Positions 1 to 64,000 of a stretch of 64,000 nucleotides of DNA are shown here, one piece after another. Every line of letters begins with the position of its first letter. The stretch's first letter is position 1. A program made the position numbers and the translations under genes. The DNA is from Gammaproteobacteria bacterium (GTDB lineage: Bacteria > Pseudomonadota > Gammaproteobacteria > GCA-001735895): the NCBI GenBank assembly GCA_029862125.1, contig JAOTXY010000002.1, positions 35,343-99,342 on the forward strand, read 5' to 3'. Below the pieces are notes generated by a model. The model was not told where the DNA came from. It was given only the letters and a program-made list of their open reading frames with translations, and did not search any database.

Positions 1-1
1 A

Positions 2-235
2 GCCGATAGCCCGATTCTGTTGATTGAAGACGGCATTTACGCAGTACAAAAAAATACCGCCGCAGCGGAGCGGATGCAGCAGGCTCTTTCGACGCACTCG
101 GTTTACGCATTGCGTTCCGATCTTCAGGCCAGGGGGATAAACCCGGATAACATCATCGACGGAATTTCACTGGTTGATTACGACGGTTTTGTGGAGCTCA
201 CTACTGAGCACGACAAGCTACAGTCATGGCTGTGA
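2..235 (+). CDS. dsrH: DsrH/TusB family protein, 5' truncated by window edge
   Basis: Open frame from base 2 (ADSPILLIEDGIYAVQKNT...) to stop at 235; DsrH-like sequence directly upstream of dsrC. Confidence 0.85.
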   Translation, partial: ADSPILLIEDGIYAVQKNTAAAERMQQALSTHSVYALRSDLQARGINPDNIIDGISLVDYDGFVELTTEHDKLQSWL

Positions 236-270
236 CTGTGGAATTACATTTAACATGGCAGAGGTAAAAA

Positions 271-603
271 ATGGCTATTGAAATAGACGGCAAATCATAC
301 GATACGGACGAAGAAGGTTACCTCACTAACCTGAGTGACTGGAACGACCAACTCGCAAACGAAATGGCAAAAGCCGATGGCGCCGTACTGGATGACAACC
401 ACTGGGAAGTGATCAATTTCCTACGTGACTACTACGAGGAATACCAGATCGCTCCCGCGGTGCGCGTGCTGACCAAGGCGGTGGGTAAAAAACTGGGCAA
501 AGACAAGGGTACCAGCAAGTATCTTTACGAGCTGTTTCCTTACGGACCTGCCAAGCAAGCCTGTAAATACGCGGGTCTGCCCAAGCCCACCGGCTGCGTC
601 TAG
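271..603 (+). CDS. dsrC: DsrC (TusE/DsrC sulfurtransferase-family protein)
   Basis: 110 aa; C-terminal CKYAGLPKPTGCV with the two conserved cysteines of DsrC. Confidence 0.97.
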   Translation: MAIEIDGKSYDTDEEGYLTNLSDWNDQLANEMAKADGAVLDDNHWEVINFLRDYYEEYQIAPAVRVLTKAVGKKLGKDKGTSKYLYELFPYGPAKQACKYAGLPKPTGCV

Positions 604-680
604 GCAGCGTTGGGCGTATTTCCGGGAAAGGGAGCCGTTCCCTTTCCCGATAGCCTGGCAAGCCGGGAGATGACGTATCC

Positions 681-1418
681 ATGTCATTACTGACGATTGC
701 ATTCACCCTGTTATTCTACTTCGCTACTGCAACAATTGTAGCCGGACTCGTCTATCGCATCAGGCTCTACGCCGTCACGCCAACCCCGTTGCGGATTCCG
801 ACCACCCCGGCACCGATAACAACACAGGGCGTCGTCAGGCGCATGTTTTTTGAAGTCACCTTGTTCAATAGCCTGTTCAAATCGAACAAGTGGATCTGGT
901 TATTCGGCTGGGTCTTTCACGCGGCCCTGTTATTCGTGCTGTTACGCCACCTGCGCTACTTTACCGATCCGGTCTGGTCCTGGGTCGCACTGATTCAACC
1001 CATCGGCAGCTATGCCGCATTTGCAATGGTCGCGGGCCTTGCTGGCCTCTGGGCACGCCGTTTCCTGGTCGACCGGGTACGTTATATCTCGTCTCTCTCC
1101 GACCACTTGATGCTGGCCCTGCTGGTTGCGATTGGTCTCACCGGCCTCGGCATGAAATACGTTGCACATACCGATATCGTTGCCGTTAAGGCATTCTTCC
1201 TCGGGCTGATGTATTTCGACTGGCAGCCGATGCCGAGCGACCTGCTGCTGTGCCTGCACCTGTTACTGGTCGCACTGCTGATGATTATCTTCCCGTTCAG
1301 CAAGTTACTGCATGCACCGGGAGTATTCTTCAGCCCGACCCGCAATCAAATCGATAACCCGCGCGAAAAGAGGCATGTGCCGACGCGTAAATCAGCGCCT
1401 GTAAAACAGGCGGGCTGA
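681..1418 (+). CDS. dsrM: DsrM, membrane cytochrome b subunit (NarI-like) of DsrMKJOP
   Basis: 245 aa polytopic membrane protein in canonical position between dsrC and dsrK. Confidence 0.93.
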   Translation: MSLLTIAFTLLFYFATATIVAGLVYRIRLYAVTPTPLRIPTTPAPITTQGVVRRMFFEVTLFNSLFKSNKWIWLFGWVFHAALLFVLLRHLRYFTDPVWSWVALIQPIGSYAAFAMVAGLAGLWARRFLVDRVRYISSLSDHLMLALLVAIGLTGLGMKYVAHTDIVAVKAFFLGLMYFDWQPMPSDLLLCLHLLLVALLMIIFPFSKLLHAPGVFFSPTRNQIDNPREKRHVPTRKSAPVKQAG

Positions 1419-1431
1419 CCCGGAAATTATC

Positions 1432-2922
1432 GTGGCCGAATTCGAGACCCCAGCGCTTAAACCCTACCCCGAGATCCCGCCGATCGAAATCGGATCGATG
1501 GCACATAGCAAGCCTTATGTTGCCAAGGAAGACCTGCAACAGAAAATCGGCTTCCCCGGAGAGCTCATCGACAACTGGGAAAAGGTCGCAATCGACAAGA
1601 TGGGGGAGCTGGTTAATGGTTCCCGCGCATTGCGCGTATTTCTGGACAGTTGCGTGAAATGCGGCGCCTGCACCGACAAATGCCATTATTACCTCGGCAC
1701 ATCAGACCCCAACAATATGCCGGTCGCCCGCCAGGACCTGTTTCGCTCGGTTTACCGGCGTTATTACACGCTGGCCGGCAAGTACCTGCCCGGCCTGGTG
1801 GGTGCACGCGACATGGACCAAAGCGTTATCGACGAATGGTATAGCTATTTCCACCAGTGCTCGCAATGCCGACGCTGCTCGGTTTATTGTCCCTACGGTA
1901 TCGATACCGCGGAAATTTCGATGGCCGCGCGTGAGATCATGGACACCATCGGCGTCGGCCAGAAGTACTGCAATGAAATCATCGGCAAGGCACAGACTAT
2001 CGGCAATAACCTCGGCTTACCCCAGCCTGCGCTTGCCGACACGCTCGAAGGCCTTGAAGAAGATATCGAGGAAGAGACCGGTGTTACCGTGCGCATGCCG
2101 CTCGATGTCAAGGGTGCCGATGTTCTTTTGGTAACACCCTCGGCTGATTTTTTTGCCGAACCCCATGTCGATGGCCTGATCGGTTATGCCAAGGTCTTTC
2201 ACCAGGCTGGAATGAGCTGGACGCTCTCCAGCTATGCGAGCGAGGCTGCCAATTTCGGTATGTTCATCGGCTCTTATGAAAACATGCAGGTATTGGCGCT
2301 GCGCATTCGGGAAGCGGCGCTCGAACTCGGAGTCAAGCGCATCATCTTCGGTGAGTGCGGCCACGCCTGGCGCGTCGCCTATAATTTTCTCGACACGCTC
2401 GCAGGACCATTCGATTTTCTCGATCGCAACTACCCGATGCCCCAGCATATCTGCGAAGTTACCTACGATTTACTGCAGCGCAAGGCACTCAGAATGGATC
2501 CGTCGGCCAATGACGACATGGTGCTGACCTTTCATGATTCCTGCAATATTGCGCGCGGTTCACGCATGGGTGACTTCGAAGGCGGCCAGTTCGTGATTCC
2601 ACGCGAAGTTATCAAGGCCAGCTGTAATCATTTTGTCGATATGCCCGCAGATACCGTCAAAGAGGCGACTTTCTGCTGTGGCGGTGGTGGCGGCCTGTTG
2701 ACCGATGACCTGGTCGAGCTGCGCGTCAAGGGTGCCCTGCCGCGCATGGAAGCATTGCAACAGGTAGTGGAACAACACGGTGTCACTCACCTCGCGGCAA
2801 TCTGCGCGATTTGCAAAAGCCAGTTCAGCAAGATCCTGCCCTACTACGGGTTTGAGATGGACCAGGTCGTCAGCATTCACCAGTTAGTCAGTAACGCCAT
2901 CCAGCTGGGTGGCGAACATTAG
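1432..2922 (+). CDS. dsrK: DsrK, HdrD-like iron-sulfur subunit
   Basis: 496 aa, GTG start; 4Fe-4S motifs CVKCGACTDKC and CSQCRRCSVYC, CCG-type motif CCGGGGG. Confidence 0.95.
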   Translation: MAEFETPALKPYPEIPPIEIGSMAHSKPYVAKEDLQQKIGFPGELIDNWEKVAIDKMGELVNGSRALRVFLDSCVKCGACTDKCHYYLGTSDPNNMPVARQDLFRSVYRRYYTLAGKYLPGLVGARDMDQSVIDEWYSYFHQCSQCRRCSVYCPYGIDTAEISMAAREIMDTIGVGQKYCNEIIGKAQTIGNNLGLPQPALADTLEGLEEDIEEETGVTVRMPLDVKGADVLLVTPSADFFAEPHVDGLIGYAKVFHQAGMSWTLSSYASEAANFGMFIGSYENMQVLALRIREAALELGVKRIIFGECGHAWRVAYNFLDTLAGPFDFLDRNYPMPQHICEVTYDLLQRKALRMDPSANDDMVLTFHDSCNIARGSRMGDFEGGQFVIPREVIKASCNHFVDMPADTVKEATFCCGGGGGLLTDDLVELRVKGALPRMEALQQVVEQHGVTHLAAICAICKSQFSKILPYYGFEMDQVVSIHQLVSNAIQLGGEH

Positions 2923-2949
2923 AACTAGATAGTTTTCAGGAGAAGTAAA

Positions 2950-4902
2950 ATGGCAGCGTCAGAAGACGAAGTGAACAAGAATCTCACCTTTAGATTGTAT
3001 GAGGATGGTGTACACCGCTGGCGTTCGCAGGGCGAAAATATATTCAACGAGGATACCACCTACAAGTGCCCGACATACGTGCATCGGACACCCCCCTGCC
3101 AGGGCAGTTGCCCTTCCGGCGAAGATGTCCGCGGCTGGCTGAACATCGTGCGTGGCATCGAACTGCCACCCGAAGGTGTGAGCATGCAGGAATATGCATT
3201 CCGTCGTTCCACCGATGCCAATCCGTTTCCGTCAATGATGGGACGTGTCTGCCCTGCGCCCTGTGAACAGGGCTGTAATCGTAACAACGTCGACGACTTC
3301 GTTGGCATCAATTCGGTCGAGCAATTTATCGGCGATTCGGCCAAAAGCGAAGGTTATAAATTCGGCGACCTGCCTGCGGTTGGGAAACACCGGGTTGCGA
3401 TCATCGGTGGAGGGCCCGCTGGACTCGCAGCGGCTTACCAATTACGACGCAAGGGCATTGGCAGTACGATTTTCGACGACCATGACGACCTCGGAGGCAT
3501 GTTCCGCTATGGCATCCCCGGCTATCGTACACCGCGCGAATTTCTCGACCACGAAATCAATCGCATTATGGAAATGGGCCATATTGATACGCGCATGAAT
3601 ACGCGTGTAGGCCGCGACATTAGCCTTGGAAAAATCGAGAAAGAATTTGATGCAGTGTTATGGGCGATCGGCTGCCAGTCCGGACGTGGGCTGCCGCTCG
3701 AACATGGTGACGCGCCTAACTGTATATCGGGTGTTGCATTTCTTGAGGCCTTTAACAAGGGTGCCTTGCAGGTGACCGCCGATCGCGTGGTTTGTGTCGG
3801 CGGTGGCGACACCTCGATTGACGTGGTATCGGTGGCGCGCCGCCTCGGCAAGGTCGACTCTCTGCCCAAAGAACAGATGACCGAGTTTGTCGTCGGCGGA
3901 TTCACCGCGCATGATTCCGCTTACGCCGCCTCGAGACAAGGTGCCGATGTTACGCTGACATCGCTGTTCGAGAAAGCTGAAATGACAGCAACCGAACACG
4001 AGGTGGAAGATGCTCTGCGCGAAGGTGTCACGATTCTTGACGGCGTGATGCCGGTCGAAATCATTGTCAACGATGAGGGTCGTGCAACCGCGTTAAAGCT
4101 CGCAAAATGCACCATTGAAGATGGTGCACCCACGCCGGTCGAAGGCAGTGAATTTGAAGTCGAGTGCGATCTGATCGTATCCGCGATTGGCCAGGGGGGC
4201 GATCTGCAGGGCATAGAGGAAATGGGTAACGAGCGCAACCTGATGAACGCGGACAAGTTTTTTCAACACCCGGATAAGCCCGGTCATTTCGTCGCCGGCG
4301 ATATCATCCATCCGCACCTGTTGACGACGGCCATCGGCCATGCCTCGATCGCTGCCGACAGCATCGAGCGTTATCTCGGCGGCGCCGAATTCGACAAGCG
4401 ACCGAAGGTTGACGTGCACCATTTCAACCTGCTCAACAAGCTCAAGGAGGTTGACCTGACACCGACCGAGTTTGAGCACGAGGGAACCTGGGGCACTGCC
4501 GAGGCGAAATTCGCGGTGCACAATTACGAAGATCGCGGCGCCAACGAAATAATTTCGTCGGAGCGCCTGTTTCTGTCGCACTTCAATTACGAGGCGCGCA
4601 AATTGCGCGAACAACATGGTCCCGATTCAGAACATGTACTCGGTGATTTCGACGAACGCGTCAAGTGCCTGAGTGAAGAACAGGCGGTCGAGGAAGCGAG
4701 TCGCTGCATGAGCTGCGGCATGTGTTTCGAGTGCGACAATTGCGTTATTTACTGCCCACAGGATGCAGTCTACCGGGTCAAGAAAGAAGACAAGACCATG
4801 GGGCGTTACGTCGCTACCGATTACACCCGCTGTATCGGCTGTCATATTTGTGCCGATGTATGCCCGACCGGCTATATCGATATGGCACTGGGCGATCACT
4901 GA
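2950..4902 (+). CDS. dsrL: DsrL, NAD(P)H-dependent iron-sulfur flavoprotein (glutamate synthase small-subunit-like)
   Basis: 650 aa; GGGPAGLAAAYQLRRKG and GGGDTSIDVVSVARRLG dinucleotide motifs; two C-terminal 4Fe-4S motifs; operon position. Confidence 0.95.
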   Translation: MAASEDEVNKNLTFRLYEDGVHRWRSQGENIFNEDTTYKCPTYVHRTPPCQGSCPSGEDVRGWLNIVRGIELPPEGVSMQEYAFRRSTDANPFPSMMGRVCPAPCEQGCNRNNVDDFVGINSVEQFIGDSAKSEGYKFGDLPAVGKHRVAIIGGGPAGLAAAYQLRRKGIGSTIFDDHDDLGGMFRYGIPGYRTPREFLDHEINRIMEMGHIDTRMNTRVGRDISLGKIEKEFDAVLWAIGCQSGRGLPLEHGDAPNCISGVAFLEAFNKGALQVTADRVVCVGGGDTSIDVVSVARRLGKVDSLPKEQMTEFVVGGFTAHDSAYAASRQGADVTLTSLFEKAEMTATEHEVEDALREGVTILDGVMPVEIIVNDEGRATALKLAKCTIEDGAPTPVEGSEFEVECDLIVSAIGQGGDLQGIEEMGNERNLMNADKFFQHPDKPGHFVAGDIIHPHLLTTAIGHASIAADSIERYLGGAEFDKRPKVDVHHFNLLNKLKEVDLTPTEFEHEGTWGTAEAKFAVHNYEDRGANEIISSERLFLSHFNYEARKLREQHGPDSEHVLGDFDERVKCLSEEQAVEEASRCMSCGMCFECDNCVIYCPQDAVYRVKKEDKTMGRYVATDYTRCIGCHICADVCPTGYIDMALGDH

Positions 4903-4913
4903 CGGTTACGCTG

Positions 4914-5414
4914 GTGCAGAATTTCGTTTCATTGCTGCGCTGTCTGATGCTGGCTTGCCTGTTCGGAGTTGTGCCTGTTGGTAGCGTAATCGCTGTGGAT
5001 GAGGCCGCATCGAGTTTCGGTGAGGTCGTGATCCCGTCACCCACAAAACCAGCCGATGCCAGCGATTGTGTCGAACCCGTCGATGTCATGCGTCGCGATC
5101 ACATGAAATTCCTGATGCATCAACGCGATGCCACGGTGCTCGAAGGTGAACGCGATTCCAAGTACAGTCTTGTTGGCTGTATGGATTGTCACAATCCGGC
5201 CGGCGTGAGCGAGGAAATCATCCGTTATGAAAACCCAAAGCACTTCTGCGCCGAATGCCATGCCTATACCAGCGTCAAGATCGATTGCTTCGAATGCCAT
5301 GCTGATCGCGGCCTGGCTCGTTCCGAGCAGAGCAGCCTGACTCCGAACGCCCGATCTCGAGTGCTTTCGGCACATACCTTCAGTCAAAAACTGGAGCAGG
5401 CTCGTGGCGACTGA
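4914..5414 (+). CDS. dsrJ: DsrJ, triheme c-type cytochrome
   Basis: Start reassigned to GTG 4914 within the longer ORF 4722-5414; signal peptide; three CxxCH motifs (CMDCH, CAECH, CFECH). Confidence 0.9.
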   Translation: MQNFVSLLRCLMLACLFGVVPVGSVIAVDEAASSFGEVVIPSPTKPADASDCVEPVDVMRRDHMKFLMHQRDATVLEGERDSKYSLVGCMDCHNPAGVSEEIIRYENPKHFCAECHAYTSVKIDCFECHADRGLARSEQSSLTPNARSRVLSAHTFSQKLEQARGD

Positions 5415-6159
5415 GCTCGACAATATCGAACTGCGACCGGCGCGCCGCGAGTTTCTTAAAAGTGCCGCGGCACTTGCGACCACGCTGATCGCACCCGGTA
5501 TTATTCTTTATAAAACCGGTCACGCCAGTAACACCCCGGGGAAAAAGCCCCGCTGGGGACTATTGATTGATACCAATGCCCTGAGCGAGTCTGACGTCGA
5601 TGCCTGCGTCAGTGCCTGCCAACGCGAACATGGTTGGGAGTCGGACCCCGATTCCCGAACCGATGCGCAATGGATTCGTAAGGTCAAACTCACTGATCCC
5701 GAATCGGGGCATCAACGTTTTCTGCCGATGATGTGCATGCATTGTGAAAATCCGCCCTGCGTTGATGTCTGCCCGACTGGCGCCTCGTTCAAACGCGACG
5801 ACGGAATCGTGCTGGTTAACAAGCATACCTGTATCGGTTGTCGTTATTGCATGATGGCCTGTCCCTACAAGGCGCGCTCGTTTATCCACGAAACCCTCAA
5901 GGACCAGCTGCCTGTCGCACCGCGCGGCAAGGGTACTGTTGAATCCTGTACCCTGTGCGTGCACCGTATCGATCGCGATGGTAGCAACGCGATACCCGCC
6001 TGCGCCGAAGCGGTCAACCACGGCGACCGCAAGGCCATCTGGTTTGGTGATCTGCATGATCCGCAGAGCGAGATTTCACAGCGTCTGCAGGCTCTGGGCG
6101 CCGTTAAACTGCGGGCCGACATGGGACTGAACCCCGGTGTTCGCTACCAGGGACTATGA
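5404..6159 (+). CDS. dsrO: DsrO, periplasmic 4Fe-4S ferredoxin-like subunit with Tat signal
   Basis: RREFLKSAAA twin-arginine signal; several CxxCxxCxxxC clusters; overlaps dsrJ end. Confidence 0.94.
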   Translation: MATELDNIELRPARREFLKSAAALATTLIAPGIILYKTGHASNTPGKKPRWGLLIDTNALSESDVDACVSACQREHGWESDPDSRTDAQWIRKVKLTDPESGHQRFLPMMCMHCENPPCVDVCPTGASFKRDDGIVLVNKHTCIGCRYCMMACPYKARSFIHETLKDQLPVAPRGKGTVESCTLCVHRIDRDGSNAIPACAEAVNHGDRKAIWFGDLHDPQSEISQRLQALGAVKLRADMGLNPGVRYQGL

Positions 6160-7355
6160 AGATGCAGTCATCCATGCGCTATGCCGAGATCAAAACCAGC
6201 ACTCCAAATTACTGGGGAATCCTGGCTGCGCTTGCCGTGATTGCGCTAACTGGATTTGCCGCTGCACATCACATGGACACGGAAGGTCACCACGTTACCG
6301 GCATGACCAACCAGGTTGTCTGGGGGCTACCCCATGTATTCGCGATCTTTTTAATTGTCGCGGCTTCCGGCGCGCTTAACCTGGCCTCGATCGCTTCGGT
6401 CTTCGGCAAGCAGGATTACAAGCCTCTGGCACGTTTCTCGGCGGTACTGTCGATCGCGTTACTGGTGGGTGGACTGGCAATTTTATTGCTCGACCTGGGA
6501 CGCCCGGATCGCCTGATCGTGGCGATGACCTATTACAATTTCAAATCGATTTTCGCCTGGAACATCATCCTCTACACCGGGTTCATCGTCATCGTGCTGG
6601 CCTATCTATGGCTGATGATGGAGCGGCGCATGCATCGTTGGAGCAAACCGGCGGGGTTACTGGCCTTTGCCTGGCGCCTGATCCTGACCACCGGTACCGG
6701 CTCGATCTTCGGTTTCCTGGTGGCGCGCGAGGCATATGACTCTGCCCTGCTGGCGCCATTGTTCATCGTCATGTCGTTCGCTTTTGGCCTGGCGATTTTC
6801 ATCATGCTATTGATGCTCAGTTTCAGGCTCGATCAGCGCGAGCTGGATCACTCGCACCTGCAACGATTGCGCAAATTGCTGGGATTGTTTACCGCGGCAG
6901 TACTTTACTTCGTGATCGTATTTCATCTGACCAAGTTGTATGGCACCCAGAACCATGATTTCGAACGCTTCATTCTACTAGACGGCGGTATTTACACCTT
7001 GATGTTCTGGATATTCCAGATCGGGCTTGGCAACCTGTTGCCATTGGCGATGTTGTATGCGCCCGGCCTGCAGCGCTCGAATTCGGCCCTGGTGATCGCG
7101 AGCCTGCTGGTTATTGTCGGTGCCTTCGCCCAGCTCTACATCATCATCGTCGGTGGACAGGCATATCCGCTCAACATTTTCCCGGGTTATATCGTGGAAA
7201 GCAGCTTCTTCGATGGTGTGATCAACGAATATACTCCGAGCCTGTGGGAGTTTCTGCTCGGGTTTGGCGGTGTTACCGGCGCGCTGTTGGTCGCACTGCT
7301 TGGCATTCGGATACTGCCCATCATGCCTGAAAGCCTGCCAGCCGAGGTACAATAG
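6156..7355 (+). CDS. dsrP: DsrP, NrfD-family integral membrane subunit
   Basis: 399 aa, multiple TM helices, NrfD-like; overlaps dsrO stop. Confidence 0.94.
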   Translation: MKMQSSMRYAEIKTSTPNYWGILAALAVIALTGFAAAHHMDTEGHHVTGMTNQVVWGLPHVFAIFLIVAASGALNLASIASVFGKQDYKPLARFSAVLSIALLVGGLAILLLDLGRPDRLIVAMTYYNFKSIFAWNIILYTGFIVIVLAYLWLMMERRMHRWSKPAGLLAFAWRLILTTGTGSIFGFLVAREAYDSALLAPLFIVMSFAFGLAIFIMLLMLSFRLDQRELDHSHLQRLRKLLGLFTAAVLYFVIVFHLTKLYGTQNHDFERFILLDGGIYTLMFWIFQIGLGNLLPLAMLYAPGLQRSNSALVIASLLVIVGAFAQLYIIIVGGQAYPLNIFPGYIVESSFFDGVINEYTPSLWEFLLGFGGVTGALLVALLGIRILPIMPESLPAEVQ

Positions 7356-7358
7356 GTT

Positions 7359-8765
7359 ATGGCTTCGCTATTTCTCTCCGCGGCACACAAATCATCGGGT
7401 AAAACCACGCTCAGCATCGGCCTGTGTGCGGCCCTGGTCAAACGCGGCTTTGATGTGCAGCCTTTTAAAAAGGGTCCCGACTATATTGACCCGATCTGGC
7501 TCGGGATGGCCGCCGGGAAACCCTGTTACAACCTCGATTTTTTCGTCGCCGGCCGACAGGAAACGATTGACGACTATTGTTACCGAGGGCAGGCAGCTGA
7601 TATTTGCCTGATCGAGGGCAACAAGGGGCTACATGACGGACTTGACCTGGATGGTAGCAATAGCAATGCAGCGTTGGCAAAAGCACTGAAGGCCCCGGTC
7701 ATCATGGTCGTCGATGCCCGCGGCACCATGCGTGGCATCGCGCCCCTGTTAATCGGGTACCAGGTGTTCGACAAAGAAGTCAACATCGCCGGTGTCATCG
7801 CTAACATGACCGGCGGCCGGCGGCACGAATCCAAGCTGCGTGCGGCGGTCGAAGAATATACCGACATCCCGTTCCTGGGAGCGCTTGAAAACGATGCATC
7901 CATTGGTCTCAATGAACGTCATCTCGGGTTAATTCCCGGTTACGAGGACCCTGATTCCAGGCACAAGATCAATACTATTGCCGGCGTGATCGGCGATAAC
8001 GTCGACCTGGATAAACTGGTCGAAATAGCGCAACAGGCAAAATCGGTCGAGCCGGCAACATCGCCATTGCTGCGCAAGCCCGAATTTACCGGTTTGCGTA
8101 TCGGCATTGCACAGGACAGCGCCTTCGGCTTTTATTACCCCGGAGACCTCGAAGCATTCCGCCAGGCAGGCGCGCAGCTGGTTTCGATCGACACCACCCG
8201 GGACCAGTCCCTGCCCGCCATCGATGGGCTTTTTATCGGTGGTGGATTTCCCGAGCGCCATGCGGCAAGCCTCGCCGCCAATGGCACAATGCGCGATTCG
8301 ATAAAAAACGCGATCGAAGCCGGCCTCCCAAGCTACGCGGAATGCGGTGGCTTAATGTACCTGTCACGAAGCCTGACCTGGAATGAAGCCAGCTATGACA
8401 TGGTCGGCGTGCTCGACGCGAAGTCTGTCATGCACGAAAAATCCCAGGGTCGTGGATACGTTAAACTCGGCGAAATTGAAGGTCAGCATCCCTGGACTTT
8501 TCAACGTCAGCCCGGCAATGAGTTACATGCGCATGAATTTCATTATTCAGCGCTGCAGGGCATGCCCGATGATGCCGTATATGCCTACCAGGTCCTGCGA
8601 GGCAAGGGGATCCGGCAGCAGCATGACGGATTCGTTTACAAGAATTTACTCGCCTCTTATAGCCACCTGCGCGACACCGCGGCGAATCCCTGGGTTAAAC
8701 GCTTTTTACACTTTGTGCAACTCAACAAGGCTTCGCCTGTAACCGAGGTCGCTAATGCCCTGTAA
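7359..8765 (+). CDS. dsrN: DsrN, cobyrinic acid a,c-diamide synthase-like (CobB/CbiA) siroheme amidase
   Basis: 468 aa; N-terminal P-loop-like SAAHKSSGKTT; C-terminal GATase motif AECGGLMYL. Confidence 0.93.
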   Translation: MASLFLSAAHKSSGKTTLSIGLCAALVKRGFDVQPFKKGPDYIDPIWLGMAAGKPCYNLDFFVAGRQETIDDYCYRGQAADICLIEGNKGLHDGLDLDGSNSNAALAKALKAPVIMVVDARGTMRGIAPLLIGYQVFDKEVNIAGVIANMTGGRRHESKLRAAVEEYTDIPFLGALENDASIGLNERHLGLIPGYEDPDSRHKINTIAGVIGDNVDLDKLVEIAQQAKSVEPATSPLLRKPEFTGLRIGIAQDSAFGFYYPGDLEAFRQAGAQLVSIDTTRDQSLPAIDGLFIGGGFPERHAASLAANGTMRDSIKNAIEAGLPSYAECGGLMYLSRSLTWNEASYDMVGVLDAKSVMHEKSQGRGYVKLGEIEGQHPWTFQRQPGNELHAHEFHYSALQGMPDDAVYAYQVLRGKGIRQQHDGFVYKNLLASYSHLRDTAANPWVKRFLHFVQLNKASPVTEVANAL

Positions 8766-8773
8766 TCACCGCC

Positions 8774-9091
8774 ATGATTAGTCTCTCTGCCACGGCCCTG
8801 GAACAGATTAAGCTTTCCACGAACCAGGATGAAAATCACTCGCTGCCAATACGTATCGCCATCAAGGAACAGGACGACGGCAGTTTTCACTACGCCATGG
8901 GATTCGATGAACAACGGCTGCCGGGTGACAATTTTCTGAATTTTGACGGTGTCAACCTGGTTGTCTCCGAGGGCAGCAAGGACCTCGCGGAGGGTATGAC
9001 CATCGACTTCGTTGAGCTGGAACCCGGTAAACCCGAGTTTATATTCCTCAATCCCAACGACCCCACCTATGTCCCACCCCGGAAGTCATAG
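8774..9091 (+). CDS. dsrR: DsrR, A-type-carrier-like protein lacking cysteines
   Basis: 105 aa IscA-like fold sequence without any cysteine, directly after dsrN as in Allochromatium vinosum. Confidence 0.85.
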   Translation: MISLSATALEQIKLSTNQDENHSLPIRIAIKEQDDGSFHYAMGFDEQRLPGDNFLNFDGVNLVVSEGSKDLAEGMTIDFVELEPGKPEFIFLNPNDPTYVPPRKS

Positions 9092-9151
9092 TTCCACCAG
9101 GCAGGTTCGCTCAATCGTTTAAATCGGTATACTTGCGAGAATAGGTAAGCA

Positions 9152-10810
9152 ATGAAACCTTCTTATTCGATCGATTTTCTCGCTATGTCTGGACACGATC
9201 CACATTTACTACGCAAGACCAACCTGTTTAACGCATGGTTTGTCAGACTCGATAAAGAAAAGCGTAACCTGCTGAAAAGCGGCAGGTTTCGACTGTTGTT
9301 CCTGTCCTTTTCAATTCTGATCCTATTGTTGTTGAACTTGATTGGCGTGGTAAAGCCCGATAGCCCCATTGCCATAAGCTTACAAGATTACGTCGCCTGG
9401 ATGCACACTTTGGAAATCGTGCTACTGCTGTTGCTGTTCTGGGAGATCTGGCGTGAATTATTGCAGCCGTTGTTGAGACTGTGCGACTGGGCGGATTTGA
9501 TGCGCGGCGTCAATTTCGATGCACAGGTCGAGCTGAGCGGCGATAGCGATTTTTCCGAGCTGGCCCGCGACATCAACATGCTCGGCAACATGATTAATCA
9601 ACTCTCGCGCGATACCGATGTCCAATTGCAAAAGCATACCGACTACATTTCGCGTGAGTCGAGGTCACTGGCGATACTTTACGATGTTGCTTCAAGCATA
9701 AACGCGTCGCGTGACCTTAACGAACTGTTCAAAAAATCGCTCGAATCCCTGTGCAAAAACTTGAACGCCAGCGCCGGAATTATTCGCCAGTTTATAGGCA
9801 AAAATAAAAAAGATATCGTCGCTTCTCACGGCGATATAAATCATACCTTTCTCTCGAGCGCCGATCACTTTCTGTCGATTGACTATCCATCTAGTGATAT
9901 CAAGCTCGATAGCATTTACCGCATTGACAGCCTTGACCATGAAACCGTGTTTGGTCTCGGTAGCACGCATCGACAGGAAAAGGTGCGGGTGCTGTCGATA
10001 TTGCTGCAGTACCGCGAAGGCATACTCGGTGCGATTCATTTATTTTTTCCAGATGATAGCTCGGTCGATCTTGAGGACTACAACGAGCTGCTGCTGAGCA
10101 TCGGTCAGCACCTCGGCAGTGCGGTGGAGAAGTTTCGCCTGCTCGAGGAAGAAAGCGAATTGCTGGTAATGCAGGAACGCACCAGGCTATCGCACGAACT
10201 GCATGATTCGCTGGCACAAACCATCGCCAGTTTGCGCATCCAGATTCGTGTCATCGACGAGACTTTTCATTCGAATGATGAAAAAGCCATCTGGCACCAG
10301 ATGGAACGCATCGAGTACACCATCGATCAGGCCAATCACCAGTTGCGCGAATTAATCGCCCATTTCCGAGTGCCGATAAACGATCAGGGGCTGATTTCGT
10401 CGATCGAGGATAACATTCGCCGCACCCAGGAAGAAATGGGCATCCCGGTCTATTTTCAAAACGAATGGCCGGAGCAGGAATTTAGCGCGGAAGTCGAACT
10501 CAACGTGCTGCGCATTGTTCAGGAATGCCTGGTTAATATCCGCAAGCACAGCCAGGCCGAAGTCGTTCGGGTATTACTCAGTTACCGTGAGGGTGACAAT
10601 ATCGTGTTAATCGAGGATGACGGTATCGGGTTTGAAGAATCATCGATCATATCCGAAGGAGGACGTCACCTGGGCCTGAATATACTGCGCGACCGGGCAA
10701 GAGAAATTAATGCCAGCATCGAAATCGAAAGTGAGCCCGGTGATGGAACCCGGATACACTTGCAGTTCAAAGCCGAGCCGGTAAAGGCGCTACTCGAATC
10801 CACTGGCTGA
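9152..10810 (+). CDS. NarX/UhpB-type membrane sensor histidine kinase (TM, HAMP/GAF-like, HisKA_3, HATPase)
   Basis: RTRLSHELHDSLAQTIASLRIQ phosphoacceptor motif; DDGIGFEE and GDGTRIHL ATPase motifs; two N-terminal TM segments. Confidence 0.9.
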   Translation: MKPSYSIDFLAMSGHDPHLLRKTNLFNAWFVRLDKEKRNLLKSGRFRLLFLSFSILILLLLNLIGVVKPDSPIAISLQDYVAWMHTLEIVLLLLLFWEIWRELLQPLLRLCDWADLMRGVNFDAQVELSGDSDFSELARDINMLGNMINQLSRDTDVQLQKHTDYISRESRSLAILYDVASSINASRDLNELFKKSLESLCKNLNASAGIIRQFIGKNKKDIVASHGDINHTFLSSADHFLSIDYPSSDIKLDSIYRIDSLDHETVFGLGSTHRQEKVRVLSILLQYREGILGAIHLFFPDDSSVDLEDYNELLLSIGQHLGSAVEKFRLLEEESELLVMQERTRLSHELHDSLAQTIASLRIQIRVIDETFHSNDEKAIWHQMERIEYTIDQANHQLRELIAHFRVPINDQGLISSIEDNIRRTQEEMGIPVYFQNEWPEQEFSAEVELNVLRIVQECLVNIRKHSQAEVVRVLLSYREGDNIVLIEDDGIGFEESSIISEGGRHLGLNILRDRAREINASIEIESEPGDGTRIHLQFKAEPVKALLESTG

Positions 10811-10814
10811 CGCG

Positions 10815-12269
10815 ATGGCGAAAAGAATTTCACTTTCACGTGCGGCTCGCCTCGTCGGGGTAAAACGGGGAGTTCTGCAACAACAAATCAGGGCGGGAGA
10901 GTTGCAAACCTTCGAAGGTGAAATTGTATTGTCAGACCTGCTACATGCTTATCCGGATGCCCAGATCGAGGATTCAAGCATGCTCGAACGGGTTGAGCAA
11001 ATCATCGAGCAGGCCACTTTCATCAATCCCGATAGCATCGCGCGAAAGCCTGACAATGTCGCCCTGACCGCGCGCATCATGTCGTTAAGCGAGAACCTGT
11101 CACGACAAAAACGACTACTTGATCGGTACCAGCGCTTTACCGATGAACTGCGCGCTGAAATCAACAGGCTCGAGGCACAGCCCGATGCGCTGCAACAACT
11201 GGGTTCCTGGGTTGATCAAGCTACGTCCAGAATTTCGACAGACGATGATACAATAGATCAACCATTCGTTAACGAAACGTTTTTACGTGTTATGTCGGCA
11301 CAGGCAACAGTCATTCCCAGTGGTCACGAGTTCTTCGTTGAAGGTGCAGAATCTATTCTGGAAGCGGGCCTGCGCGGGGGACTGGCGCTCAATTACGGAT
11401 GCAGTAACGGCAACTGCGGCCTGTGCAAGATCCGTGTAGTGTCGGGAGAAACCCGGAGAATAAAACATCACGATTATGCACTTACCGAGGCTGAAAAAGG
11501 CATTGGCTATGTGCTGGGTTGCTGCAATACCGCGATATCCGATGTCGTGCTTGAAGCCGACGAGGCACAGAGCACCAAAGACATCCCGATGCAGAACATT
11601 CCAATCAGGATAAAAAAAATCGATCATCCCGACGCCGATGTTTTAATCGTCAGCACGCGGACGCCACGCACCAGTCGGCTAAGATTTCTTGCGGGCCAGC
11701 GCGCAACGCTTTCGATTGACCAGGTGGGTTCGGGGTTTTATCCGATTGCAAGCTGCCCCTGCGACGATATGAATTTACAGTTCCATATCGGACTCGATAA
11801 ACGTGACCCTGTCGCGAACTACCTGGATGAGTCCGCAAAAGCTAACGACCTGTTAACACTGGAAGGACCGGTCGGCTCATTCGTCCTCAACGAGAACTCT
11901 TCCAATCCCCTGGTATTCATCGCCGAGGGCATCGGGTTTGCGTCCATAAAAGGCCTGATCGAACACGCCATGGCGCTCGATGTAGCGGAAAAGATTTTCC
12001 TGTTCTGGATAGCCGACAGCGACGATTCTCACTATCTCAACAATCTTTGTCGGGCCTGGAATGATGCACTGGACAACTTCGAATACGTCCCGCTCGACGC
12101 CGAAGCCGGCGAGCATCCAGGAGACAGCATCCTCGAACAGCTGCAACAGGATGATCCCACTGGTTTCGATTATTACCTCTGTAGTGGTGATAAAATTCGG
12201 GCCGGGGTGGAGCAATTTTTTGATACGCAGGCGATTCCAAAACAACAGGTTATGTACGAGACCTTATAG
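10815..12269 (+). CDS. Fusion protein: N-terminal HTH-like/coiled-coil region, plant-type [2Fe-2S] ferredoxin, FNR-like oxidoreductase
   Basis: C-x4-C-x2-C motif (YGCSNGNCGLC) plus downstream LGCC; FNR-like C-terminus ending VMYETL; N-terminal SLSRAARLVGVKRGVLQQQI. Confidence 0.8.
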   Translation: MAKRISLSRAARLVGVKRGVLQQQIRAGELQTFEGEIVLSDLLHAYPDAQIEDSSMLERVEQIIEQATFINPDSIARKPDNVALTARIMSLSENLSRQKRLLDRYQRFTDELRAEINRLEAQPDALQQLGSWVDQATSRISTDDDTIDQPFVNETFLRVMSAQATVIPSGHEFFVEGAESILEAGLRGGLALNYGCSNGNCGLCKIRVVSGETRRIKHHDYALTEAEKGIGYVLGCCNTAISDVVLEADEAQSTKDIPMQNIPIRIKKIDHPDADVLIVSTRTPRTSRLRFLAGQRATLSIDQVGSGFYPIASCPCDDMNLQFHIGLDKRDPVANYLDESAKANDLLTLEGPVGSFVLNENSSNPLVFIAEGIGFASIKGLIEHAMALDVAEKIFLFWIADSDDSHYLNNLCRAWNDALDNFEYVPLDAEAGEHPGDSILEQLQQDDPTGFDYYLCSGDKIRAGVEQFFDTQAIPKQQVMYETL

Positions 12270-12286
12270 ATAAAAGGACACCTATC

Positions 12287-12949
12287 GTGAGTTTAAAAGT
12301 TTTACTAATCGACGATCACATGCTCTTCCGTGAAGGCCTGATCAGCCTGCTTCAGCGGCGTAATATCGAGGTTCTTGCTGCGGTCGGGGATGGCAACGAG
12401 GGTATCAAGCAGGCACAGGAATTAGACCCCGACATTGTCCTGCTCGATAAGCGCATGCCGGTTATCGATGGTATCAGCGTGTTGAAGCATTTGAAAAAGC
12501 TCGGTTTGACCATGCCAATCGTAATGTTGACGACCAGTTCGAACGAGCAGGATTTACTCGACGCACTCAAGGCAGGTGCAAGCGGCTACCTGCTCAAGGA
12601 CATGGAACCCGATGGCCTGGTATCGGCGTTACGCGATATTCACGTCGGCAAAACGGTGGTGGCACCGCCGCTAACCTCGGTGCTGGTGCGTTTCGTCAAG
12701 GGTGATATGACGGTATCGCAATCGAAGGGACCGTTCAGTGAGTTAACCCCGCGGGAAAGCGAGATCCTCGAACTGATGGCCGAGGGCCAGGGTAACAAGC
12801 TGATAGCCCGTAACCTCGGCATATCGGATGGAACCGTAAAGCTGCATGTCAAGGCAGTACTCAGGAAACTTAATGTGCATTCACGCGTCGAAGCCGCGGT
12901 CATGTACATCGAGCACAAGCATCGTGTCGAGGACCCGGTCGAAGAATAA
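12287..12949 (+). CDS. NarL/FixJ-family response regulator
   Basis: Receiver domain (LIDDHMLFREGL...LLDKRMP) and LuxR-type HTH (LTPRESEILELMAEGQGNKLIARNLGISDGTVKLHVKAVLRKL). Confidence 0.95.
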   Translation: MSLKVLLIDDHMLFREGLISLLQRRNIEVLAAVGDGNEGIKQAQELDPDIVLLDKRMPVIDGISVLKHLKKLGLTMPIVMLTTSSNEQDLLDALKAGASGYLLKDMEPDGLVSALRDIHVGKTVVAPPLTSVLVRFVKGDMTVSQSKGPFSELTPRESEILELMAEGQGNKLIARNLGISDGTVKLHVKAVLRKLNVHSRVEAAVMYIEHKHRVEDPVEE

Positions 12950-13039
12950 TCTTCATTAAAACCATTTGCGGTAATTTGACTCAGGACAAAATCCGGGAAT
13001 TCGGCGGAGAGTAAGCTGAATCTAAATTCCAGAGGAGGA

Positions 13040-13393
13040 ATGGATATGATACCGATTACCGTCGAATTTATCGTCAAAAATGGTGATAAATCACTTAAAG
13101 AAGATAGCGTAACTTTCGGTAATCCCGAGGAATTGTTCGCTTATATAGCACCCGGTGGGGGTTGCGAGCATATGCCTTCCGACCTCGGGGAGATCCAGAT
13201 GGTCTTCCTGCCCCCGGAGCATCCAAATATCACCAGTCCCATCGCAGACAAGCGCGTCACCCTGCAACTCGGAATCGTGTTAATCACCGGTCCCCTGTCG
13301 ACGATCGTTCAGGTTTCCCAGGAAATTATCGACAAGGTCGGGCGCGCGGAAGTATCTGAGGCCTTCCTGGCGGTGATTGGTGCCAATTACTGA
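13040..13393 (+). CDS. Hypothetical protein
   Basis: 117 aa ORF preceded by AGAGGAGG; no recognised domain. Confidence 0.7.
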   Translation: MDMIPITVEFIVKNGDKSLKEDSVTFGNPEELFAYIAPGGGCEHMPSDLGEIQMVFLPPEHPNITSPIADKRVTLQLGIVLITGPLSTIVQVSQEIIDKVGRAEVSEAFLAVIGANY

Positions 13394-13497
13394 CCAGCGG
13401 AATCTTCATTACCTGTTGCATATTGCGCGGCTATTAACAGGGATGTAAGACGCAGCTTTAGCAGGTAATATGGCGCGAAATTGGGCGTATCGACAGT

Positions 13498-15267
13498 ATG
13501 ACAATACGAGCTCACTGTAACCGACGGCGAGGCAACTCCTTGAATAGAAATATCATTCCACGGCTAATAGCAGTTTTTGTTGCTACCATGCTGAGCCTGT
13601 CTGTGGCCACGGCACAGACGGACCAAGCGGAGGCAACATCGGCGACGCCGCAAGCTCCCGAGACCCAACAGGCCCAGTCGATACGCAAGCTACTCGCGAT
13701 CAGGGAGGCGTTGAAGGAAAAGCGTGAACGGATCAGGGATTTACTCGAACAACTGGAAACCGCTGACGAGACTGACAAGGAAACACTCAACCAACAGATC
13801 GGCGCACTCCGGGAAACCATTGGCGAACTGACCAGATCCTTCGAAAATATCGCCGTTGGTGGTGCAAATTTACGTAACCTGACCGATGCCGAGGATAGCA
13901 AACTGGACTGGCGCGACGAGCTGCTCCAGATCACCCGGCCATTATTAAACAGCCTCAAAGAAGCGACCGAGAAACCTCGCCGAATCGAAGAACTGCGCAG
14001 CGCGATTAACCTGTACCAGCAGCAACTGGAGGTTACCAGGAAGGCAACCGAGTCCATCGCACTGTTCGACCAGTACGAAATGCCGCCGGTAGTTGCCGAG
14101 GGATTGGCTAACGTCGCAGTTTCATGGCAGGAGCGCAGCGAGGACATCGAACGTTCACTTGAAATCTCGCGCGTCGAGTTACGCAACCTCGAACAGGAGA
14201 AAATTAAACTATTTGAAACAATAAGCCGCGTCTTGAACGATTTTTTCTGGGGACGAGGACTGACCTTGCTGCTCGCGCTAGTCACCGGCTTCGTCCTCTG
14301 GTTTGCAATGCGGACGCTGCGCCGGCTGGTAAAATCCTGGCGTCATTCTGCACAGCATCCAGATCACGCCGCAAAAATTCGCCTGCTGCTTTACGGCTAT
14401 CACCTGCTGACAATTCTGCTGGTATCGACGGCTGTGCTGTCGGTGTTCTATATACGCGGCGACCTGTTATTGCTGACACTGGCAATAATCGCGCTGGTGA
14501 TGCTTGCTCTCGGCGCCTGGCGCTTCCTGCCGCGTTACGTCCAGGAAGCTCGCCTGTTGCTCAACATTGCCGCCGCCCGCGAAGGAGAACGGGTGATCTA
14601 TAACGGACTGCCGTTTCGCATTGCCTCACTTAACCTGTATTCGGAATTACGCAATCCCGAGCTTGAAGGCGCAATCCGTCTACCCTTGTCGACGCTTACC
14701 CAACTGACTTCACGCCCTCGCACCAACGAAGCCTGGTTTCCCTGCAGTGCCGGCGATTACGTACTGCTACCGGACGGCAGTTTCGGCCAGGTCCTCGAGC
14801 AAACGGTGGAACTGGTACGGCTCAAGGTGATTGGCAGCATAGTACAGTTTGGCACTGCCGAGTTTTTACAACTTAATGTGCGCAATCTATCGCGTGAGGG
14901 CTTCGGCGTTATCGTGGTCTTCGGAATCGATTACCAGCACCAGCAGATATCGCTGACTCGGGTTCCCGAACGCTTCATGAGCGGCCTTAAAACCGCGTTC
15001 GAGCAGGCCGACTATGGCGACGACCTGAAAAATCTGCTGGTAGAGTTTAAAGAGGCTGGCACCAATTCACTGGACTACCTGATCTACGCGACTATGGAGG
15101 GTAATGTCGCAGCCTCGTACTTTACGATTGCACGCCTGATACAACAGACCTGCGTGGACATATGCAATCACGAGGACTGGGTTATTCCGTTCACGCAGGT
15201 CACCATACACCAGGCAGACGATGAGGAACCGGCCGATATCCGCGGAAGTTTAGCTCAACCGGTCTGA
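13498..15267 (+). CDS. MscS-like mechanosensitive channel family protein with N-terminal coiled coil (start codon uncertain)
   Basis: Signal/TM, long coiled coil, several TM helices, MscS-like beta region (GDYVLLPDGSFGQVLEQTVELVRLKV). Confidence 0.75.
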   Translation: MTIRAHCNRRRGNSLNRNIIPRLIAVFVATMLSLSVATAQTDQAEATSATPQAPETQQAQSIRKLLAIREALKEKRERIRDLLEQLETADETDKETLNQQIGALRETIGELTRSFENIAVGGANLRNLTDAEDSKLDWRDELLQITRPLLNSLKEATEKPRRIEELRSAINLYQQQLEVTRKATESIALFDQYEMPPVVAEGLANVAVSWQERSEDIERSLEISRVELRNLEQEKIKLFETISRVLNDFFWGRGLTLLLALVTGFVLWFAMRTLRRLVKSWRHSAQHPDHAAKIRLLLYGYHLLTILLVSTAVLSVFYIRGDLLLLTLAIIALVMLALGAWRFLPRYVQEARLLLNIAAAREGERVIYNGLPFRIASLNLYSELRNPELEGAIRLPLSTLTQLTSRPRTNEAWFPCSAGDYVLLPDGSFGQVLEQTVELVRLKVIGSIVQFGTAEFLQLNVRNLSREGFGVIVVFGIDYQHQQISLTRVPERFMSGLKTAFEQADYGDDLKNLLVEFKEAGTNSLDYLIYATMEGNVAASYFTIARLIQQTCVDICNHEDWVIPFTQVTIHQADDEEPADIRGSLAQPV

Positions 15268-15311
15268 CAGGCCCTGCCGGGGTAAACCCGGGTGATTGAT
15301 TCCAGATGGAT

Positions 15312-15635
15312 TTACAACAGCAGTATCAGGACGATGATTATCAACAGGAGATTGGTTGTGCTGACACCTGCACCCGCGGGTAATTCGGCGATTTGGCCCT
15401 GCAGGCTGGATATTTGCTGATCGGTCATCTGTTTAACGCGATCGCTGGCTTCGATGGGGTCGATTCCAAGCTCAATTAATTGCTGTTCAACATGTTGACG
15501 TTCGGCGATGTTTCTAACCAATTGGGCGCGTTCTGGCTCGGCAATCAAATGAGACGTTGATACCATTGCTGCGAAGGCGGTTGAGGTCGATAACCACAAC
15601 ACGGCCATCAAGATTATTTTTACCGGGTATTTCAT
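15312..15635 (-). CDS. PA2779-family small membrane protein
   Basis: 107 aa: signal peptide, VKQMTDQQISSLQGQIAELPAGAG, C-terminal TM; pattern recalled for the PA2779 family. Confidence 0.7.
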   Translation of the reverse strand: MKYPVKIILMAVLWLSTSTAFAAMVSTSHLIAEPERAQLVRNIAERQHVEQQLIELGIDPIEASDRVKQMTDQQISSLQGQIAELPAGAGVSTTNLLLIIIVLILLL

Positions 15636-16068
15636 TAATTTCTTCTCCTTATCCTATTAATTCAATCGCAGATTGAAAACTGTGAGAACCATGACCAAGC
15701 ATAGTTCATCGATCGAGGTCTGCACCTTCCGATTGACGACTAGAACTAGGATTTATGTCTCAATCAAGCGATAAGCGGCATTTGGTAATTCCTGAAATAA
15801 TGTTTTGGGAGATTTACATAAATATGAGATTGCAGCAGGTGCAAAACATGTATTAATTGGCTTTTCAGACCCTGCTATCGGAAATTACCTGGCTACCTTC
15901 AGAAACAAACACTGGCTATAACGTAAAGCACCAGGTACGAATAGCAGTAGAATAGCTCAGACAGGGTGTTTATAATCCGGCTTCGCGGGCAGCTGTAAAT
16001 GCCAGTCCTCGAACCATTAAAACAACAAAGTTAATTGATCCACCCTTAACAACCGAAGGAGAACCAAA

Positions 16069-17154
16069 ATGTCTCATATTTCCAAACCGGCCCACCGCGT
16101 CCGGTCAATAATCTTGGCTACTGGCCTTGCATCCGCTACTTTTGCAACCGGTATCGCATCTGCCGAACCCGTGACAGTCGTCTCCTGGGGCGGGAGTTAT
16201 GGTGCGGCGCAGGATGCAGCTCTTTTCAATGATGCATCAAAAAACTCCGGTATCGACATAATCCGCGAATCGGGAGCAAGCATGTCAAAAACCTGCCTGC
16301 AGGTTGAGTCCGGTTCGGTCACCTGGGATCTAGTCGTCACCGGGTCGGGTGGTTCGGCTTCTGCTGCCGAAAAAGGCTGCCTGGAAAAGATTGATTACAG
16401 TGTCGTCGATGTTTCAGATTTCATCCCGGGTATGTATACCGATTACTGCGTTGGGACAGATGTGTTTGCCACAGTCATGGCCTGGAACACAGACAAATAT
16501 GGTCAACCCGGTAGCGCAGGAGCGCCCAAAACATGGGCTGATTTCTGGGATGTTAAAAAATTCCCCGGTACACGTGCCTATCGTGCCAACAACGTCGACG
16601 GCGCGCTTGAACCAGCCCTGATGGCAGACGGTGTTCCGCCAGAGAAAGTATACGAAGTACTTTCAACCAAAGAAGGCAAGATGCGTGCAATCAACAAGAT
16701 ACGCGAGTTGAAACCACACATCGCTGTTTTCTGGGGTTCCGGCGCGCAGCAAGCTCAACTCATGAAGGATGCCGAGGTGGATATGATCACCGGTTGGAAC
16801 GGTCGTTTCGATAATGCCAAGAAAGACGGTGCCAAGGTCGGTTATACCTTTAACCAGGCAATGTACGACTTTGACTGCATGGCAATGCCCAAGGGTGCAC
16901 CAAACAAGGCCACCGCTATGAAGTTTTTAGCAGAAATTTCCAAGCCCGAATATCAGGCCAACCTGCCTTTTCATATCACTTACGGCCCAACCAATAAGAA
17001 AGCCTACGAGATGACCACGGCATCGAAGGAACTGATCGAATCTTTGCCTTCGCATCCCAATAATGTACCGATGATGTTGCCTATAGACCTGGCCTGGTAT
17101 GCGAAACATAGAACCGAAGCGCTCGAAATGTACATGGAATTAATGAGCGAATAA
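16069..17154 (+). CDS. Periplasmic polyamine-type (PotD/PotF-like) ABC solute-binding protein
   Basis: Signal peptide then EPVTVVSWGGSYGAAQ...; followed by ATPase and two permeases. Confidence 0.9.
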   Translation: MSHISKPAHRVRSIILATGLASATFATGIASAEPVTVVSWGGSYGAAQDAALFNDASKNSGIDIIRESGASMSKTCLQVESGSVTWDLVVTGSGGSASAAEKGCLEKIDYSVVDVSDFIPGMYTDYCVGTDVFATVMAWNTDKYGQPGSAGAPKTWADFWDVKKFPGTRAYRANNVDGALEPALMADGVPPEKVYEVLSTKEGKMRAINKIRELKPHIAVFWGSGAQQAQLMKDAEVDMITGWNGRFDNAKKDGAKVGYTFNQAMYDFDCMAMPKGAPNKATAMKFLAEISKPEYQANLPFHITYGPTNKKAYEMTTASKELIESLPSHPNNVPMMLPIDLAWYAKHRTEALEMYMELMSE

Positions 17155-17169
17155 CAAAGCGCAAGATGT

Positions 17170-17192
17170 GCCGGGCGGCCTCGCCGCCCGGC
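17170..17192 (+). other. Intergenic stem-loop between the binding-protein gene and the ABC ATPase gene
   Basis: Perfect 9-bp stem GCCGGGCGG-CCTCG-CCGCCCGGC with no T-tract. Confidence 0.7.
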
Positions 17193-17219
17193 AATGGTTT
17201 TCGAAGCAGAGGTTGTATC

Positions 17220-18341
17220 GTGTCCAGCCATCCCGATAGCGAGTCGTCAGGCGCATCGACCGCATTGCCGATCCATATTCAGGGTTTGACCAAAAAATAT
17301 GGGCAGATGTTTGCACTGGATTCTGTCGACCTGGAAGTCAAAAGTGGAGAATTCCTGACCCTGTTAGGTCCATCCGGCTCGGGGAAAACAACATTGCTAA
17401 TGGCCATAGCCGGATTTAACAGACCCGATGCGGGCAGCATACGATTTGGCGAAACCGAGGTCATCCTCACGCCACCGCATCAGCGTAATGTCGGCATGGT
17501 TTTTCAAAGCTACGCGTTATTTCCACACATGAGCGTCGCTGAAAATATTGCCTTCCCGCTAAAGCTTCGCGGTATTGCTGCAGCAGAAACTGCGCAGCGA
17601 GTCGAGGCTGCGCTGACTACGGTTCAACTGGACGGCCTTGGTGATCGTGACATCGAACAGCTATCCGGAGGCCAACGTCAACGCGTCGCGCTGGCTCGTG
17701 CCTTTGTGTTTCGCCCACGTATTCTATTAATGGACGAGCCACTGTCGGCACTCGACAAAAAACTGCGCGAACAAATGCAAATCGAATTAAAACATTTGCA
17801 TGAGCAACTCGGCGTCACCACTGTTTACGTCACCCATGATCAGCGCGAAGCCTTAACCATGTCTGATCGAATCGTTGTAATCAATCATGGCAAACTCACC
17901 CAGATTGACACCCCGCACAACATTTATAACCATCCTGCCAACGCATTCGTTGCTGATTTTATCGGCGAGTCAACCATGTTGCCGTTAGAGCATGATGGTT
18001 CGGGCAAGCTTTTTTTCCAGGACCATTTGGTCGAAACCGATTTTAAAACCGATGCAGCCAGGAACTGGTCTTTGGTAATACGTCCCGAGAGACTGTTCAT
18101 GGCTGATAAAAAAGCCGTCGATTCAGAGAAAGCAATTGTCTTCTCAGGTGTGGTTCGTGATTTCGTGTTTCAGGGTGAAACAGCATTTGCGTTGATGTCG
18201 ATTAACGATAAGTACGATCTGGCTTTTCGCTTCGGTACCGATTCATCGTCTTCACAAAATATATTGCAAGCCGGGGATCAGGTTTCGCTCGGCCTGAATC
18301 GAAGTGATGTCATCATTATCCCGCAGGGCGATGATTCGTGA
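17220..18341 (+). CDS. PotA-like ABC transporter ATP-binding protein
   Basis: Walker A GPSGSGKTT, signature LSGGQRQRVALARA, Walker B LLMDEPLSALD, TOBE-like C-terminus; likely GTG 17220 start. Confidence 0.92.
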   Translation: MSSHPDSESSGASTALPIHIQGLTKKYGQMFALDSVDLEVKSGEFLTLLGPSGSGKTTLLMAIAGFNRPDAGSIRFGETEVILTPPHQRNVGMVFQSYALFPHMSVAENIAFPLKLRGIAAAETAQRVEAALTTVQLDGLGDRDIEQLSGGQRQRVALARAFVFRPRILLMDEPLSALDKKLREQMQIELKHLHEQLGVTTVYVTHDQREALTMSDRIVVINHGKLTQIDTPHNIYNHPANAFVADFIGESTMLPLEHDGSGKLFFQDHLVETDFKTDAARNWSLVIRPERLFMADKKAVDSEKAIVFSGVVRDFVFQGETAFALMSINDKYDLAFRFGTDSSSSQNILQAGDQVSLGLNRSDVIIIPQGDDS

Positions 18342-19240
18342 GCGCCTCAACTGCCAGCAAAACCGAAGGTATTAACGAAAAATTACTGCGAATCCAGGGA
18401 ATTCGAGAACAACGCTTGTTACTAAGCCTGGCAACGCCCGCGGTGCTTGCCATAGTAGCCATCATTGTAATCCCGGTCGGTTGGTTATTTTATCTTTCGT
18501 TCACCGGCAGCAATGGGCACCTCTCACTCGAAAATTACCAGAGGATGATCGAATACAAGTCTTACGCGCGCGTTTTTGTCACCACGTTTCAGGTCAGTAT
18601 TCTAACCACCTTGATCTGTATTCTGATCGGTTATCCGCTTGCCTATTTCCTCGCTATGCTACCACAGCGCCTGGCCGGTTTTTTCATGCTCGCGGTATTA
18701 CTGCCGTTTTGGACTTCACTACTGGTTCGCACCTATGCCTGGCTTGTGCTATTGCAGAAAAACGGCATTCTGAATGACTTTGCGATGTCTGTAGGTTTAT
18801 GGGATACACCGGTAAAGCTGGTGCATAACTTAACTGGCACGCTCATCGGCATGGCCCATATCATGCTGCCGTTCCTGGTTTTACCGCTTTACGGCTCGAT
18901 GCGAAAAATTCAACGCGACTTAATGCACGCGGCGGCCAATCTCGGCGCATCTCCGGTTCAGTCTTTCTGGAAAATCTATTTTCCATTGTCCATGTCGGGC
19001 ATGGTGGCCGGGTCATTAATCGTGTTTGTGCTGTGTCTTGGATTTTATGTCACACCTGCGGTACTCGGCGGCGGGCGGGTCGTCATGGTCGCCACGCAAA
19101 TCACCGCAATACTCGAAAATCAGTACAACTGGGGTGCGGCAAGCGCGCTCGGAGTCGTCTTGCTGATCGCAACCCTGGTTATTTTATACGCCGCGACAAA
19201 ACTGATGAAACTAGACGCCGCGCTTTTTGGCAAACACTGA
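18338..19240 (+). CDS. PotB-like ABC transporter permease
   Basis: 300 aa, TM-rich; GTG start overlaps the TGA of the ATPase gene; EAA-like loop AAANLGASPVQSFWKIYFPLS. Confidence 0.9.
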   Translation: MSASTASKTEGINEKLLRIQGIREQRLLLSLATPAVLAIVAIIVIPVGWLFYLSFTGSNGHLSLENYQRMIEYKSYARVFVTTFQVSILTTLICILIGYPLAYFLAMLPQRLAGFFMLAVLLPFWTSLLVRTYAWLVLLQKNGILNDFAMSVGLWDTPVKLVHNLTGTLIGMAHIMLPFLVLPLYGSMRKIQRDLMHAAANLGASPVQSFWKIYFPLSMSGMVAGSLIVFVLCLGFYVTPAVLGGGRVVMVATQITAILENQYNWGAASALGVVLLIATLVILYAATKLMKLDAALFGKH

Positions 19241-19241
19241 T

Positions 19242-20057
19242 ATGAACTGGCTCAAAAAACCCGCTTCAGATACCCAGCTCACTCATGGCGACCGGCTATG
19301 GCTGTATTTTGTTGCGACAATCATCATGTTGCTGCTGGTTATCCCGACTTTCATCGTCATACCGATGTCATTCTCCGAATCCCAGTACCTCGAATTCCCT
19401 CCAGAGCACTGGTCGGCGCGTTGGTACAATGTCTATTTCGAATCATCTAAATGGATGCGTGCTACGGTTACCTCGGTGCAGGTTGGCGTGCTTACCATGC
19501 TGGTGGCAACACCGATGGGTGTCATGGCAGCCTACGCGCTGTTTGTTTCCGGACACCGCGCAGCCAGAGCAATATTTGCCTTCCTCATCACACCGATGAT
19601 CGTGCCGGTCATACTGATTGCGATTGGTGCCTTCTACGCGTACGGACGTGTCGGCCTTAATAATACGATCACTGGGCTGGTTCTGGCGCACGCGGTTCTG
19701 GCCACGCCGCTGGTTATGATCGTCATCACCTCGGCACTGCGAAACTATGACCTGAACCAGGAACGCGTCGCCAGAAGCCTGGGTGCAACCCGGTTAAAAG
19801 CTTTCTTCGTTATTACCTTGCCGCAAATTAAGTTTTCGATTGTGACTTCAGCGCTGCTGGCGTTTCTGACCTCTTTTGACGAGGTTATTATTGCGATATT
19901 TGTTTCTGGTGGCGTAAACGCAACGCTGACAAAGCATATGTTCAGTTCGCTGCGTGATTTTATCGACCCAACAATAGCCGCCATTTCCACGATTATGATC
20001 CTGGTTTCAACAACGCTTTTGCTGGCAACCCAATTTATTGGATCACGTCAAAAGTAA
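19242..20057 (+). CDS. PotC-like ABC transporter permease
   Basis: TM-rich; EAA-like loop VARSLGATRLKAFFVITLPQI; start reassigned to ATG 19242. Confidence 0.9.
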   Translation: MNWLKKPASDTQLTHGDRLWLYFVATIIMLLLVIPTFIVIPMSFSESQYLEFPPEHWSARWYNVYFESSKWMRATVTSVQVGVLTMLVATPMGVMAAYALFVSGHRAARAIFAFLITPMIVPVILIAIGAFYAYGRVGLNNTITGLVLAHAVLATPLVMIVITSALRNYDLNQERVARSLGATRLKAFFVITLPQIKFSIVTSALLAFLTSFDEVIIAIFVSGGVNATLTKHMFSSLRDFIDPTIAAISTIMILVSTTLLLATQFIGSRQK

Positions 20058-20093
20058 CCTTACCCGGGTTAAACAGTAGCTCCCCGGGAGAAA

Positions 20094-20169
<76 letters not shown>

Positions 20170-20222
20170 GTCTACTCGTCTAATCATACTACATGAGCAG
20201 CAACTACGATCTGGATTGCTTG

Positions 20223-21320
20223 TCAGCCAGGAATGGTCACATGCACATTCCAGCCGTGGCGGTCCTCCAATTTTCCGTACTGGATACCGGTAAGTTCATC
20301 GTAAAGCCGCAGCGTTAACTCGCCCGGGGGCGCCGTAGCCACCTGGAATATCTCCCCCTTGAAACCGATACTGGCAACGGGGCATATTACGGCCGCTGTG
20401 CCCGCTCCGAACACTTCCACCAGCGTCCCGGAACGAAAAGCTGTCACCACTTCATCGATGGAGATGCGGCGTTCTTCCACGGCAATACCCCAATCTGCAA
20501 GCAGGGTAAGAGCGCTATCGCGCACAACGCCCGGTAGAATCGAGCCACCCAGGGGCGGAGTGACCACGTTGTCGCCAATTTTGAAGAAAATATTCATCGC
20601 ACCAACCTCTTCCACGTAGCGGTGCTCATTGCCGTCCAGCCACAATACCTGGTCAAAACCCTGCTTCTGGCTTTCTGAACCCGGCAGCAGGCTGGCGGCA
20701 TAGTTGGCAGCCGTCTTGGCAGCGCCCAGCCCGCCGATGCTGGCAGCGCGGGTAAACCGATCTTCCACCCGCAACGACACGCCTTTTTGCAGGTTGGTGA
20801 AATAGCTGCCTACCGGCGCAGTCATGATCATAAAACGATAACTGTCAGCGGCGCGCACCTCCAGGGTAGCTTCGGTACCGATCACAAGGGGTCGCACATA
20901 TAGCGAATGACCCCATTGCGACGGAAGCCAACCGTGATCCAGCTCTATCAATTGCCGGGTGGCATGGATCATAATTTCGTTTAACTCATCGAGGGCCATG
21001 ATCGGAATGCACAGCCGTTGACAGGAATCGTGCAGTCGTCGGGCGTTCATATCGGGGCGGAAGATACGTACACTGCCATCCAGCCCACGAAAGGCCTTGA
21101 AACCGTCAAATACGGTTTGCCCGTAATGCAGCATCCCAACCCCGGGCTCCAGCGCAAGTGCCTGGTAGGGATGAATTTCAGGATTCTTCCAGGCGCCCTC
21201 CTCGTAAACCATGCTGAACATATGGTCGGAAAAAACACCGCCAAAGCTGAGTTCGTCAAAGTTGACCTGAGGCAGCCGGCTTTGCTCCACCAGCGTTACC
21301 GGGAAGTTTGATAATTGCAT
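20223..21320 (-). CDS. ilvE: Branched-chain amino acid aminotransferase (class IV)
   Basis: LALEPGVGMLHYGQTVFDGFKAFRG...GGLGAAKTAANYAASLLPG; start taken at MQLSNFPVTL. Confidence 0.9.
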   Translation of the reverse strand: MQLSNFPVTLVEQSRLPQVNFDELSFGGVFSDHMFSMVYEEGAWKNPEIHPYQALALEPGVGMLHYGQTVFDGFKAFRGLDGSVRIFRPDMNARRLHDSCQRLCIPIMALDELNEIMIHATRQLIELDHGWLPSQWGHSLYVRPLVIGTEATLEVRAADSYRFMIMTAPVGSYFTNLQKGVSLRVEDRFTRAASIGGLGAAKTAANYAASLLPGSESQKQGFDQVLWLDGNEHRYVEEVGAMNIFFKIGDNVVTPPLGGSILPGVVRDSALTLLADWGIAVEERRISIDEVVTAFRSGTLVEVFGAGTAAVICPVASIGFKGEIFQVATAPPGELTLRLYDELTGIQYGKLEDRHGWNVHVTIPG

Positions 21321-21621
21321 CTTTGTCGACCTTTCGATTGTAACCCTTGAAAACAGCAGCAAGGACTGCCGCAAACGCGGGATGGTAACAGACCTGCCCT
21401 CGACTCGCATCGCAATACATTGTCGCGACGCTGACCTCGCTACAATGCCCGGTGAAATGGTATGACGCAGCTCGTTACCGCTAATATCGCAGCTTGATCT
21501 AAATCAATAATTCGGTTTTTACAAGGTTTAACCTTATTATGTAAGCTTAATTGCTTGGGGGATACATCCAGATCATGGGCCGCACCGCTATTGTAAAGCT
21601 CACCGCAGTGAGTAAATAACC

Positions 21622-24147
21622 ATGCCGGCTTCTGAGATCGTCTTTGTATTGGTGGTACTGCTGGGCATAGCCATGGTGGTTACCGGTACCTGTCGTAACC
21701 TGCCGGTTCCGTTCACGGTAATTCTGGTGCTGATTGGCATGCTGCTGGGTTACCTGTCCCATGTGCTGCATTTCATGGAACCTCTACAGGGATTTACCTT
21801 AAGCCCTGAAATCATGTTATTCGTGTTTCTACCCGCGCTGATATTTGAATCCGGGTTCGCGCTGGACGCGCGCCAGATGATCAAGGATCTGCCACCGATA
21901 CTGATTCTCGCCATTCCCGCGATGCTCATGTCCACCTTCGTTGTCGGCCTGGGGGTCTGGTGGGCACTGGATATCAAACTCATTGTTGCGCTGGTATTCG
22001 GGGCATTAATCTCTGCCACCGACCCGGTCGCGGTGGTCGCACTGTTTAAAGAACTGGGTGCGCCCAACCGCCTGAATGTCCTGGTCGAGGGCGAATCCCT
22101 GCTGAACGACGCTACCGCCATCGTGGCTTTTTCGATTTTACTCGGTATAGCCGTCGAGGGCGGCGGCATCAGCTGGTCCGATGCCGATAATATATTCCTG
22201 GATTTTCTCAGGGTGTTTATCGGCGGCGCCCTGTTCGGTGCTTTCCTGGGATTCGTGGTCTGCGAATTGTTATATCGAATGCATAGCGGGATCAGCGTTA
22301 TTCTGACGTCATCGATCATCATCGCCTACGCCAGCTTCGTCATTGCCGAGCACGCATTCCACGTGTCGGGTGTCATGGCCGTGGTGGGGTCGGCAATTGC
22401 CCTGAGGCGATTCGGCGTAACGCGGTTTCGCCAGGATACCACCCATTCCATCCACGAGGTCTGGGAGGTTATCGCCCTGTCCTGTAATTCGCTGCTGTTT
22501 TTACTGGTCGGCTTATCGATCAGCATCGTCACGCTTTTTAGCCAGCTGGGGCCTATAGCCATTGCGATCGCTTTAGTATTGAGCGCACGGGCACTGTCGA
22601 TTTATAGCATTGTTCCGCTGGCGGTAAAGTGGTTTAAGCTGCCACACATCAGCATGGGCGAGCGTCACATCATGTGGTGGGGCGGCCTCAAGGGCGGCCT
22701 CGCTATTGCCGTGGTGCTTTCAATCCCCAGCGACCTGCCGGAGCGCCAGTTCCTGTTCGAGGTCACGCTCGGAGTGGTGTTGTTTACGCTGTTGATCAGC
22801 GCACCCACGATACGCCCGCTGATGCATTTTCTCGGCTTAAACGAGTTTTCCAGGGGGGAAGAACTGGAGTACCGAAACTCGCTGCAGGGAGCCGAAGAAA
22901 CTTCTCAGAAATATTTGGCAAACTTGGCCGCGAGCAAGATTGTTCCCAGGGGCACGCTTACTCCCTTGCAGGACCAGATTCATCAAACCTTTTCCAGTGG
23001 TAGCGACGAGGACGAAACAAAAGCGCATGAGAACGACGAATATTTTGCCGAATTCAGGGCTTATCGGGTGGAACGCGAATCATTAAAATCGCTCTACGAG
23101 ACTGGCGTTATCAGCCAGTATATTTATCTCGATATGAACAACCGGTTGCATGCCGTGCAGGAATCGCTGCGCCTGGGTGAAGCCGGGATTGGAGAAGTCG
23201 ACGAGTCGGAGGAACTCACCCTGTTTCAACGACTCGAGATATTCGTGCTGGGTAAAATTCGTGAAAAATCCTGGCTCGCCGGGTGGCTTTCGAAATACCA
23301 GGAACAGAGAACAGTGCACCGGGTGCAACGCAACCTGGCGCATATCCTGTTAAGCGACGACGTCATAGCAATGCTTGGCCGGCAGGATGATTTGCTTGAA
23401 GACGTCAGCAACAGCGTGATATCTGCCTACGAGGATCGAAAAAAATACTACCGTAAACAGCTGAAACAAATCAGGAAATATTATCCAACATACTACATGC
23501 AATTTCTCGAACGACTCACGACCCGGTCGATGATCAACAGCGGCTGGAACCGGATAAAGTCCGAGTTTGCACATGGTGATCTCTCTGCCAAGGGCTTCAA
23601 CCTTGTACAGTCCAAGGTAGAAGCGATTTTGGCAGAGGTCGACGAGTCACCGCTGATTTTCTCGAAAACGGTTAGCTCCATATCCGAATACCTGGAAGAT
23701 ATTGACCTGTTTCACGATTTAACCGACAAGGATTTTGCCTTCCTCGAGAAGAATGCTTCGATAGTCACGTATTTAGCCGGTGATACCATCATGGGCCGCT
23801 TTGAAACGGGTATAGATTTCTACGTGCTGGTCGACGGCAAGGCGACCGTCTGGATCAAGGACGCATTCAGTCGCGAGCAGTTCATGGCGGAGTTGCTGAA
23901 GGGGGACTTTATGGGTGAATCCGGTTTGCTGGCCAAGCAAAAAAACCGTAAACATCACCGCAGCGCCACGATAAAGGCGGAAACACCCTGTACCCTGATC
24001 AGGATCTCACCCGATACCATGTCGCGGATCCTGTGGAAGTACCCGCAAATCCTGAACACCATACGAGACATCAATGAGGCCCGTTTAAGCGTACGTCCGA
24101 AGAGCACCGATGAACTGCGTGTCTACAAACCCCATAAAAAGCATTAA
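21622..24147 (+). CDS. CPA1-family Na+/H+ antiporter with long cytoplasmic tail and cyclic-nucleotide-binding-like domain
   Basis: NhaP-like core (GALISATDPVAVVALFKELGAPNRLNVLVEGESLLNDATA); C-terminal cNMP-like FYVLVDGKATVWI...GDFMGESGLL. Confidence 0.9.
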   Translation: MPASEIVFVLVVLLGIAMVVTGTCRNLPVPFTVILVLIGMLLGYLSHVLHFMEPLQGFTLSPEIMLFVFLPALIFESGFALDARQMIKDLPPILILAIPAMLMSTFVVGLGVWWALDIKLIVALVFGALISATDPVAVVALFKELGAPNRLNVLVEGESLLNDATAIVAFSILLGIAVEGGGISWSDADNIFLDFLRVFIGGALFGAFLGFVVCELLYRMHSGISVILTSSIIIAYASFVIAEHAFHVSGVMAVVGSAIALRRFGVTRFRQDTTHSIHEVWEVIALSCNSLLFLLVGLSISIVTLFSQLGPIAIAIALVLSARALSIYSIVPLAVKWFKLPHISMGERHIMWWGGLKGGLAIAVVLSIPSDLPERQFLFEVTLGVVLFTLLISAPTIRPLMHFLGLNEFSRGEELEYRNSLQGAEETSQKYLANLAASKIVPRGTLTPLQDQIHQTFSSGSDEDETKAHENDEYFAEFRAYRVERESLKSLYETGVISQYIYLDMNNRLHAVQESLRLGEAGIGEVDESEELTLFQRLEIFVLGKIREKSWLAGWLSKYQEQRTVHRVQRNLAHILLSDDVIAMLGRQDDLLEDVSNSVISAYEDRKKYYRKQLKQIRKYYPTYYMQFLERLTTRSMINSGWNRIKSEFAHGDLSAKGFNLVQSKVEAILAEVDESPLIFSKTVSSISEYLEDIDLFHDLTDKDFAFLEKNASIVTYLAGDTIMGRFETGIDFYVLVDGKATVWIKDAFSREQFMAELLKGDFMGESGLLAKQKNRKHHRSATIKAETPCTLIRISPDTMSRILWKYPQILNTIRDINEARLSVRPKSTDELRVYKPHKKH

Positions 24148-24197
24148 CAACGAATAAGATCAGGAGACCGGTTTAAAAAAAGATCGCGGTTTTATCA

Positions 24198-25961
24198 TCA
24201 GGCGATACCCGGGTTGCCGGCCACGTTTTTAATTTTCGGGGTGTTCAACTTCTTGATGCGCGCGATATCCTCGCGGCGCAGGTAGTCTGCAACCACGTCC
24301 CAGATCGGCGCACCCGGTGACTCCGAACCCACGGTGGCCCAACCGGCCACCTTGTAATTCTTAGCCGCTTCAATGCGGCTACCATCGTCGAGCTGCATGT
24401 CTGCGATTCTCTCGCCGGCGCCGGCACCCGGATCGATACTGTAATCGAGGCCGCCGAGGCGAACCATGTCACCGCCCTGCTGGTAGTAAGGATCCTTGTT
24501 GAACAGGTTGTCGGCAACGTCTTCGAGAATCAGTTTGATGTTTTCACCGGTCATTTCACGCACGTAGGTTTCGGGATAGGTAATGCAGGTTTGGTCCATG
24601 ACGTGTTCCATCGTGATTGCTTGTCCCGACAACACGGTGGTACCCCAGCGGAATCCCGGGGACAGCGATATCTGTGCATCGCCCTCGACCCGCAGGGCAT
24701 CGCAGATCACCTGGTCAAAGGTGCCGTTAAAATTCCCACGTCGAAACAACAGGTTTTCAGCAATAGTTAGCTCCTCTTGCAACTTCGGCAGGTAAGGCTT
24801 GCGGACCTTTTCCACATAAGCGGACATTTCAGCATCCGCATCGAGTAAATTTGAGAAAACCGGCAATAAGCGATAACGAAAATCGCGCAGCTTCTTACCC
24901 TTGTAATCCATATCCATAACACCCAGGAACTTGCCGTTGGAACCCGCGTTGGTAACCAGTGTTTTGCCTCCCGGGTTCGATACGGGTATCGCAGCCGGCA
25001 CACCATCATGCGTATGACCACCAAATATCGCGTCGATGCCACTGACTCGAGAAGCCATCTTGAGGTCCACGTCCATACCGTTGTGTGACAGCACGATCAA
25101 TCCATCGGGGCTTTCCTCGTCGCGTGCCTGCTCGACGATTTCCTGCATATCGCCTTCGTTGATGCCAAAGGTCCAGTCCGGGATAAATCGTTGCGGATTT
25201 GCGATCGGCGTATACGGAAACGACTGACCGACCACGGCAATGCGCAAATCCCCCATTTCCCGAATCGTGTAGGGCTTGAAGACATGCCCGCTGTCTTCAT
25301 TGAAGTCACCCAGATCGGCAAGCTCATAATCAAACAGTGCATCTTCCTTGACCTTGCAATTCTGGCTGACGAATTCGCCAGCGAAAATCTCGGCATTGTC
25401 GAGGATTTCAGTCGCCAGGTAGGTAAATTCCCAGTGACCGGTCATGACATCAACCCCGAGTAAATTACAGGCCTCGACCATATCCCGACCCCGGGTCCAG
25501 AACGCGGTACCCGAACCCTGCCAGGTATCCCCGCCATCGAGCAGTAACGAGCGCCCCTGCGCATATTCCGCACGCAACTTCTTGACCAGGGTTGCGAGGT
25601 GGGCAAAGCCACCAACCTTGCCAAAGGTGCGCGCGGCTTCCTGAAAATTGATGTAGGTATAGGCGTGCTCCTCGATACCGCCATGCGCAATGCCGTACTG
25701 TTTGACCAGGTTTTTACCAACCAGGTGCGGCGCCTTACCGAAAGCGTCGCCGATGCCGAGATTGACACTGGGCTCACGGAAATAAATCGGGTTAAGCTGG
25801 GCATGACAATCGGTGAAGTGCAGGATGCGCGCATTGCCGAAGGCAGGCATATCATAGAGCCTGGAATCCTCGCTGCTGGCCGAAAATCCAGCTCCGGGAA
25901 ACAGTCCTGCAGCACCGGCAAGGCCCAGCAGCCTGATAAATTCTCTACGGTTTAAGTTCAT
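24198..25961 (-). CDS. soxB: SoxB, thiosulfohydrolase (5'-nucleotidase/metallophosphatase family)
   Basis: Tat signal NRREFIRLLG; HFTDCHAQLNPIYFREPSVNLG, LLLDGGDTWQGSGTAFWTRG, GGHTHDGVPAAIPV. Confidence 0.95.
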   Translation of the reverse strand: MNLNRREFIRLLGLAGAAGLFPGAGFSASSEDSRLYDMPAFGNARILHFTDCHAQLNPIYFREPSVNLGIGDAFGKAPHLVGKNLVKQYGIAHGGIEEHAYTYINFQEAARTFGKVGGFAHLATLVKKLRAEYAQGRSLLLDGGDTWQGSGTAFWTRGRDMVEACNLLGVDVMTGHWEFTYLATEILDNAEIFAGEFVSQNCKVKEDALFDYELADLGDFNEDSGHVFKPYTIREMGDLRIAVVGQSFPYTPIANPQRFIPDWTFGINEGDMQEIVEQARDEESPDGLIVLSHNGMDVDLKMASRVSGIDAIFGGHTHDGVPAAIPVSNPGGKTLVTNAGSNGKFLGVMDMDYKGKKLRDFRYRLLPVFSNLLDADAEMSAYVEKVRKPYLPKLQEELTIAENLLFRRGNFNGTFDQVICDALRVEGDAQISLSPGFRWGTTVLSGQAITMEHVMDQTCITYPETYVREMTGENIKLILEDVADNLFNKDPYYQQGGDMVRLGGLDYSIDPGAGAGERIADMQLDDGSRIEAAKNYKVAGWATVGSESPGAPIWDVVADYLRREDIARIKKLNTPKIKNVAGNPGIA

Positions 25962-25970
25962 AACGCCCCC

Positions 25971-26696
25971 TCAGGTAAATATTTCAGTTAGTTCGGCCAG
26001 GTTTTCGACCACCAGGTCCGGGTTGGAATCGCTGATATCTTTGCCGTGATTATATCCATATGGCACACAGATAACGCCAAATCCTGCAGCGCGCGCCGCC
26101 AGCACATCATTGCTCGAGTCACCGACCATCAGGCAGGTGTCATAAGCCAGACCGAAGTGATCCGCGGCATAATGCAGCGGCATGGGATCAGGCTTTTTGC
26201 GGGCGGTGGTGTCGCCGGCCACGACCAATTCAAAAAAGGAGTCCAGGCCCATCGCTGCGATCAGCTCGGAGGTGAAAGGTTCCGGCTTGTTAGTAACACA
26301 GGCGAGATGAAGTTCGAGCCTGCTGAGACGTTCCAGGGTTTCGATAACCCCCGGGTAGACTTCACTATGATCGCTGGCATGCTCGCCATACAGCCTGCTG
26401 AAAATTTCCAGCCCGGCGCGGAAAAAGCCCTCTTCCGGCTCCGCGTTCATGTCGTTGGTCAGGACACGCTTGACGAAGCGCTCGAGGCCGTTGCCGACCC
26501 AGTTTCGTGCCGCCTGCGGATCCTGCAAAGGCATTTCCAGAGCACGCAACATTTCGTTAGCACACCATGCCAGGTCACCAACGCTATCGACGAGGGTGCC
26601 ATCGAGATCGAACAGAACCAGTTTTACCCGTTCGAAAGTGGGTTTATCTTTCGCTCCGCGGCTATCGGTCCGGCTTGTGGTTGCTGGCATATCCAT
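25971..26696 (-). CDS. gph: Phosphoglycolate phosphatase (HAD family)
   Basis: LVLFDLDGTLVDS HAD motif I, VTNKPEPFT, MVGDSSNDVLAARAAG; in cbb cluster. Confidence 0.88.
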   Translation of the reverse strand: MDMPATTSRTDSRGAKDKPTFERVKLVLFDLDGTLVDSVGDLAWCANEMLRALEMPLQDPQAARNWVGNGLERFVKRVLTNDMNAEPEEGFFRAGLEIFSRLYGEHASDHSEVYPGVIETLERLSRLELHLACVTNKPEPFTSELIAAMGLDSFFELVVAGDTTARKKPDPMPLHYAADHFGLAYDTCLMVGDSSNDVLAARAAGFGVICVPYGYNHGKDISDSNPDLVVENLAELTEIFT

Positions 26697-26804
26697 TGTT
26701 AAATGCTTGTTTCGACGGGTTAAAATTCAGCTAGCCTACAAACCTATCAAAATCGGGCAGCCAATGTAATAACCCGATAGCAATAGGCGCTATTACTTTC
26801 TTAA

Positions 26805-29180
26805 CTATCCTGTCAGTGCTGAAAAAACGCGTGGTAAACGTTCCGGCAGGCGCTCGATGTTATCGACGATCGAGTAGTTATTGGCGCCGAAAATACGCGC
26901 TACGTAACTATCGGCATTCGGATCCAGCGTCAGGCAGTAGCTATGGATGCCCCTGGCGGCGAGTTCCTCGACCGCATGACGAGTATCCTGGCGCAGGTAT
27001 TGCGGGTCGCGCTCGTCGATGTCGGCGGGTTCGCCGTCGGTAAGCAGCAGAATCAAGCGCCTGCGGCTGCTTTGCTGATCGAGATGATGACCGGCATGAC
27101 GCAGCGCGGCACCCATGCGCGTCGACAGTCCGCCGGTCATCCCGGCAAGCCTGGCCTTGCTGTCGTCGTGATAGGGTTCATCGAAATCCTTGAAACGATA
27201 ATACTGCACGTCGTGACGTCCATCCGAGGCAAAACCGTGGACCGCGTAATTGTCGCCAATCGCGTCCACCGCCCAGGACAGCAACCCGGTTGCCTCGCGC
27301 GTCAGGTCGAGAATTCTCGGCTGCTCCTCGTAGCCTTCGTCACCTTCTTGCAGTTCGCCGATGCGATCGTTGGTCGAGGCGGACAGGTCCATCAGCAGCA
27401 CCATCGACAAATCGCGCAGGTGTCGTGTAATACGGATATTGACGCGCGGATCGGGCATGATGCCGCGCCGAATATCGATCATCGCGCGCACCGCGGCGTC
27501 GATGTCGAGCTCATCACCATCCTCGTAGCCACGTTTGCGTACGATACCCTGCGGTTGCAGCGCATCGATCAAATGCTTGATGCGACTCGCGATCGGCTTG
27601 TGTTTTTCGAGAATTTTGTCCATAACCCCGGGATCGTCGCGCCGCTGGCGGCGTTCGATGACGGTAGTCCACTCGGGGCGCGCCAGTTGTACCTGGTAAT
27701 CCCACTCGTCATAGTGAAAGGGTTCGGACATCTGTTCCACGCCTTCCGACTGGTTGTAACTGATGCCATTATCCTCGTAGGGAAACAGCTCGGTTGGCAA
27801 TACCCAGACTTCCTGGGGACTGCCATCCTCCAGCTCGGAATCGATCTCGTTGACCATTTGCATGACGTTGACGTACTTGCGACGGGTCGGCTGGCGCCAC
27901 GGCAAGGTCTCAATATCGCCGACGCCGGGACCATTTTCATCAAAATTCCACAGGTAACGGTTATCGTCGCGATAGGGTACCGGCGAATCCTGCAGCACGC
28001 GCAGTGCCGGTATTTTTTCGCGCCTGCCGAGAACCGTGCAAAACTCGAGGCCGAATTCGCGTACCAGCGATCGATCGACCGCCTCCGCCTCGAGCAACTT
28101 GCGATAACGCCTGGCGATATCGACGATCCAGTTCTCATCGTCACGGTAATCCGCATCCAGCAGCGCGCGATTCAGGCGTAACATCAAATCCACAACCGGG
28201 TGACGATCGGGCGCCTCGATTTCGAGCGCATGCTCGAAAAACCTGAGCCACAGGCGCCTTAACCCGGGGAACCGGCTGTAAGCGAGGAATTCTACCCTGG
28301 CATCCTCGAAGATTTCGATCATGCAGCGTTTTGCCGGGCTCAGGTCGTCAGCGTTATTCGATTCTGTGGTATAAACGATATGCGCCGCGGCGTGTGCGGC
28401 TGCCGCGCGATAGACATCGATGCCGTCGATGCCATCGAAACGATCGAATGCGTCGGGCAGATGCACCAGGTGGTTTTCGATATAGGGTCTGCTGCCCTCG
28501 CGGGTTTCGAAATCGTCAGCGGTCGGGCGCATGAAGAATGCACGCGCCCACAGCGCGCGCAGGTAAAAATTGAGTTTGCGGTGGTTATCGACGAACAGCG
28601 TGCCACGACGCTCCCTTTGCAGTACTGATTTCGAAGTCTCGGTTTGCAGGCCGAAATAGGCGCCCTGCCCCTCTAAATCGCGCTGATACGCCTGCGCGCC
28701 CCACATCGCCCAGCGTCGCAATCCACCGAGCGTCAATTTCGACAGCAGTTCACCCAAAGATTTCATCATCGGCCGCAATCCGCGTGGCGCCTTGCCGGCA
28801 AGCTGATGTAATAGCTTGAAGTAACCACGCAATAGCTCGGCATCGCCGAGGCGGGTTGCCGCCAGCGGCAAGTTGGAGAGAATCAGCGTAATTACTGCAC
28901 CCGAGGTCAGCGATGAAAGTTTCATGATCGCTTCGATGGTGTCGGGCACGATATCTTCGCCGACTTCCTTCGCCACCACCGGCATTTCCTGAATGTAGGT
29001 CAGAACCAGGTCCTGGCCCTTACCCAGCGTACACATGGCCTTGATGCCAACCAGATAATTTTCGAGACCCTGCGGCGACATGATGCGTTGTGCCTCGAGC
29101 CAGGAAGCCTCGACCGCCTCCAGGTTTCCGAGATCATCGGGATCGATGCATTGCAGGTATTCGGCGAGCTCGGGATGCAC
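26805..29180 (-). CDS. cbbO: CbbO/NorD-like von Willebrand factor A domain protein (RuBisCO activase component)
   Basis: 791 aa; C-terminal vWA MIDAS DLSASTND; downstream of cbbQ. Confidence 0.9.
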   Translation of the reverse strand: MHPELAEYLQCIDPDDLGNLEAVEASWLEAQRIMSPQGLENYLVGIKAMCTLGKGQDLVLTYIQEMPVVAKEVGEDIVPDTIEAIMKLSSLTSGAVITLILSNLPLAATRLGDAELLRGYFKLLHQLAGKAPRGLRPMMKSLGELLSKLTLGGLRRWAMWGAQAYQRDLEGQGAYFGLQTETSKSVLQRERRGTLFVDNHRKLNFYLRALWARAFFMRPTADDFETREGSRPYIENHLVHLPDAFDRFDGIDGIDVYRAAAAHAAAHIVYTTESNNADDLSPAKRCMIEIFEDARVEFLAYSRFPGLRRLWLRFFEHALEIEAPDRHPVVDLMLRLNRALLDADYRDDENWIVDIARRYRKLLEAEAVDRSLVREFGLEFCTVLGRREKIPALRVLQDSPVPYRDDNRYLWNFDENGPGVGDIETLPWRQPTRRKYVNVMQMVNEIDSELEDGSPQEVWVLPTELFPYEDNGISYNQSEGVEQMSEPFHYDEWDYQVQLARPEWTTVIERRQRRDDPGVMDKILEKHKPIASRIKHLIDALQPQGIVRKRGYEDGDELDIDAAVRAMIDIRRGIMPDPRVNIRITRHLRDLSMVLLMDLSASTNDRIGELQEGDEGYEEQPRILDLTREATGLLSWAVDAIGDNYAVHGFASDGRHDVQYYRFKDFDEPYHDDSKARLAGMTGGLSTRMGAALRHAGHHLDQQSSRRRLILLLTDGEPADIDERDPQYLRQDTRHAVEELAARGIHSYCLTLDPNADSYVARIFGANNYSIVDNIERLPERLPRVFSALTG

Positions 29181-29199
29181 GATGCAGTCTCCAGTCTAA

Positions 29200-29291
29200 C
29201 CTGTCATACCGAGGCTCCGACCGCGGTATCCAGTGACATTGCTGACTCTGGTTTCGAACTGGATCCCGCGGTCAGGCCGCGGGATGACAGG
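29200..29291. repeat. Imperfect palindromic intergenic element between cbbQ and cbbO
   Basis: Left arm CCTGTCATACCGAGGCTCCGACCGCGGTATCCAGT is near-complementary to right arm ACTGGATCCCGCGGTCAGGCCGCGGGATGACAGG. Confidence 0.8.
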
Positions 29292-29329
29292 AAAAGGATA
29301 CTCTGATTGCATCCCGGTTCGTTCCTCGA

Positions 29330-30163
29330 CTAGAAGTAGGTATCGACAGCGGCGTAGAGCGTATCGCGCATATCGGGATCGTCGGTGAGCGGGGTAACCA
29401 GCGCCATACGGCAAGCGGCAGCGGGCGCGACTCCCTCGGCCATCAGTTGCGCCGCGTAGATCAGCAACCGTGTCGACATGCCCTCGTCGAGACCATGTCC
29501 TTTCAAATTTCGCGAGCTGGTACCAACCTGCACCAGCTTGCCGGCGATTTCGGCATCAACACCGGCTTCGTGGGCAACGATTTCAGCCTCGATATCGGCC
29601 TCAGGATAGTCGAAATCGAGTCCGCCAAATCGCTGCTTGGTAGATTGTTTGAGATCTTTCATCAACGACTGGTAGCCCGGGTTATAAGAAATGACAATCT
29701 GAAAATCCTCGTGCGCCTTGACCAGCTCACCTTTCTTTTCCAGCGGCAACTCGCGTCGATGATCGGTCAGCGGGTGAATAACCACCGTCGTATCCTGGCG
29801 TGCCTCGACAACTTCATCGAGGTAGCAGATGGCACCGATACGCGCAGCTACCGTCAGCGGACCATCCTGCCAGCGGGTACCGTTGATATCCAGCAGGTAA
29901 CGCCCGACCAGGTCCGAGGCAGTCATATCCTCGGTACAGGCGACACTGATCAGCGGTTTCTGCAGCTTCCAGGCCATGTATTCGACGAAGCGCGACTTGC
30001 CGCAGCCGGTGGGGCCTTTCAGCATCACCGGCATGCGTACCTGGTAAGCCGCCTGGTAGTTTTCGACCTCGTCCGCAACTGCCCGGTAATAGGGCTCCCC
30101 TTTTACCAGGTACTGCTCGCGGTCGGTTTCAACGATTTGCATCTGACTTGCCGCTTCCGCCAT
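29330..30163 (-). CDS. cbbQ: CbbQ/NorQ AAA+ ATPase (RuBisCO activase)
   Basis: Walker A LKGPTGCGKSRF, Walker B AICYLDEVVEA; adjacent to cbbS and cbbO. Confidence 0.94.
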   Translation of the reverse strand: MAEAASQMQIVETDREQYLVKGEPYYRAVADEVENYQAAYQVRMPVMLKGPTGCGKSRFVEYMAWKLQKPLISVACTEDMTASDLVGRYLLDINGTRWQDGPLTVAARIGAICYLDEVVEARQDTTVVIHPLTDHRRELPLEKKGELVKAHEDFQIVISYNPGYQSLMKDLKQSTKQRFGGLDFDYPEADIEAEIVAHEAGVDAEIAGKLVQVGTSSRNLKGHGLDEGMSTRLLIYAAQLMAEGVAPAAACRMALVTPLTDDPDMRDTLYAAVDTYF

Positions 30164-30172
30164 GGCGCCGAT

Positions 30173-30529
30173 CTATACCGGGTTGCCGCGATAAATGACC
30201 ATCGACGCACCGGCGGACTGGGCATAGTTGTCGAATCCCATCAGACGCACATGGTTGTTGGGATGCGCGTTATGGCAGGCGACGCACTCGTTGATGATGG
30301 TATCGACATCGTCCTCGCCGAACATCGGCAATTTCCACATGTACCAGTAATTATCAGCCGCGTTTTCCGGCTCGGTATGCTCGATGCCGGGGTTCCAGCC
30401 CTGCGCAACAATATACTGGACCTGTCGACGGATTTGCTCCGCGTTCATTTCCGGCAGGTAGGAAAAGGTTTCGAATTTGCGGCTCGCCGTGTCGGCGAGG
30501 CTCGATTGATAGTCTTGAATATCGCTCAT
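30173..30529 (-). CDS. cbbS: RuBisCO small subunit
   Basis: 118 aa; [33 protein letters not shown]...[11 protein letters not shown]. Confidence 0.97.
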
Positions 30530-30541
30530 GGTTTTATCCTC

Positions 30542-31966
30542 TTATCGATGGGCAACGTCGAGCTTGTCGACGGTATCGAATTCAAATTTGATTTCCTTCC
30601 AGGTTTCCATCGCCGCCTTGAGCTCCGGACTGGACTTGGCCGCATTGCTGAGAATCTCCTTGCCTTCCTTTTCAACTTCACGACCTTCGTTACGGGCCTG
30701 CACACAAGCTTCGAGCGCAACCCGGTTGGCGGCGGCGCCAGCGGCGTTACCCCAGGGATGACCGAGGGTGCCACCACCGAACTGCAGTACCGAGTCATCA
30801 CCAAAGATGCTGACCAGCGCCGGCATGTGCCAGACGTGGATACCGCCCGAGGCGACCGGTAACACACCCGGCATCGAGCCCCAGTCCTGGTCGAAGAAAA
30901 TGCCACGGCTGCGGTCTTCCTTGATGTACTTGTCGCGCATGATGTCTATCCAGCCCAGCGTCGCCTCGCGGTCGCCCTCGAGCTTGCCGACCACGGTACC
31001 GGAGTGCAGGTGATCGCCGCCGGAAAGGCGCAATGCCTTGGCCAGCACGCGGAAGTGAATGCCATGGATCGGGTTGCGGTCAAGCACCGCGTGCATGGCG
31101 CGGTGGATGTGCAGCAGGATGCCGTTATCGCGGCACCATTGCGCAAGGCCGGTGTTGGCGCAGAAACCGCCGGTCAGGTAGTCGTGCATGATGATCGGCG
31201 CACCCAGCGACTTGGCGTATTCGGCGCGCTTGTACATTTCTTCGGGCGTCGGCGCGGTGACGTTGAGATAATGTCCCTTGCGCTCGCCGGTTTCGGCCTC
31301 GGCCTTGTGAATCGCTTCCATGCAGAAGTCGAAACGGTGGTTCCAGCGCATGAACGGCTGCGAATTGACGTTCTCGTCGTCCTTGGTGAAGTCGAGGCCG
31401 CCGCGCAGACATTCGTAAACCGCGCGCCCGTAGTTCTTCGCCGACAGGCCGAGCTTGGGCTTAATGGTGCAGCCAAGCAACGGGCGCCCGTACTTGTTCA
31501 TCTTGTCGCGCTCGACCTGGATGCCGTTGGGCGGACCGTTACAGGTCATGACGTAGGCAATCGGGAAGCGTATGTCCTCGAGACGCAGACCACGTACAGC
31601 CTTGAATCCGAAAACGTTACCGACCAGCGAGGTGAAGACGTTGACTACCGAACCTTCCTCGAACAGGTCGATCGGGTAGGCAATTAAGGCGTAGAAGCAG
31701 CTGTCGTCACCGGGCACGTCCTCGATCGAATAGGCACGCCCCTTGTAATGATCGAGATCGGTCAGCAGGTCGGTCCATACCGTGGTCCAGGTGCCGGTGG
31801 ACGATTCCGCGGCAACCGCCGCGGCGGCTTCCTCGCGCGGCACGCCGGGCTGCGGCGTGATCTTGAAACAGGCAAGGATATCGGTTTCGGCTGGCGTGTA
31901 TTCCGGCATCCAGTAGGTTTCGCGGTAATCTTTTACGCCCGCGTCGTAGGTTTTTCTGGAACTCAT
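30542..31966 (-). CDS. cbbL: RuBisCO large subunit, form I (probably IA, non-carboxysomal type)
   Basis: [35 protein letters not shown]; start reassigned to [10 protein letters not shown]; linked cbbS-cbbQ-cbbO and no carboxysome genes. Confidence 0.97.
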
Positions 31967-31988
31967 TTTTCGTTCTCCAAATATAAAA

Positions 31989-33071
31989 TCAGGCAGCGCT
32001 TTTGCTGCTGGCAACTTTAGGATCGAGCACGCCACTGGCGTAAGACTTCGCCATGTCGGCAACACTGATCGGCTTGATCTTCGAGGCATTGGCGGCGGTT
32101 TCGAACTGCTCGAAACGATCGCGGCACAGGTCTTCCATCGCCTTCAACGCCGGCGTCAGGAACTTGCGCGGGTCGAACTGGCTCTTGTCCTGCTCGGCGA
32201 TGCGGCGGAACTCGCCGGTCATCGCCAGTCGACAATCGGTGTCGATATTGACCTTGCGCACACCATGCTTGATACCGCGCACAATTTCCTCGACCGGGAC
32301 GCCGTAAGTTTGCGGCATTTCACCGCCAAACTGGTTGAAGATGTCCTGCAATTCCTGCGGCACCGATGACGAGCCGTGCATGACGAGGTGCACTTCGGGC
32401 AACTTCTCGTTAATCTCTTTAACTACGTTCATCGCCAGGATTTCGCCGTCAGGTTTGCGGCTGAACTTGTAGGCGCCGTGCGAGGTGCCCATCGCGATCG
32501 CCAACGCATCGACTTTGGTGCGAGTGACGAAATCGACCGCCTGCTCGGGATCGGTCAGCAACTGCTCCTTGCTCAGGCTGCCCTCGAAGCCGTGACCATC
32601 TTCTTTTTCGCCTTCACCGGTTTCCAAAGATCCGAGACAACCGAGCTCACCTTCGACCGAAACGCCGATGTCGTGCGCGATACGGGTAACCTCGGCGGTA
32701 ATGTCGAGGTTGTATTCATAGCTGGCCGGCGTGCTGGCATCGGCTTCGAGCGATCCGTCCATCATCACCGAGGTGAAACTGGCCTGCATTGCCGACACAC
32801 AGGTAGCGCGGTCGTTGCCGTGATCCTGGTGCAGGCAGATCGGTATCTGCGGATACATTTCTTCCGCGGCCTCGACCATCTTGCGGATCATGATATCGCC
32901 GGCGTAACCGCGCGCACCGCGACTGGCCTGCAAAATCACCGGTGCGTCAACCGCTTTGGCCGCATTCATGATGGCGAGCACCTGTTCCATGTTGTTGATG
33001 TTGAACGCGGGCACGCCGTAACCCTTTTCGGCGGCGTGATCAAGTAACTGTCTGAGCGTGATTCTTGCCAT
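31989..33071 (-). CDS. cbbA: Class II fructose-bisphosphate aldolase
   Basis: [47 protein letters not shown]. Confidence 0.95.
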
Positions 33072-33086
33072 GTCAAAACCTCTCCA

Positions 33087-35096
33087 CTAAATCTGCAATA
33101 AACGGCGCACTTCATCATGTACCGCCTGTGCGGTAATACCGAAATGCTGGTATAAATCTTCCGCGGTGGCCGAGGCGCCAAATCCGCTCATGCCGATGAT
33201 CGAGCTGCGCCTGCCGAGCCAGCGATCCCAGCCCATGGGTGATGCGGCCTCGATTGCAACGCGGCATTCTCCGCCAAGCACGATTTGCTGGTACTCGGGT
33301 GATTGCTGTTCGAACAGTTCCCAGCAAGGCATGGACGCGACCGCGACCTCGACGCCGAAGCGCGCCAGCATGTCCGCGGCCTCGAGCGCGATCTGAACCT
33401 CGGAACCGGTTGCCAGCAAAGTAGCCTTGCGCTTTCCCCGCGGTTCGCGCAGCAGGTAAGCGCCGCGCGCGCACAGGTTTTCGCGACGGTGTTTGCCACG
33501 TAAGGTTGGTACCCCCTGGCGGGTCAGGCACAGCACCGAAGGACTATTGGTCGCCGCCAACGCACAGGCCCAGGATTCCGCGACCTCGACCGCATCGGCC
33601 GGACGAAATACCATCAGGTTCGGCATAGCGCGCAGCGAGGCTATCTGCTCCACCGGTTGATGCGTGGGGCCATCCTCACCGAGTCCGATGGAGTCGTGGG
33701 TCATGACGTGCACCACGCGCTGTTTCATCAACGCACCGAGGCGAATCGCCGGGCGACTGTAATCGGCAAAGGCGAGGAAGGTACCGGAGAAAGGGATGTA
33801 ACCGCCATGCAGTGCGATACCGTTCATGGCCGCTGCCATGCCGTGCTCGCGCACGCCGTAGTGGACATAGTTACCGCTGAAATTGTCGCGCGTCAGTGAC
33901 ACCGCATTGCCCGGCTTGGTACCGTTCGAACCGCTTAAATCGGCCGAGCCGGAAAGCAACCAGGGTACCGTATCCATCAGTGACTCGAGCACCTGTTGCG
34001 ACGACTGGCGCGTGGCCAGTTTCGGTTGTTCTTCGCTGAAACGCCGTTTCAACGTTTCGATACAGCTTTGAAATTCCTGCCCCAGCGAGCCGCTCTGCAT
34101 GGCCTCGAAACGTGCACGTTGATCCGCCGGCATGGCATCTAAACGCGCCTGCCATTGTTGCCGCGCATCAAGACTACGTTGGCCACAAGCGCGCCAGCTC
34201 GACAGTAAATCCTCGGGCACTTCAAACGGCGCACTGCTCCAATCCAGGGCTGCCCGGGTCAGTGCAATTTCTTCTTCGCCCAGTGGTGCGCCATGGGTTG
34301 CCGCACTACCCTGCTTGTTCGGCGCACCGAAACCGATCACGGTCTTGCAGGCAATCAGCGAAGGTTTATCCGACTTCCTGGCTTTTGCAATAGCATCGGC
34401 GATCGCGACCGGATCGTGGCCATCGACGTAGCTGACATCCCAGTTCGCGGCCTCGAACCTGGCCAGTTGATTGGTCGACGTGGTAAGACTGGTGGCGCCA
34501 TCGATGGAAATACCATTATCGTCAAACAACACGATGAGTTTCGACAGTTGCAGGTGCCCGGCAAAATCGATGGCTTCATGGCTGATACCTTCCATCAGGC
34601 AACCATCACCGGCAAGCACGTAGGTATAGTGATCGACAATGTCGTCGCCAAATTCGAAGGCGAGTTTTTTCTCGGCCAGCGCCATGCCAACCGCGGTAGC
34701 GATACCCTGCCCCAGCGGCCCGGTGGTCATTTCGATGCCCTGGGCATAACCATACTCGGGATGACCCGCGGTTCTGGCGCCAAGCTGACGAAAATTCCTG
34801 ATCTGCTCGATGGTCATATCCTCGTAACCGCACAGGTACAGCAGGCTGTAGAGCAGCATCGAGCCGTGGCCCGCGGAGAGAATGAAACGGTCACGATCGG
34901 GCCAGTCAGGATCTACGCTATCGAATTTCAGAAAATCGGCAAACAGTACGCTGGCGACATCGGCCATGCCCATGGGTAACCCGGGATGTCCAGAGTTGGC
35001 TTTTTGCACCGCATCCATCGACAGCACGCGAATCGCGTTAGCCATTTCGCGGCGGATTTCGCTTTTGGCCTGCTCTTGTTGAACCTTGGTATCCAT
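33087..35096 (-). CDS. cbbT: Transketolase
   Basis: ANAIRVLSMDAVQKANSGHPGLPMGMADVA; GDGCLMEGISHEA; THDSIGLGEDGPTHQPVE; start taken at MDTKVQQ. Confidence 0.96.
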   Translation of the reverse strand: MDTKVQQEQAKSEIRREMANAIRVLSMDAVQKANSGHPGLPMGMADVASVLFADFLKFDSVDPDWPDRDRFILSAGHGSMLLYSLLYLCGYEDMTIEQIRNFRQLGARTAGHPEYGYAQGIEMTTGPLGQGIATAVGMALAEKKLAFEFGDDIVDHYTYVLAGDGCLMEGISHEAIDFAGHLQLSKLIVLFDDNGISIDGATSLTTSTNQLARFEAANWDVSYVDGHDPVAIADAIAKARKSDKPSLIACKTVIGFGAPNKQGSAATHGAPLGEEEIALTRAALDWSSAPFEVPEDLLSSWRACGQRSLDARQQWQARLDAMPADQRARFEAMQSGSLGQEFQSCIETLKRRFSEEQPKLATRQSSQQVLESLMDTVPWLLSGSADLSGSNGTKPGNAVSLTRDNFSGNYVHYGVREHGMAAAMNGIALHGGYIPFSGTFLAFADYSRPAIRLGALMKQRVVHVMTHDSIGLGEDGPTHQPVEQIASLRAMPNLMVFRPADAVEVAESWACALAATNSPSVLCLTRQGVPTLRGKHRRENLCARGAYLLREPRGKRKATLLATGSEVQIALEAADMLARFGVEVAVASMPCWELFEQQSPEYQQIVLGGECRVAIEAASPMGWDRWLGRRSSIIGMSGFGASATAEDLYQHFGITAQAVHDEVRRLLQI

Positions 35097-35109
35097 AACT
35101 TTGTCTCCG

Positions 35110-35985
35110 TTAAGCCGCGCGGCGCTTGCGTTCGACCATTTGCAAAACCAGCGGGGTAAAAATGAGCTGCATCGCCAGGTCGATCTTGCCACCCGGGATT
35201 ACGATGACATTCGGGCGTGACATGAAACTGTTGTGGATCATCGTCAACAGGTATTGAAAATCGATGCCACGCGGGTTGGCGAAACGAATCACGACCATCG
35301 ACTCGTCCGCAGTCGGAATCCAGCGTGCGATAAACGGATTCGACGTATCGACGATGGGCACGCGCTGGAAGTTGATATCGGTGTTAGTGAACTGCGGGCA
35401 GATATACTCGATGTAATCCGGCATGCGGCGCAAAATGGTGTCGGCAATCGCCTCGGCCGAGTAACCGCGCGCGGCCTTGTCGCGGTGAATTTTCTGAATC
35501 CACTCAAGGTTGGTAACCGGCACCACGCCGACTTTCAGATCTGCATACTGGGCGACATCGGCCTGGTTGGTTTTAACGGCTCCATGCAGGCCCTCGTAAA
35601 ACAACAGGTCGGTATCTTCGGCGAAAGATTCCCACTCGGTGAACTCTCCCGGTGCCACACCGTAAAGTTCGCTCTCTTCGTCATCATGCACGTAGTGACG
35701 CGTTTTTCCGATGCCGGTTTCGCTGTATTGACGAAACACGTCTTCGAGTTCCGATAGCAGGTTGGCTTCCGGGCCGAAGTGACTGAAGTTTTTGTTACCC
35801 GCCTCCTCTGCAGTCGCCATGGCGGCTTTCATTTCCTGGCGGTCGTAGCGATGAAAAGCGTCACCCTCGATAAAACAGGCGCTGATGTTTTCGCGAAAGA
35901 AAATATGCTCGAAGGTTTCCTTGACGGTCGAGGTGCCGGCTCCTGAAGAACCGGTGATCGATAGAATGGGATGTTTTCTGGACAT
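35110..35985 (-). CDS. cbbP: Phosphoribulokinase
   Basis: P-loop ITGSSGAGTSTVK; FYEGLHGAVKT; cbb cluster. Confidence 0.96.
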   Translation of the reverse strand: MSRKHPILSITGSSGAGTSTVKETFEHIFFRENISACFIEGDAFHRYDRQEMKAAMATAEEAGNKNFSHFGPEANLLSELEDVFRQYSETGIGKTRHYVHDDEESELYGVAPGEFTEWESFAEDTDLLFYEGLHGAVKTNQADVAQYADLKVGVVPVTNLEWIQKIHRDKAARGYSAEAIADTILRRMPDYIEYICPQFTNTDINFQRVPIVDTSNPFIARWIPTADESMVVIRFANPRGIDFQYLLTMIHNSFMSRPNVIVIPGGKIDLAMQLIFTPLVLQMVERKRRAA

Positions 35986-35994
35986 GGGCAGAAC

Positions 35995-37026
35995 CTAGTT
36001 TCTAAACAAACTGCGATTTTCGAACAGCGGGAAACGAGTGTTCTCGACCGCATCGCCGCTGATGTAGTCGATCACTTCCTGGACCCGGTCACTGGAACCG
36101 AAAATAAGCGGCACACGCTTGTGCAGAGAGACCAGTTTCATATCCAGTATCCGCTCGATACCGTCACTGGCCAGTCCACCGGATTGTTCGATGATAAATG
36201 CGAGTGGCAACGCTTCGTAAAGCAGGCGCAGACGACCGCTCTCGTAACTGGGGCGCGAATCCCCGGGATACAGGAAAACGCCACCACGAACCAGGATGCG
36301 GTAGGCCTCCGCGACCAGCGAAGCGTTCCAGCGCATGTTGAAATTCTCGCCCAGGGGGCCGCTCTCGCCGGCAATACAGTCGTCGATGAAATAGCGCACG
36401 CTGTCGTCCCAGAAACGATAGTTCGACGTATTGATGGCAAATTCGTGCTGCCCCGCCGGAATCCTCAGTGCATCGCTAACCTGGTAAAACTTGTCGTCTT
36501 CGGGATCGAGCACGAAGCTACTGGTGCCGTCACCGCAGGTCAGGATCAACCGGGTTTGGGGACCAAAGAACAGAAAGCCCGCCGCTTTCTGGATATCGCC
36601 AAGATTCTTGTCGAAGATACTCACGCTATCGGCTGATAACACTGAGAACACGGTACCGATCGAGGTATTAGTCTCGATATTCGAGGAGCCGTCGAGCGGG
36701 TCGATTGCCACGGCCAGGGTGGCATCGGCATCAATCTCGATTAATTCGTCGCATTCTTCAGACGCAATAAAGGTAATTGGTATTTTACCTAACGCCTCGA
36801 CAAACACTTTATGCGAGAGAACATCGAGCGGCTGCTGAATAGCGCCGTCCGCGTTGGTGCTATTGACCTGCTCCAACTGTGCCGAGCGGTCGAGTCGGGA
36901 AATTGCTTTCGCGAGTTTTGCGCCAGTGCTCGCAATCACCAGTAATATCGAGCCAAGATCTTCTTGCACACCAGTCCGTTTCGCCATTGACGCCAGGTAC
37001 TGTTGCAGACTGATTTCGGATGTCAT
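35995..37026 (-). CDS. cbbF: Fructose-1,6-bisphosphatase class I
   Basis: AVAIDPLDGSSNIETNTSIGTVFSV motif. Confidence 0.96.
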   Translation of the reverse strand: MTSEISLQQYLASMAKRTGVQEDLGSILLVIASTGAKLAKAISRLDRSAQLEQVNSTNADGAIQQPLDVLSHKVFVEALGKIPITFIASEECDELIEIDADATLAVAIDPLDGSSNIETNTSIGTVFSVLSADSVSIFDKNLGDIQKAAGFLFFGPQTRLILTCGDGTSSFVLDPEDDKFYQVSDALRIPAGQHEFAINTSNYRFWDDSVRYFIDDCIAGESGPLGENFNMRWNASLVAEAYRILVRGGVFLYPGDSRPSYESGRLRLLYEALPLAFIIEQSGGLASDGIERILDMKLVSLHKRVPLIFGSSDRVQEVIDYISGDAVENTRFPLFENRSLFRN

Positions 37027-37088
37027 ATTTTACCGTTTCATATCTTATCTATATGTGCCGGGATTCTGGAGAGACTTGATTATTTAGT

Positions 37089-37105
37089 AAAGTTTAATAA
37101 ACTTT
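37089..37105. promoter_or_regulatory. Putative CbbR autoregulatory operator
   Basis: Perfect palindrome AAAGTTTA-A-TAAACTTT in the cbbF/cbbR divergent intergenic region, just upstream of the cbbR ATG at 37112. Confidence 0.6.
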
Positions 37106-37111
37106 CGAATT

Positions 37112-38044
37112 ATGAAAGAAAAACTTTACTCCTGGTTGCGCCAGCTGACCCTGAAACAGATGCGGGGTTTCACAGCAGTGGTTGAAGCAGGCAGTGTATC
37201 GGGTGCCGCCAAGCGCTTGCACCTGACGCCACCCGCGGTCTCGCTGCAGTTGCGCGACCTTGACGCGGCGATTGGCTTACCCCTACTGGAGCGCAGCGAC
37301 CACGGGTTGATCCCGACGTTGGCGGGTCGTGAATTACTATCCCTGGCGCTGGAAATACAGGACTCGCTGCATCGATTCGGCGAAACCGCGACTGAATTAA
37401 AGGGGGTAGATCATGGCATTGTCTCGGTCGGCGTGGTCAGTACCGCACGCTACTTTGCCCCAACGATATTGGCTGAATTTATGAAAATCTACCAGGACAT
37501 TAAAATACAGCTACTGGTCGGGAACCGCGAAACGACTATGGAAAAACTGGAAAGCATGGAGCTCGATTTTGCCATCACCGGTTTGCCACCTGAACATTTT
37601 GCGGTAAAGAAAGAATTTATTGCAAAGCACCCACAGATTATCATTGCCACCCCGGATCACCCTCTGGCGGATAAGAAAAGAATTTCTTTATCAGAATTGA
37701 ACGATGAGACATTCCTGTTACGAGAAGCCGGATCCGGCACTCGCTCGGTGACCGACAAACTGTTTGCACGCAACAAGAGCCTGCCCAAATCAGGGTTAGA
37801 ATTCGGCAGCAACGAAACCATCAAACAGGCGGTGATGGCGGGTATGGGAATAGCGGTAATTTCGTCGCACACGGTTGATGCCGAACTCAATGAGAAGCGC
37901 CTGGTTTCGCTCGACGTCAAGGGTTTACCGATCAACCGTAAATGGTTCGTTGTAAAACACGGCAATAAGCGCTTTCTCCCATCGGCCCAGGCACTATGGA
38001 ACTTTGTCGCACGCAACGGCAAATACTACCTGCCCCAACCCTGA
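37112..38044 (+). CDS. cbbR: LysR-family regulator CbbR
   Basis: LysR HTH (LTLKQMRGFTAVVEAGSVSGAAKRLHLTPPAVSLQLRDLDAAIG); divergent to cbb operon. Confidence 0.93.
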   Translation: MKEKLYSWLRQLTLKQMRGFTAVVEAGSVSGAAKRLHLTPPAVSLQLRDLDAAIGLPLLERSDHGLIPTLAGRELLSLALEIQDSLHRFGETATELKGVDHGIVSVGVVSTARYFAPTILAEFMKIYQDIKIQLLVGNRETTMEKLESMELDFAITGLPPEHFAVKKEFIAKHPQIIIATPDHPLADKKRISLSELNDETFLLREAGSGTRSVTDKLFARNKSLPKSGLEFGSNETIKQAVMAGMGIAVISSHTVDAELNEKRLVSLDVKGLPINRKWFVVKHGNKRFLPSAQALWNFVARNGKYYLPQP

Positions 38045-38130
38045 ACCCTCTCGCGCTAAACACTGGCTGCTCGAAGTGACTCCAGGATAACTGGATAAAT
38101 TTAGCTTGAGGTATAACTTGCAATTGTTAG

Positions 38131-38158
38131 TTGCAACTTGCAACTTGCAACTTGCAAA
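38131..38158. repeat. Heptanucleotide tandem repeat (TTGCAAC)3-TTGCAAA
   Basis: Four contiguous 7-bp units, with a degenerate unit TTGCAAT at 38118-38124. Confidence 0.95.
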
Positions 38159-38227
38159 CTTAATATAATCATTCGGACGGCGATGTCGATCAAACCTTGA
38201 TCGGGACCCAGTATAGAGGACTTAAGT

Positions 38228-38926
38228 TTGGATCAACGACGCACACTCGTGTTAATGCCCGGGCTCGATGGCACGGGCAAGTTGTTTGAGCCGATCATTC
38301 CATTACTCCAAACACACTTCGATTTAACCATAGTAACCTACCCCGATCTCGATTCGCTTACGGATTATGTCAACTGCGCGCAAAACCAGCTGCCGGAGAC
38401 GCCAGGATTTTCGCTGCTTGCCGAGTCCTTCTCTGGCCCTGTCGCAATGGCGTTAATGGCACATCTACCCGACCAGATCGGTCCTTCGGTGCTAGTTGCA
38501 ACTTTCGCACGCTCTCCATTGGCAACGTTGACACGCATGTTGGGCTATGTTCCCGAGCACACGTTTTCCATTGGCGCATTAAACGATTTCTGCCTGGACG
38601 TATACGCGACTGATAACGAAGACTTATCGGACACACAACCGTTGCCGCTGAACGTGACCGAGCAGATTGACGGCGCGCTGTTAAGACACCGGATCTCGGT
38701 TTTAAGCCGGGTTGACGTTTCAGCCCTGTTACCGACCATCGAAATCCCCATTCTTTATCTGCACGGGGTACGAGATCGGATCGTTTCCGAACATGACGCG
38801 CAAATGATTGAGGATTACCTGCCTAATGTCAGCCGGGTCGATATCGACGCACCCCACTTGCTGCTGCAAACCCAGCCGTCCCAATGTGCCGAGCTGATCA
38901 ATAACCACGTTCAACCAGTCCAGTAA
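38228..38926 (+). CDS. Alpha/beta-hydrolase family protein
   Basis: LVLMPGLDGTGKLFEP...; LLAESFSGPVA nucleophile elbow; TTG start. Confidence 0.75.
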   Translation: MDQRRTLVLMPGLDGTGKLFEPIIPLLQTHFDLTIVTYPDLDSLTDYVNCAQNQLPETPGFSLLAESFSGPVAMALMAHLPDQIGPSVLVATFARSPLATLTRMLGYVPEHTFSIGALNDFCLDVYATDNEDLSDTQPLPLNVTEQIDGALLRHRISVLSRVDVSALLPTIEIPILYLHGVRDRIVSEHDAQMIEDYLPNVSRVDIDAPHLLLQTQPSQCAELINNHVQPVQ

Positions 38927-39070
38927 CCCATTACCCTGTATTTGATCGCTAAAAGTTTGACGAGGATTCGTCGATAATCTCGAGAGTATCGCTCGAGCCC
39001 GCTTACAGCCGCCCTCAAGACCCACTACTTCCCGGACCTTTTTGATTTACAAGAACGCTTTTGATTTCCC

Positions 39071-39132
39071 AAAAACAGACACTGAAAATCCATTTCGCAG
39101 TGACGGCTATCGACCCAACTCGGACCCTCGCC
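39071..39132. repeat. Degenerate copy A of dispersed intergenic repeat (3' half)
   Basis: AAAAACAGACACTGAAAATC...CGACCCAACTCGGACCCTCG shared with copy B. Confidence 0.6.
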
Positions 39133-39245
39133 GATTGTGAATTTCTGCGATAAGCTGTTACAAAAACCTCGGAAAGTAAGCCAGATTTGAGTAAATCGGT
39201 ATACTGCCCTCCGAATAGGCCAACCACAGTCTAAGGAGAACCGCC

Positions 39246-39989
39246 ATGAAAGCGAAAGCCATCACAAGACAAAGCCGTCGCCGATTTTTACAGGTTGCCG
39301 GGATCGCCTCTGCGGTATTGATGCTCGAGGGACTGCCACTCACGGCGCGCGCTGCAAATGCGGCCAAAATTAAGATTGGCATCGTCGGCTCGGGCAGAGT
39401 CGGCGGCGGGATCGGCAGCGTGTGGGTGAAAGCCGGGCACGAAGTCATGTTTTCCTCGCGCCACATCGAGCATGATAAAGCGCTCGCCGCCAAACTCGGG
39501 GTCAATGCACATGCTGGAACGCCGAGGGAAGCCGCCGCCTTTGGTGAAGTGGTGATGATCTCAGTGCCTTACGGCGCACTGCCCGAAGTCGGTAAGGATC
39601 TAGAGGCACTGATCAAAGGCAAGATTGTAATCGATACCTGCAACCCGTTCGTCTGGCGCGACGGTGAGATCGCGACCTGGGCGCGGGAGAAAGGCGCCGG
39701 TCTCGCCTCGGCGGAATTGGTCCCTGGCGCGCGCATCGTCCGCGCCTTCAATGCCATCGGTGCCGCACAGATGAGCACGGCGCACCAAGATCCTGGGCGC
39801 ATCGGCATGCCGATCGCGAGCGATGATGCAGAAGCCATCGAAGTCGCTTCAAATCTGATACGCGACATCGGTTACGAGCCTATCGTGATTGGCGATCTCG
39901 AGATGGGAAAATATCTGATGCCCGGAACGCCGCTCGCGGGTGAACACACGCCGGAGGAAATCCGGAAAATTGCTGCCACCCTCGATTAG
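39246..39989 (+). CDS. Exported NADP/F420-dependent oxidoreductase-like (NAD-binding) protein with Tat-like signal
   Basis: SRRRFLQVAG signal; IGIVGSGRVGGGIGSVWVKAGHEVMFSSR Rossmann motif. Confidence 0.85.
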   Translation: MKAKAITRQSRRRFLQVAGIASAVLMLEGLPLTARAANAAKIKIGIVGSGRVGGGIGSVWVKAGHEVMFSSRHIEHDKALAAKLGVNAHAGTPREAAAFGEVVMISVPYGALPEVGKDLEALIKGKIVIDTCNPFVWRDGEIATWAREKGAGLASAELVPGARIVRAFNAIGAAQMSTAHQDPGRIGMPIASDDAEAIEVASNLIRDIGYEPIVIGDLEMGKYLMPGTPLAGEHTPEEIRKIAATLD

Positions 39990-40088
39990 TAATGGCGGTG
40001 CTGGTTAACGAACAAGTACATTCGAGCCGTTTATTGGCATCGACTGGAACGTCTGGTTGCGCGGTTAGTGAGTAGGTTGCTCGCTCGA

Positions 40089-40152
40089 GAGAAAACAGAC
40101 ACTCAGAATCGATGAACCAGCGGCGGGAACCGACCCAAAAGAGACCCTCGTT
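40089..40152. repeat. Copy B of dispersed intergenic repeat (3' half)
   Basis: GAGAAAACAGACACTCAGAATCGATGAACCAGCGGCGGGAACCGACCCAAAAGAGACCCTCGTT. Confidence 0.65.
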
Positions 40153-40284
40153 ACTAACTAAATCCAATACACGCTTTATTAAGCCAACCTGATTCACATC
40201 AAAGACAATCGGTTTTTTTGTATTAACATAATATTGATATGGCATTTATTCCTTTTGTATTAAGAACTAACAAAGGGGGTTTAC

Positions 40285-40884
40285 ATGAACAAGCTGTTAA
40301 CTATGATTTTCTCCGCCGCGTTAATAGCTGCCTGCGCGGCTCCGGTATCCAACGAACGCAATGAAAAGACCGTTTTTATTACGAAGTCGAGCTTCCCAAG
40401 CGACATGGGTGGATTAGCCGGAGCCGATGCCAAGTGCCAGGCAGAGGCGGACGATCCTGCATCAATCGTTCCTGCTGGCACTTACCTGCCTTGGCTATCC
40501 GATGGAACCAACAGCCCCGATACCCGCTTCACGAAGTCTTCCCATCCTTACGTTCTGCCCGATGGGACGAAGATTGCCGAAAATTACACTGATCTAACGG
40601 ATGGATCCATCCTACACGCGATCAATGTTGACGCCACCGGCGCACTTGTACTCGGATCGCAACATTTTTGGACGGGTACCATGACCGATGGCAAAGCTGA
40701 TCATCAGTTTGTAGCTAATGTTAAAAGAAATTCTTGCAACGCCTGGAATGGGACTACTGTCTACCTGGCAATTGCAACTATAGGGGTTACCAATAAAAAA
40801 ACAGGCGAGTGGACCAACTATCGTCAGGGATCATGCAATTCTCTGGCGCGACCTAAAAGACGACTAACCTGTTTCCAGCAATAG
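40285..40884 (+). CDS. Putative lipoprotein, DUF1554-like
   Basis: Lipobox-like LIAACAAP; FITKSSFPSDMGGLAGADAKCQAEA...YLPWLSD. Confidence 0.65.
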   Translation: MNKLLTMIFSAALIAACAAPVSNERNEKTVFITKSSFPSDMGGLAGADAKCQAEADDPASIVPAGTYLPWLSDGTNSPDTRFTKSSHPYVLPDGTKIAENYTDLTDGSILHAINVDATGALVLGSQHFWTGTMTDGKADHQFVANVKRNSCNAWNGTTVYLAIATIGVTNKKTGEWTNYRQGSCNSLARPKRRLTCFQQ

Positions 40885-40918
40885 GGGGCTGCGGTTAAAA
40901 GGGTCAGTTTTTCGGCAC

Positions 40919-41011
40919 AACGAGTGTCCGCAAATGGCCGAAGATTGCCCCACACTAGTACTTTGTGAGTGTCTCCTATGGAGAAAGCTGACGATCCGTG
41001 GAAGAACCAGC
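40919..41011. repeat. Copy C of dispersed intergenic repeat (5' half plus centre)
   Basis: AACGAGTGTCCGCAAATGGCCGAAGATTGCCCC...GTGTCTCCTATGGAGAAAGCTGAC...AACCAGC. Confidence 0.7.
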
Positions 41012-41156
41012 CTAACAAATGCCTGGGGATCAGATACTAGAACCGATAATGGGTGACTTCGTTTACCGGCAAATTAACCTTGTTCGCCAAATTTGCAATC
41101 GAACGATTTTTTTCGACTATCTTTATTCATAACAAGCGTCGAAAAACATCTGAAGA

Positions 41157-41702
41157 TTGGTCACTATGAAAAGATTATTTGCCACCAGGCTCTGTTTAGG
41201 GCTTTTGTTGATATCCCTGCTCGTGAGCTGTGACCAGGTCGAGCAGCTGATTAAACAGGAAGCCAAACCGGTCAATTTTTTAAACGGGACTTTTTCGGTA
41301 TTGAAACCTGGAAGCTGGTCGACCATGGACAATCTGAACGATGAGGCTAATTTGCAAATGGGCAATCTTTTTAAGGAAGCCTATGTTATTGTTTTGACCG
41401 AGAACAAACAGGACTTCGACAATATCGGCCTGCAGGGCCATAGCGATTTGACGAGATCTTTCCTGAGGGAAGCGCTGAAGAATTACCAGGAGTCGCAACG
41501 GGTAAAACTCGATATCGGCGGTCATTCGGCGTTGCGCTACCGCCTGAGCGGAAGCGTTGATAGTATCAAGATTGTCTACTGGCACGTGACCATCGAAACC
41601 GCCGATCATTTCCACCAGATGTTGCTGTGGAGTCTGCCGTCAAAATTTGGCGGAAACGAGGCCGATTTCAATTCCGTGATTCGATCGTTCAAGGTACTCT
41701 AG
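41157..41702 (+). CDS. Hypothetical lipoprotein
   Basis: Signal with lipobox LLVSCDQ. Confidence 0.65.
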   Translation: MVTMKRLFATRLCLGLLLISLLVSCDQVEQLIKQEAKPVNFLNGTFSVLKPGSWSTMDNLNDEANLQMGNLFKEAYVIVLTENKQDFDNIGLQGHSDLTRSFLREALKNYQESQRVKLDIGGHSALRYRLSGSVDSIKIVYWHVTIETADHFHQMLLWSLPSKFGGNEADFNSVIRSFKVL

Positions 41703-41800
41703 CCTCGAACCCGCCTAACGTAGGCCCGGAATCAGACTTACGAGTTAGATTTCTTTTCTAAGATTCTGGAGACACAATACTTAATTCTCAGTGATTTAGG

Positions 41801-41897
41801 AACGTTCGCTTCTGGCCGAAGATTGCCTCCCGCCAGGGTTTATTCAGCGTCTCCTTTGGAGAAAACAGATGCTTAAAATCACAAAATCAGCGGAGGC
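41801..41897. repeat. Copy D of dispersed intergenic repeat
   Basis: TGGCCGAAGATTGCCTCCC...GGTTTATTCAGCGTCTCCTTTGGAGAAAACAGATGCTTAAAATC...AATCAGCGG. Confidence 0.75.
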
Positions 41898-41955
41898 TAG
41901 CTTCACACGCGCAACAGACACTTTAATTTGGCTGTATGCACTGTTAAGGCGTAAA

Positions 41956-42534
41956 TTAAACACATTCGAAATCTGAAATTTCACCTTCTAACCACCAAAT
42001 TTTATCTTTAATCCTTATTTCATTTGGCTTTATTGGTTCTACTAATTTACCTTCTGCATCAATATATCGGTAGACATATTCCTCCGTGAAACATAAAGCC
42101 TTCATTATTCTTTCCTCGTTAAGTCTCGCAATTGTTTTACGAAGGTTTCCATTGTTTCGAATTTGAGTATTCTGCCCTCCGAGGCTTCTCATGTGCACAA
42201 TAAGAAAGATATTGTATGCAACCTCAAGATTTTGCTCGACGCCTTTTCCATCTCTATACAGCACCCCGATATTTGATAGTCCGTCGGCATTACCTGCTTT
42301 GTGTGCTCGGTACCACCAGGCGTTAGCTTTTTTATAATCAACTAGGCCAAGTTTGCCCGAGTAATGGAACTCTCCAATAGTAACCATAGCTTTAGTATCA
42401 CCTTCGGCAGCAAGAAGCTCGAATTTTTCTGCTGCTTTTTCATATTGCCCTGATTTAAGATATGCGATTGCTTCACTTTTCCCTGCAATTGATAACGAGG
42501 GCATGAGAAGTAAGATAAAAAGTAGGTATCTCAT
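41956..42534 (-). CDS. Secreted Sel1/TPR-like repeat protein
   Basis: Signal peptide; AYLKSGQYEKAAEKFELLAAEGDTKAMVTIGEFHYSG...ANAWWYRAHKAGNADGLSNIGVLYRDGKGV. Confidence 0.8.
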   Translation of the reverse strand: MRYLLFILLLMPSLSIAGKSEAIAYLKSGQYEKAAEKFELLAAEGDTKAMVTIGEFHYSGKLGLVDYKKANAWWYRAHKAGNADGLSNIGVLYRDGKGVEQNLEVAYNIFLIVHMRSLGGQNTQIRNNGNLRKTIARLNEERIMKALCFTEEYVYRYIDAEGKLVEPIKPNEIRIKDKIWWLEGEISDFECV

Positions 42535-42635
42535 AAGATTGAATTCACTCCCAGCAGTATCGATAAAAGGATTTTGAGCTTTCACCAGATATTAGCAGCT
42601 GGAACCAAAAACTTTAGATGTAGGAGCCGTATAAC

Positions 42636-42712
42636 AAGAGCCCGTTATTGGCCGAAGATTGCTGCCCACATCGGTTTATTTAGCGCTTTCTATGAAGAGA
42701 TGACTCAGCCTC
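42636..42712. repeat. Copy E of dispersed intergenic repeat
   Basis: TTGGCCGAAGATTGCTGCCCACATCGGTTTATTTAGCGCTTTCTATGAAGAGATGAC. Confidence 0.65.
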
Positions 42713-42916
42713 AATGACACTAGTCATGTTTGATCTTGTATCTTTTTTCGATAAGTCTCCTCGTACTCCCCAGCTGTCGGAAGGTTAAAAAAAGATCGCA
42801 CCATAAATTGTTGCCTGGATTGACTTTTACCTAGAACCTCATAAAATACTTTATGATTCAAATATAACTTGCTAAATTTAAACAACTTAATTATTTTGAT
42901 TTTAATTAAATAGTTA

Positions 42917-43246
42917 GTGAGGTTCTCGGAATTGTCTTATATCAAAAAAATGGTCGAACGGCGTGCTTCCAGGCGCGATCGGCGTTTCTTAGGAAATCGA
43001 CGCTCCAACTACATGCGATATATCCATGCCGCCAACGAAGAAAACAAACGTTTGGGGTTATTCTGGCAGCGATTGATTGCTCAAGATTTTATCACTGAAG
43101 AAGACGCATTATTACTGGCCGAGAATTTCTTCCAGGAGTTAGGCGGGTATAGTGACGAGATGGCGAAAGACATGGTCCGAAAAATCTTGAGCGAAGTCGC
43201 TGATCAGTACAGGACTAAAACAACCTTGACCCCAGCAGCCAGTTAG
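42917..43246 (+). CDS. Hypothetical protein
   Basis: 109 aa ORF, no recognised domain; start uncertain. Confidence 0.45.
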   Translation: MRFSELSYIKKMVERRASRRDRRFLGNRRSNYMRYIHAANEENKRLGLFWQRLIAQDFITEEDALLLAENFFQELGGYSDEMAKDMVRKILSEVADQYRTKTTLTPAAS

Positions 43247-43280
43247 CGGGAAATCCATCCTGTAAAATAGCCCTGCCACT

Positions 43281-43340
43281 GTGCGGGGTTCTTTATGTTT
43301 ACTCAGCGCCTGCTTTGGAGAAAACAGACGCACATACAGC
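43281..43340. repeat. Copy F of dispersed intergenic repeat (centre)
   Basis: TTTACTCAGCGCCTGCTTTGGAGAAAACAGACGC, close to copy D centre. Confidence 0.65.
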
Positions 43341-43414
43341 AAGTCATCGATGATATACAACTCTATTAAGATATTAATTTTCCAGAATTTTTATCTCCAT
43401 CTACAACTTTTACG

Positions 43415-45220
43415 CTAAAACTCGAACTCCATGCTCTGAAATACCTGGCCGGCGTTGCGCTTGGCCAGGAACTCTGCGGTAGGCAGATGCATGTATGCAG
43501 ACTGGTCAATCTGGTAGGCCTCCTGTAGCGTGCCCCCGTTCTCGATCAATTCGCCGACCTTTTCTCGAAGGAACACGAGGTAATCGCGGGTATATTTTCT
43601 AACCGTTGCCATGTCGGTTGGATCACCATGGCCGGGTATCACCACCTCGGCACCCAGTGCCTCGAATTTGTCCCAGGTTTCAATCCAGGCTCCCGAGTCC
43701 GTGTGTTCGAACAGGGGCAGCATACGTTGGTGGAAGGCCATGTCACCCGAGATTACGACCTGCTTGCCGGGCAACCATACGATAATATCACCCGGGCTGT
43801 GCGCCGGGCCCAGATTCAGTAATTCGATCCGCTCATCGCCCAGCTGGATTATTTTTTTATCTTCGAAGGTCTCGTCCGGTAACACCACCTTCGTGCCTTC
43901 CGCCTTCTCCTTGACCCTTGCCTGCATCGTCTCCAGCAGCGCAAACGACTGTTCCTCGATCTCGTGCTGCGCTTCGATGTGCGCGATCACAGGCACTCCC
44001 TGCTCCTGCCAGTAACTCGAACCCAGCATCGCATGCCCCTGACCGTTTTCCAGCACTACGTAGCGAACGGGCTGGTCAGTTATCTTTTTAATTTCCTCGT
44101 GCAGGGCCTTTGCCAGAAGATAGTTGTCACCGGCATTGACCACGAGCACCCCGGCATTCGTAATCACGAATGACAGGTTATTGTTGTGCCCGGAGTTCGC
44201 ATAGGTCCCCGGTGCGGTGGCTCCGATTGCAGACCATACCCCGGGCACTACCTCCCTGGGCAGATCGTAGAGCATCGACGCAGGTGCCTTGTCGCTGTTG
44301 TAGAGCGCCTCGCCCGTCAACGGTTCCCCGGAAGCAGCCATGTTGGTCGAAGCTGTCAAGTGGAGGCGCATAAATTTTGCCGCCCGCTGCACCGAGTCCT
44401 TCGAAGCCAGGTCGTCGGCAAAAGTGCGGACAGTCTCCGGGCGGAAATCAAAGCCACGACCGACACCGGGGTAAATGATCAGTCGCGCATCTCTGCCCCT
44501 GTCTCGCAGCACATTGATACTGGTCTCGATCACGCGTCGACGCTGATACTGTTCTTCGTCACCGATAAACACCATCACCGGCAAGGTCAACTCCTCGATC
44601 TCGGGCGCATAGCCATACACTTGCGATGGCTCCGGCGCATTCGGATCCTGTAGATGGGGATAAAACGAAACATAACAGGCGATGTCCTCATCCTGCCGTT
44701 TAAAGGTTGTTGCCACCTTGAGGGTGTAATAACCTCCGCGGGTATGCGAGTAAAGGCAGGCCTTGCTCGTACTGATGTCGTTACGCTTGAGTAATACTTC
44801 GACTGCCAGGTCGACATCTTTTTCCAGCTCGTAATCGTGCTCTATCGGATGGGTGCCGAGAAAATGCGCCCCGTAAATATCGGGCGCCAGCACCACGAAG
44901 CCGCGTGCCGCAACCCGCCGTGCATGGCGTTGAACCAGCTCATCAAGACCACGCCGACCGTGCACGAACAAAACAGCGGGGTATTTGCCGTCATCGGCTG
45001 GTCGCAACACCAGCGACGGGACTTCGACGTCGTCACTCACGTAGCTGGTCCAGGAGGTTTCGATCGCATGATTATCAGTCGCCTCGATCAAGCCTTCGTT
45101 CCACCAGCTATCTTCCCACCACCAGGAATTATCCTCACCGGCCGCCTGGGCGGATGCCTGGTTGGCAGTGAACAGGAACACGATTAATATGAAAAACCGG
45201 AATTTCACTAACATCTGCAA
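43415..45220 (-). CDS. Secreted fusion: dienelactone-hydrolase-like domain plus metallo-beta-lactamase-fold domain
   Basis: Signal peptide; VLFVHGRRGLDELVQRHARRVAARGFVVLAPDIYG; C-terminal MBL landmarks AHSPGDIIVWLP, VISGDMAF, VIPGHGDP. Confidence 0.82.
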   Translation of the reverse strand: MQMLVKFRFFILIVFLFTANQASAQAAGEDNSWWWEDSWWNEGLIEATDNHAIETSWTSYVSDDVEVPSLVLRPADDGKYPAVLFVHGRRGLDELVQRHARRVAARGFVVLAPDIYGAHFLGTHPIEHDYELEKDVDLAVEVLLKRNDISTSKACLYSHTRGGYYTLKVATTFKRQDEDIACYVSFYPHLQDPNAPEPSQVYGYAPEIEELTLPVMVFIGDEEQYQRRRVIETSINVLRDRGRDARLIIYPGVGRGFDFRPETVRTFADDLASKDSVQRAAKFMRLHLTASTNMAASGEPLTGEALYNSDKAPASMLYDLPREVVPGVWSAIGATAPGTYANSGHNNNLSFVITNAGVLVVNAGDNYLLAKALHEEIKKITDQPVRYVVLENGQGHAMLGSSYWQEQGVPVIAHIEAQHEIEEQSFALLETMQARVKEKAEGTKVVLPDETFEDKKIIQLGDERIELLNLGPAHSPGDIIVWLPGKQVVISGDMAFHQRMLPLFEHTDSGAWIETWDKFEALGAEVVIPGHGDPTDMATVRKYTRDYLVFLREKVGELIENGGTLQEAYQIDQSAYMHLPTAEFLAKRNAGQVFQSMEFEF

Positions 45221-45338
45221 ATCCTTTAAATCTTTTTCATTCTGAATTTTTCATGGCGATGCCCGCCACAGCCCGGATCAAGAGTATTTCCAATTGCAGC
45301 AAATATATATATCGCCAAAGGGGTAACGAAAGTTTCGA

Positions 45339-45707
45339 CTACTTTCTTTTTTTCAGCATTGAGGCCAGGTCCGCAAACGGGTTATAGGTTTCCTCTTTAT
45401 TTTGTGTTTCGGTGGTGGAATCACCATATCCTGAGTCAACACGGCGGGAATGCTCGTTATCATGACAATAGACACATAACAGCTCCCAGTTGCTGCCGTC
45501 ACCCGGGTTATTGTCATGATCGTGATCGCGGTGATGAACTGTCAGCTCCTGCAGGTTTTTTTCGTTGAACTCACGGGCGCATCGGCCGCATACCCACGGA
45601 TACATTTTCAACGCCCTGCTTCGGTAACTTTGCTCTCTTTCTTCACGGGCTAGGCGCGCCTGCAAAACGACTCGATCAAGTTTGTCAGTGGAATTTTTCG
45701 ATGTCAT
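45339..45707 (-). CDS. yajD: HNH nuclease YajD-like
   Basis: SRALKMYPWVCGRCAREFNEKNLQELTVHHRDHDHDNNPGDGSNWELLCVYCHDNEHS, NPFADL C-terminus. Confidence 0.9.
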   Translation of the reverse strand: MTSKNSTDKLDRVVLQARLAREEREQSYRSRALKMYPWVCGRCAREFNEKNLQELTVHHRDHDHDNNPGDGSNWELLCVYCHDNEHSRRVDSGYGDSTTETQNKEETYNPFADLASMLKKRK

Positions 45708-45922
45708 TGTGGCTACATAATATAGTATGTATTCGGCTCACTTGTCTGTATCCCTCAGACCATTGTACTGATGACTGGAAGCTTGAACTGTCAAGCCTGC
45801 ATGATATACCCGGCCGTTCCAATGAGACCGACCCTGATTTCTCTGCGATTATAACCTGCCCTCCTTGACTACAAATAACCGAAAAGGTACCGTTTTTTCG
45901 ATTACGAAAAAGACAGAGGACT

Positions 45923-46429
45923 ATGCAGCATTCATCCCTGGTACGCTTCCCGATTGTCATGGCTATTGTTTTAACCTTGTCGATCGGCAGGCTGATGGCC
46001 GCCCCACCCGAAGGTTACCAGTTCCTGTCGCTGACCGAGGCGGCACAATTGGCGAGCAGTGAAAACAAACCCATGCTGCTGTACTTTGGTCGCTACGGCT
46101 GCACATCCTGCCGCAAAATGCATGCAGAAGTTTTCAGCGATGCGTCTCTCAGCGCAAAATATAACGCCGCCTTTGTGCTTGCCTATGTCGATACCGAGAG
46201 TGGGAAACGCATCAGGCTCGGTAATGGAGAAAGAACCACCGAAATGCAATTTGCAACACGCAGCCGAATTCTCGGCACGCCCACATTTATTTTCTTCTCA
46301 CCCGAGCAAAAGCCCCTGTTCAAAAAAGCGGGGTTTCAAACCATAGCCCAGATGAACCTGTACGGTGATTACATTCTCGAGAACCATTACAAGTCGATGC
46401 CGTTACAAGAGTTTATGGCTCAGCAATGA
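45923..46429 (+). CDS. Periplasmic thioredoxin-fold protein
   Basis: Signal peptide; LLYFGRYGCTSCRKMHAEVF; TRSRILGTPTFIFF cis-Pro region. Confidence 0.85.
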   Translation: MQHSSLVRFPIVMAIVLTLSIGRLMAAPPEGYQFLSLTEAAQLASSENKPMLLYFGRYGCTSCRKMHAEVFSDASLSAKYNAAFVLAYVDTESGKRIRLGNGERTTEMQFATRSRILGTPTFIFFSPEQKPLFKKAGFQTIAQMNLYGDYILENHYKSMPLQEFMAQQ

Positions 46430-47640
46430 GATTCAGGTTTGCTGGATTATGCCTGGCTCTGGCCATATTCCAAATACAGGCTTCTGAGCGCTGGATTTTC
46501 GATAGCAGAATCAGCGTAACCGGTCCGCCAGTTGACGCTGTTTACCATCATCTTGAGGGTTCGGGCCGTAAACATATCGCCGTTACCGGGGAATCGGTTG
46601 CTGTAGTCTGGGAAGACAATCGCAGTCGAGACCCACAAATCTACGCCACATTTAAATCGCTGACCCGGAAAACCTTCCCCACGGCCCTGTTGGTGAGTAG
46701 TGGTAGCGAGGCATACGAACCGGTCATCGATGCCATAAGTGGTAATCGCTTCGTGTTAGCCTTTGAACAGGATGCATCCGTTTTCGCCAGGATACTGACC
46801 GCGAAAGGCCTGGCCGAGCCAGCCAGGCTCAGTCGAGCAGCGGCCAGCCACGTCAGTATCGCAGGTTTCGACGATCGGGTTTTTGCCAGCTGGCGCGAAC
46901 AGGATAATGGCAGATGGTTTATCAAAATCGCGGCACTTCGAGTCACCAAGGCTAACCGGATTGTCGTCGAATCTCTCCAGTCCGTCGAAGCCGACGGCCT
47001 GGAAACGCCGGTACTGTTTCCTGCCATCGCGGTCAACGGTGCAGGAATTTGTGTCGCCTGGGAAGACCGGCGAGCCGGGCATACGCGCTTACTGGTCAGT
47101 CATGCCAGGGATGCGGGGAAGACATTCACCGAACCACAATTTCTCAATGAATTTTTTTCCAACCGCAATCAATATGACCGGGGTAGTGGTGTCACCAGGG
47201 TTTCCCTGGCGTCATTTGCGCAAGATGAAATCCTGGCAGCCTGGATGGACAAGCGCAGAGGCGGTAAGGGTTACGGTATTTTTGCCGCGCTCGGTGCCGA
47301 CGCCGGTGACAGTTTCGGTCCGAACGAAAAGGTGCACGGCGAGGAAGGCGATACGCAACCGCACTACAATCCGGCGACTGCTGGCAACCAGGCCGGTGAT
47401 TTCGTCATAGCCTGGGACGATTTCAGGCGCGGCGATTCTGACATATGGATTAGCGCCCATAACCCGGATTTGGAATGGAGCCTGGATTATGCGCCACCCG
47501 TCGCTAGCGGAGATGGCGAACAGTCCCACCCATCGATTGCCCTCGATGAACAGGGTAACCTGCACCTGGTATGGATAGAACGTGCCCTACCGGACGGACC
47601 GAGCAGACTCTGGTATAGCCCTGGGCGAACGCGGCAATAG
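46426..47640 (+). CDS. Exported BNR/sialidase-like beta-propeller protein
   Basis: Signal peptide; repeated VAWEDNRSRDPQIYA / VAWEDRRAGHTRLL / AWMDKRRGG / IAWDDFRRGDSDIW blades; ATG overlaps upstream stop. Confidence 0.75.
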   Translation: MRFRFAGLCLALAIFQIQASERWIFDSRISVTGPPVDAVYHHLEGSGRKHIAVTGESVAVVWEDNRSRDPQIYATFKSLTRKTFPTALLVSSGSEAYEPVIDAISGNRFVLAFEQDASVFARILTAKGLAEPARLSRAAASHVSIAGFDDRVFASWREQDNGRWFIKIAALRVTKANRIVVESLQSVEADGLETPVLFPAIAVNGAGICVAWEDRRAGHTRLLVSHARDAGKTFTEPQFLNEFFSNRNQYDRGSGVTRVSLASFAQDEILAAWMDKRRGGKGYGIFAALGADAGDSFGPNEKVHGEEGDTQPHYNPATAGNQAGDFVIAWDDFRRGDSDIWISAHNPDLEWSLDYAPPVASGDGEQSHPSIALDEQGNLHLVWIERALPDGPSRLWYSPGRTRQ

Positions 47641-47691
47641 CAATGAATCTTGATGGAAGTGAACTGAAACTAAATACTCCTCGTATAAATT

Positions 47692-48537
47692 TTGTTACCC
47701 TGGATCGTGGGACACTCCGACCGATCCCGCGACACCCTAGTTAATAACCAGATAGTTTCGAACATCGCGATGATCACACACTTAAAATTAAACAATGCCA
47801 TATCGATTCCACTGCGAGTCACCAGACTGGGAATTGGCACAGCACGACAACTGATGAATATCATCTTGCTGGTGGTCGGGTTGCTGATAACGCCCCTCAC
47901 CCTGGGTCAATCGGTTCAGGCAGCTGAGGAAATACCAACCTTTCAGCGGGTTCCGACCCAATTCATCGCCGCGCTGGGTAATGCTGGCGCCACTTCCGGG
48001 ACTGGTGCCGAGTCCTGGGGTCTTTGGCGCAGAGATCCAGGCCCCAGGGGAGTCTGGCTGACCAACTACGAGGTGCAACTGAAAGCCACCGGCGGTGTCG
48101 CACCCGCGCAATGGAAGTTCGATATCGAAGACTGGTGGCTGGATGAAAACGGTCTGATCATGGAGAAACCGGTGTTTCCGGTACCTGCTGGTAAATATAT
48201 CGTCACCGGCGACCGGGAGAAAATCGCTATGCTAACCGTTTATCCAAAGGACGAGAACGGTGCCCAGCGTTGGGAACTTGGCAACGACGCAAAGCTCTAC
48301 GACGTGACGCATCTACCCTGCCGTACCGCGCGCTATACACCTACAGCAGGCGTAACTTCATGTTCACCTGTCAATGCGCCGAAGGCAGCATTTAAAGTTA
48401 CGCCAGGGGCCCCGATGCCACTCGTGGAAGGCTGTATCAAGCAAGACTACGCGGTCCTCTTTATCATAGCCGAGGCGGTAGACAATCCAGCACCTGTGGA
48501 ACCCGGGAAAATTGCGCAAACAGATCCCGAATCCTGA
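47692..48537 (+). CDS. Hypothetical exported protein (start uncertain)
   Basis: 281 aa ORF with internal signal-like segment (MNIILLVVGLLITPLTLGQSVQAAEE). Confidence 0.55.
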   Translation: MLPWIVGHSDRSRDTLVNNQIVSNIAMITHLKLNNAISIPLRVTRLGIGTARQLMNIILLVVGLLITPLTLGQSVQAAEEIPTFQRVPTQFIAALGNAGATSGTGAESWGLWRRDPGPRGVWLTNYEVQLKATGGVAPAQWKFDIEDWWLDENGLIMEKPVFPVPAGKYIVTGDREKIAMLTVYPKDENGAQRWELGNDAKLYDVTHLPCRTARYTPTAGVTSCSPVNAPKAAFKVTPGAPMPLVEGCIKQDYAVLFIIAEAVDNPAPVEPGKIAQTDPES

Positions 48538-48643
48538 ATCTCAACAGGCTTAGCCGTTTCAGTACAGCTGCGCCGTAAGCAATGCAAAATTAGCCGCTCA
48601 GCACCATCAATCGTAGGCAGTTTCCAGGGGATCTGTAGAAGAT

Positions 48644-49570
48644 TCATTGCACCGTATCATCGGGGCTCATGCCCGGAGGCTCCGTGTGCACGCGACCACC
48701 TTTGACGGTTTCACGGTAGATGATGTAGAGCCCGCTCGAGATTACGATGACGGCGCCAACGAGGGTAAATGCATCGGGTAGTTCTCCCCACACCAGGTAC
48801 CCGATCAGGGTTGCCCAGATCAACGCGGAATATTCAAACGGTGAGATAACTGCCGCCGGCCCCAGGCGAAAGGCATGGGTCAAACACATCACCCCGACGC
48901 TGCCGAACATTCCCGCCAGCGCAAACAGTCCAAGATCACCCAGGCTCGGTGTCACCCAGAAAAACGGTACAAGTATAATTCCGGTCAGCGACATACCCAA
49001 CTGCGGATAGAGCATCAGGGCGGCGGTTTGCTCCGTGGTCTTGTAAGCGCGGGTGGTAATCATCAGTAGCGAATAAAACACGACACTGCCTATCACCACC
49101 AGGCCTGCCCACTGGAAAACGCCGAAACCGGGGCGCAACATGATTAACACACCGCAAAACCCAATACTAATTGCCACCCAGCGATGCAAGCCTACCGATT
49201 CCTTCAACAGCGGTACCGAAAGCGCGGTGATGAAGATTGGCGCGGCGAAGGTAATTGCTATCGCATCCACCAGCTTCATTTGCGAAAGCGCCCAGAAAAA
49301 ACTGAAGCTGAGTCCGAATACCAGCAGGTAGCGTCCGACATGGACGAGCGGGCGTCTTGTTTTGAGCATCTTCGGCCCTCCCCCGCGCAGCGCAAATATA
49401 CACAGCAGCGGCAGACCAAACCAGCTGCGCAAGGCGACTATCTGCGCCACCGGGTAATCGGCAGTCAACCACTTGATGGTCGCATCCATCAGCGCAAATC
49501 CGGCGATGCCCGTGAGCATCAGAACGATACCCAGCGCGGGTCTATCGACGCTATCGGTTATAACAGTCAT
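48644..49570 (-). CDS. DMT-family (EamA) transporter
   Basis: About 10 TM helices; two EamA-like halves. Confidence 0.88.
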   Translation of the reverse strand: MTVITDSVDRPALGIVLMLTGIAGFALMDATIKWLTADYPVAQIVALRSWFGLPLLCIFALRGGGPKMLKTRRPLVHVGRYLLVFGLSFSFFWALSQMKLVDAIAITFAAPIFITALSVPLLKESVGLHRWVAISIGFCGVLIMLRPGFGVFQWAGLVVIGSVVFYSLLMITTRAYKTTEQTAALMLYPQLGMSLTGIILVPFFWVTPSLGDLGLFALAGMFGSVGVMCLTHAFRLGPAAVISPFEYSALIWATLIGYLVWGELPDAFTLVGAVIVISSGLYIIYRETVKGGRVHTEPPGMSPDDTVQ

Positions 49571-49709
49571 CGGGGGGAGTTATGAACTCAACGGGGATTA
49601 AAGTTATGTTCTCGAAGTTTCAAATGCACCTATACCATGAAACAAACCCTAAGGTGCATATTTTTTAGGCTAATCGGCAGACCCTGCAATTCGGCCGGGA
49701 AAATCCTCG

Positions 49710-52700
49710 CTAGAGGTAATGCTTGTAACGGAGCGTGTAGTAAAGCATCGGAATGACGACCAGTGTCAACAGGGTCGATATCAGGATGCCGAAGATCAGC
49801 GCTATCGCCAGTCCATTGAAGATCGGATCATCAAGAATGAAAAGCGCGCCCAGTATCGCCGCCAACGCGGTCAATGCAATCGGCCGCGCCCGGACGGCGG
49901 CAGCCTGAATGACTGCTTCCTTGAAATCCATCCCTTTAGTCGACTGTTCGTTGATAAAATCCACCAGCAGAATCGAGTTACGCACGATAATTCCCGCGAG
50001 CGCTATCATGCCGATCATCGAGGTTGCGGTAAACTGCGCGCCGAGCAACGCGTTACCGGGCAATACCCCGATCACGGTGAGTGGAATCGGTGCCATGATC
50101 ACCAGGGGTACGGAGTAGGATTTGAACTGCGCGACTACGAGCAGGTAAATCATCAACAACCCGACCGAGTAAGCGATGCCCATATCGCGAAAGGTTTCAT
50201 AGGTCACCTGCCACTCTCCATCCCATTTCAGACTGTACTGATATGGATTATCGGGTTGGTTGATCATGTACTGCTCGATTGGCGCGTCCAGCAATGGTGA
50301 CACAATTTCCTGCTTCAACTCCGTCAATACGTCAAACATACCGTATAGCGGACTATCGAGTTCGCCGGCCATATTGGCGGTGACAAACACAACCGGTAGC
50401 AGGTCTTTATGATAAATACTGTTTTCGTTGCGGGTTTCCAGCAGGGTTACCACTTCGGATAGCGGGACCAGGTCCCGGTTCGCCGAGCGCAGCTTGAGTG
50501 ACAGGATACTGGTGATGTCCGCCTTGTCACCTTCCGCCAGTTCGAGCCGCAGCGGAACCGGATATTTCTGGTTATCACGATGCAGGTAACCCACATCCTC
50601 GCCATCGACCAGGGTAGCAACGGCATTCGCGATAACCGCCTGGTTCAGACCGAGGCGCGTCGCCTTGGCGCGATCGATTGCCAGCACCAGGCGTTCGGAT
50701 TCCGATTCGCTGCTATCGTCAATATCAACGATACCGGGGGTGCGCTTCAGCACCTTGCGGATATCTCTTGCAACCTGTATCTGCCCCGCATAGTCGATAC
50801 CATAGACCTCCGCGACCAATGGCGCCTGCACTGGCGGGCCGGGCGGGACCTCGACAATCTTGACATTCGCACCATGGGCATTGCCGATGCGCTGTAACGG
50901 TTCGCGTAACGCCAGGGCAATATCGTGACTCTTGCGATCACGCACCGACTTGTGCTGCAGGTTGACCTGGATATCTGACAGGTTTGAAGCTGCACGCAGG
51001 TAATACTGGCGTACCAGGCCGTTGAAATTAATCGGCGCAGCGGTACCGACATAACCCTGGTAATCGGTGACCTCGGGTACGGTCGCAATCCAGTTGCCCA
51101 GTTCGGTGATCACCCGTGCATTCTGCTCCAGGCTGCTGCCCTCGGGCATATCGACAATGACCTGGACCTCCGACTTGTTATCAAACGGCAACATCTTCAA
51201 CACCACCAGTTTGAATCCGGCGAGGCTTAGCGAGCCCAGGATCAATAAAATGATTACCAGTAACAGCAACCAGCGATTACGCCTTCCGCGGACATCGTCC
51301 AGTAACGGGTCGAACAGGCGTTTGAATAGCGGGTATAGAGGCTGACCGGCAGCAGGTTCCACCGCAGTAGTATGGGGTTTTCGTCCCAGCAATTTCAAAC
51401 TGAGCCAGGGCGTTACCACGAATGCCACGGCCAGCGAGATCAGCATTCCAATACTGGCATTGATCGGGATCGGGCTCATGTACGGCCCCATTAAACCGGT
51501 TACGAATGCCATCGGCAGCAGCGCCGCAACCACGGCGAAGGTCGCCAGTATGGTCGGCCCACCAACCTCATCGACGGCGAGTGGGATCGCTTCGACGAGG
51601 CTGTTTTTACCCAGTTGCATATGCCGGTGGATGTTCTCGACCACGACAATGGCGTCATCGACAAGGATCCCGATCGAAAAGATCAGTGCGAACAGCGAAA
51701 CACGGTTCAAGGTAAAACCCCAGGCCCAGGACGCAAACAGTGTCATCGCCAGCGTGACCACGATCGCCACTCCGACGATAACGGCTTCTCGCAAGCCGAG
51801 CGTAACCACGACCAACAACACCACGACCGCGGTTGCCAACACCAGCTTTTGAATCAGGGTCAGGGCTTTTTCATTGGCGGTCGCTCCGTAATTACGCGTC
51901 ACCGTGACTTCGACCCCTTCGGGGATCACGATCCCGCGCAGTTGATCGATACGACCAATCACTTCATCGGCCACCTCGATCGCATTACTGCCCGGTTTCT
52001 TCGCAATCGCAAGCGTTACCGCGGGGAATTGACCTTTTACACTAATACCCTTGTCAGTAGCCGCCGGGCCAGTACCGAACCAGACATATTGGTCAGCCTG
52101 CGACGGCGTAATTTCGATGGTAGCGATATCGCCAAGCGCAATTGGAACGCCATCGGATAGTCCAATGATAAGATCCTGGATTTCTGAAGCCTCGCTCAGG
52201 AAAGTGCCGGACTGCAGGTTAATTTCAAGATTGTCCCGCACCAGTTTACCGGCATCGCGCGATTGGTTTGCGGCAAGAATTCCAGCCTTGACCTGTTCCA
52301 GGTCAATATTGAATCCAGCCAGCTTTACCGGATCGAGCAGTATTCTGATCGCCTGGCGGGTGCCGCCGATCGAGTAAATATCACGTGTGCCGGGTACGCG
52401 TTTGAGCTCGGCCTCGAGTGAATGTGCTACCTGCAGCAACTCGATGCCGCTGCGCTGTGGATCCTGGCTCCACAACGTCAATGCCACGATCGGTACATCG
52501 TCGATACCTCTTGGCTTTATGATTGGCTGCCCGACACCCATGTTGGCGGGCAACCAGTCGGTATTGGAAAACACCTTGTTGTAAAGCCGCACGATGGCCT
52601 GCGAGCGTTCTTCACCCACCTCGAACTGAACTGTCAGGATAGCAATACCGGGTTTCGATACCGAGTAGACATGTTCGATACCGGCAATTTCGGAGAGCAC

Positions 52701-52928
52701 CTGCTCGGCGGACGTGCTGACCACCTGTTCCACTTCGTATGCGGTCGCTCCGGGAAACGGCACAAATACATTGGCGAAGGTAACATTGATTTGCGGCTCT
52801 TCCTCGCGCGGCGTCACCATTACCGCAAAAACACCCATTAACAGTCCGATCAGCGCCAACAGCGGAGTGATCTCGGACTGCAGAAAGGTTTTCGCCACCC
52901 AACCGGATGGACCCAGCGACTGGCTCAT
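49710..52928 (-). CDS. RND-family efflux transporter permease
   Basis: 1072 aa; PGATAYEVEQVVSTSAEQVLSEI; FSIGILVDDAIVVVENIHRH; C-terminal LLVDFINE. Confidence 0.95.
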   Translation of the reverse strand: MSQSLGPSGWVAKTFLQSEITPLLALIGLLMGVFAVMVTPREEEPQINVTFANVFVPFPGATAYEVEQVVSTSAEQVLSEIAGIEHVYSVSKPGIAILTVQFEVGEERSQAIVRLYNKVFSNTDWLPANMGVGQPIIKPRGIDDVPIVALTLWSQDPQRSGIELLQVAHSLEAELKRVPGTRDIYSIGGTRQAIRILLDPVKLAGFNIDLEQVKAGILAANQSRDAGKLVRDNLEINLQSGTFLSEASEIQDLIIGLSDGVPIALGDIATIEITPSQADQYVWFGTGPAATDKGISVKGQFPAVTLAIAKKPGSNAIEVADEVIGRIDQLRGIVIPEGVEVTVTRNYGATANEKALTLIQKLVLATAVVVLLVVVTLGLREAVIVGVAIVVTLAMTLFASWAWGFTLNRVSLFALIFSIGILVDDAIVVVENIHRHMQLGKNSLVEAIPLAVDEVGGPTILATFAVVAALLPMAFVTGLMGPYMSPIPINASIGMLISLAVAFVVTPWLSLKLLGRKPHTTAVEPAAGQPLYPLFKRLFDPLLDDVRGRRNRWLLLLVIILLILGSLSLAGFKLVVLKMLPFDNKSEVQVIVDMPEGSSLEQNARVITELGNWIATVPEVTDYQGYVGTAAPINFNGLVRQYYLRAASNLSDIQVNLQHKSVRDRKSHDIALALREPLQRIGNAHGANVKIVEVPPGPPVQAPLVAEVYGIDYAGQIQVARDIRKVLKRTPGIVDIDDSSESESERLVLAIDRAKATRLGLNQAVIANAVATLVDGEDVGYLHRDNQKYPVPLRLELAEGDKADITSILSLKLRSANRDLVPLSEVVTLLETRNENSIYHKDLLPVVFVTANMAGELDSPLYGMFDVLTELKQEIVSPLLDAPIEQYMINQPDNPYQYSLKWDGEWQVTYETFRDMGIAYSVGLLMIYLLVVAQFKSYSVPLVIMAPIPLTVIGVLPGNALLGAQFTATSMIGMIALAGIIVRNSILLVDFINEQSTKGMDFKEAVIQAAAVRARPIALTALAAILGALFILDDPIFNGLAIALIFGILISTLLTLVVIPMLYYTLRYKHYL

Positions 52929-53965
52929 TGGGCAGTATCCAACTGGCGCTTGTGTTCGATTCCGGCGCGCACCGGGTCGAGCGCAATAGTTTCACCTTCA
53001 CCGAGCCCGGCAAGAATCTCAACCTGGTCGCCAATTCGATTGCCGGGACGCACCTGTCGGAAGGAAAGTTTCCCTGATGCATCAAGCACGTAGACAGCGT
53101 TGACTTCCGCCCGGGAAACCAGTGCCTGTTGCGGCAACAGTAGGCGCTCGGTGGCACCGATTTTGAGGGCCACCTTGACCAACATGCCCGGAAACAGGTC
53201 CTGTTTCATTTCGGGCAAGTCCAGTCGCACTGGAAAACTATGGTTTTGCGGATTCGCGAATGGATGGATGGTAATCCTGGTGACTTCGACCGAGCGACCA
53301 TCCTCAAGCAGAACCACGCGCGCGAGACCATGAGCGCGCAACCCACCGATAATCGATTGCGGTACATTGGCGCTGACACGCAACTCCCCTAAGGCATAGC
53401 CGGTCATAATTGGCTGGCCCGGGGCAACGCTTTCTCCCGGTTCGACATGGCGTTCAACCACAACCCCGCTATAAGGTGCGCGCACCACGGTGTAGCCTAA
53501 CTGCTCTTCAGCCTGGGCAAGATTTGCTTGTGCCGAAGCCGCACGCGCCTTTGCCGCCTTCAGGTTAGCGCTGGCCTTGTCGAGTACTGCCTGTGAAATC
53601 AGTTTTTGCTTGCGTAAATCCTGGTTACGTCTGAATTCAAGCTGCGTATCCTGCAGATTGGCCTTCGCTTCGTCGAGTGCAGCGCTTGCTTTTTGCTGCT
53701 GTGCTCGGTATTCCCGGTCCCTTATGGTCAACACCACCTGGCCCTGCTCGACGAAATCGTCCACGTCAAAATTGACGCTTTCTATTTTGCCGACAACCTC
53801 GGCAGATAGCGTCGCCTGTTGACGCGCTTCGACAACACCGTCGACCCAATATTCGAGCGGCATTGGCATCCGTTTCGAGGTTATGGTTTGCAATCCTTCC
53901 GCCGTATTGCCCGGACCTGCAAACAATCCCAGGCATAAGACAATGATCATAGGCATGAGCCGCAT
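52925..53965 (-). CDS. RND efflux periplasmic adaptor (membrane fusion protein)
   Basis: GKIESVNFDVDDFVEQGQVVLTI lipoyl-like half motif; hairpin; GYTVVRAPYSGVV; coupled to permease. Confidence 0.93.
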   Translation of the reverse strand: MRLMPMIIVLCLGLFAGPGNTAEGLQTITSKRMPMPLEYWVDGVVEARQQATLSAEVVGKIESVNFDVDDFVEQGQVVLTIRDREYRAQQQKASAALDEAKANLQDTQLEFRRNQDLRKQKLISQAVLDKASANLKAAKARAASAQANLAQAEEQLGYTVVRAPYSGVVVERHVEPGESVAPGQPIMTGYALGELRVSANVPQSIIGGLRAHGLARVVLLEDGRSVEVTRITIHPFANPQNHSFPVRLDLPEMKQDLFPGMLVKVALKIGATERLLLPQQALVSRAEVNAVYVLDASGKLSFRQVRPGNRIGDQVEILAGLGEGETIALDPVRAGIEHKRQLDTAQ

Positions 53966-54005
53966 TTGGAACTCCCGGTTATTTAGTGAAACACATCTGG
54001 CCTGG

Positions 54006-54027
54006 TATATTAGAGTTTTCTAATATA
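54006..54027. promoter_or_regulatory. Operator-like palindrome TATATTAG-N6-CTAATATA
   Basis: Perfect 8-bp inverted repeat with 6-bp spacer between divergent RND operon and DUF255 gene; -10-like TATAGA overlaps right half. Confidence 0.7.
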
Positions 54028-54093
54028 GATTCTATACCACCTTAGAGGTAGTATTCCCGGTTACAGCAACGACTTGTTGATATCGGACAATTT

Positions 54094-55890
54094 ATGCAGA
54101 TTTGCAGAATCCTGTTAACAACATCCCTGGCACTGATCATCAGCCTCGGACTGCCCGCTGCCTGGGCATCCAACCAGCTCGCCGGTCATCCCTCGCCTTA
54201 CCTGGCGTTACATGCCGGGGATCCGGTCAACTGGCGGCCATGGCAGGCCGAGGTTTTTAAAGATGCCAGGCAGGACAACCGCCTGGTATTCGTTTCGGTT
54301 GGTTATTTTTCCTGCCACTGGTGCCACGTGATGCAACAGGAAAGTTACCAGGATGAGGGTATCGCGAAGCTTCTGAATCAAAGCTACATCGCGGTTAAGG
54401 TTGATCGCGAGCTCGACCCGGACCTGGATCGACGCTTGATCGATTTTGTCGAGAAAACGCGCGGTTCGGCCGGTTGGCCGTTGAACGTTTTTCTGACCCC
54501 CGACGGTTACCCAATTGTCGGTTTTACCTACTTGCCGAGTAATACTTTCGCCAATGTAATACAGGAACTCGATGATGCCTGGCAAAAAGACCAGGATCAG
54601 CTTGCCGACGCCGCACGTAACTTTTTTGAAACCCAGATGCAAAACCAGGAAAACCAGGCTTTCGTGGCACCACAAATTCCGTCCCAGGAGATGATTGGCG
54701 CATTTGTCTCGCAAACCATGCTGTTGGCAGACGAATTGCAGGGTGGCATCGGTAATACCAGCAAATTCCCGAACGTACCGCAGCTCGATACGCTGCTCAC
54801 AATCATCCAGCAGAACCCGGAGCTCGATAAGGATGTTGTCGACTTCGTGCAACTCACCTTGCACATGATGGCATCGAAAAACCTGCAAGATCACGTCAAC
54901 AGCGGTTTTTTTCGCTATACCACCGATCCAGACTGGTATACGCCCCACTTCGAGAAAATGCTCTACGACAACGCTCAGCTCGCAATGCTCTATTTGCGGG
55001 CACATGAATTCTGGCCCGACCAGGGCCATGCAGATACGGCTAAGCGCACACTCGATTTTGTCGAGGACAATTTAAAACATCCCGATGGTGGATATATGTC
55101 GAGCTTGTCCGCGGTGGACGTCGATAACAAGGAAGGCGGCGCCTATTTCTGGAGTCGTGAGCAACTTTCCGCAGCGCTTGAAGACCAGGAATTAGAGTAC
55201 CTGTTAAAACTATGGCCTGTCGAAACCAAAAACGGCGAGTTCCTGATTAAACCACTGACCGGTCAGGGCGCTTCCGGCGAATCTGCAAAAAATCTGACTA
55301 TCCTCGAGAAACTGCAATCTCGAGGTAGCAAAAGCATGCCAATTGATGACAAACGCCTGGCCAGCTGGAACGCGATGATGCTGGATGCGCTGATCACGGC
55401 ATCAGAAATCGATTCGCGCTATGCCGAACGCGCCCGCACCCTGTTTCGATTCATGCGCAATAATTTCTATCGCGCCGACTCGCTGATTCGATTTGCCGGC
55501 AATGCCAAGACTGCTGACGCGGTACTCGAAGACTATGCCCAGGTAGCGAAGTCTTTTCTCAATTTCGGCAAACGCTTTGACAGCGAGGAAGCCACCCGAA
55601 TTGCGACACAACTGACTGAAAGCGCCTATGCCCTGTTTCTGAAAGACGGTCGCTGGCAACAGAAAGCCGAGTCGTTAATTCCGATTGCGCCGGGAAAATG
55701 GATCATTTCGGACCAGGTATTTTTTTCGCCGATGACACTCTGGATCGAGGTGGCGCTCGAGGCTCCAGGACTGAACCCGGTGGTGCGTGCCGGCGCTAAT
55801 GAAATGCTGCAACGGGCAACGCGCGATATGCTCGACTCCCCTTACCTTTACGGTAGTTTCATCATGCTGCGCGCAAATAACCAGGGTTAG
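54094..55890 (+). CDS. DUF255/YyaL-like thioredoxin-domain protein with signal peptide
   Basis: LAGHPSPYLALHAGDPVNWRPW, SVGYFSCHWCHVMQQESYQDEGIAKLLNQSYIAVKVDRE. Confidence 0.92.
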   Translation: MQICRILLTTSLALIISLGLPAAWASNQLAGHPSPYLALHAGDPVNWRPWQAEVFKDARQDNRLVFVSVGYFSCHWCHVMQQESYQDEGIAKLLNQSYIAVKVDRELDPDLDRRLIDFVEKTRGSAGWPLNVFLTPDGYPIVGFTYLPSNTFANVIQELDDAWQKDQDQLADAARNFFETQMQNQENQAFVAPQIPSQEMIGAFVSQTMLLADELQGGIGNTSKFPNVPQLDTLLTIIQQNPELDKDVVDFVQLTLHMMASKNLQDHVNSGFFRYTTDPDWYTPHFEKMLYDNAQLAMLYLRAHEFWPDQGHADTAKRTLDFVEDNLKHPDGGYMSSLSAVDVDNKEGGAYFWSREQLSAALEDQELEYLLKLWPVETKNGEFLIKPLTGQGASGESAKNLTILEKLQSRGSKSMPIDDKRLASWNAMMLDALITASEIDSRYAERARTLFRFMRNNFYRADSLIRFAGNAKTADAVLEDYAQVAKSFLNFGKRFDSEEATRIATQLTESAYALFLKDGRWQQKAESLIPIAPGKWIISDQVFFSPMTLWIEVALEAPGLNPVVRAGANEMLQRATRDMLDSPYLYGSFIMLRANNQG

Positions 55891-56141
55891 AGTGTTTTGA
55901 TCTATTGCCTGGGCGTTTGATTTTGAACATCTTCATGCCGCAATGTTGAAGGCATTTTTTGGTATGCCCTGACCAACTCAATGAAATTTAGTAAATTTGT
56001 CTCAACTCAAAACTACTAATAGAAAAGGCCTTATGATAAATTTCGCTTTATTAATCCAGCACGTCGCTTTTTCCACAGTTCAATGACAAAGCTAACATTC
56101 CCAAATCACCAAACATAAAGACAACACAGGGCAAATCCGGC

Positions 56142-57524
56142 ATGAAAAAGTTTCAATTAATTCTTTGTTATGGTCTCGCACTGACGCTTTCAGGTTGCGC
56201 TAGCACGGAAAAGGCCGAACCGGTACCGATCGCTGAATTGGAAGCAGCAGTTGCAGAGGTTGCCGCATTAATGAAAGAAGCCGATATAGTTCAGGCCGAC
56301 CTGCTATCCCACGATGAATATGTGAAAGGATCGAAGTACCTTGCGAAAGCTCGACGAAGCTTGTCAGGCTTCCAACAAGCGGATTATATCCTGGAAAAAT
56401 CGGCCCTCGGCGATGCACAATTTCGACTAGCATTGAATAATGCCGAGGCCCGAACTCCCAACGCTTTTCGCATACTCGAGGCCAGGCATTCTGCACTAGA
56501 CGCCGGTTTGAAAAGCAGTAAGGATTTGGCAGATATACTGGCAGATGTTGATGAAGATTTAAGGGATGAAACAGACGATTTTGCACGAGCCCTTGAGCCG
56601 AAGGAGTTCTCGGAGTTTCAAAAGAAATACTTCGCGCTGGAAGTTGAAGCGGTCCAGTTCAGGGAGCTTGATGCCGTTAATGGAGCCATACAGAAAGCGG
56701 TCAGCCAGGATGCAGAGGACCTCGCTCCGGAATCGCTGAGGGGAGCTCTGCTGGACGTTAGTGAAGCTGAGAATTTGATTGCTCAAAGTCCTCGAAACCC
56801 CAGGGTTCACGAGGACAGCGTAACCTGGGCGACGGAAAGTTCGGTTTTGCTGACCGATGTGATGGACGTAATTCTAAACGCCCCGGGAACGCCCGAGGAT
56901 ATTGCGTTAAAAATAGTTAAACAGAATAGAGATTTAGCCATACTTTCTGAAAATGTCGGTAGTTTGTTAAAAAATCTGAAGGACACGGAAGGCACACTTA
57001 AACAACAAAACCAGGAGCTGGCATCGACCCGGTCAAACTTACAGGAAACAGAGAGTGCATTACTTTTACAAAACCAGGAGCTGGAAAAGTCTTCCATGCA
57101 GGTCAGGTTCCAGAAAGCGATGGACCAGGCGGTGCAAGAATTTCCTGATGATGAAGCCGCGGTCTATCAGCAGGGTAGTAAACTGATCTTCAGACTCAAG
57201 AAAATGAATTTCGCATCTGGGTCGGCAACCATTCCAGCGGCATCAAAATCAATGTTGAGAAAAGTCAATGACATCATAAGATTTGTCGGCGCTGAAATAG
57301 TTGCCGTGGAGGGACATACCGACTCCGTCGGTGCGGACGAATTAAATAAAAATCTTTCGACCAAGAGAGCAATCTCGGTAGCAGACTACCTGGCCTCACT
57401 TGCGGGTGGTTACAAAATTGGCTATATCGGTTTTGGCGAGTCCAGGCCCATTGCCTCCAACGAGACAAACGAAGGGCGCGCGATAAATCGCCGTGTAGAC
57501 CTGGTGGTAACCGCCAAGAAATAG
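56142..57524 (+). CDS. OmpA/Pal-like lipoprotein with long coiled-coil region
   Basis: Lipobox LTLSGCAS; C-terminal OmpA domain VAVEGHTDSVGADELNKNLSTKRAISVADYL...GFGESRPIASNETNEGRAINRRVDLVV. Confidence 0.88.
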   Translation: MKKFQLILCYGLALTLSGCASTEKAEPVPIAELEAAVAEVAALMKEADIVQADLLSHDEYVKGSKYLAKARRSLSGFQQADYILEKSALGDAQFRLALNNAEARTPNAFRILEARHSALDAGLKSSKDLADILADVDEDLRDETDDFARALEPKEFSEFQKKYFALEVEAVQFRELDAVNGAIQKAVSQDAEDLAPESLRGALLDVSEAENLIAQSPRNPRVHEDSVTWATESSVLLTDVMDVILNAPGTPEDIALKIVKQNRDLAILSENVGSLLKNLKDTEGTLKQQNQELASTRSNLQETESALLLQNQELEKSSMQVRFQKAMDQAVQEFPDDEAAVYQQGSKLIFRLKKMNFASGSATIPAASKSMLRKVNDIIRFVGAEIVAVEGHTDSVGADELNKNLSTKRAISVADYLASLAGGYKIGYIGFGESRPIASNETNEGRAINRRVDLVVTAKK

Positions 57525-57534
57525 TTGCCGGGAT

Positions 57535-58032
57535 TCAACCATCCCCCTGGTCCGCGCTCGATTTGTTTGACTTGATATCGCGCTGTATGGATTCGAATTC
57601 GATATCGGTCTTGTTAGCTGAACCACCGGCCCGCGGCTTGCCCACAAACCGTTCTCCCTGTTGCTGTCGCCGCATCGTATCGTCAACCCTCTGGTGCAGT
57701 AACTTTTTATAAGGCAGTCGAAATGAGCGTGGTACCAGTTGATCCCCGTCGAGATCCCTGACCCAGAGGTAGATAGCGCCGGCTTCATCGCTTTTCAGAT
57801 TCGGTTCAACCACGATGCTGCTAATCAATTCAAAGTTTTGGGGTATCCCGTCTGCCGCCGGCCAGCCGAGATAATCCTGTAATGAATCGTAATGCCAGAG
57901 GTAGAATCCGAGACACAGGAATGTCAGCACCATCTTGAGTCCTGGACCAATTTCACTTCTGAAGATGGCGAGCAGTACCAGGAACAGCAAAAATACATAG
58001 GCCAGGGCCAATGCAAGTAACGAGGCGGTCAC
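57535..58032 (-). CDS. Hypothetical membrane protein, third gene of ExbB/ExbD-like operon
   Basis: N-terminal TM helices; overlaps upstream gene. Confidence 0.65.
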   Translation of the reverse strand: MTASLLALALAYVFLLFLVLLAIFRSEIGPGLKMVLTFLCLGFYLWHYDSLQDYLGWPAADGIPQNFELISSIVVEPNLKSDEAGAIYLWVRDLDGDQLVPRSFRLPYKKLLHQRVDDTMRRQQQGERFVGKPRAGGSANKTDIEFESIQRDIKSNKSSADQGDG

Positions 58033-58670
58033 AGCGGTTGCTCCGATTCCGGCGCAAGCTGTTCGGGATCAAGCCGATACGGAGTCAGTATTTTGGATAA
58101 CCGGTTCATGGCAACGATCTCACCGTTGCCATCGAGCTCGAAGCGCAGCACCGTCTTTTCATCATCCACCTTGTTCAGGACGAGTTGATCGATATACACC
58201 AACCGCAGCACCGGGTTGACCTTTTCAATCTTGATCACCGTTTTAACTGGTTGGTTGCTAACCGACTGGTAGTAATGCAGGTTGACTATGTATTCCCCCG
58301 AAATAATGCCGCGAATCGTAACCACTTCCTGGTTGATCGGATGCACCACTTTCCTGCCGTTGATCATGACCGTGTCATTCAGATCGCCGCGGTCGTCGCG
58401 ATCCAGGTTCAGCCAACCGGCTTCTTTACGCAAGTAGGAAACCGTTTCCCGGTAAGGGTCCTGAACCCAGAGGTCGACATCGTCGGGCTGATCCTCGGGC
58501 CAGCTCACGGTGATGATGTACTCCGCCTTGTAATTAATATTGCCAAGTTTGGCGATCGGGTTCATGAACAGTATCGCAATGAAAAATAACAGGGTAAAAC
58601 CAAGCAGGGTATTGAAAAGCAGATCGGTAAACGGATCTGCCAACTGGTGATGGCGACGGGTTACTCTCAC
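58029..58670 (-). CDS. ExbD/TolR-like protein with enlarged periplasmic domain
   Basis: Single N-terminal TM with Asp (DPFTDLLFNTLLGFTLLFFIAILFMNP); periplasmic DVDLWVQDPYRETVSY. Confidence 0.65.
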   Translation of the reverse strand: MRVTRRHHQLADPFTDLLFNTLLGFTLLFFIAILFMNPIAKLGNINYKAEYIITVSWPEDQPDDVDLWVQDPYRETVSYLRKEAGWLNLDRDDRGDLNDTVMINGRKVVHPINQEVVTIRGIISGEYIVNLHYYQSVSNQPVKTVIKIEKVNPVLRLVYIDQLVLNKVDDEKTVLRFELDGNGEIVAMNRLSKILTPYRLDPEQLAPESEQPL

Positions 58671-59320
58671 CGGGTCGTGACCTGGTAGGTATGTTCACGC
58701 ACGTCATCGAGCAGGTTGTCTACACTCCAGTCGAGCAGCTGGTACTTGATGTTTAGCAGCACCCCGCAGCTCATACCGGTCAGGGTTGTAAACAATGCGA
58801 CCTTCATCCCCCCGCTCATCTGCGTCAGCAGTTTCTGCATCACGTTGATATCGATACTGTTAAGGTCTACCAGCGAACCCAGCATGAAAATAAAACCGAT
58901 CACGGTTCCGAGCAGGCCCAGCTTGAGCATCAAATCGGCAACCACGTAACCAAACCTGAATTGCCCGCGGCAGCGACCGTCAAGCACATCGATCAGCATC
59001 TCGCTGGAGTCGTCGCTTTCGCTGCTCGGCTGCCGCAGTAGCGAAAAGTAGCGCTGCACGTTACTGCGGAGTTTGCCCGTGGAGGTATCTGCGTTCAGGT
59101 CATTGCTTTCGATCGACAGGTAATATGACACCAGCATCACGTGTAAGCTGGCGACGAAGTAAATCCCCAGGATGGCCCGTGAAATGAAGCTGTAGTCCTC
59201 GGCCAGCAGAACCTGCAATAATCCCGCGTCGGTCAGCAGGTAAATAATAAAGAGCTCGATACCGAGCAGGCCGCTACAGAACAATAACAGGCCGAAAGGT
59301 TTTTCGATAATCAATTTCAT
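58667..59320 (-). CDS. MotA/TolQ/ExbB-family proton channel protein
   Basis: LGLLGTVIGFIFMLGSLV...MSGGMKVALFTTLTGMSCGVLLNIKYQLLD. Confidence 0.82.
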   Translation of the reverse strand: MKLIIEKPFGLLLFCSGLLGIELFIIYLLTDAGLLQVLLAEDYSFISRAILGIYFVASLHVMLVSYYLSIESNDLNADTSTGKLRSNVQRYFSLLRQPSSESDDSSEMLIDVLDGRCRGQFRFGYVVADLMLKLGLLGTVIGFIFMLGSLVDLNSIDINVMQKLLTQMSGGMKVALFTTLTGMSCGVLLNIKYQLLDWSVDNLLDDVREHTYQVTTR

Positions 59321-59453
59321 CGCAATTGTCTCTCCCCTCTTGCATGCATATTAAACCGAGAAAAGAGCGCTGCAACCGTAAACCCTCAAAAATTCGATCA
59401 CCGCGAGGATATATACCCAATAACCCCACGGTCTATCCCAGAATAGCTATTCG

Positions 59454-59475
59454 TATATAAGGATTTACTAATATA
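59454..59475 (+). promoter_or_regulatory. Operator-like palindrome TATATAAG-N6-CTAATATA overlapping TATAAT -10
   Basis: Same half-sites and 6-bp spacer as 54006-54027; TATAAT at 59472-59477. Confidence 0.65.
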
Positions 59476-59506
59476 ATGGCGCTTCAACTTTAAGGGGGAT
59501 CTAATC

Positions 59507-60127
59507 ATGATCAAGCAATATATCTTTACATTAATACTTTTTATAGGCCTGACCAGCGGCAGCGCGTTCGCAGCCGATGCACCGGCCACTAACCCGGCTC
59601 AATCAGCCGAAATGACCAACCCGTTTGCCTGGATGGGCATGATGAATGCCGGGGTTCCGAACGTTCAACACCTGAACCTGGCACGTCCTGAAGGCTACCA
59701 GGTCTTCATGAATCCGATGAACTACGGACAATTCATGAACCCGGCTACTTATGGCCAGTTCATGACACCACAGTTCTACATGCAGTTTGCCGATCCAAAT
59801 AACATGATGGCCTGGATGAATCCCGCGGCTTATAGCGCATACATGAATCCGGCTTCTTACATGCAGATGATGAATCCAATGGCATACATGCAATTCATGA
59901 ATCCCGGCACCTACATGCAGGGTATGAACCCGGCTAACTACCAGGTATTCATGGATCCCAATACATATATGTCTTGGATGAACCCGAATGCCTACATTCC
60001 GGGTGGAACTGCCAGTGCGGGTTATGCTAACCCGGCTGCAGGCTTTAACTGGTTCGATCCAAATGCGTGGACCAGCATGATGACGCCACAAGCGCAATTA
60101 CAGCCGCAGCAGCAACCACAGCAGTAA
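59507..60127 (+). CDS. Secreted Met/Asn/Pro/Tyr-rich nonapeptide repeat protein
   Basis: Signal peptide (ILFIGLTSGSAFA-ADAPA) then 11 contiguous 9-residue units PxxYxxFMN, then a Q/P-rich tail. Confidence 0.9.
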   Translation: MIKQYIFTLILFIGLTSGSAFAADAPATNPAQSAEMTNPFAWMGMMNAGVPNVQHLNLARPEGYQVFMNPMNYGQFMNPATYGQFMTPQFYMQFADPNNMMAWMNPAAYSAYMNPASYMQMMNPMAYMQFMNPGTYMQGMNPANYQVFMDPNTYMSWMNPNAYIPGGTASAGYANPAAGFNWFDPNAWTSMMTPQAQLQPQQQPQQ

Positions 60128-60142
60128 TGAAGTAATTGAAAT

Positions 60143-60220
60143 GTGAATGCAAAAAAGGGAAGCTCGGCGCCTGAATTAAAAGCTTAATTAAGGACGGCAA
60201 AAAGCTTCCCGCATTCGCAC
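60143..60220. other. Nested long hairpin downstream of the repeat protein
   Basis: GAATGC(60145-60150)/GCATTC(60211-60216), GGGAAGCT(60157-60164)/AGCTTCCC(60203-60210), inner CCTGAATTAA(60170-60179)/TTAATTAAGG(60184-60193). Confidence 0.75.
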
Positions 60221-60496
60221 TTCTCCTCTAGCTGGTGCCGGCACTGTGGCAGGCACCCACTCCGCGGGATCAGCAACCAGGCTACTACGGGTACCAACAA
60301 TTACCCGGCAACATCGGTACTGGTTAAAATCAAGAGCAACGTTGGCCTACCTGAAGGTTACCGCTAAAATCATGTATCGATGACAATTAGTGGTAAATTG
60401 ATATGAATCAATGTATAGACTGCCGGTAGGCATCACAGTTAGTATTCAGTTTTTACCGCAGATTTCGCTAACCGTTGCAGATGAGGCATAGCTAAC

Positions 60497-60907
60497 ATGT
60501 ACAATACAATTCTAGTACCCATCGATATGGGCCACGTGGTTGAAGGCAAGTCAATCATCGATCTAGCCGCACAACACTCTGCCGAGGGCGCGAAGATAAT
60601 CTTGCTCAATGTTGTGGAGGAAATCCCAACCTGGGCAGCCGCCCAGTTACCCGCCAATATAATCAAGGATTCGTTTGAAGCCGTTCGGACCGAGATGAAG
60701 GCTATCGCCAACGCAAGCGGCATGAAAATGGACGTGGAAGTCCGAGCCGGTCATTCTTACAACACTATTCTTGATGTAGCCAAGGAAAAAAATGTCGATC
60801 TGATCATCATTGCATCGCATAGCCCCGGTTTGCAGGATTATTTTCTGGGTTCAACCGCGGCCAAGGTCGTACGCCACGCTAACTGCTCCGTCCTGGTAGC
60901 TCGCTAA
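60497..60907 (+). CDS. Universal stress protein UspA family
   Basis: MYNTILVPIDMG...; C-terminal GSTAAKVVRHANCSVLVAR. Confidence 0.95.
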   Translation: MYNTILVPIDMGHVVEGKSIIDLAAQHSAEGAKIILLNVVEEIPTWAAAQLPANIIKDSFEAVRTEMKAIANASGMKMDVEVRAGHSYNTILDVAKEKNVDLIIIASHSPGLQDYFLGSTAAKVVRHANCSVLVAR

Positions 60908-61067
60908 ACGCAGAATTCAACACCATCCCGGCGTTCCTTGAACAAGCCTTCGGCGCCTTTCTATTCCAACGACGCCTCCCGCCGGGGCCCAATGCTGATC
61001 CCGATTACGGTCGGCAAATCAGTAATAAATTTTCTGCAGACCACACATTTTGAACGGGTAACCAAAC

Positions 61068-62375
61068 ATGGCTGACAATAATTACGACGTCGTTATCATT
61101 GGCGCGGGTATCATCGGTGCGGCCATAGGTTATGAATTGAACAAAAAAGGACGTCGCACATTGAATGTCGAGATGCTTCCAGCGGCCGGGTACGGGTCGA
61201 CGTCGAATTCCTGCGCCATTATCCGGCTCTACTACTCGACTCTCGACGGCTGTGCGATGGCCTATGACGGCTACCACTACTGGAAGGAGTGGGCGCAATA
61301 CCTGCAGGCACCTGAAGACGAGCCTTTAGCAAGTTTCATCGACTGCGGCACACTGATCATGAAGACCGAGCAAAACGAAGGATTACGAAAACAACTCGTG
61401 CACCTGGATGCGCTCGGTATCACTTACGAGCACTGGTCCAACCAACAAATCCTTGAGCGCTTCCCTTTTTATGATCTTTCCAATTTTGCACCCGCCAAAC
61501 CACTCGATGACCCCGATTTTGGTGAGCCCACCAGCGGTGAGGTAAACGGCGCCATAATGTTTCCAAATGGTGGCTATATTACGGATCCGCAATTCGCTAC
61601 CCGCAATATCCAGCTGGCTTCCGAGCGGGTGGGCGGTTCATTTCTATTTAACAGCCGGGTGAACGAGATCCCGACAAACGATGGAAAAGTACAGGGAGTG
61701 GTGCTCGACGACGGCACACGTATCGATGCACCGGTGGTCGTCAACGTTGCCGGCCCTCATTCCTCGCAAATTAACGCGCTTGCGGGAACTGATAAAGACA
61801 TGAATATTTCGACCCGGGCGCTGCGACAGGAAGTTGTACACCTACCCGCACCCGAGGGTGTGGATTACTTGTCCACCGGCTGCGTGACATCGGATAGCGA
61901 CTCGGCCGTTTACACACGTCCTGAAGTCGGCAACAACATTCTTATCGGCAGTGAAGATCCACCCTGCGACCAGCACGTCTATGTCGATCCGGATGATTAC
62001 GATAAAGATTTCTCTGACCAGTGGACCCTGCAGGCGCAGCGCCTGGCTCAACGTTTTCCAAGCCTGGGTATCCCGAACAAAATGAAAGGATGTGTCGACC
62101 TTTACGATGTCACCGAAGACTGGATTCCAATTTATGATCGCTCGTGCATCGATGGCTTTTACCTGGCTTGCGGTACCAGCGGAAACCAGTTCAAAAATGC
62201 ACCCGTCGCGGGAAAGGCGATGGCGGAATTAATAGAATACTGTGAAGCCGGCCATGACCACGATCGTAAACCGATGCAGTACGACCTCGAGTATGTCAAT
62301 CGCAAGATCAGTCTCGGAACCTTTTCGCGACTGCGTGAAATAAACCAGGACAGCAGCTTCTCGGTACTGGGGTAG
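61068..62375 (+). CDS. FAD-dependent oxidoreductase (DAO family)
   Basis: YDVVIIGAGIIGAAIGYELNKKG; VVVNVAGPHSSQIN. Confidence 0.92.
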   Translation: MADNNYDVVIIGAGIIGAAIGYELNKKGRRTLNVEMLPAAGYGSTSNSCAIIRLYYSTLDGCAMAYDGYHYWKEWAQYLQAPEDEPLASFIDCGTLIMKTEQNEGLRKQLVHLDALGITYEHWSNQQILERFPFYDLSNFAPAKPLDDPDFGEPTSGEVNGAIMFPNGGYITDPQFATRNIQLASERVGGSFLFNSRVNEIPTNDGKVQGVVLDDGTRIDAPVVVNVAGPHSSQINALAGTDKDMNISTRALRQEVVHLPAPEGVDYLSTGCVTSDSDSAVYTRPEVGNNILIGSEDPPCDQHVYVDPDDYDKDFSDQWTLQAQRLAQRFPSLGIPNKMKGCVDLYDVTEDWIPIYDRSCIDGFYLACGTSGNQFKNAPVAGKAMAELIEYCEAGHDHDRKPMQYDLEYVNRKISLGTFSRLREINQDSSFSVLG

Positions 62376-62442
62376 TCACAATGTCGAAACACTATTTCAC
62401 CCGGTAAGAGTTCGAAACTCGGAGTATCCGGGACGAGAACCG

Positions 62443-63690
62443 CTAAACGCCGGCGGCCTTGGTAGCTTTGCCGTGCCAGCGTTCGACGACATCACGCATC
62501 GCAAAGCAGCGTTCGAGCTGGGCTAAATCGGGTGCTCCGAGACCAGCATCGATCATGTAGTCGCGCCAGGTCGCCGTCACCTCGAGCACCGCGTCGCCGA
62601 TTTCGTGGGCGAGTTCGTCGGCCACACCCATGCGCTGCGCCGCGGCCTGGATATTGTCGGCGGTCGGGGTGCTCCCGAAAGGGCCGATCGCGATGGCATG
62701 CGACCCCTGCAGGCTGAGCTGGGGTACGATATCGTAGCCGGGAGAGAACGAATAGTCCGAAACCGACGATTGTTTCATGAAGGCGTGGTTGCGCAGGTGA
62801 TCGTCGGTGTTACCGATCGCGACGTTGAACAGCATGCGGCGAAACACGACCGCGCCGAGGTCGCTGGTCAGGTGACCGATGCGCTTGCCGAGCTGGGTAA
62901 GGCCAGGGTACGACATCGTCGATTCGTCGATCTCGGTGATGTCGAATTTGTTGATCAGACTCGCTACCGAGACCAGGTGATGCTGCTCGTCGGGGGACTG
63001 GTCGAAGCGTTCCACCAGTAGCACCGGCCCGCGACCGGTTTCCGTGAGGTCTACATCCGGCACCTCGATGCCGGCTTCGCGCGCCATGCGCATCGATGCG
63101 AGCTCGACCCGGCACATATCGACCAGGTCCGAGTCGCGATTGAATTTCGCGATCCATTCGCGGCCGTCGTGTTCGATGAGCGACTTGGGTCGCGCGCCGC
63201 CGATGCCGCTGCCGTGGAAAAAGAAAGGCTCCAACGCTCGGTCGACTTCGTTGCCGGACTCGATATCATCGGCAATATGTTGCAAATGTACCAGGTTCTC
63301 GAACGGGCGCTCGGGCGTCGGTCGCACCGGGTCGTCGATATTCGGCGTAAAGTGCAATGCGCCCACGCCTTCACCCGAGGCGGCGAGCAGGAATTCCACT
63401 TGTGTGACCGGAGGTGGTTGGCGGGTCTTGGTGAGCCAACGCCTGCCCCACTCGTCGGGCCCTGCGTCGATCAGAACACCGAACATCGCCGGCGTGTCGC
63501 GGGTGCGATGTTTGACATGGATGTCTCCGTTCAAGGGCAGGTTGATCGGGTCGAGGGCAAATGATTGCGGATGATTGATATAGGCTTTCGCGTACTTGAA
63601 GCGGCCGGCCTTGTCGTCGACAATCAATTGACCGGCGAGCAAGATCGTGCCGTCGCCGAGGTCCGCGTGGATGAAGAGTTTCTCTGTCAT
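62443..63690 (-). CDS. hipA: HipA-type serine/threonine kinase toxin
   Basis: GSGIGGARPKSLIEHDGREWIAKF; NVAIGNTDDHLRNHAFM catalytic motif; adjacent XRE gene. Confidence 0.9.
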   Translation of the reverse strand: MTEKLFIHADLGDGTILLAGQLIVDDKAGRFKYAKAYINHPQSFALDPINLPLNGDIHVKHRTRDTPAMFGVLIDAGPDEWGRRWLTKTRQPPPVTQVEFLLAASGEGVGALHFTPNIDDPVRPTPERPFENLVHLQHIADDIESGNEVDRALEPFFFHGSGIGGARPKSLIEHDGREWIAKFNRDSDLVDMCRVELASMRMAREAGIEVPDVDLTETGRGPVLLVERFDQSPDEQHHLVSVASLINKFDITEIDESTMSYPGLTQLGKRIGHLTSDLGAVVFRRMLFNVAIGNTDDHLRNHAFMKQSSVSDYSFSPGYDIVPQLSLQGSHAIAIGPFGSTPTADNIQAAAQRMGVADELAHEIGDAVLEVTATWRDYMIDAGLGAPDLAQLERCFAMRDVVERWHGKATKAAGV

Positions 63691-64000
63691 CAGATGTCGA
63701 ACTCGTCGGCATCCGACGCAAGTGGTGCGCGGGCACGTTTACGCATGGCATTACGACCCAGGGCCTCACCCAGGGTATCGTCGCCCCGGGCGATGACTCG
63801 ATCGAACGCCGTCGGTAGCCCGAGCACGTCGAGCAGCGCAAGGTAAGCGCCGACCGTGATGTGCGGCGAGCCGGCTTCGACTTTTCTGATCGAGCTCTCG
63901 GACAGCCCGGCTTTGGTTGCAGCGTCCGCCTGGGTCCAGTTTCTGAGCAAGCGGGCTTCTTTCAAACGCGCACCGAGAGCGGCCAATGAACCCAGGGCTG
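63690..64000 (-). CDS. hipB: HipB-like XRE antitoxin, probably extends beyond window
   Basis: LKEARLLRNWTQADAATKAGLSESSIRKVEAG HTH; listed TTG start at 63986 is doubtful because the frame stays open to the edge. Confidence 0.82.
   Translation of the reverse strand, partial: ALGSLAALGARLKEARLLRNWTQADAATKAGLSESSIRKVEAGSPHITVGAYLALLDVLGLPTAFDRVIARGDDTLGEALGRNAMRKRARAPLASDADEFDI

Follow-up and report, generated by a model that had tools for sequence, protein, structure and literature searches.

A secreted nonapeptide-repeat protein family associated with periplasmic sulfur oxidation in uncultured Gammaproteobacteria

Introduction

What does a secreted protein that consists largely of tandem nine-residue units do in a gammaproteobacterium whose genome also carries dsrA and soxB? 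The question is raised by a gene at positions 59507–60127 (+ strand) of a 64,000-nucleotide stretch of contig C187 of genome G000 (hereafter, the window). A preliminary description put the product forward as a candidate sulfur-globule or envelope structural protein, with methionine-based copper binding as the main alternative. How elemental sulfur is held outside the cytoplasm and handed to rDsr is an open question, and the coat proteins described so far are from a small number of cultured lineages. Allochromatium vinosum keeps its zero-valent sulfur in periplasmic stores, whose coat consists of repetitive proteins that are exported by the Sec route and have prolines at regular intervals (PMC10386293). 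SgpA–C are described as extremely hydrophobic, and SgpD (Alvin_2515), which is encoded next to a hydrophobe/amphiphile exporter, has been reported almost only in Chromatiaceae (PMC10386293). Here we ask how the repeat protein of the window, together with its homologues (family A), relates to sulfur oxidation and to these proteins.

Results

An exported protein with a strict nine-residue register

The gene encodes 206 amino acids and is preceded by a purine-rich, Shine-Dalgarno-like stretch, AAGGGGGAT (59492–59500, + strand), with the ATG 6 bases downstream; a promoter and terminator scan at the gene returned no signal above chance. Residues 1–22 (59507–59572, + strand) have the n-region, h-region, and AxA pattern of a cleavable Sec-type signal peptide such as the Sgp proteins carry, which as judged by eye would end in SGSAFA with cleavage before AD. 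A basic n-region, a hydrophobic core, and an AxA-like site are retained by nearly all of the 35 homologues in alignment A2 (the smaller alignment, A1, has 21 members), and the protein is thus probably exported. The mature protein (20.7 kDa, pI about 4, GRAVY −0.48) is nearly uncharged and rich in Met, Asn, Pro, Gln, and Ala; Met makes up 14% and Gly 6% of its residues, and it has no lysine and, as first described, no cysteine.

The sequence and alignment A2 show 11 contiguous nonapeptides of the form PxxYxxFMN at residues 61–159 (59687–59983, + strand), followed by a partial twelfth unit, PNAY (59984–59995, + strand). An isolated unit, PFAWMGMMN, lies ahead of the array at residues 39–47 (59621–59647, + strand), and in alignment A2 is the cognate of an (N)xFDPxxWM motif of the homologues. 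The array stands exactly where the preliminary description had placed it, and the units that flank it are as described there. That description did not include a conserved motif C-terminal to the array, FNWFDPNAWTSMM (residues 180–192; 60044–60082, + strand; alignment A2), of the form FNWFDPNAWxxMM, which is similar to the isolated N-terminal unit.

The register claimed for the array is indeed strict: the mature sequence contains a run of 12 prolines at a spacing of exactly 9, compared with a maximum of 6 in 20,000 shuffled sequences, and in its repetitiveness and regular proline spacing the protein resembles the Sgp proteins. From the first position to the ninth, the unit reads P (96%), A/N, T/N, Y (78%), M/A, Q/A, F/W, M (78%, at position 8), N/D. 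The units share only 53% identity in DNA, indicating that the array is old. Moreover, in pairs of homologues with under 65% identity, repeats share 59% identity when they occupy equivalent positions and 41% when they do not, which indicates that each repeat is individually conserved and that the length of the array is defined, with no concerted evolution. Against orthologues with 61–90% protein identity, dN/dS is 0.04–0.16 for the whole gene and 0.01–0.09 within the array, the latter ratio coming only from the comparisons in which dS was not saturated (it was in three of six). The array is therefore strongly conserved under purifying selection and is not slippery, low-complexity sequence.

The preliminary description had proposed structure prediction as a check. 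AlphaFold2 run on alignment A2 (mean pLDDT 62.7, about 70–80 over the array) models each unit as a single helix of about 7 residues, with a break at each N–P step, and we hypothesize from this model, whose confidence is modest, that 7-residue helices linked through N–P turns form a ladder along the array. A Foldseek comparison of the model with the PDB found no significant match. Should the model hold, the array would be of structural interest in its own right, as a 9-residue, single-helix repeat that has no PDB counterpart.

Local history of the window copy

The DNA downstream of the repeat gene records a deletion. By blastn, window 59321–60269 corresponds to 9815–10764 of the related locus L002, and window 60269–61000 to L002 13263–13994; about 2.5 kb has thus been lost from both the window and L001, with the junction at about 60269. 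On either side of it lie the relic 5′ end of a thioredoxin-like gene (60190–60269, + strand; start ACG, in-frame TAG; PF13098 in the intact relative L006) and the relic 3′ end, with downstream flank, of an hlyD-like gene (60269–60420, + strand; blastn to L002). Six relatives (L002, L004, L006, L008, L009, and L026) have the thioredoxin-like gene 3′ of the repeat gene, and where the locus is long enough, tolC- and hlyD-like genes follow it. Since selection on the repeat gene persisted after the deletion, the gene is independent of the thioredoxin–TolC–HlyD operon.

Upstream, and divergent from the repeat gene, is a three-gene set (57535–59320, − strand) whose place is conserved in the genus; it encodes a MotA/TolQ/ExbB-like protein (58670–59320) and two membrane proteins without a Pfam match. 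A hipBA-type pair, a HipA-like kinase (Pfam HipA_C, 3e-39) and an HTH protein, occupies 62446–63998 (− strand). Within the genus, an RND pump gene lies about 7 kb upstream of the repeat gene. We considered this exporter as an SgpD-like anchor and rejected it: of 80 dsr+ genomes, about 45 have an orthologous RND gene (over 60% identity), and the 17 readable neighborhoods held no low-complexity secreted neighbor. The linkage of this pump to family A is lineage-specific.

Family A is nearly confined, as sampled, to sulfur-oxidizing lineages

Family A is an undescribed family. Searches with it against Pfam, NCBIfam, and PDB sequences returned nothing above cut-off (for the PDB, nothing at E ≤ 0.001), and the only Pfam match, to JmjN (PF02375), was dismissed as chance, as it covers just 15 residues at 22.7 bits, below the gathering cut-off of 26. 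A search of open-access journal literature found no paper describing the repeat or the family. A scan of GTDB representative contigs recovered 20 relatives, all from gammaproteobacterial metagenome-assembled genomes or symbionts, including Olavius algarvensis Gamma3. The host genome itself carries three paralogues, on contigs C187 (the window copy), C44, and C185. Cysteine is missing from 31 of the 35 members in alignment A2, and the family conserves neither catalytic nor redox residues.

Of 369 evenly sampled gammaproteobacterial genomes, 118 (32%) have dsrA and 7 have family A; all 7 are dsrA+ (Fisher p = 3.0e-4, or 3.2e-3 for the five outside genera), although these tests count genomes as independent and so overstate the significance, the independent lineages numbering about a dozen. 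A further eight family-bearing genomes, taken from the GTDB contig matches and including two from the host's own order, are likewise all dsrA+, as are all 12 family-bearing genomes outside the host's genus, and no member was found in 348 other genomes sampled across the phylum. Either dsrA or soxB, or both, are present in 28 of 29 family-bearing genomes. The hosts of family A are thus organisms that possess reverse-type dsr and oxidize sulfur in the periplasm, and its homologues are not found mainly in genomes lacking sulfur oxidation, a pattern that would have spoken against the original proposal.

The expected contrast between genomes with and without dsr held in the class sample but not within the host's own order. 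There, among 41 genomes, 33 have dsrA and 17 have family A, and dsrA does not predict the family (14 of 17 genomes with it and 19 of 24 without it are dsrA+, p = 0.56). The three dsrA-negative genomes with the family are drafts, 71–94% complete, and two of them have soxB. Conversely, 111 of the 118 dsrA+ genomes in the class sample do not have family A. Sulfur oxidation is therefore nearly necessary, and far from sufficient, for the presence of the family. Absence of soxC is expected where sulfane sulfur is stored and not oxidized on SoxY. The gene is absent from 19 of 22 family-bearing genomes tested; however, it is also absent from 6 control dsr+ genomes, and its absence is therefore not discriminating.

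Copies of family A in five lineages lie among sulfur-oxidation genes

In 5 of about 12 lineages, no more than about 10 kb separates a copy of family A from fccAB, soxYZ, soxB, or a gene for a TsuA-like transporter. By a rough estimate, with about six such loci per 4-Mb genome, a 20-kb neighborhood would include one by chance in about 3% of cases, and five linkages in twelve is far above this expectation. The C44 paralogue of the host has as neighbors fccA/fccB (FCSD_central, 3e-48), soxY (3e-29), and soxZ (5e-27), amid a DUF302 gene, a rhodanese, a TlpA-like redoxin, and several cytochromes c, and its orthologues in L013, L014, and L060 have the same setting. In G054, two copies of family A accompany soxYZ, a TsuA/YeeE transporter gene, DUF302, and two further families, c10 and c14, described below. 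The order in G253 is family A, DUF302, c10, TsuA-like, soxB (TIGR04486, 824.6 bits), rhodanese, soxYZ, and a SoxA-type cytochrome. One copy in G410 adjoins fccAB and c14 and the other is near ATP sulfurylase, and in G413, fccAB, DUF302, and c10 are followed by family A at the contig end. DUF302 genes also occur within sox operons of other sulfur oxidizers (PMC5248467).

Several copies lie away from sox and fcc genes. No known sulfur gene lies closer than 20 kb to the window copy; on the same contig, soxB is 34 kb distant (24201–25961, − strand; 66% to the SoxB of L052; TIGR04486, 843.7 bits at G000:C187:59567–61294), and dsrA (G000:C187:32090–33301) is located about 2 kb outside the window and 62 kb from the repeat gene. 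G001, G021, and G029 repeat the order dsrA–soxB–family A within a single contig. Across about 30 family A neighborhoods, no copper homeostasis gene was recurrent.

Companion families

Three kinds of protein recur beside family A, of which c14 is co-inherited with it. Proteins of family c14 are secreted and rich in Met, Trp, and Tyr, with DP/NP-x2-Y/M-x2-WMM repeats and two invariant cysteines. In the class sample, c14 was found in 8 of 369 genomes, 6 of them shared with the 7 that have family A (p = 5.8e-11), and in the host's order in 15 of 41, with 14 shared with the 17 that have family A (p = 2.6e-7). Seven of the eight c14 genomes in the class sample have dsrA, and the eighth, G133, has soxB. 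The two genes are neighbors in G009, G010, G054, G127, G250, and G410; c14 loci include L048:7088–7768 and L011:5181–5852, and c14 is also found on contigs C21 and C92 of the host. The two families are alike in being secreted, in their short-helix repeats capped by NP or DP, and in the genomes that they occupy. They differ in that c14 has a period of about 13 residues and the two invariant cysteines, whereas the period of family A is 9. The c14 model (pLDDT 68.5) has helices of 11 residues that recur every 13 residues, and neither its sequence nor its fold has a significant match in the PDB (E ≤ 0.001). A profile comparison aligned only 27 columns of the two families with a probability of 93, in low-complexity sequence, which does not establish homology.

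Family c10 comprises secreted, Met-rich proteins with an MDPxxW motif and one CxxCH haem-type motif, to which two lineages add MMNPMMGM tandem repeats; they are possibly Met-rich monohaem cytochromes. They are encoded at L048:10601–11590, L052:11061–11849, L057:8199–8717, and L020:9103–9684, adjoining DUF302 and sox/fcc genes. The DUF302 proteins beside c10 and sox/fcc genes (L057:5196–6002, L048:11675–12703, L052:9938–11023, and L020:7671–9059) have Met-rich N-terminal parts. Neither c10 nor c14 matches Pfam or NCBIfam, and the two, as related NP-repeat or Met-rich proteins, are probable partners of family A. The G413 member of family A (L020:9803–10153), which is cut off by the contig end, has a Gly/Tyr-rich N-terminal stretch, QGAYPGMGGYGGMGG, before its NP repeats.

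Discussion

The present study describes a family of repeat proteins that is confined, as sampled, to dsr/sox Gammaproteobacteria, is repeatedly encoded with periplasmic sulfur-oxidation genes, and is co-inherited with c14. It is likely that family A serves periplasmic sulfur oxidation, presumably by binding or scaffolding zero-valent sulfur or the enzymes that act on it. The explanation that best accommodates the data as a whole, to which we give an even chance, is that it is an exported scaffold protein of the periplasmic zero-valent sulfur stage. Specifically, the protein would be a Sec-exported scaffold of defined length, periplasmic or periplasm-derived, in which about a dozen 7-residue helices stack, each capped by an Asn/Asp–Pro turn. 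It would have ladders of Tyr/Phe/Trp and of Met side chains and carry hardly any charge. It would act once sulfide or thiosulfate has been oxidized to zero-valent sulfur outside the cytoplasm and awaits transport to rDsr, most likely helping to form the protein layer or scaffold by which this sulfur is bound and packed; its function would compare with that of SgpA–D, although its family would be a different one.

The nearest rival is that family A organizes or serves the periplasmic Sox/Fcc/cytochrome c assembly, as an enzyme scaffold, a sulfane-sulfur carrier, or an electron-transfer partner, with no role in globules. The closest recurrent neighbors, DUF302 and c10, lie beside genes for SoxYZ, FccAB, and c-type cytochromes, DUF302 genes reside in sox operons elsewhere (PMC5248467), and a defined array length with individually conserved repeats fits specific protein–protein contacts. 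However, family A has no conserved catalytic or redox residue, and several copies are distant from sox/fcc genes; we consider this reading rather unlikely. We regard as improbable the proposal that these are Met-rich periplasmic Cu(I) buffers or metallochaperones, for example for the respiratory chain. Met-rich copper proteins combine a high Met content with regular Met spacing, and family A resembles them in both; the Met at position 8 could form a ladder, and c10 has its own MMNPMMGM repeats. Yet the array Met is replaced by Ala, Leu, or Phe in some homologues, alignment A2 shows no invariant His or Cys copper motif, genes for copper resistance or oxidase assembly do not recur nearby, and the association with dsr and sox would be left unexplained.

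A surface or envelope structural protein (a sheath, adhesin, or matrix component) could be common by coincidence among lineages of marine sediments and symbionts, which often oxidize sulfur. Such a protein might well be secreted, repetitive, and multicopy, some matches do come from symbiont genomes, and the window copy adjoins MotA/ExbB-like and OmpA-family genes; but coincidence would have to account for five independent sox/fcc linkages and for dsrA in all 12 genomes outside the genus, and family A was found to have no anchor, sorting signal, or surface domain, so that this reading, too, has little probability, slightly less than that of a copper protein. Least probable by far is that family A belongs to the RND/TolC/HlyD export system encoded around the window copy. 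It is suggested by the pump upstream and the thioredoxin–TolC–HlyD genes directly downstream in the host's genus, and by the exporter beside SgpD in A. vinosum (PMC10386293). It is largely refuted by the deletion of the thioredoxin, TolC, and HlyD genes in the window lineage, which left the repeat gene under strong selection; in addition, the same RND gene lacks such a neighbor in the 17 other dsr+ genomes inspected, and the C44 and C185 paralogues have no adjoining RND gene.

Is the preferred scaffold of zero-valent sulfur, then, a globule coat? Family A and SgpA–C are alike in being small, Sec-exported, and repetitive, with regularly spaced prolines, dsr-type hosts, and several copies per genome. 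SgpA–C are described as extremely hydrophobic, whereas the protein encoded in the window has a GRAVY of −0.48, 6% Gly, and a fixed 9-residue array. SgpD shares with family A a Sec signal, repeats, helices predicted by AlphaFold, and an exporter neighbor, but is distinguished by a P-X2-P pattern and by two helices of greater length in place of the strict 9-residue period; family A also occurs in other lineages, and its exporter link is lineage-specific. A fixed, position-specific array length is moreover unlike a simple polymeric coat, and since 111 of 118 dsrA+ genomes do without family A, it is not a general globule protein. Because it lacks the extreme hydrophobicity, and presence on globules is the decisive criterion, we do not file family A as an Sgp; it possibly works like one. 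The original globule or envelope proposal is thus upheld in its link to dsr and sox, including fcc/sox linkage in five lineages, and weakened by the negative GRAVY of the protein, its independence of dsrA in the host's own order, and its presence in a minority of dsr+ genomes. That family A is a coat or scaffold protein of stored sulfur globules is plausible, at a little short of even.

These results bear on sulfur handling beyond the few cultured lineages. Family A would mark the same step, the holding of elemental sulfur and its delivery to rDsr, in uncultured oxidizers such as the gutless-worm symbiont and its relatives. We suggest, tentatively and as the less likely outcome, that family A, c14, the Met-rich CxxCH proteins, and the DUF302 proteins together make up a separate apparatus, restricted to certain lineages, for storing or carrying periplasmic zero-valent sulfur in uncultured dsr/sox Gammaproteobacteria. 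It would be an alternative to the SgpA–D coat, built on a repeat fold of which the PDB has no example as yet. Family A brings named partner genes with it and could serve as a metagenomic marker of sulfur handling.
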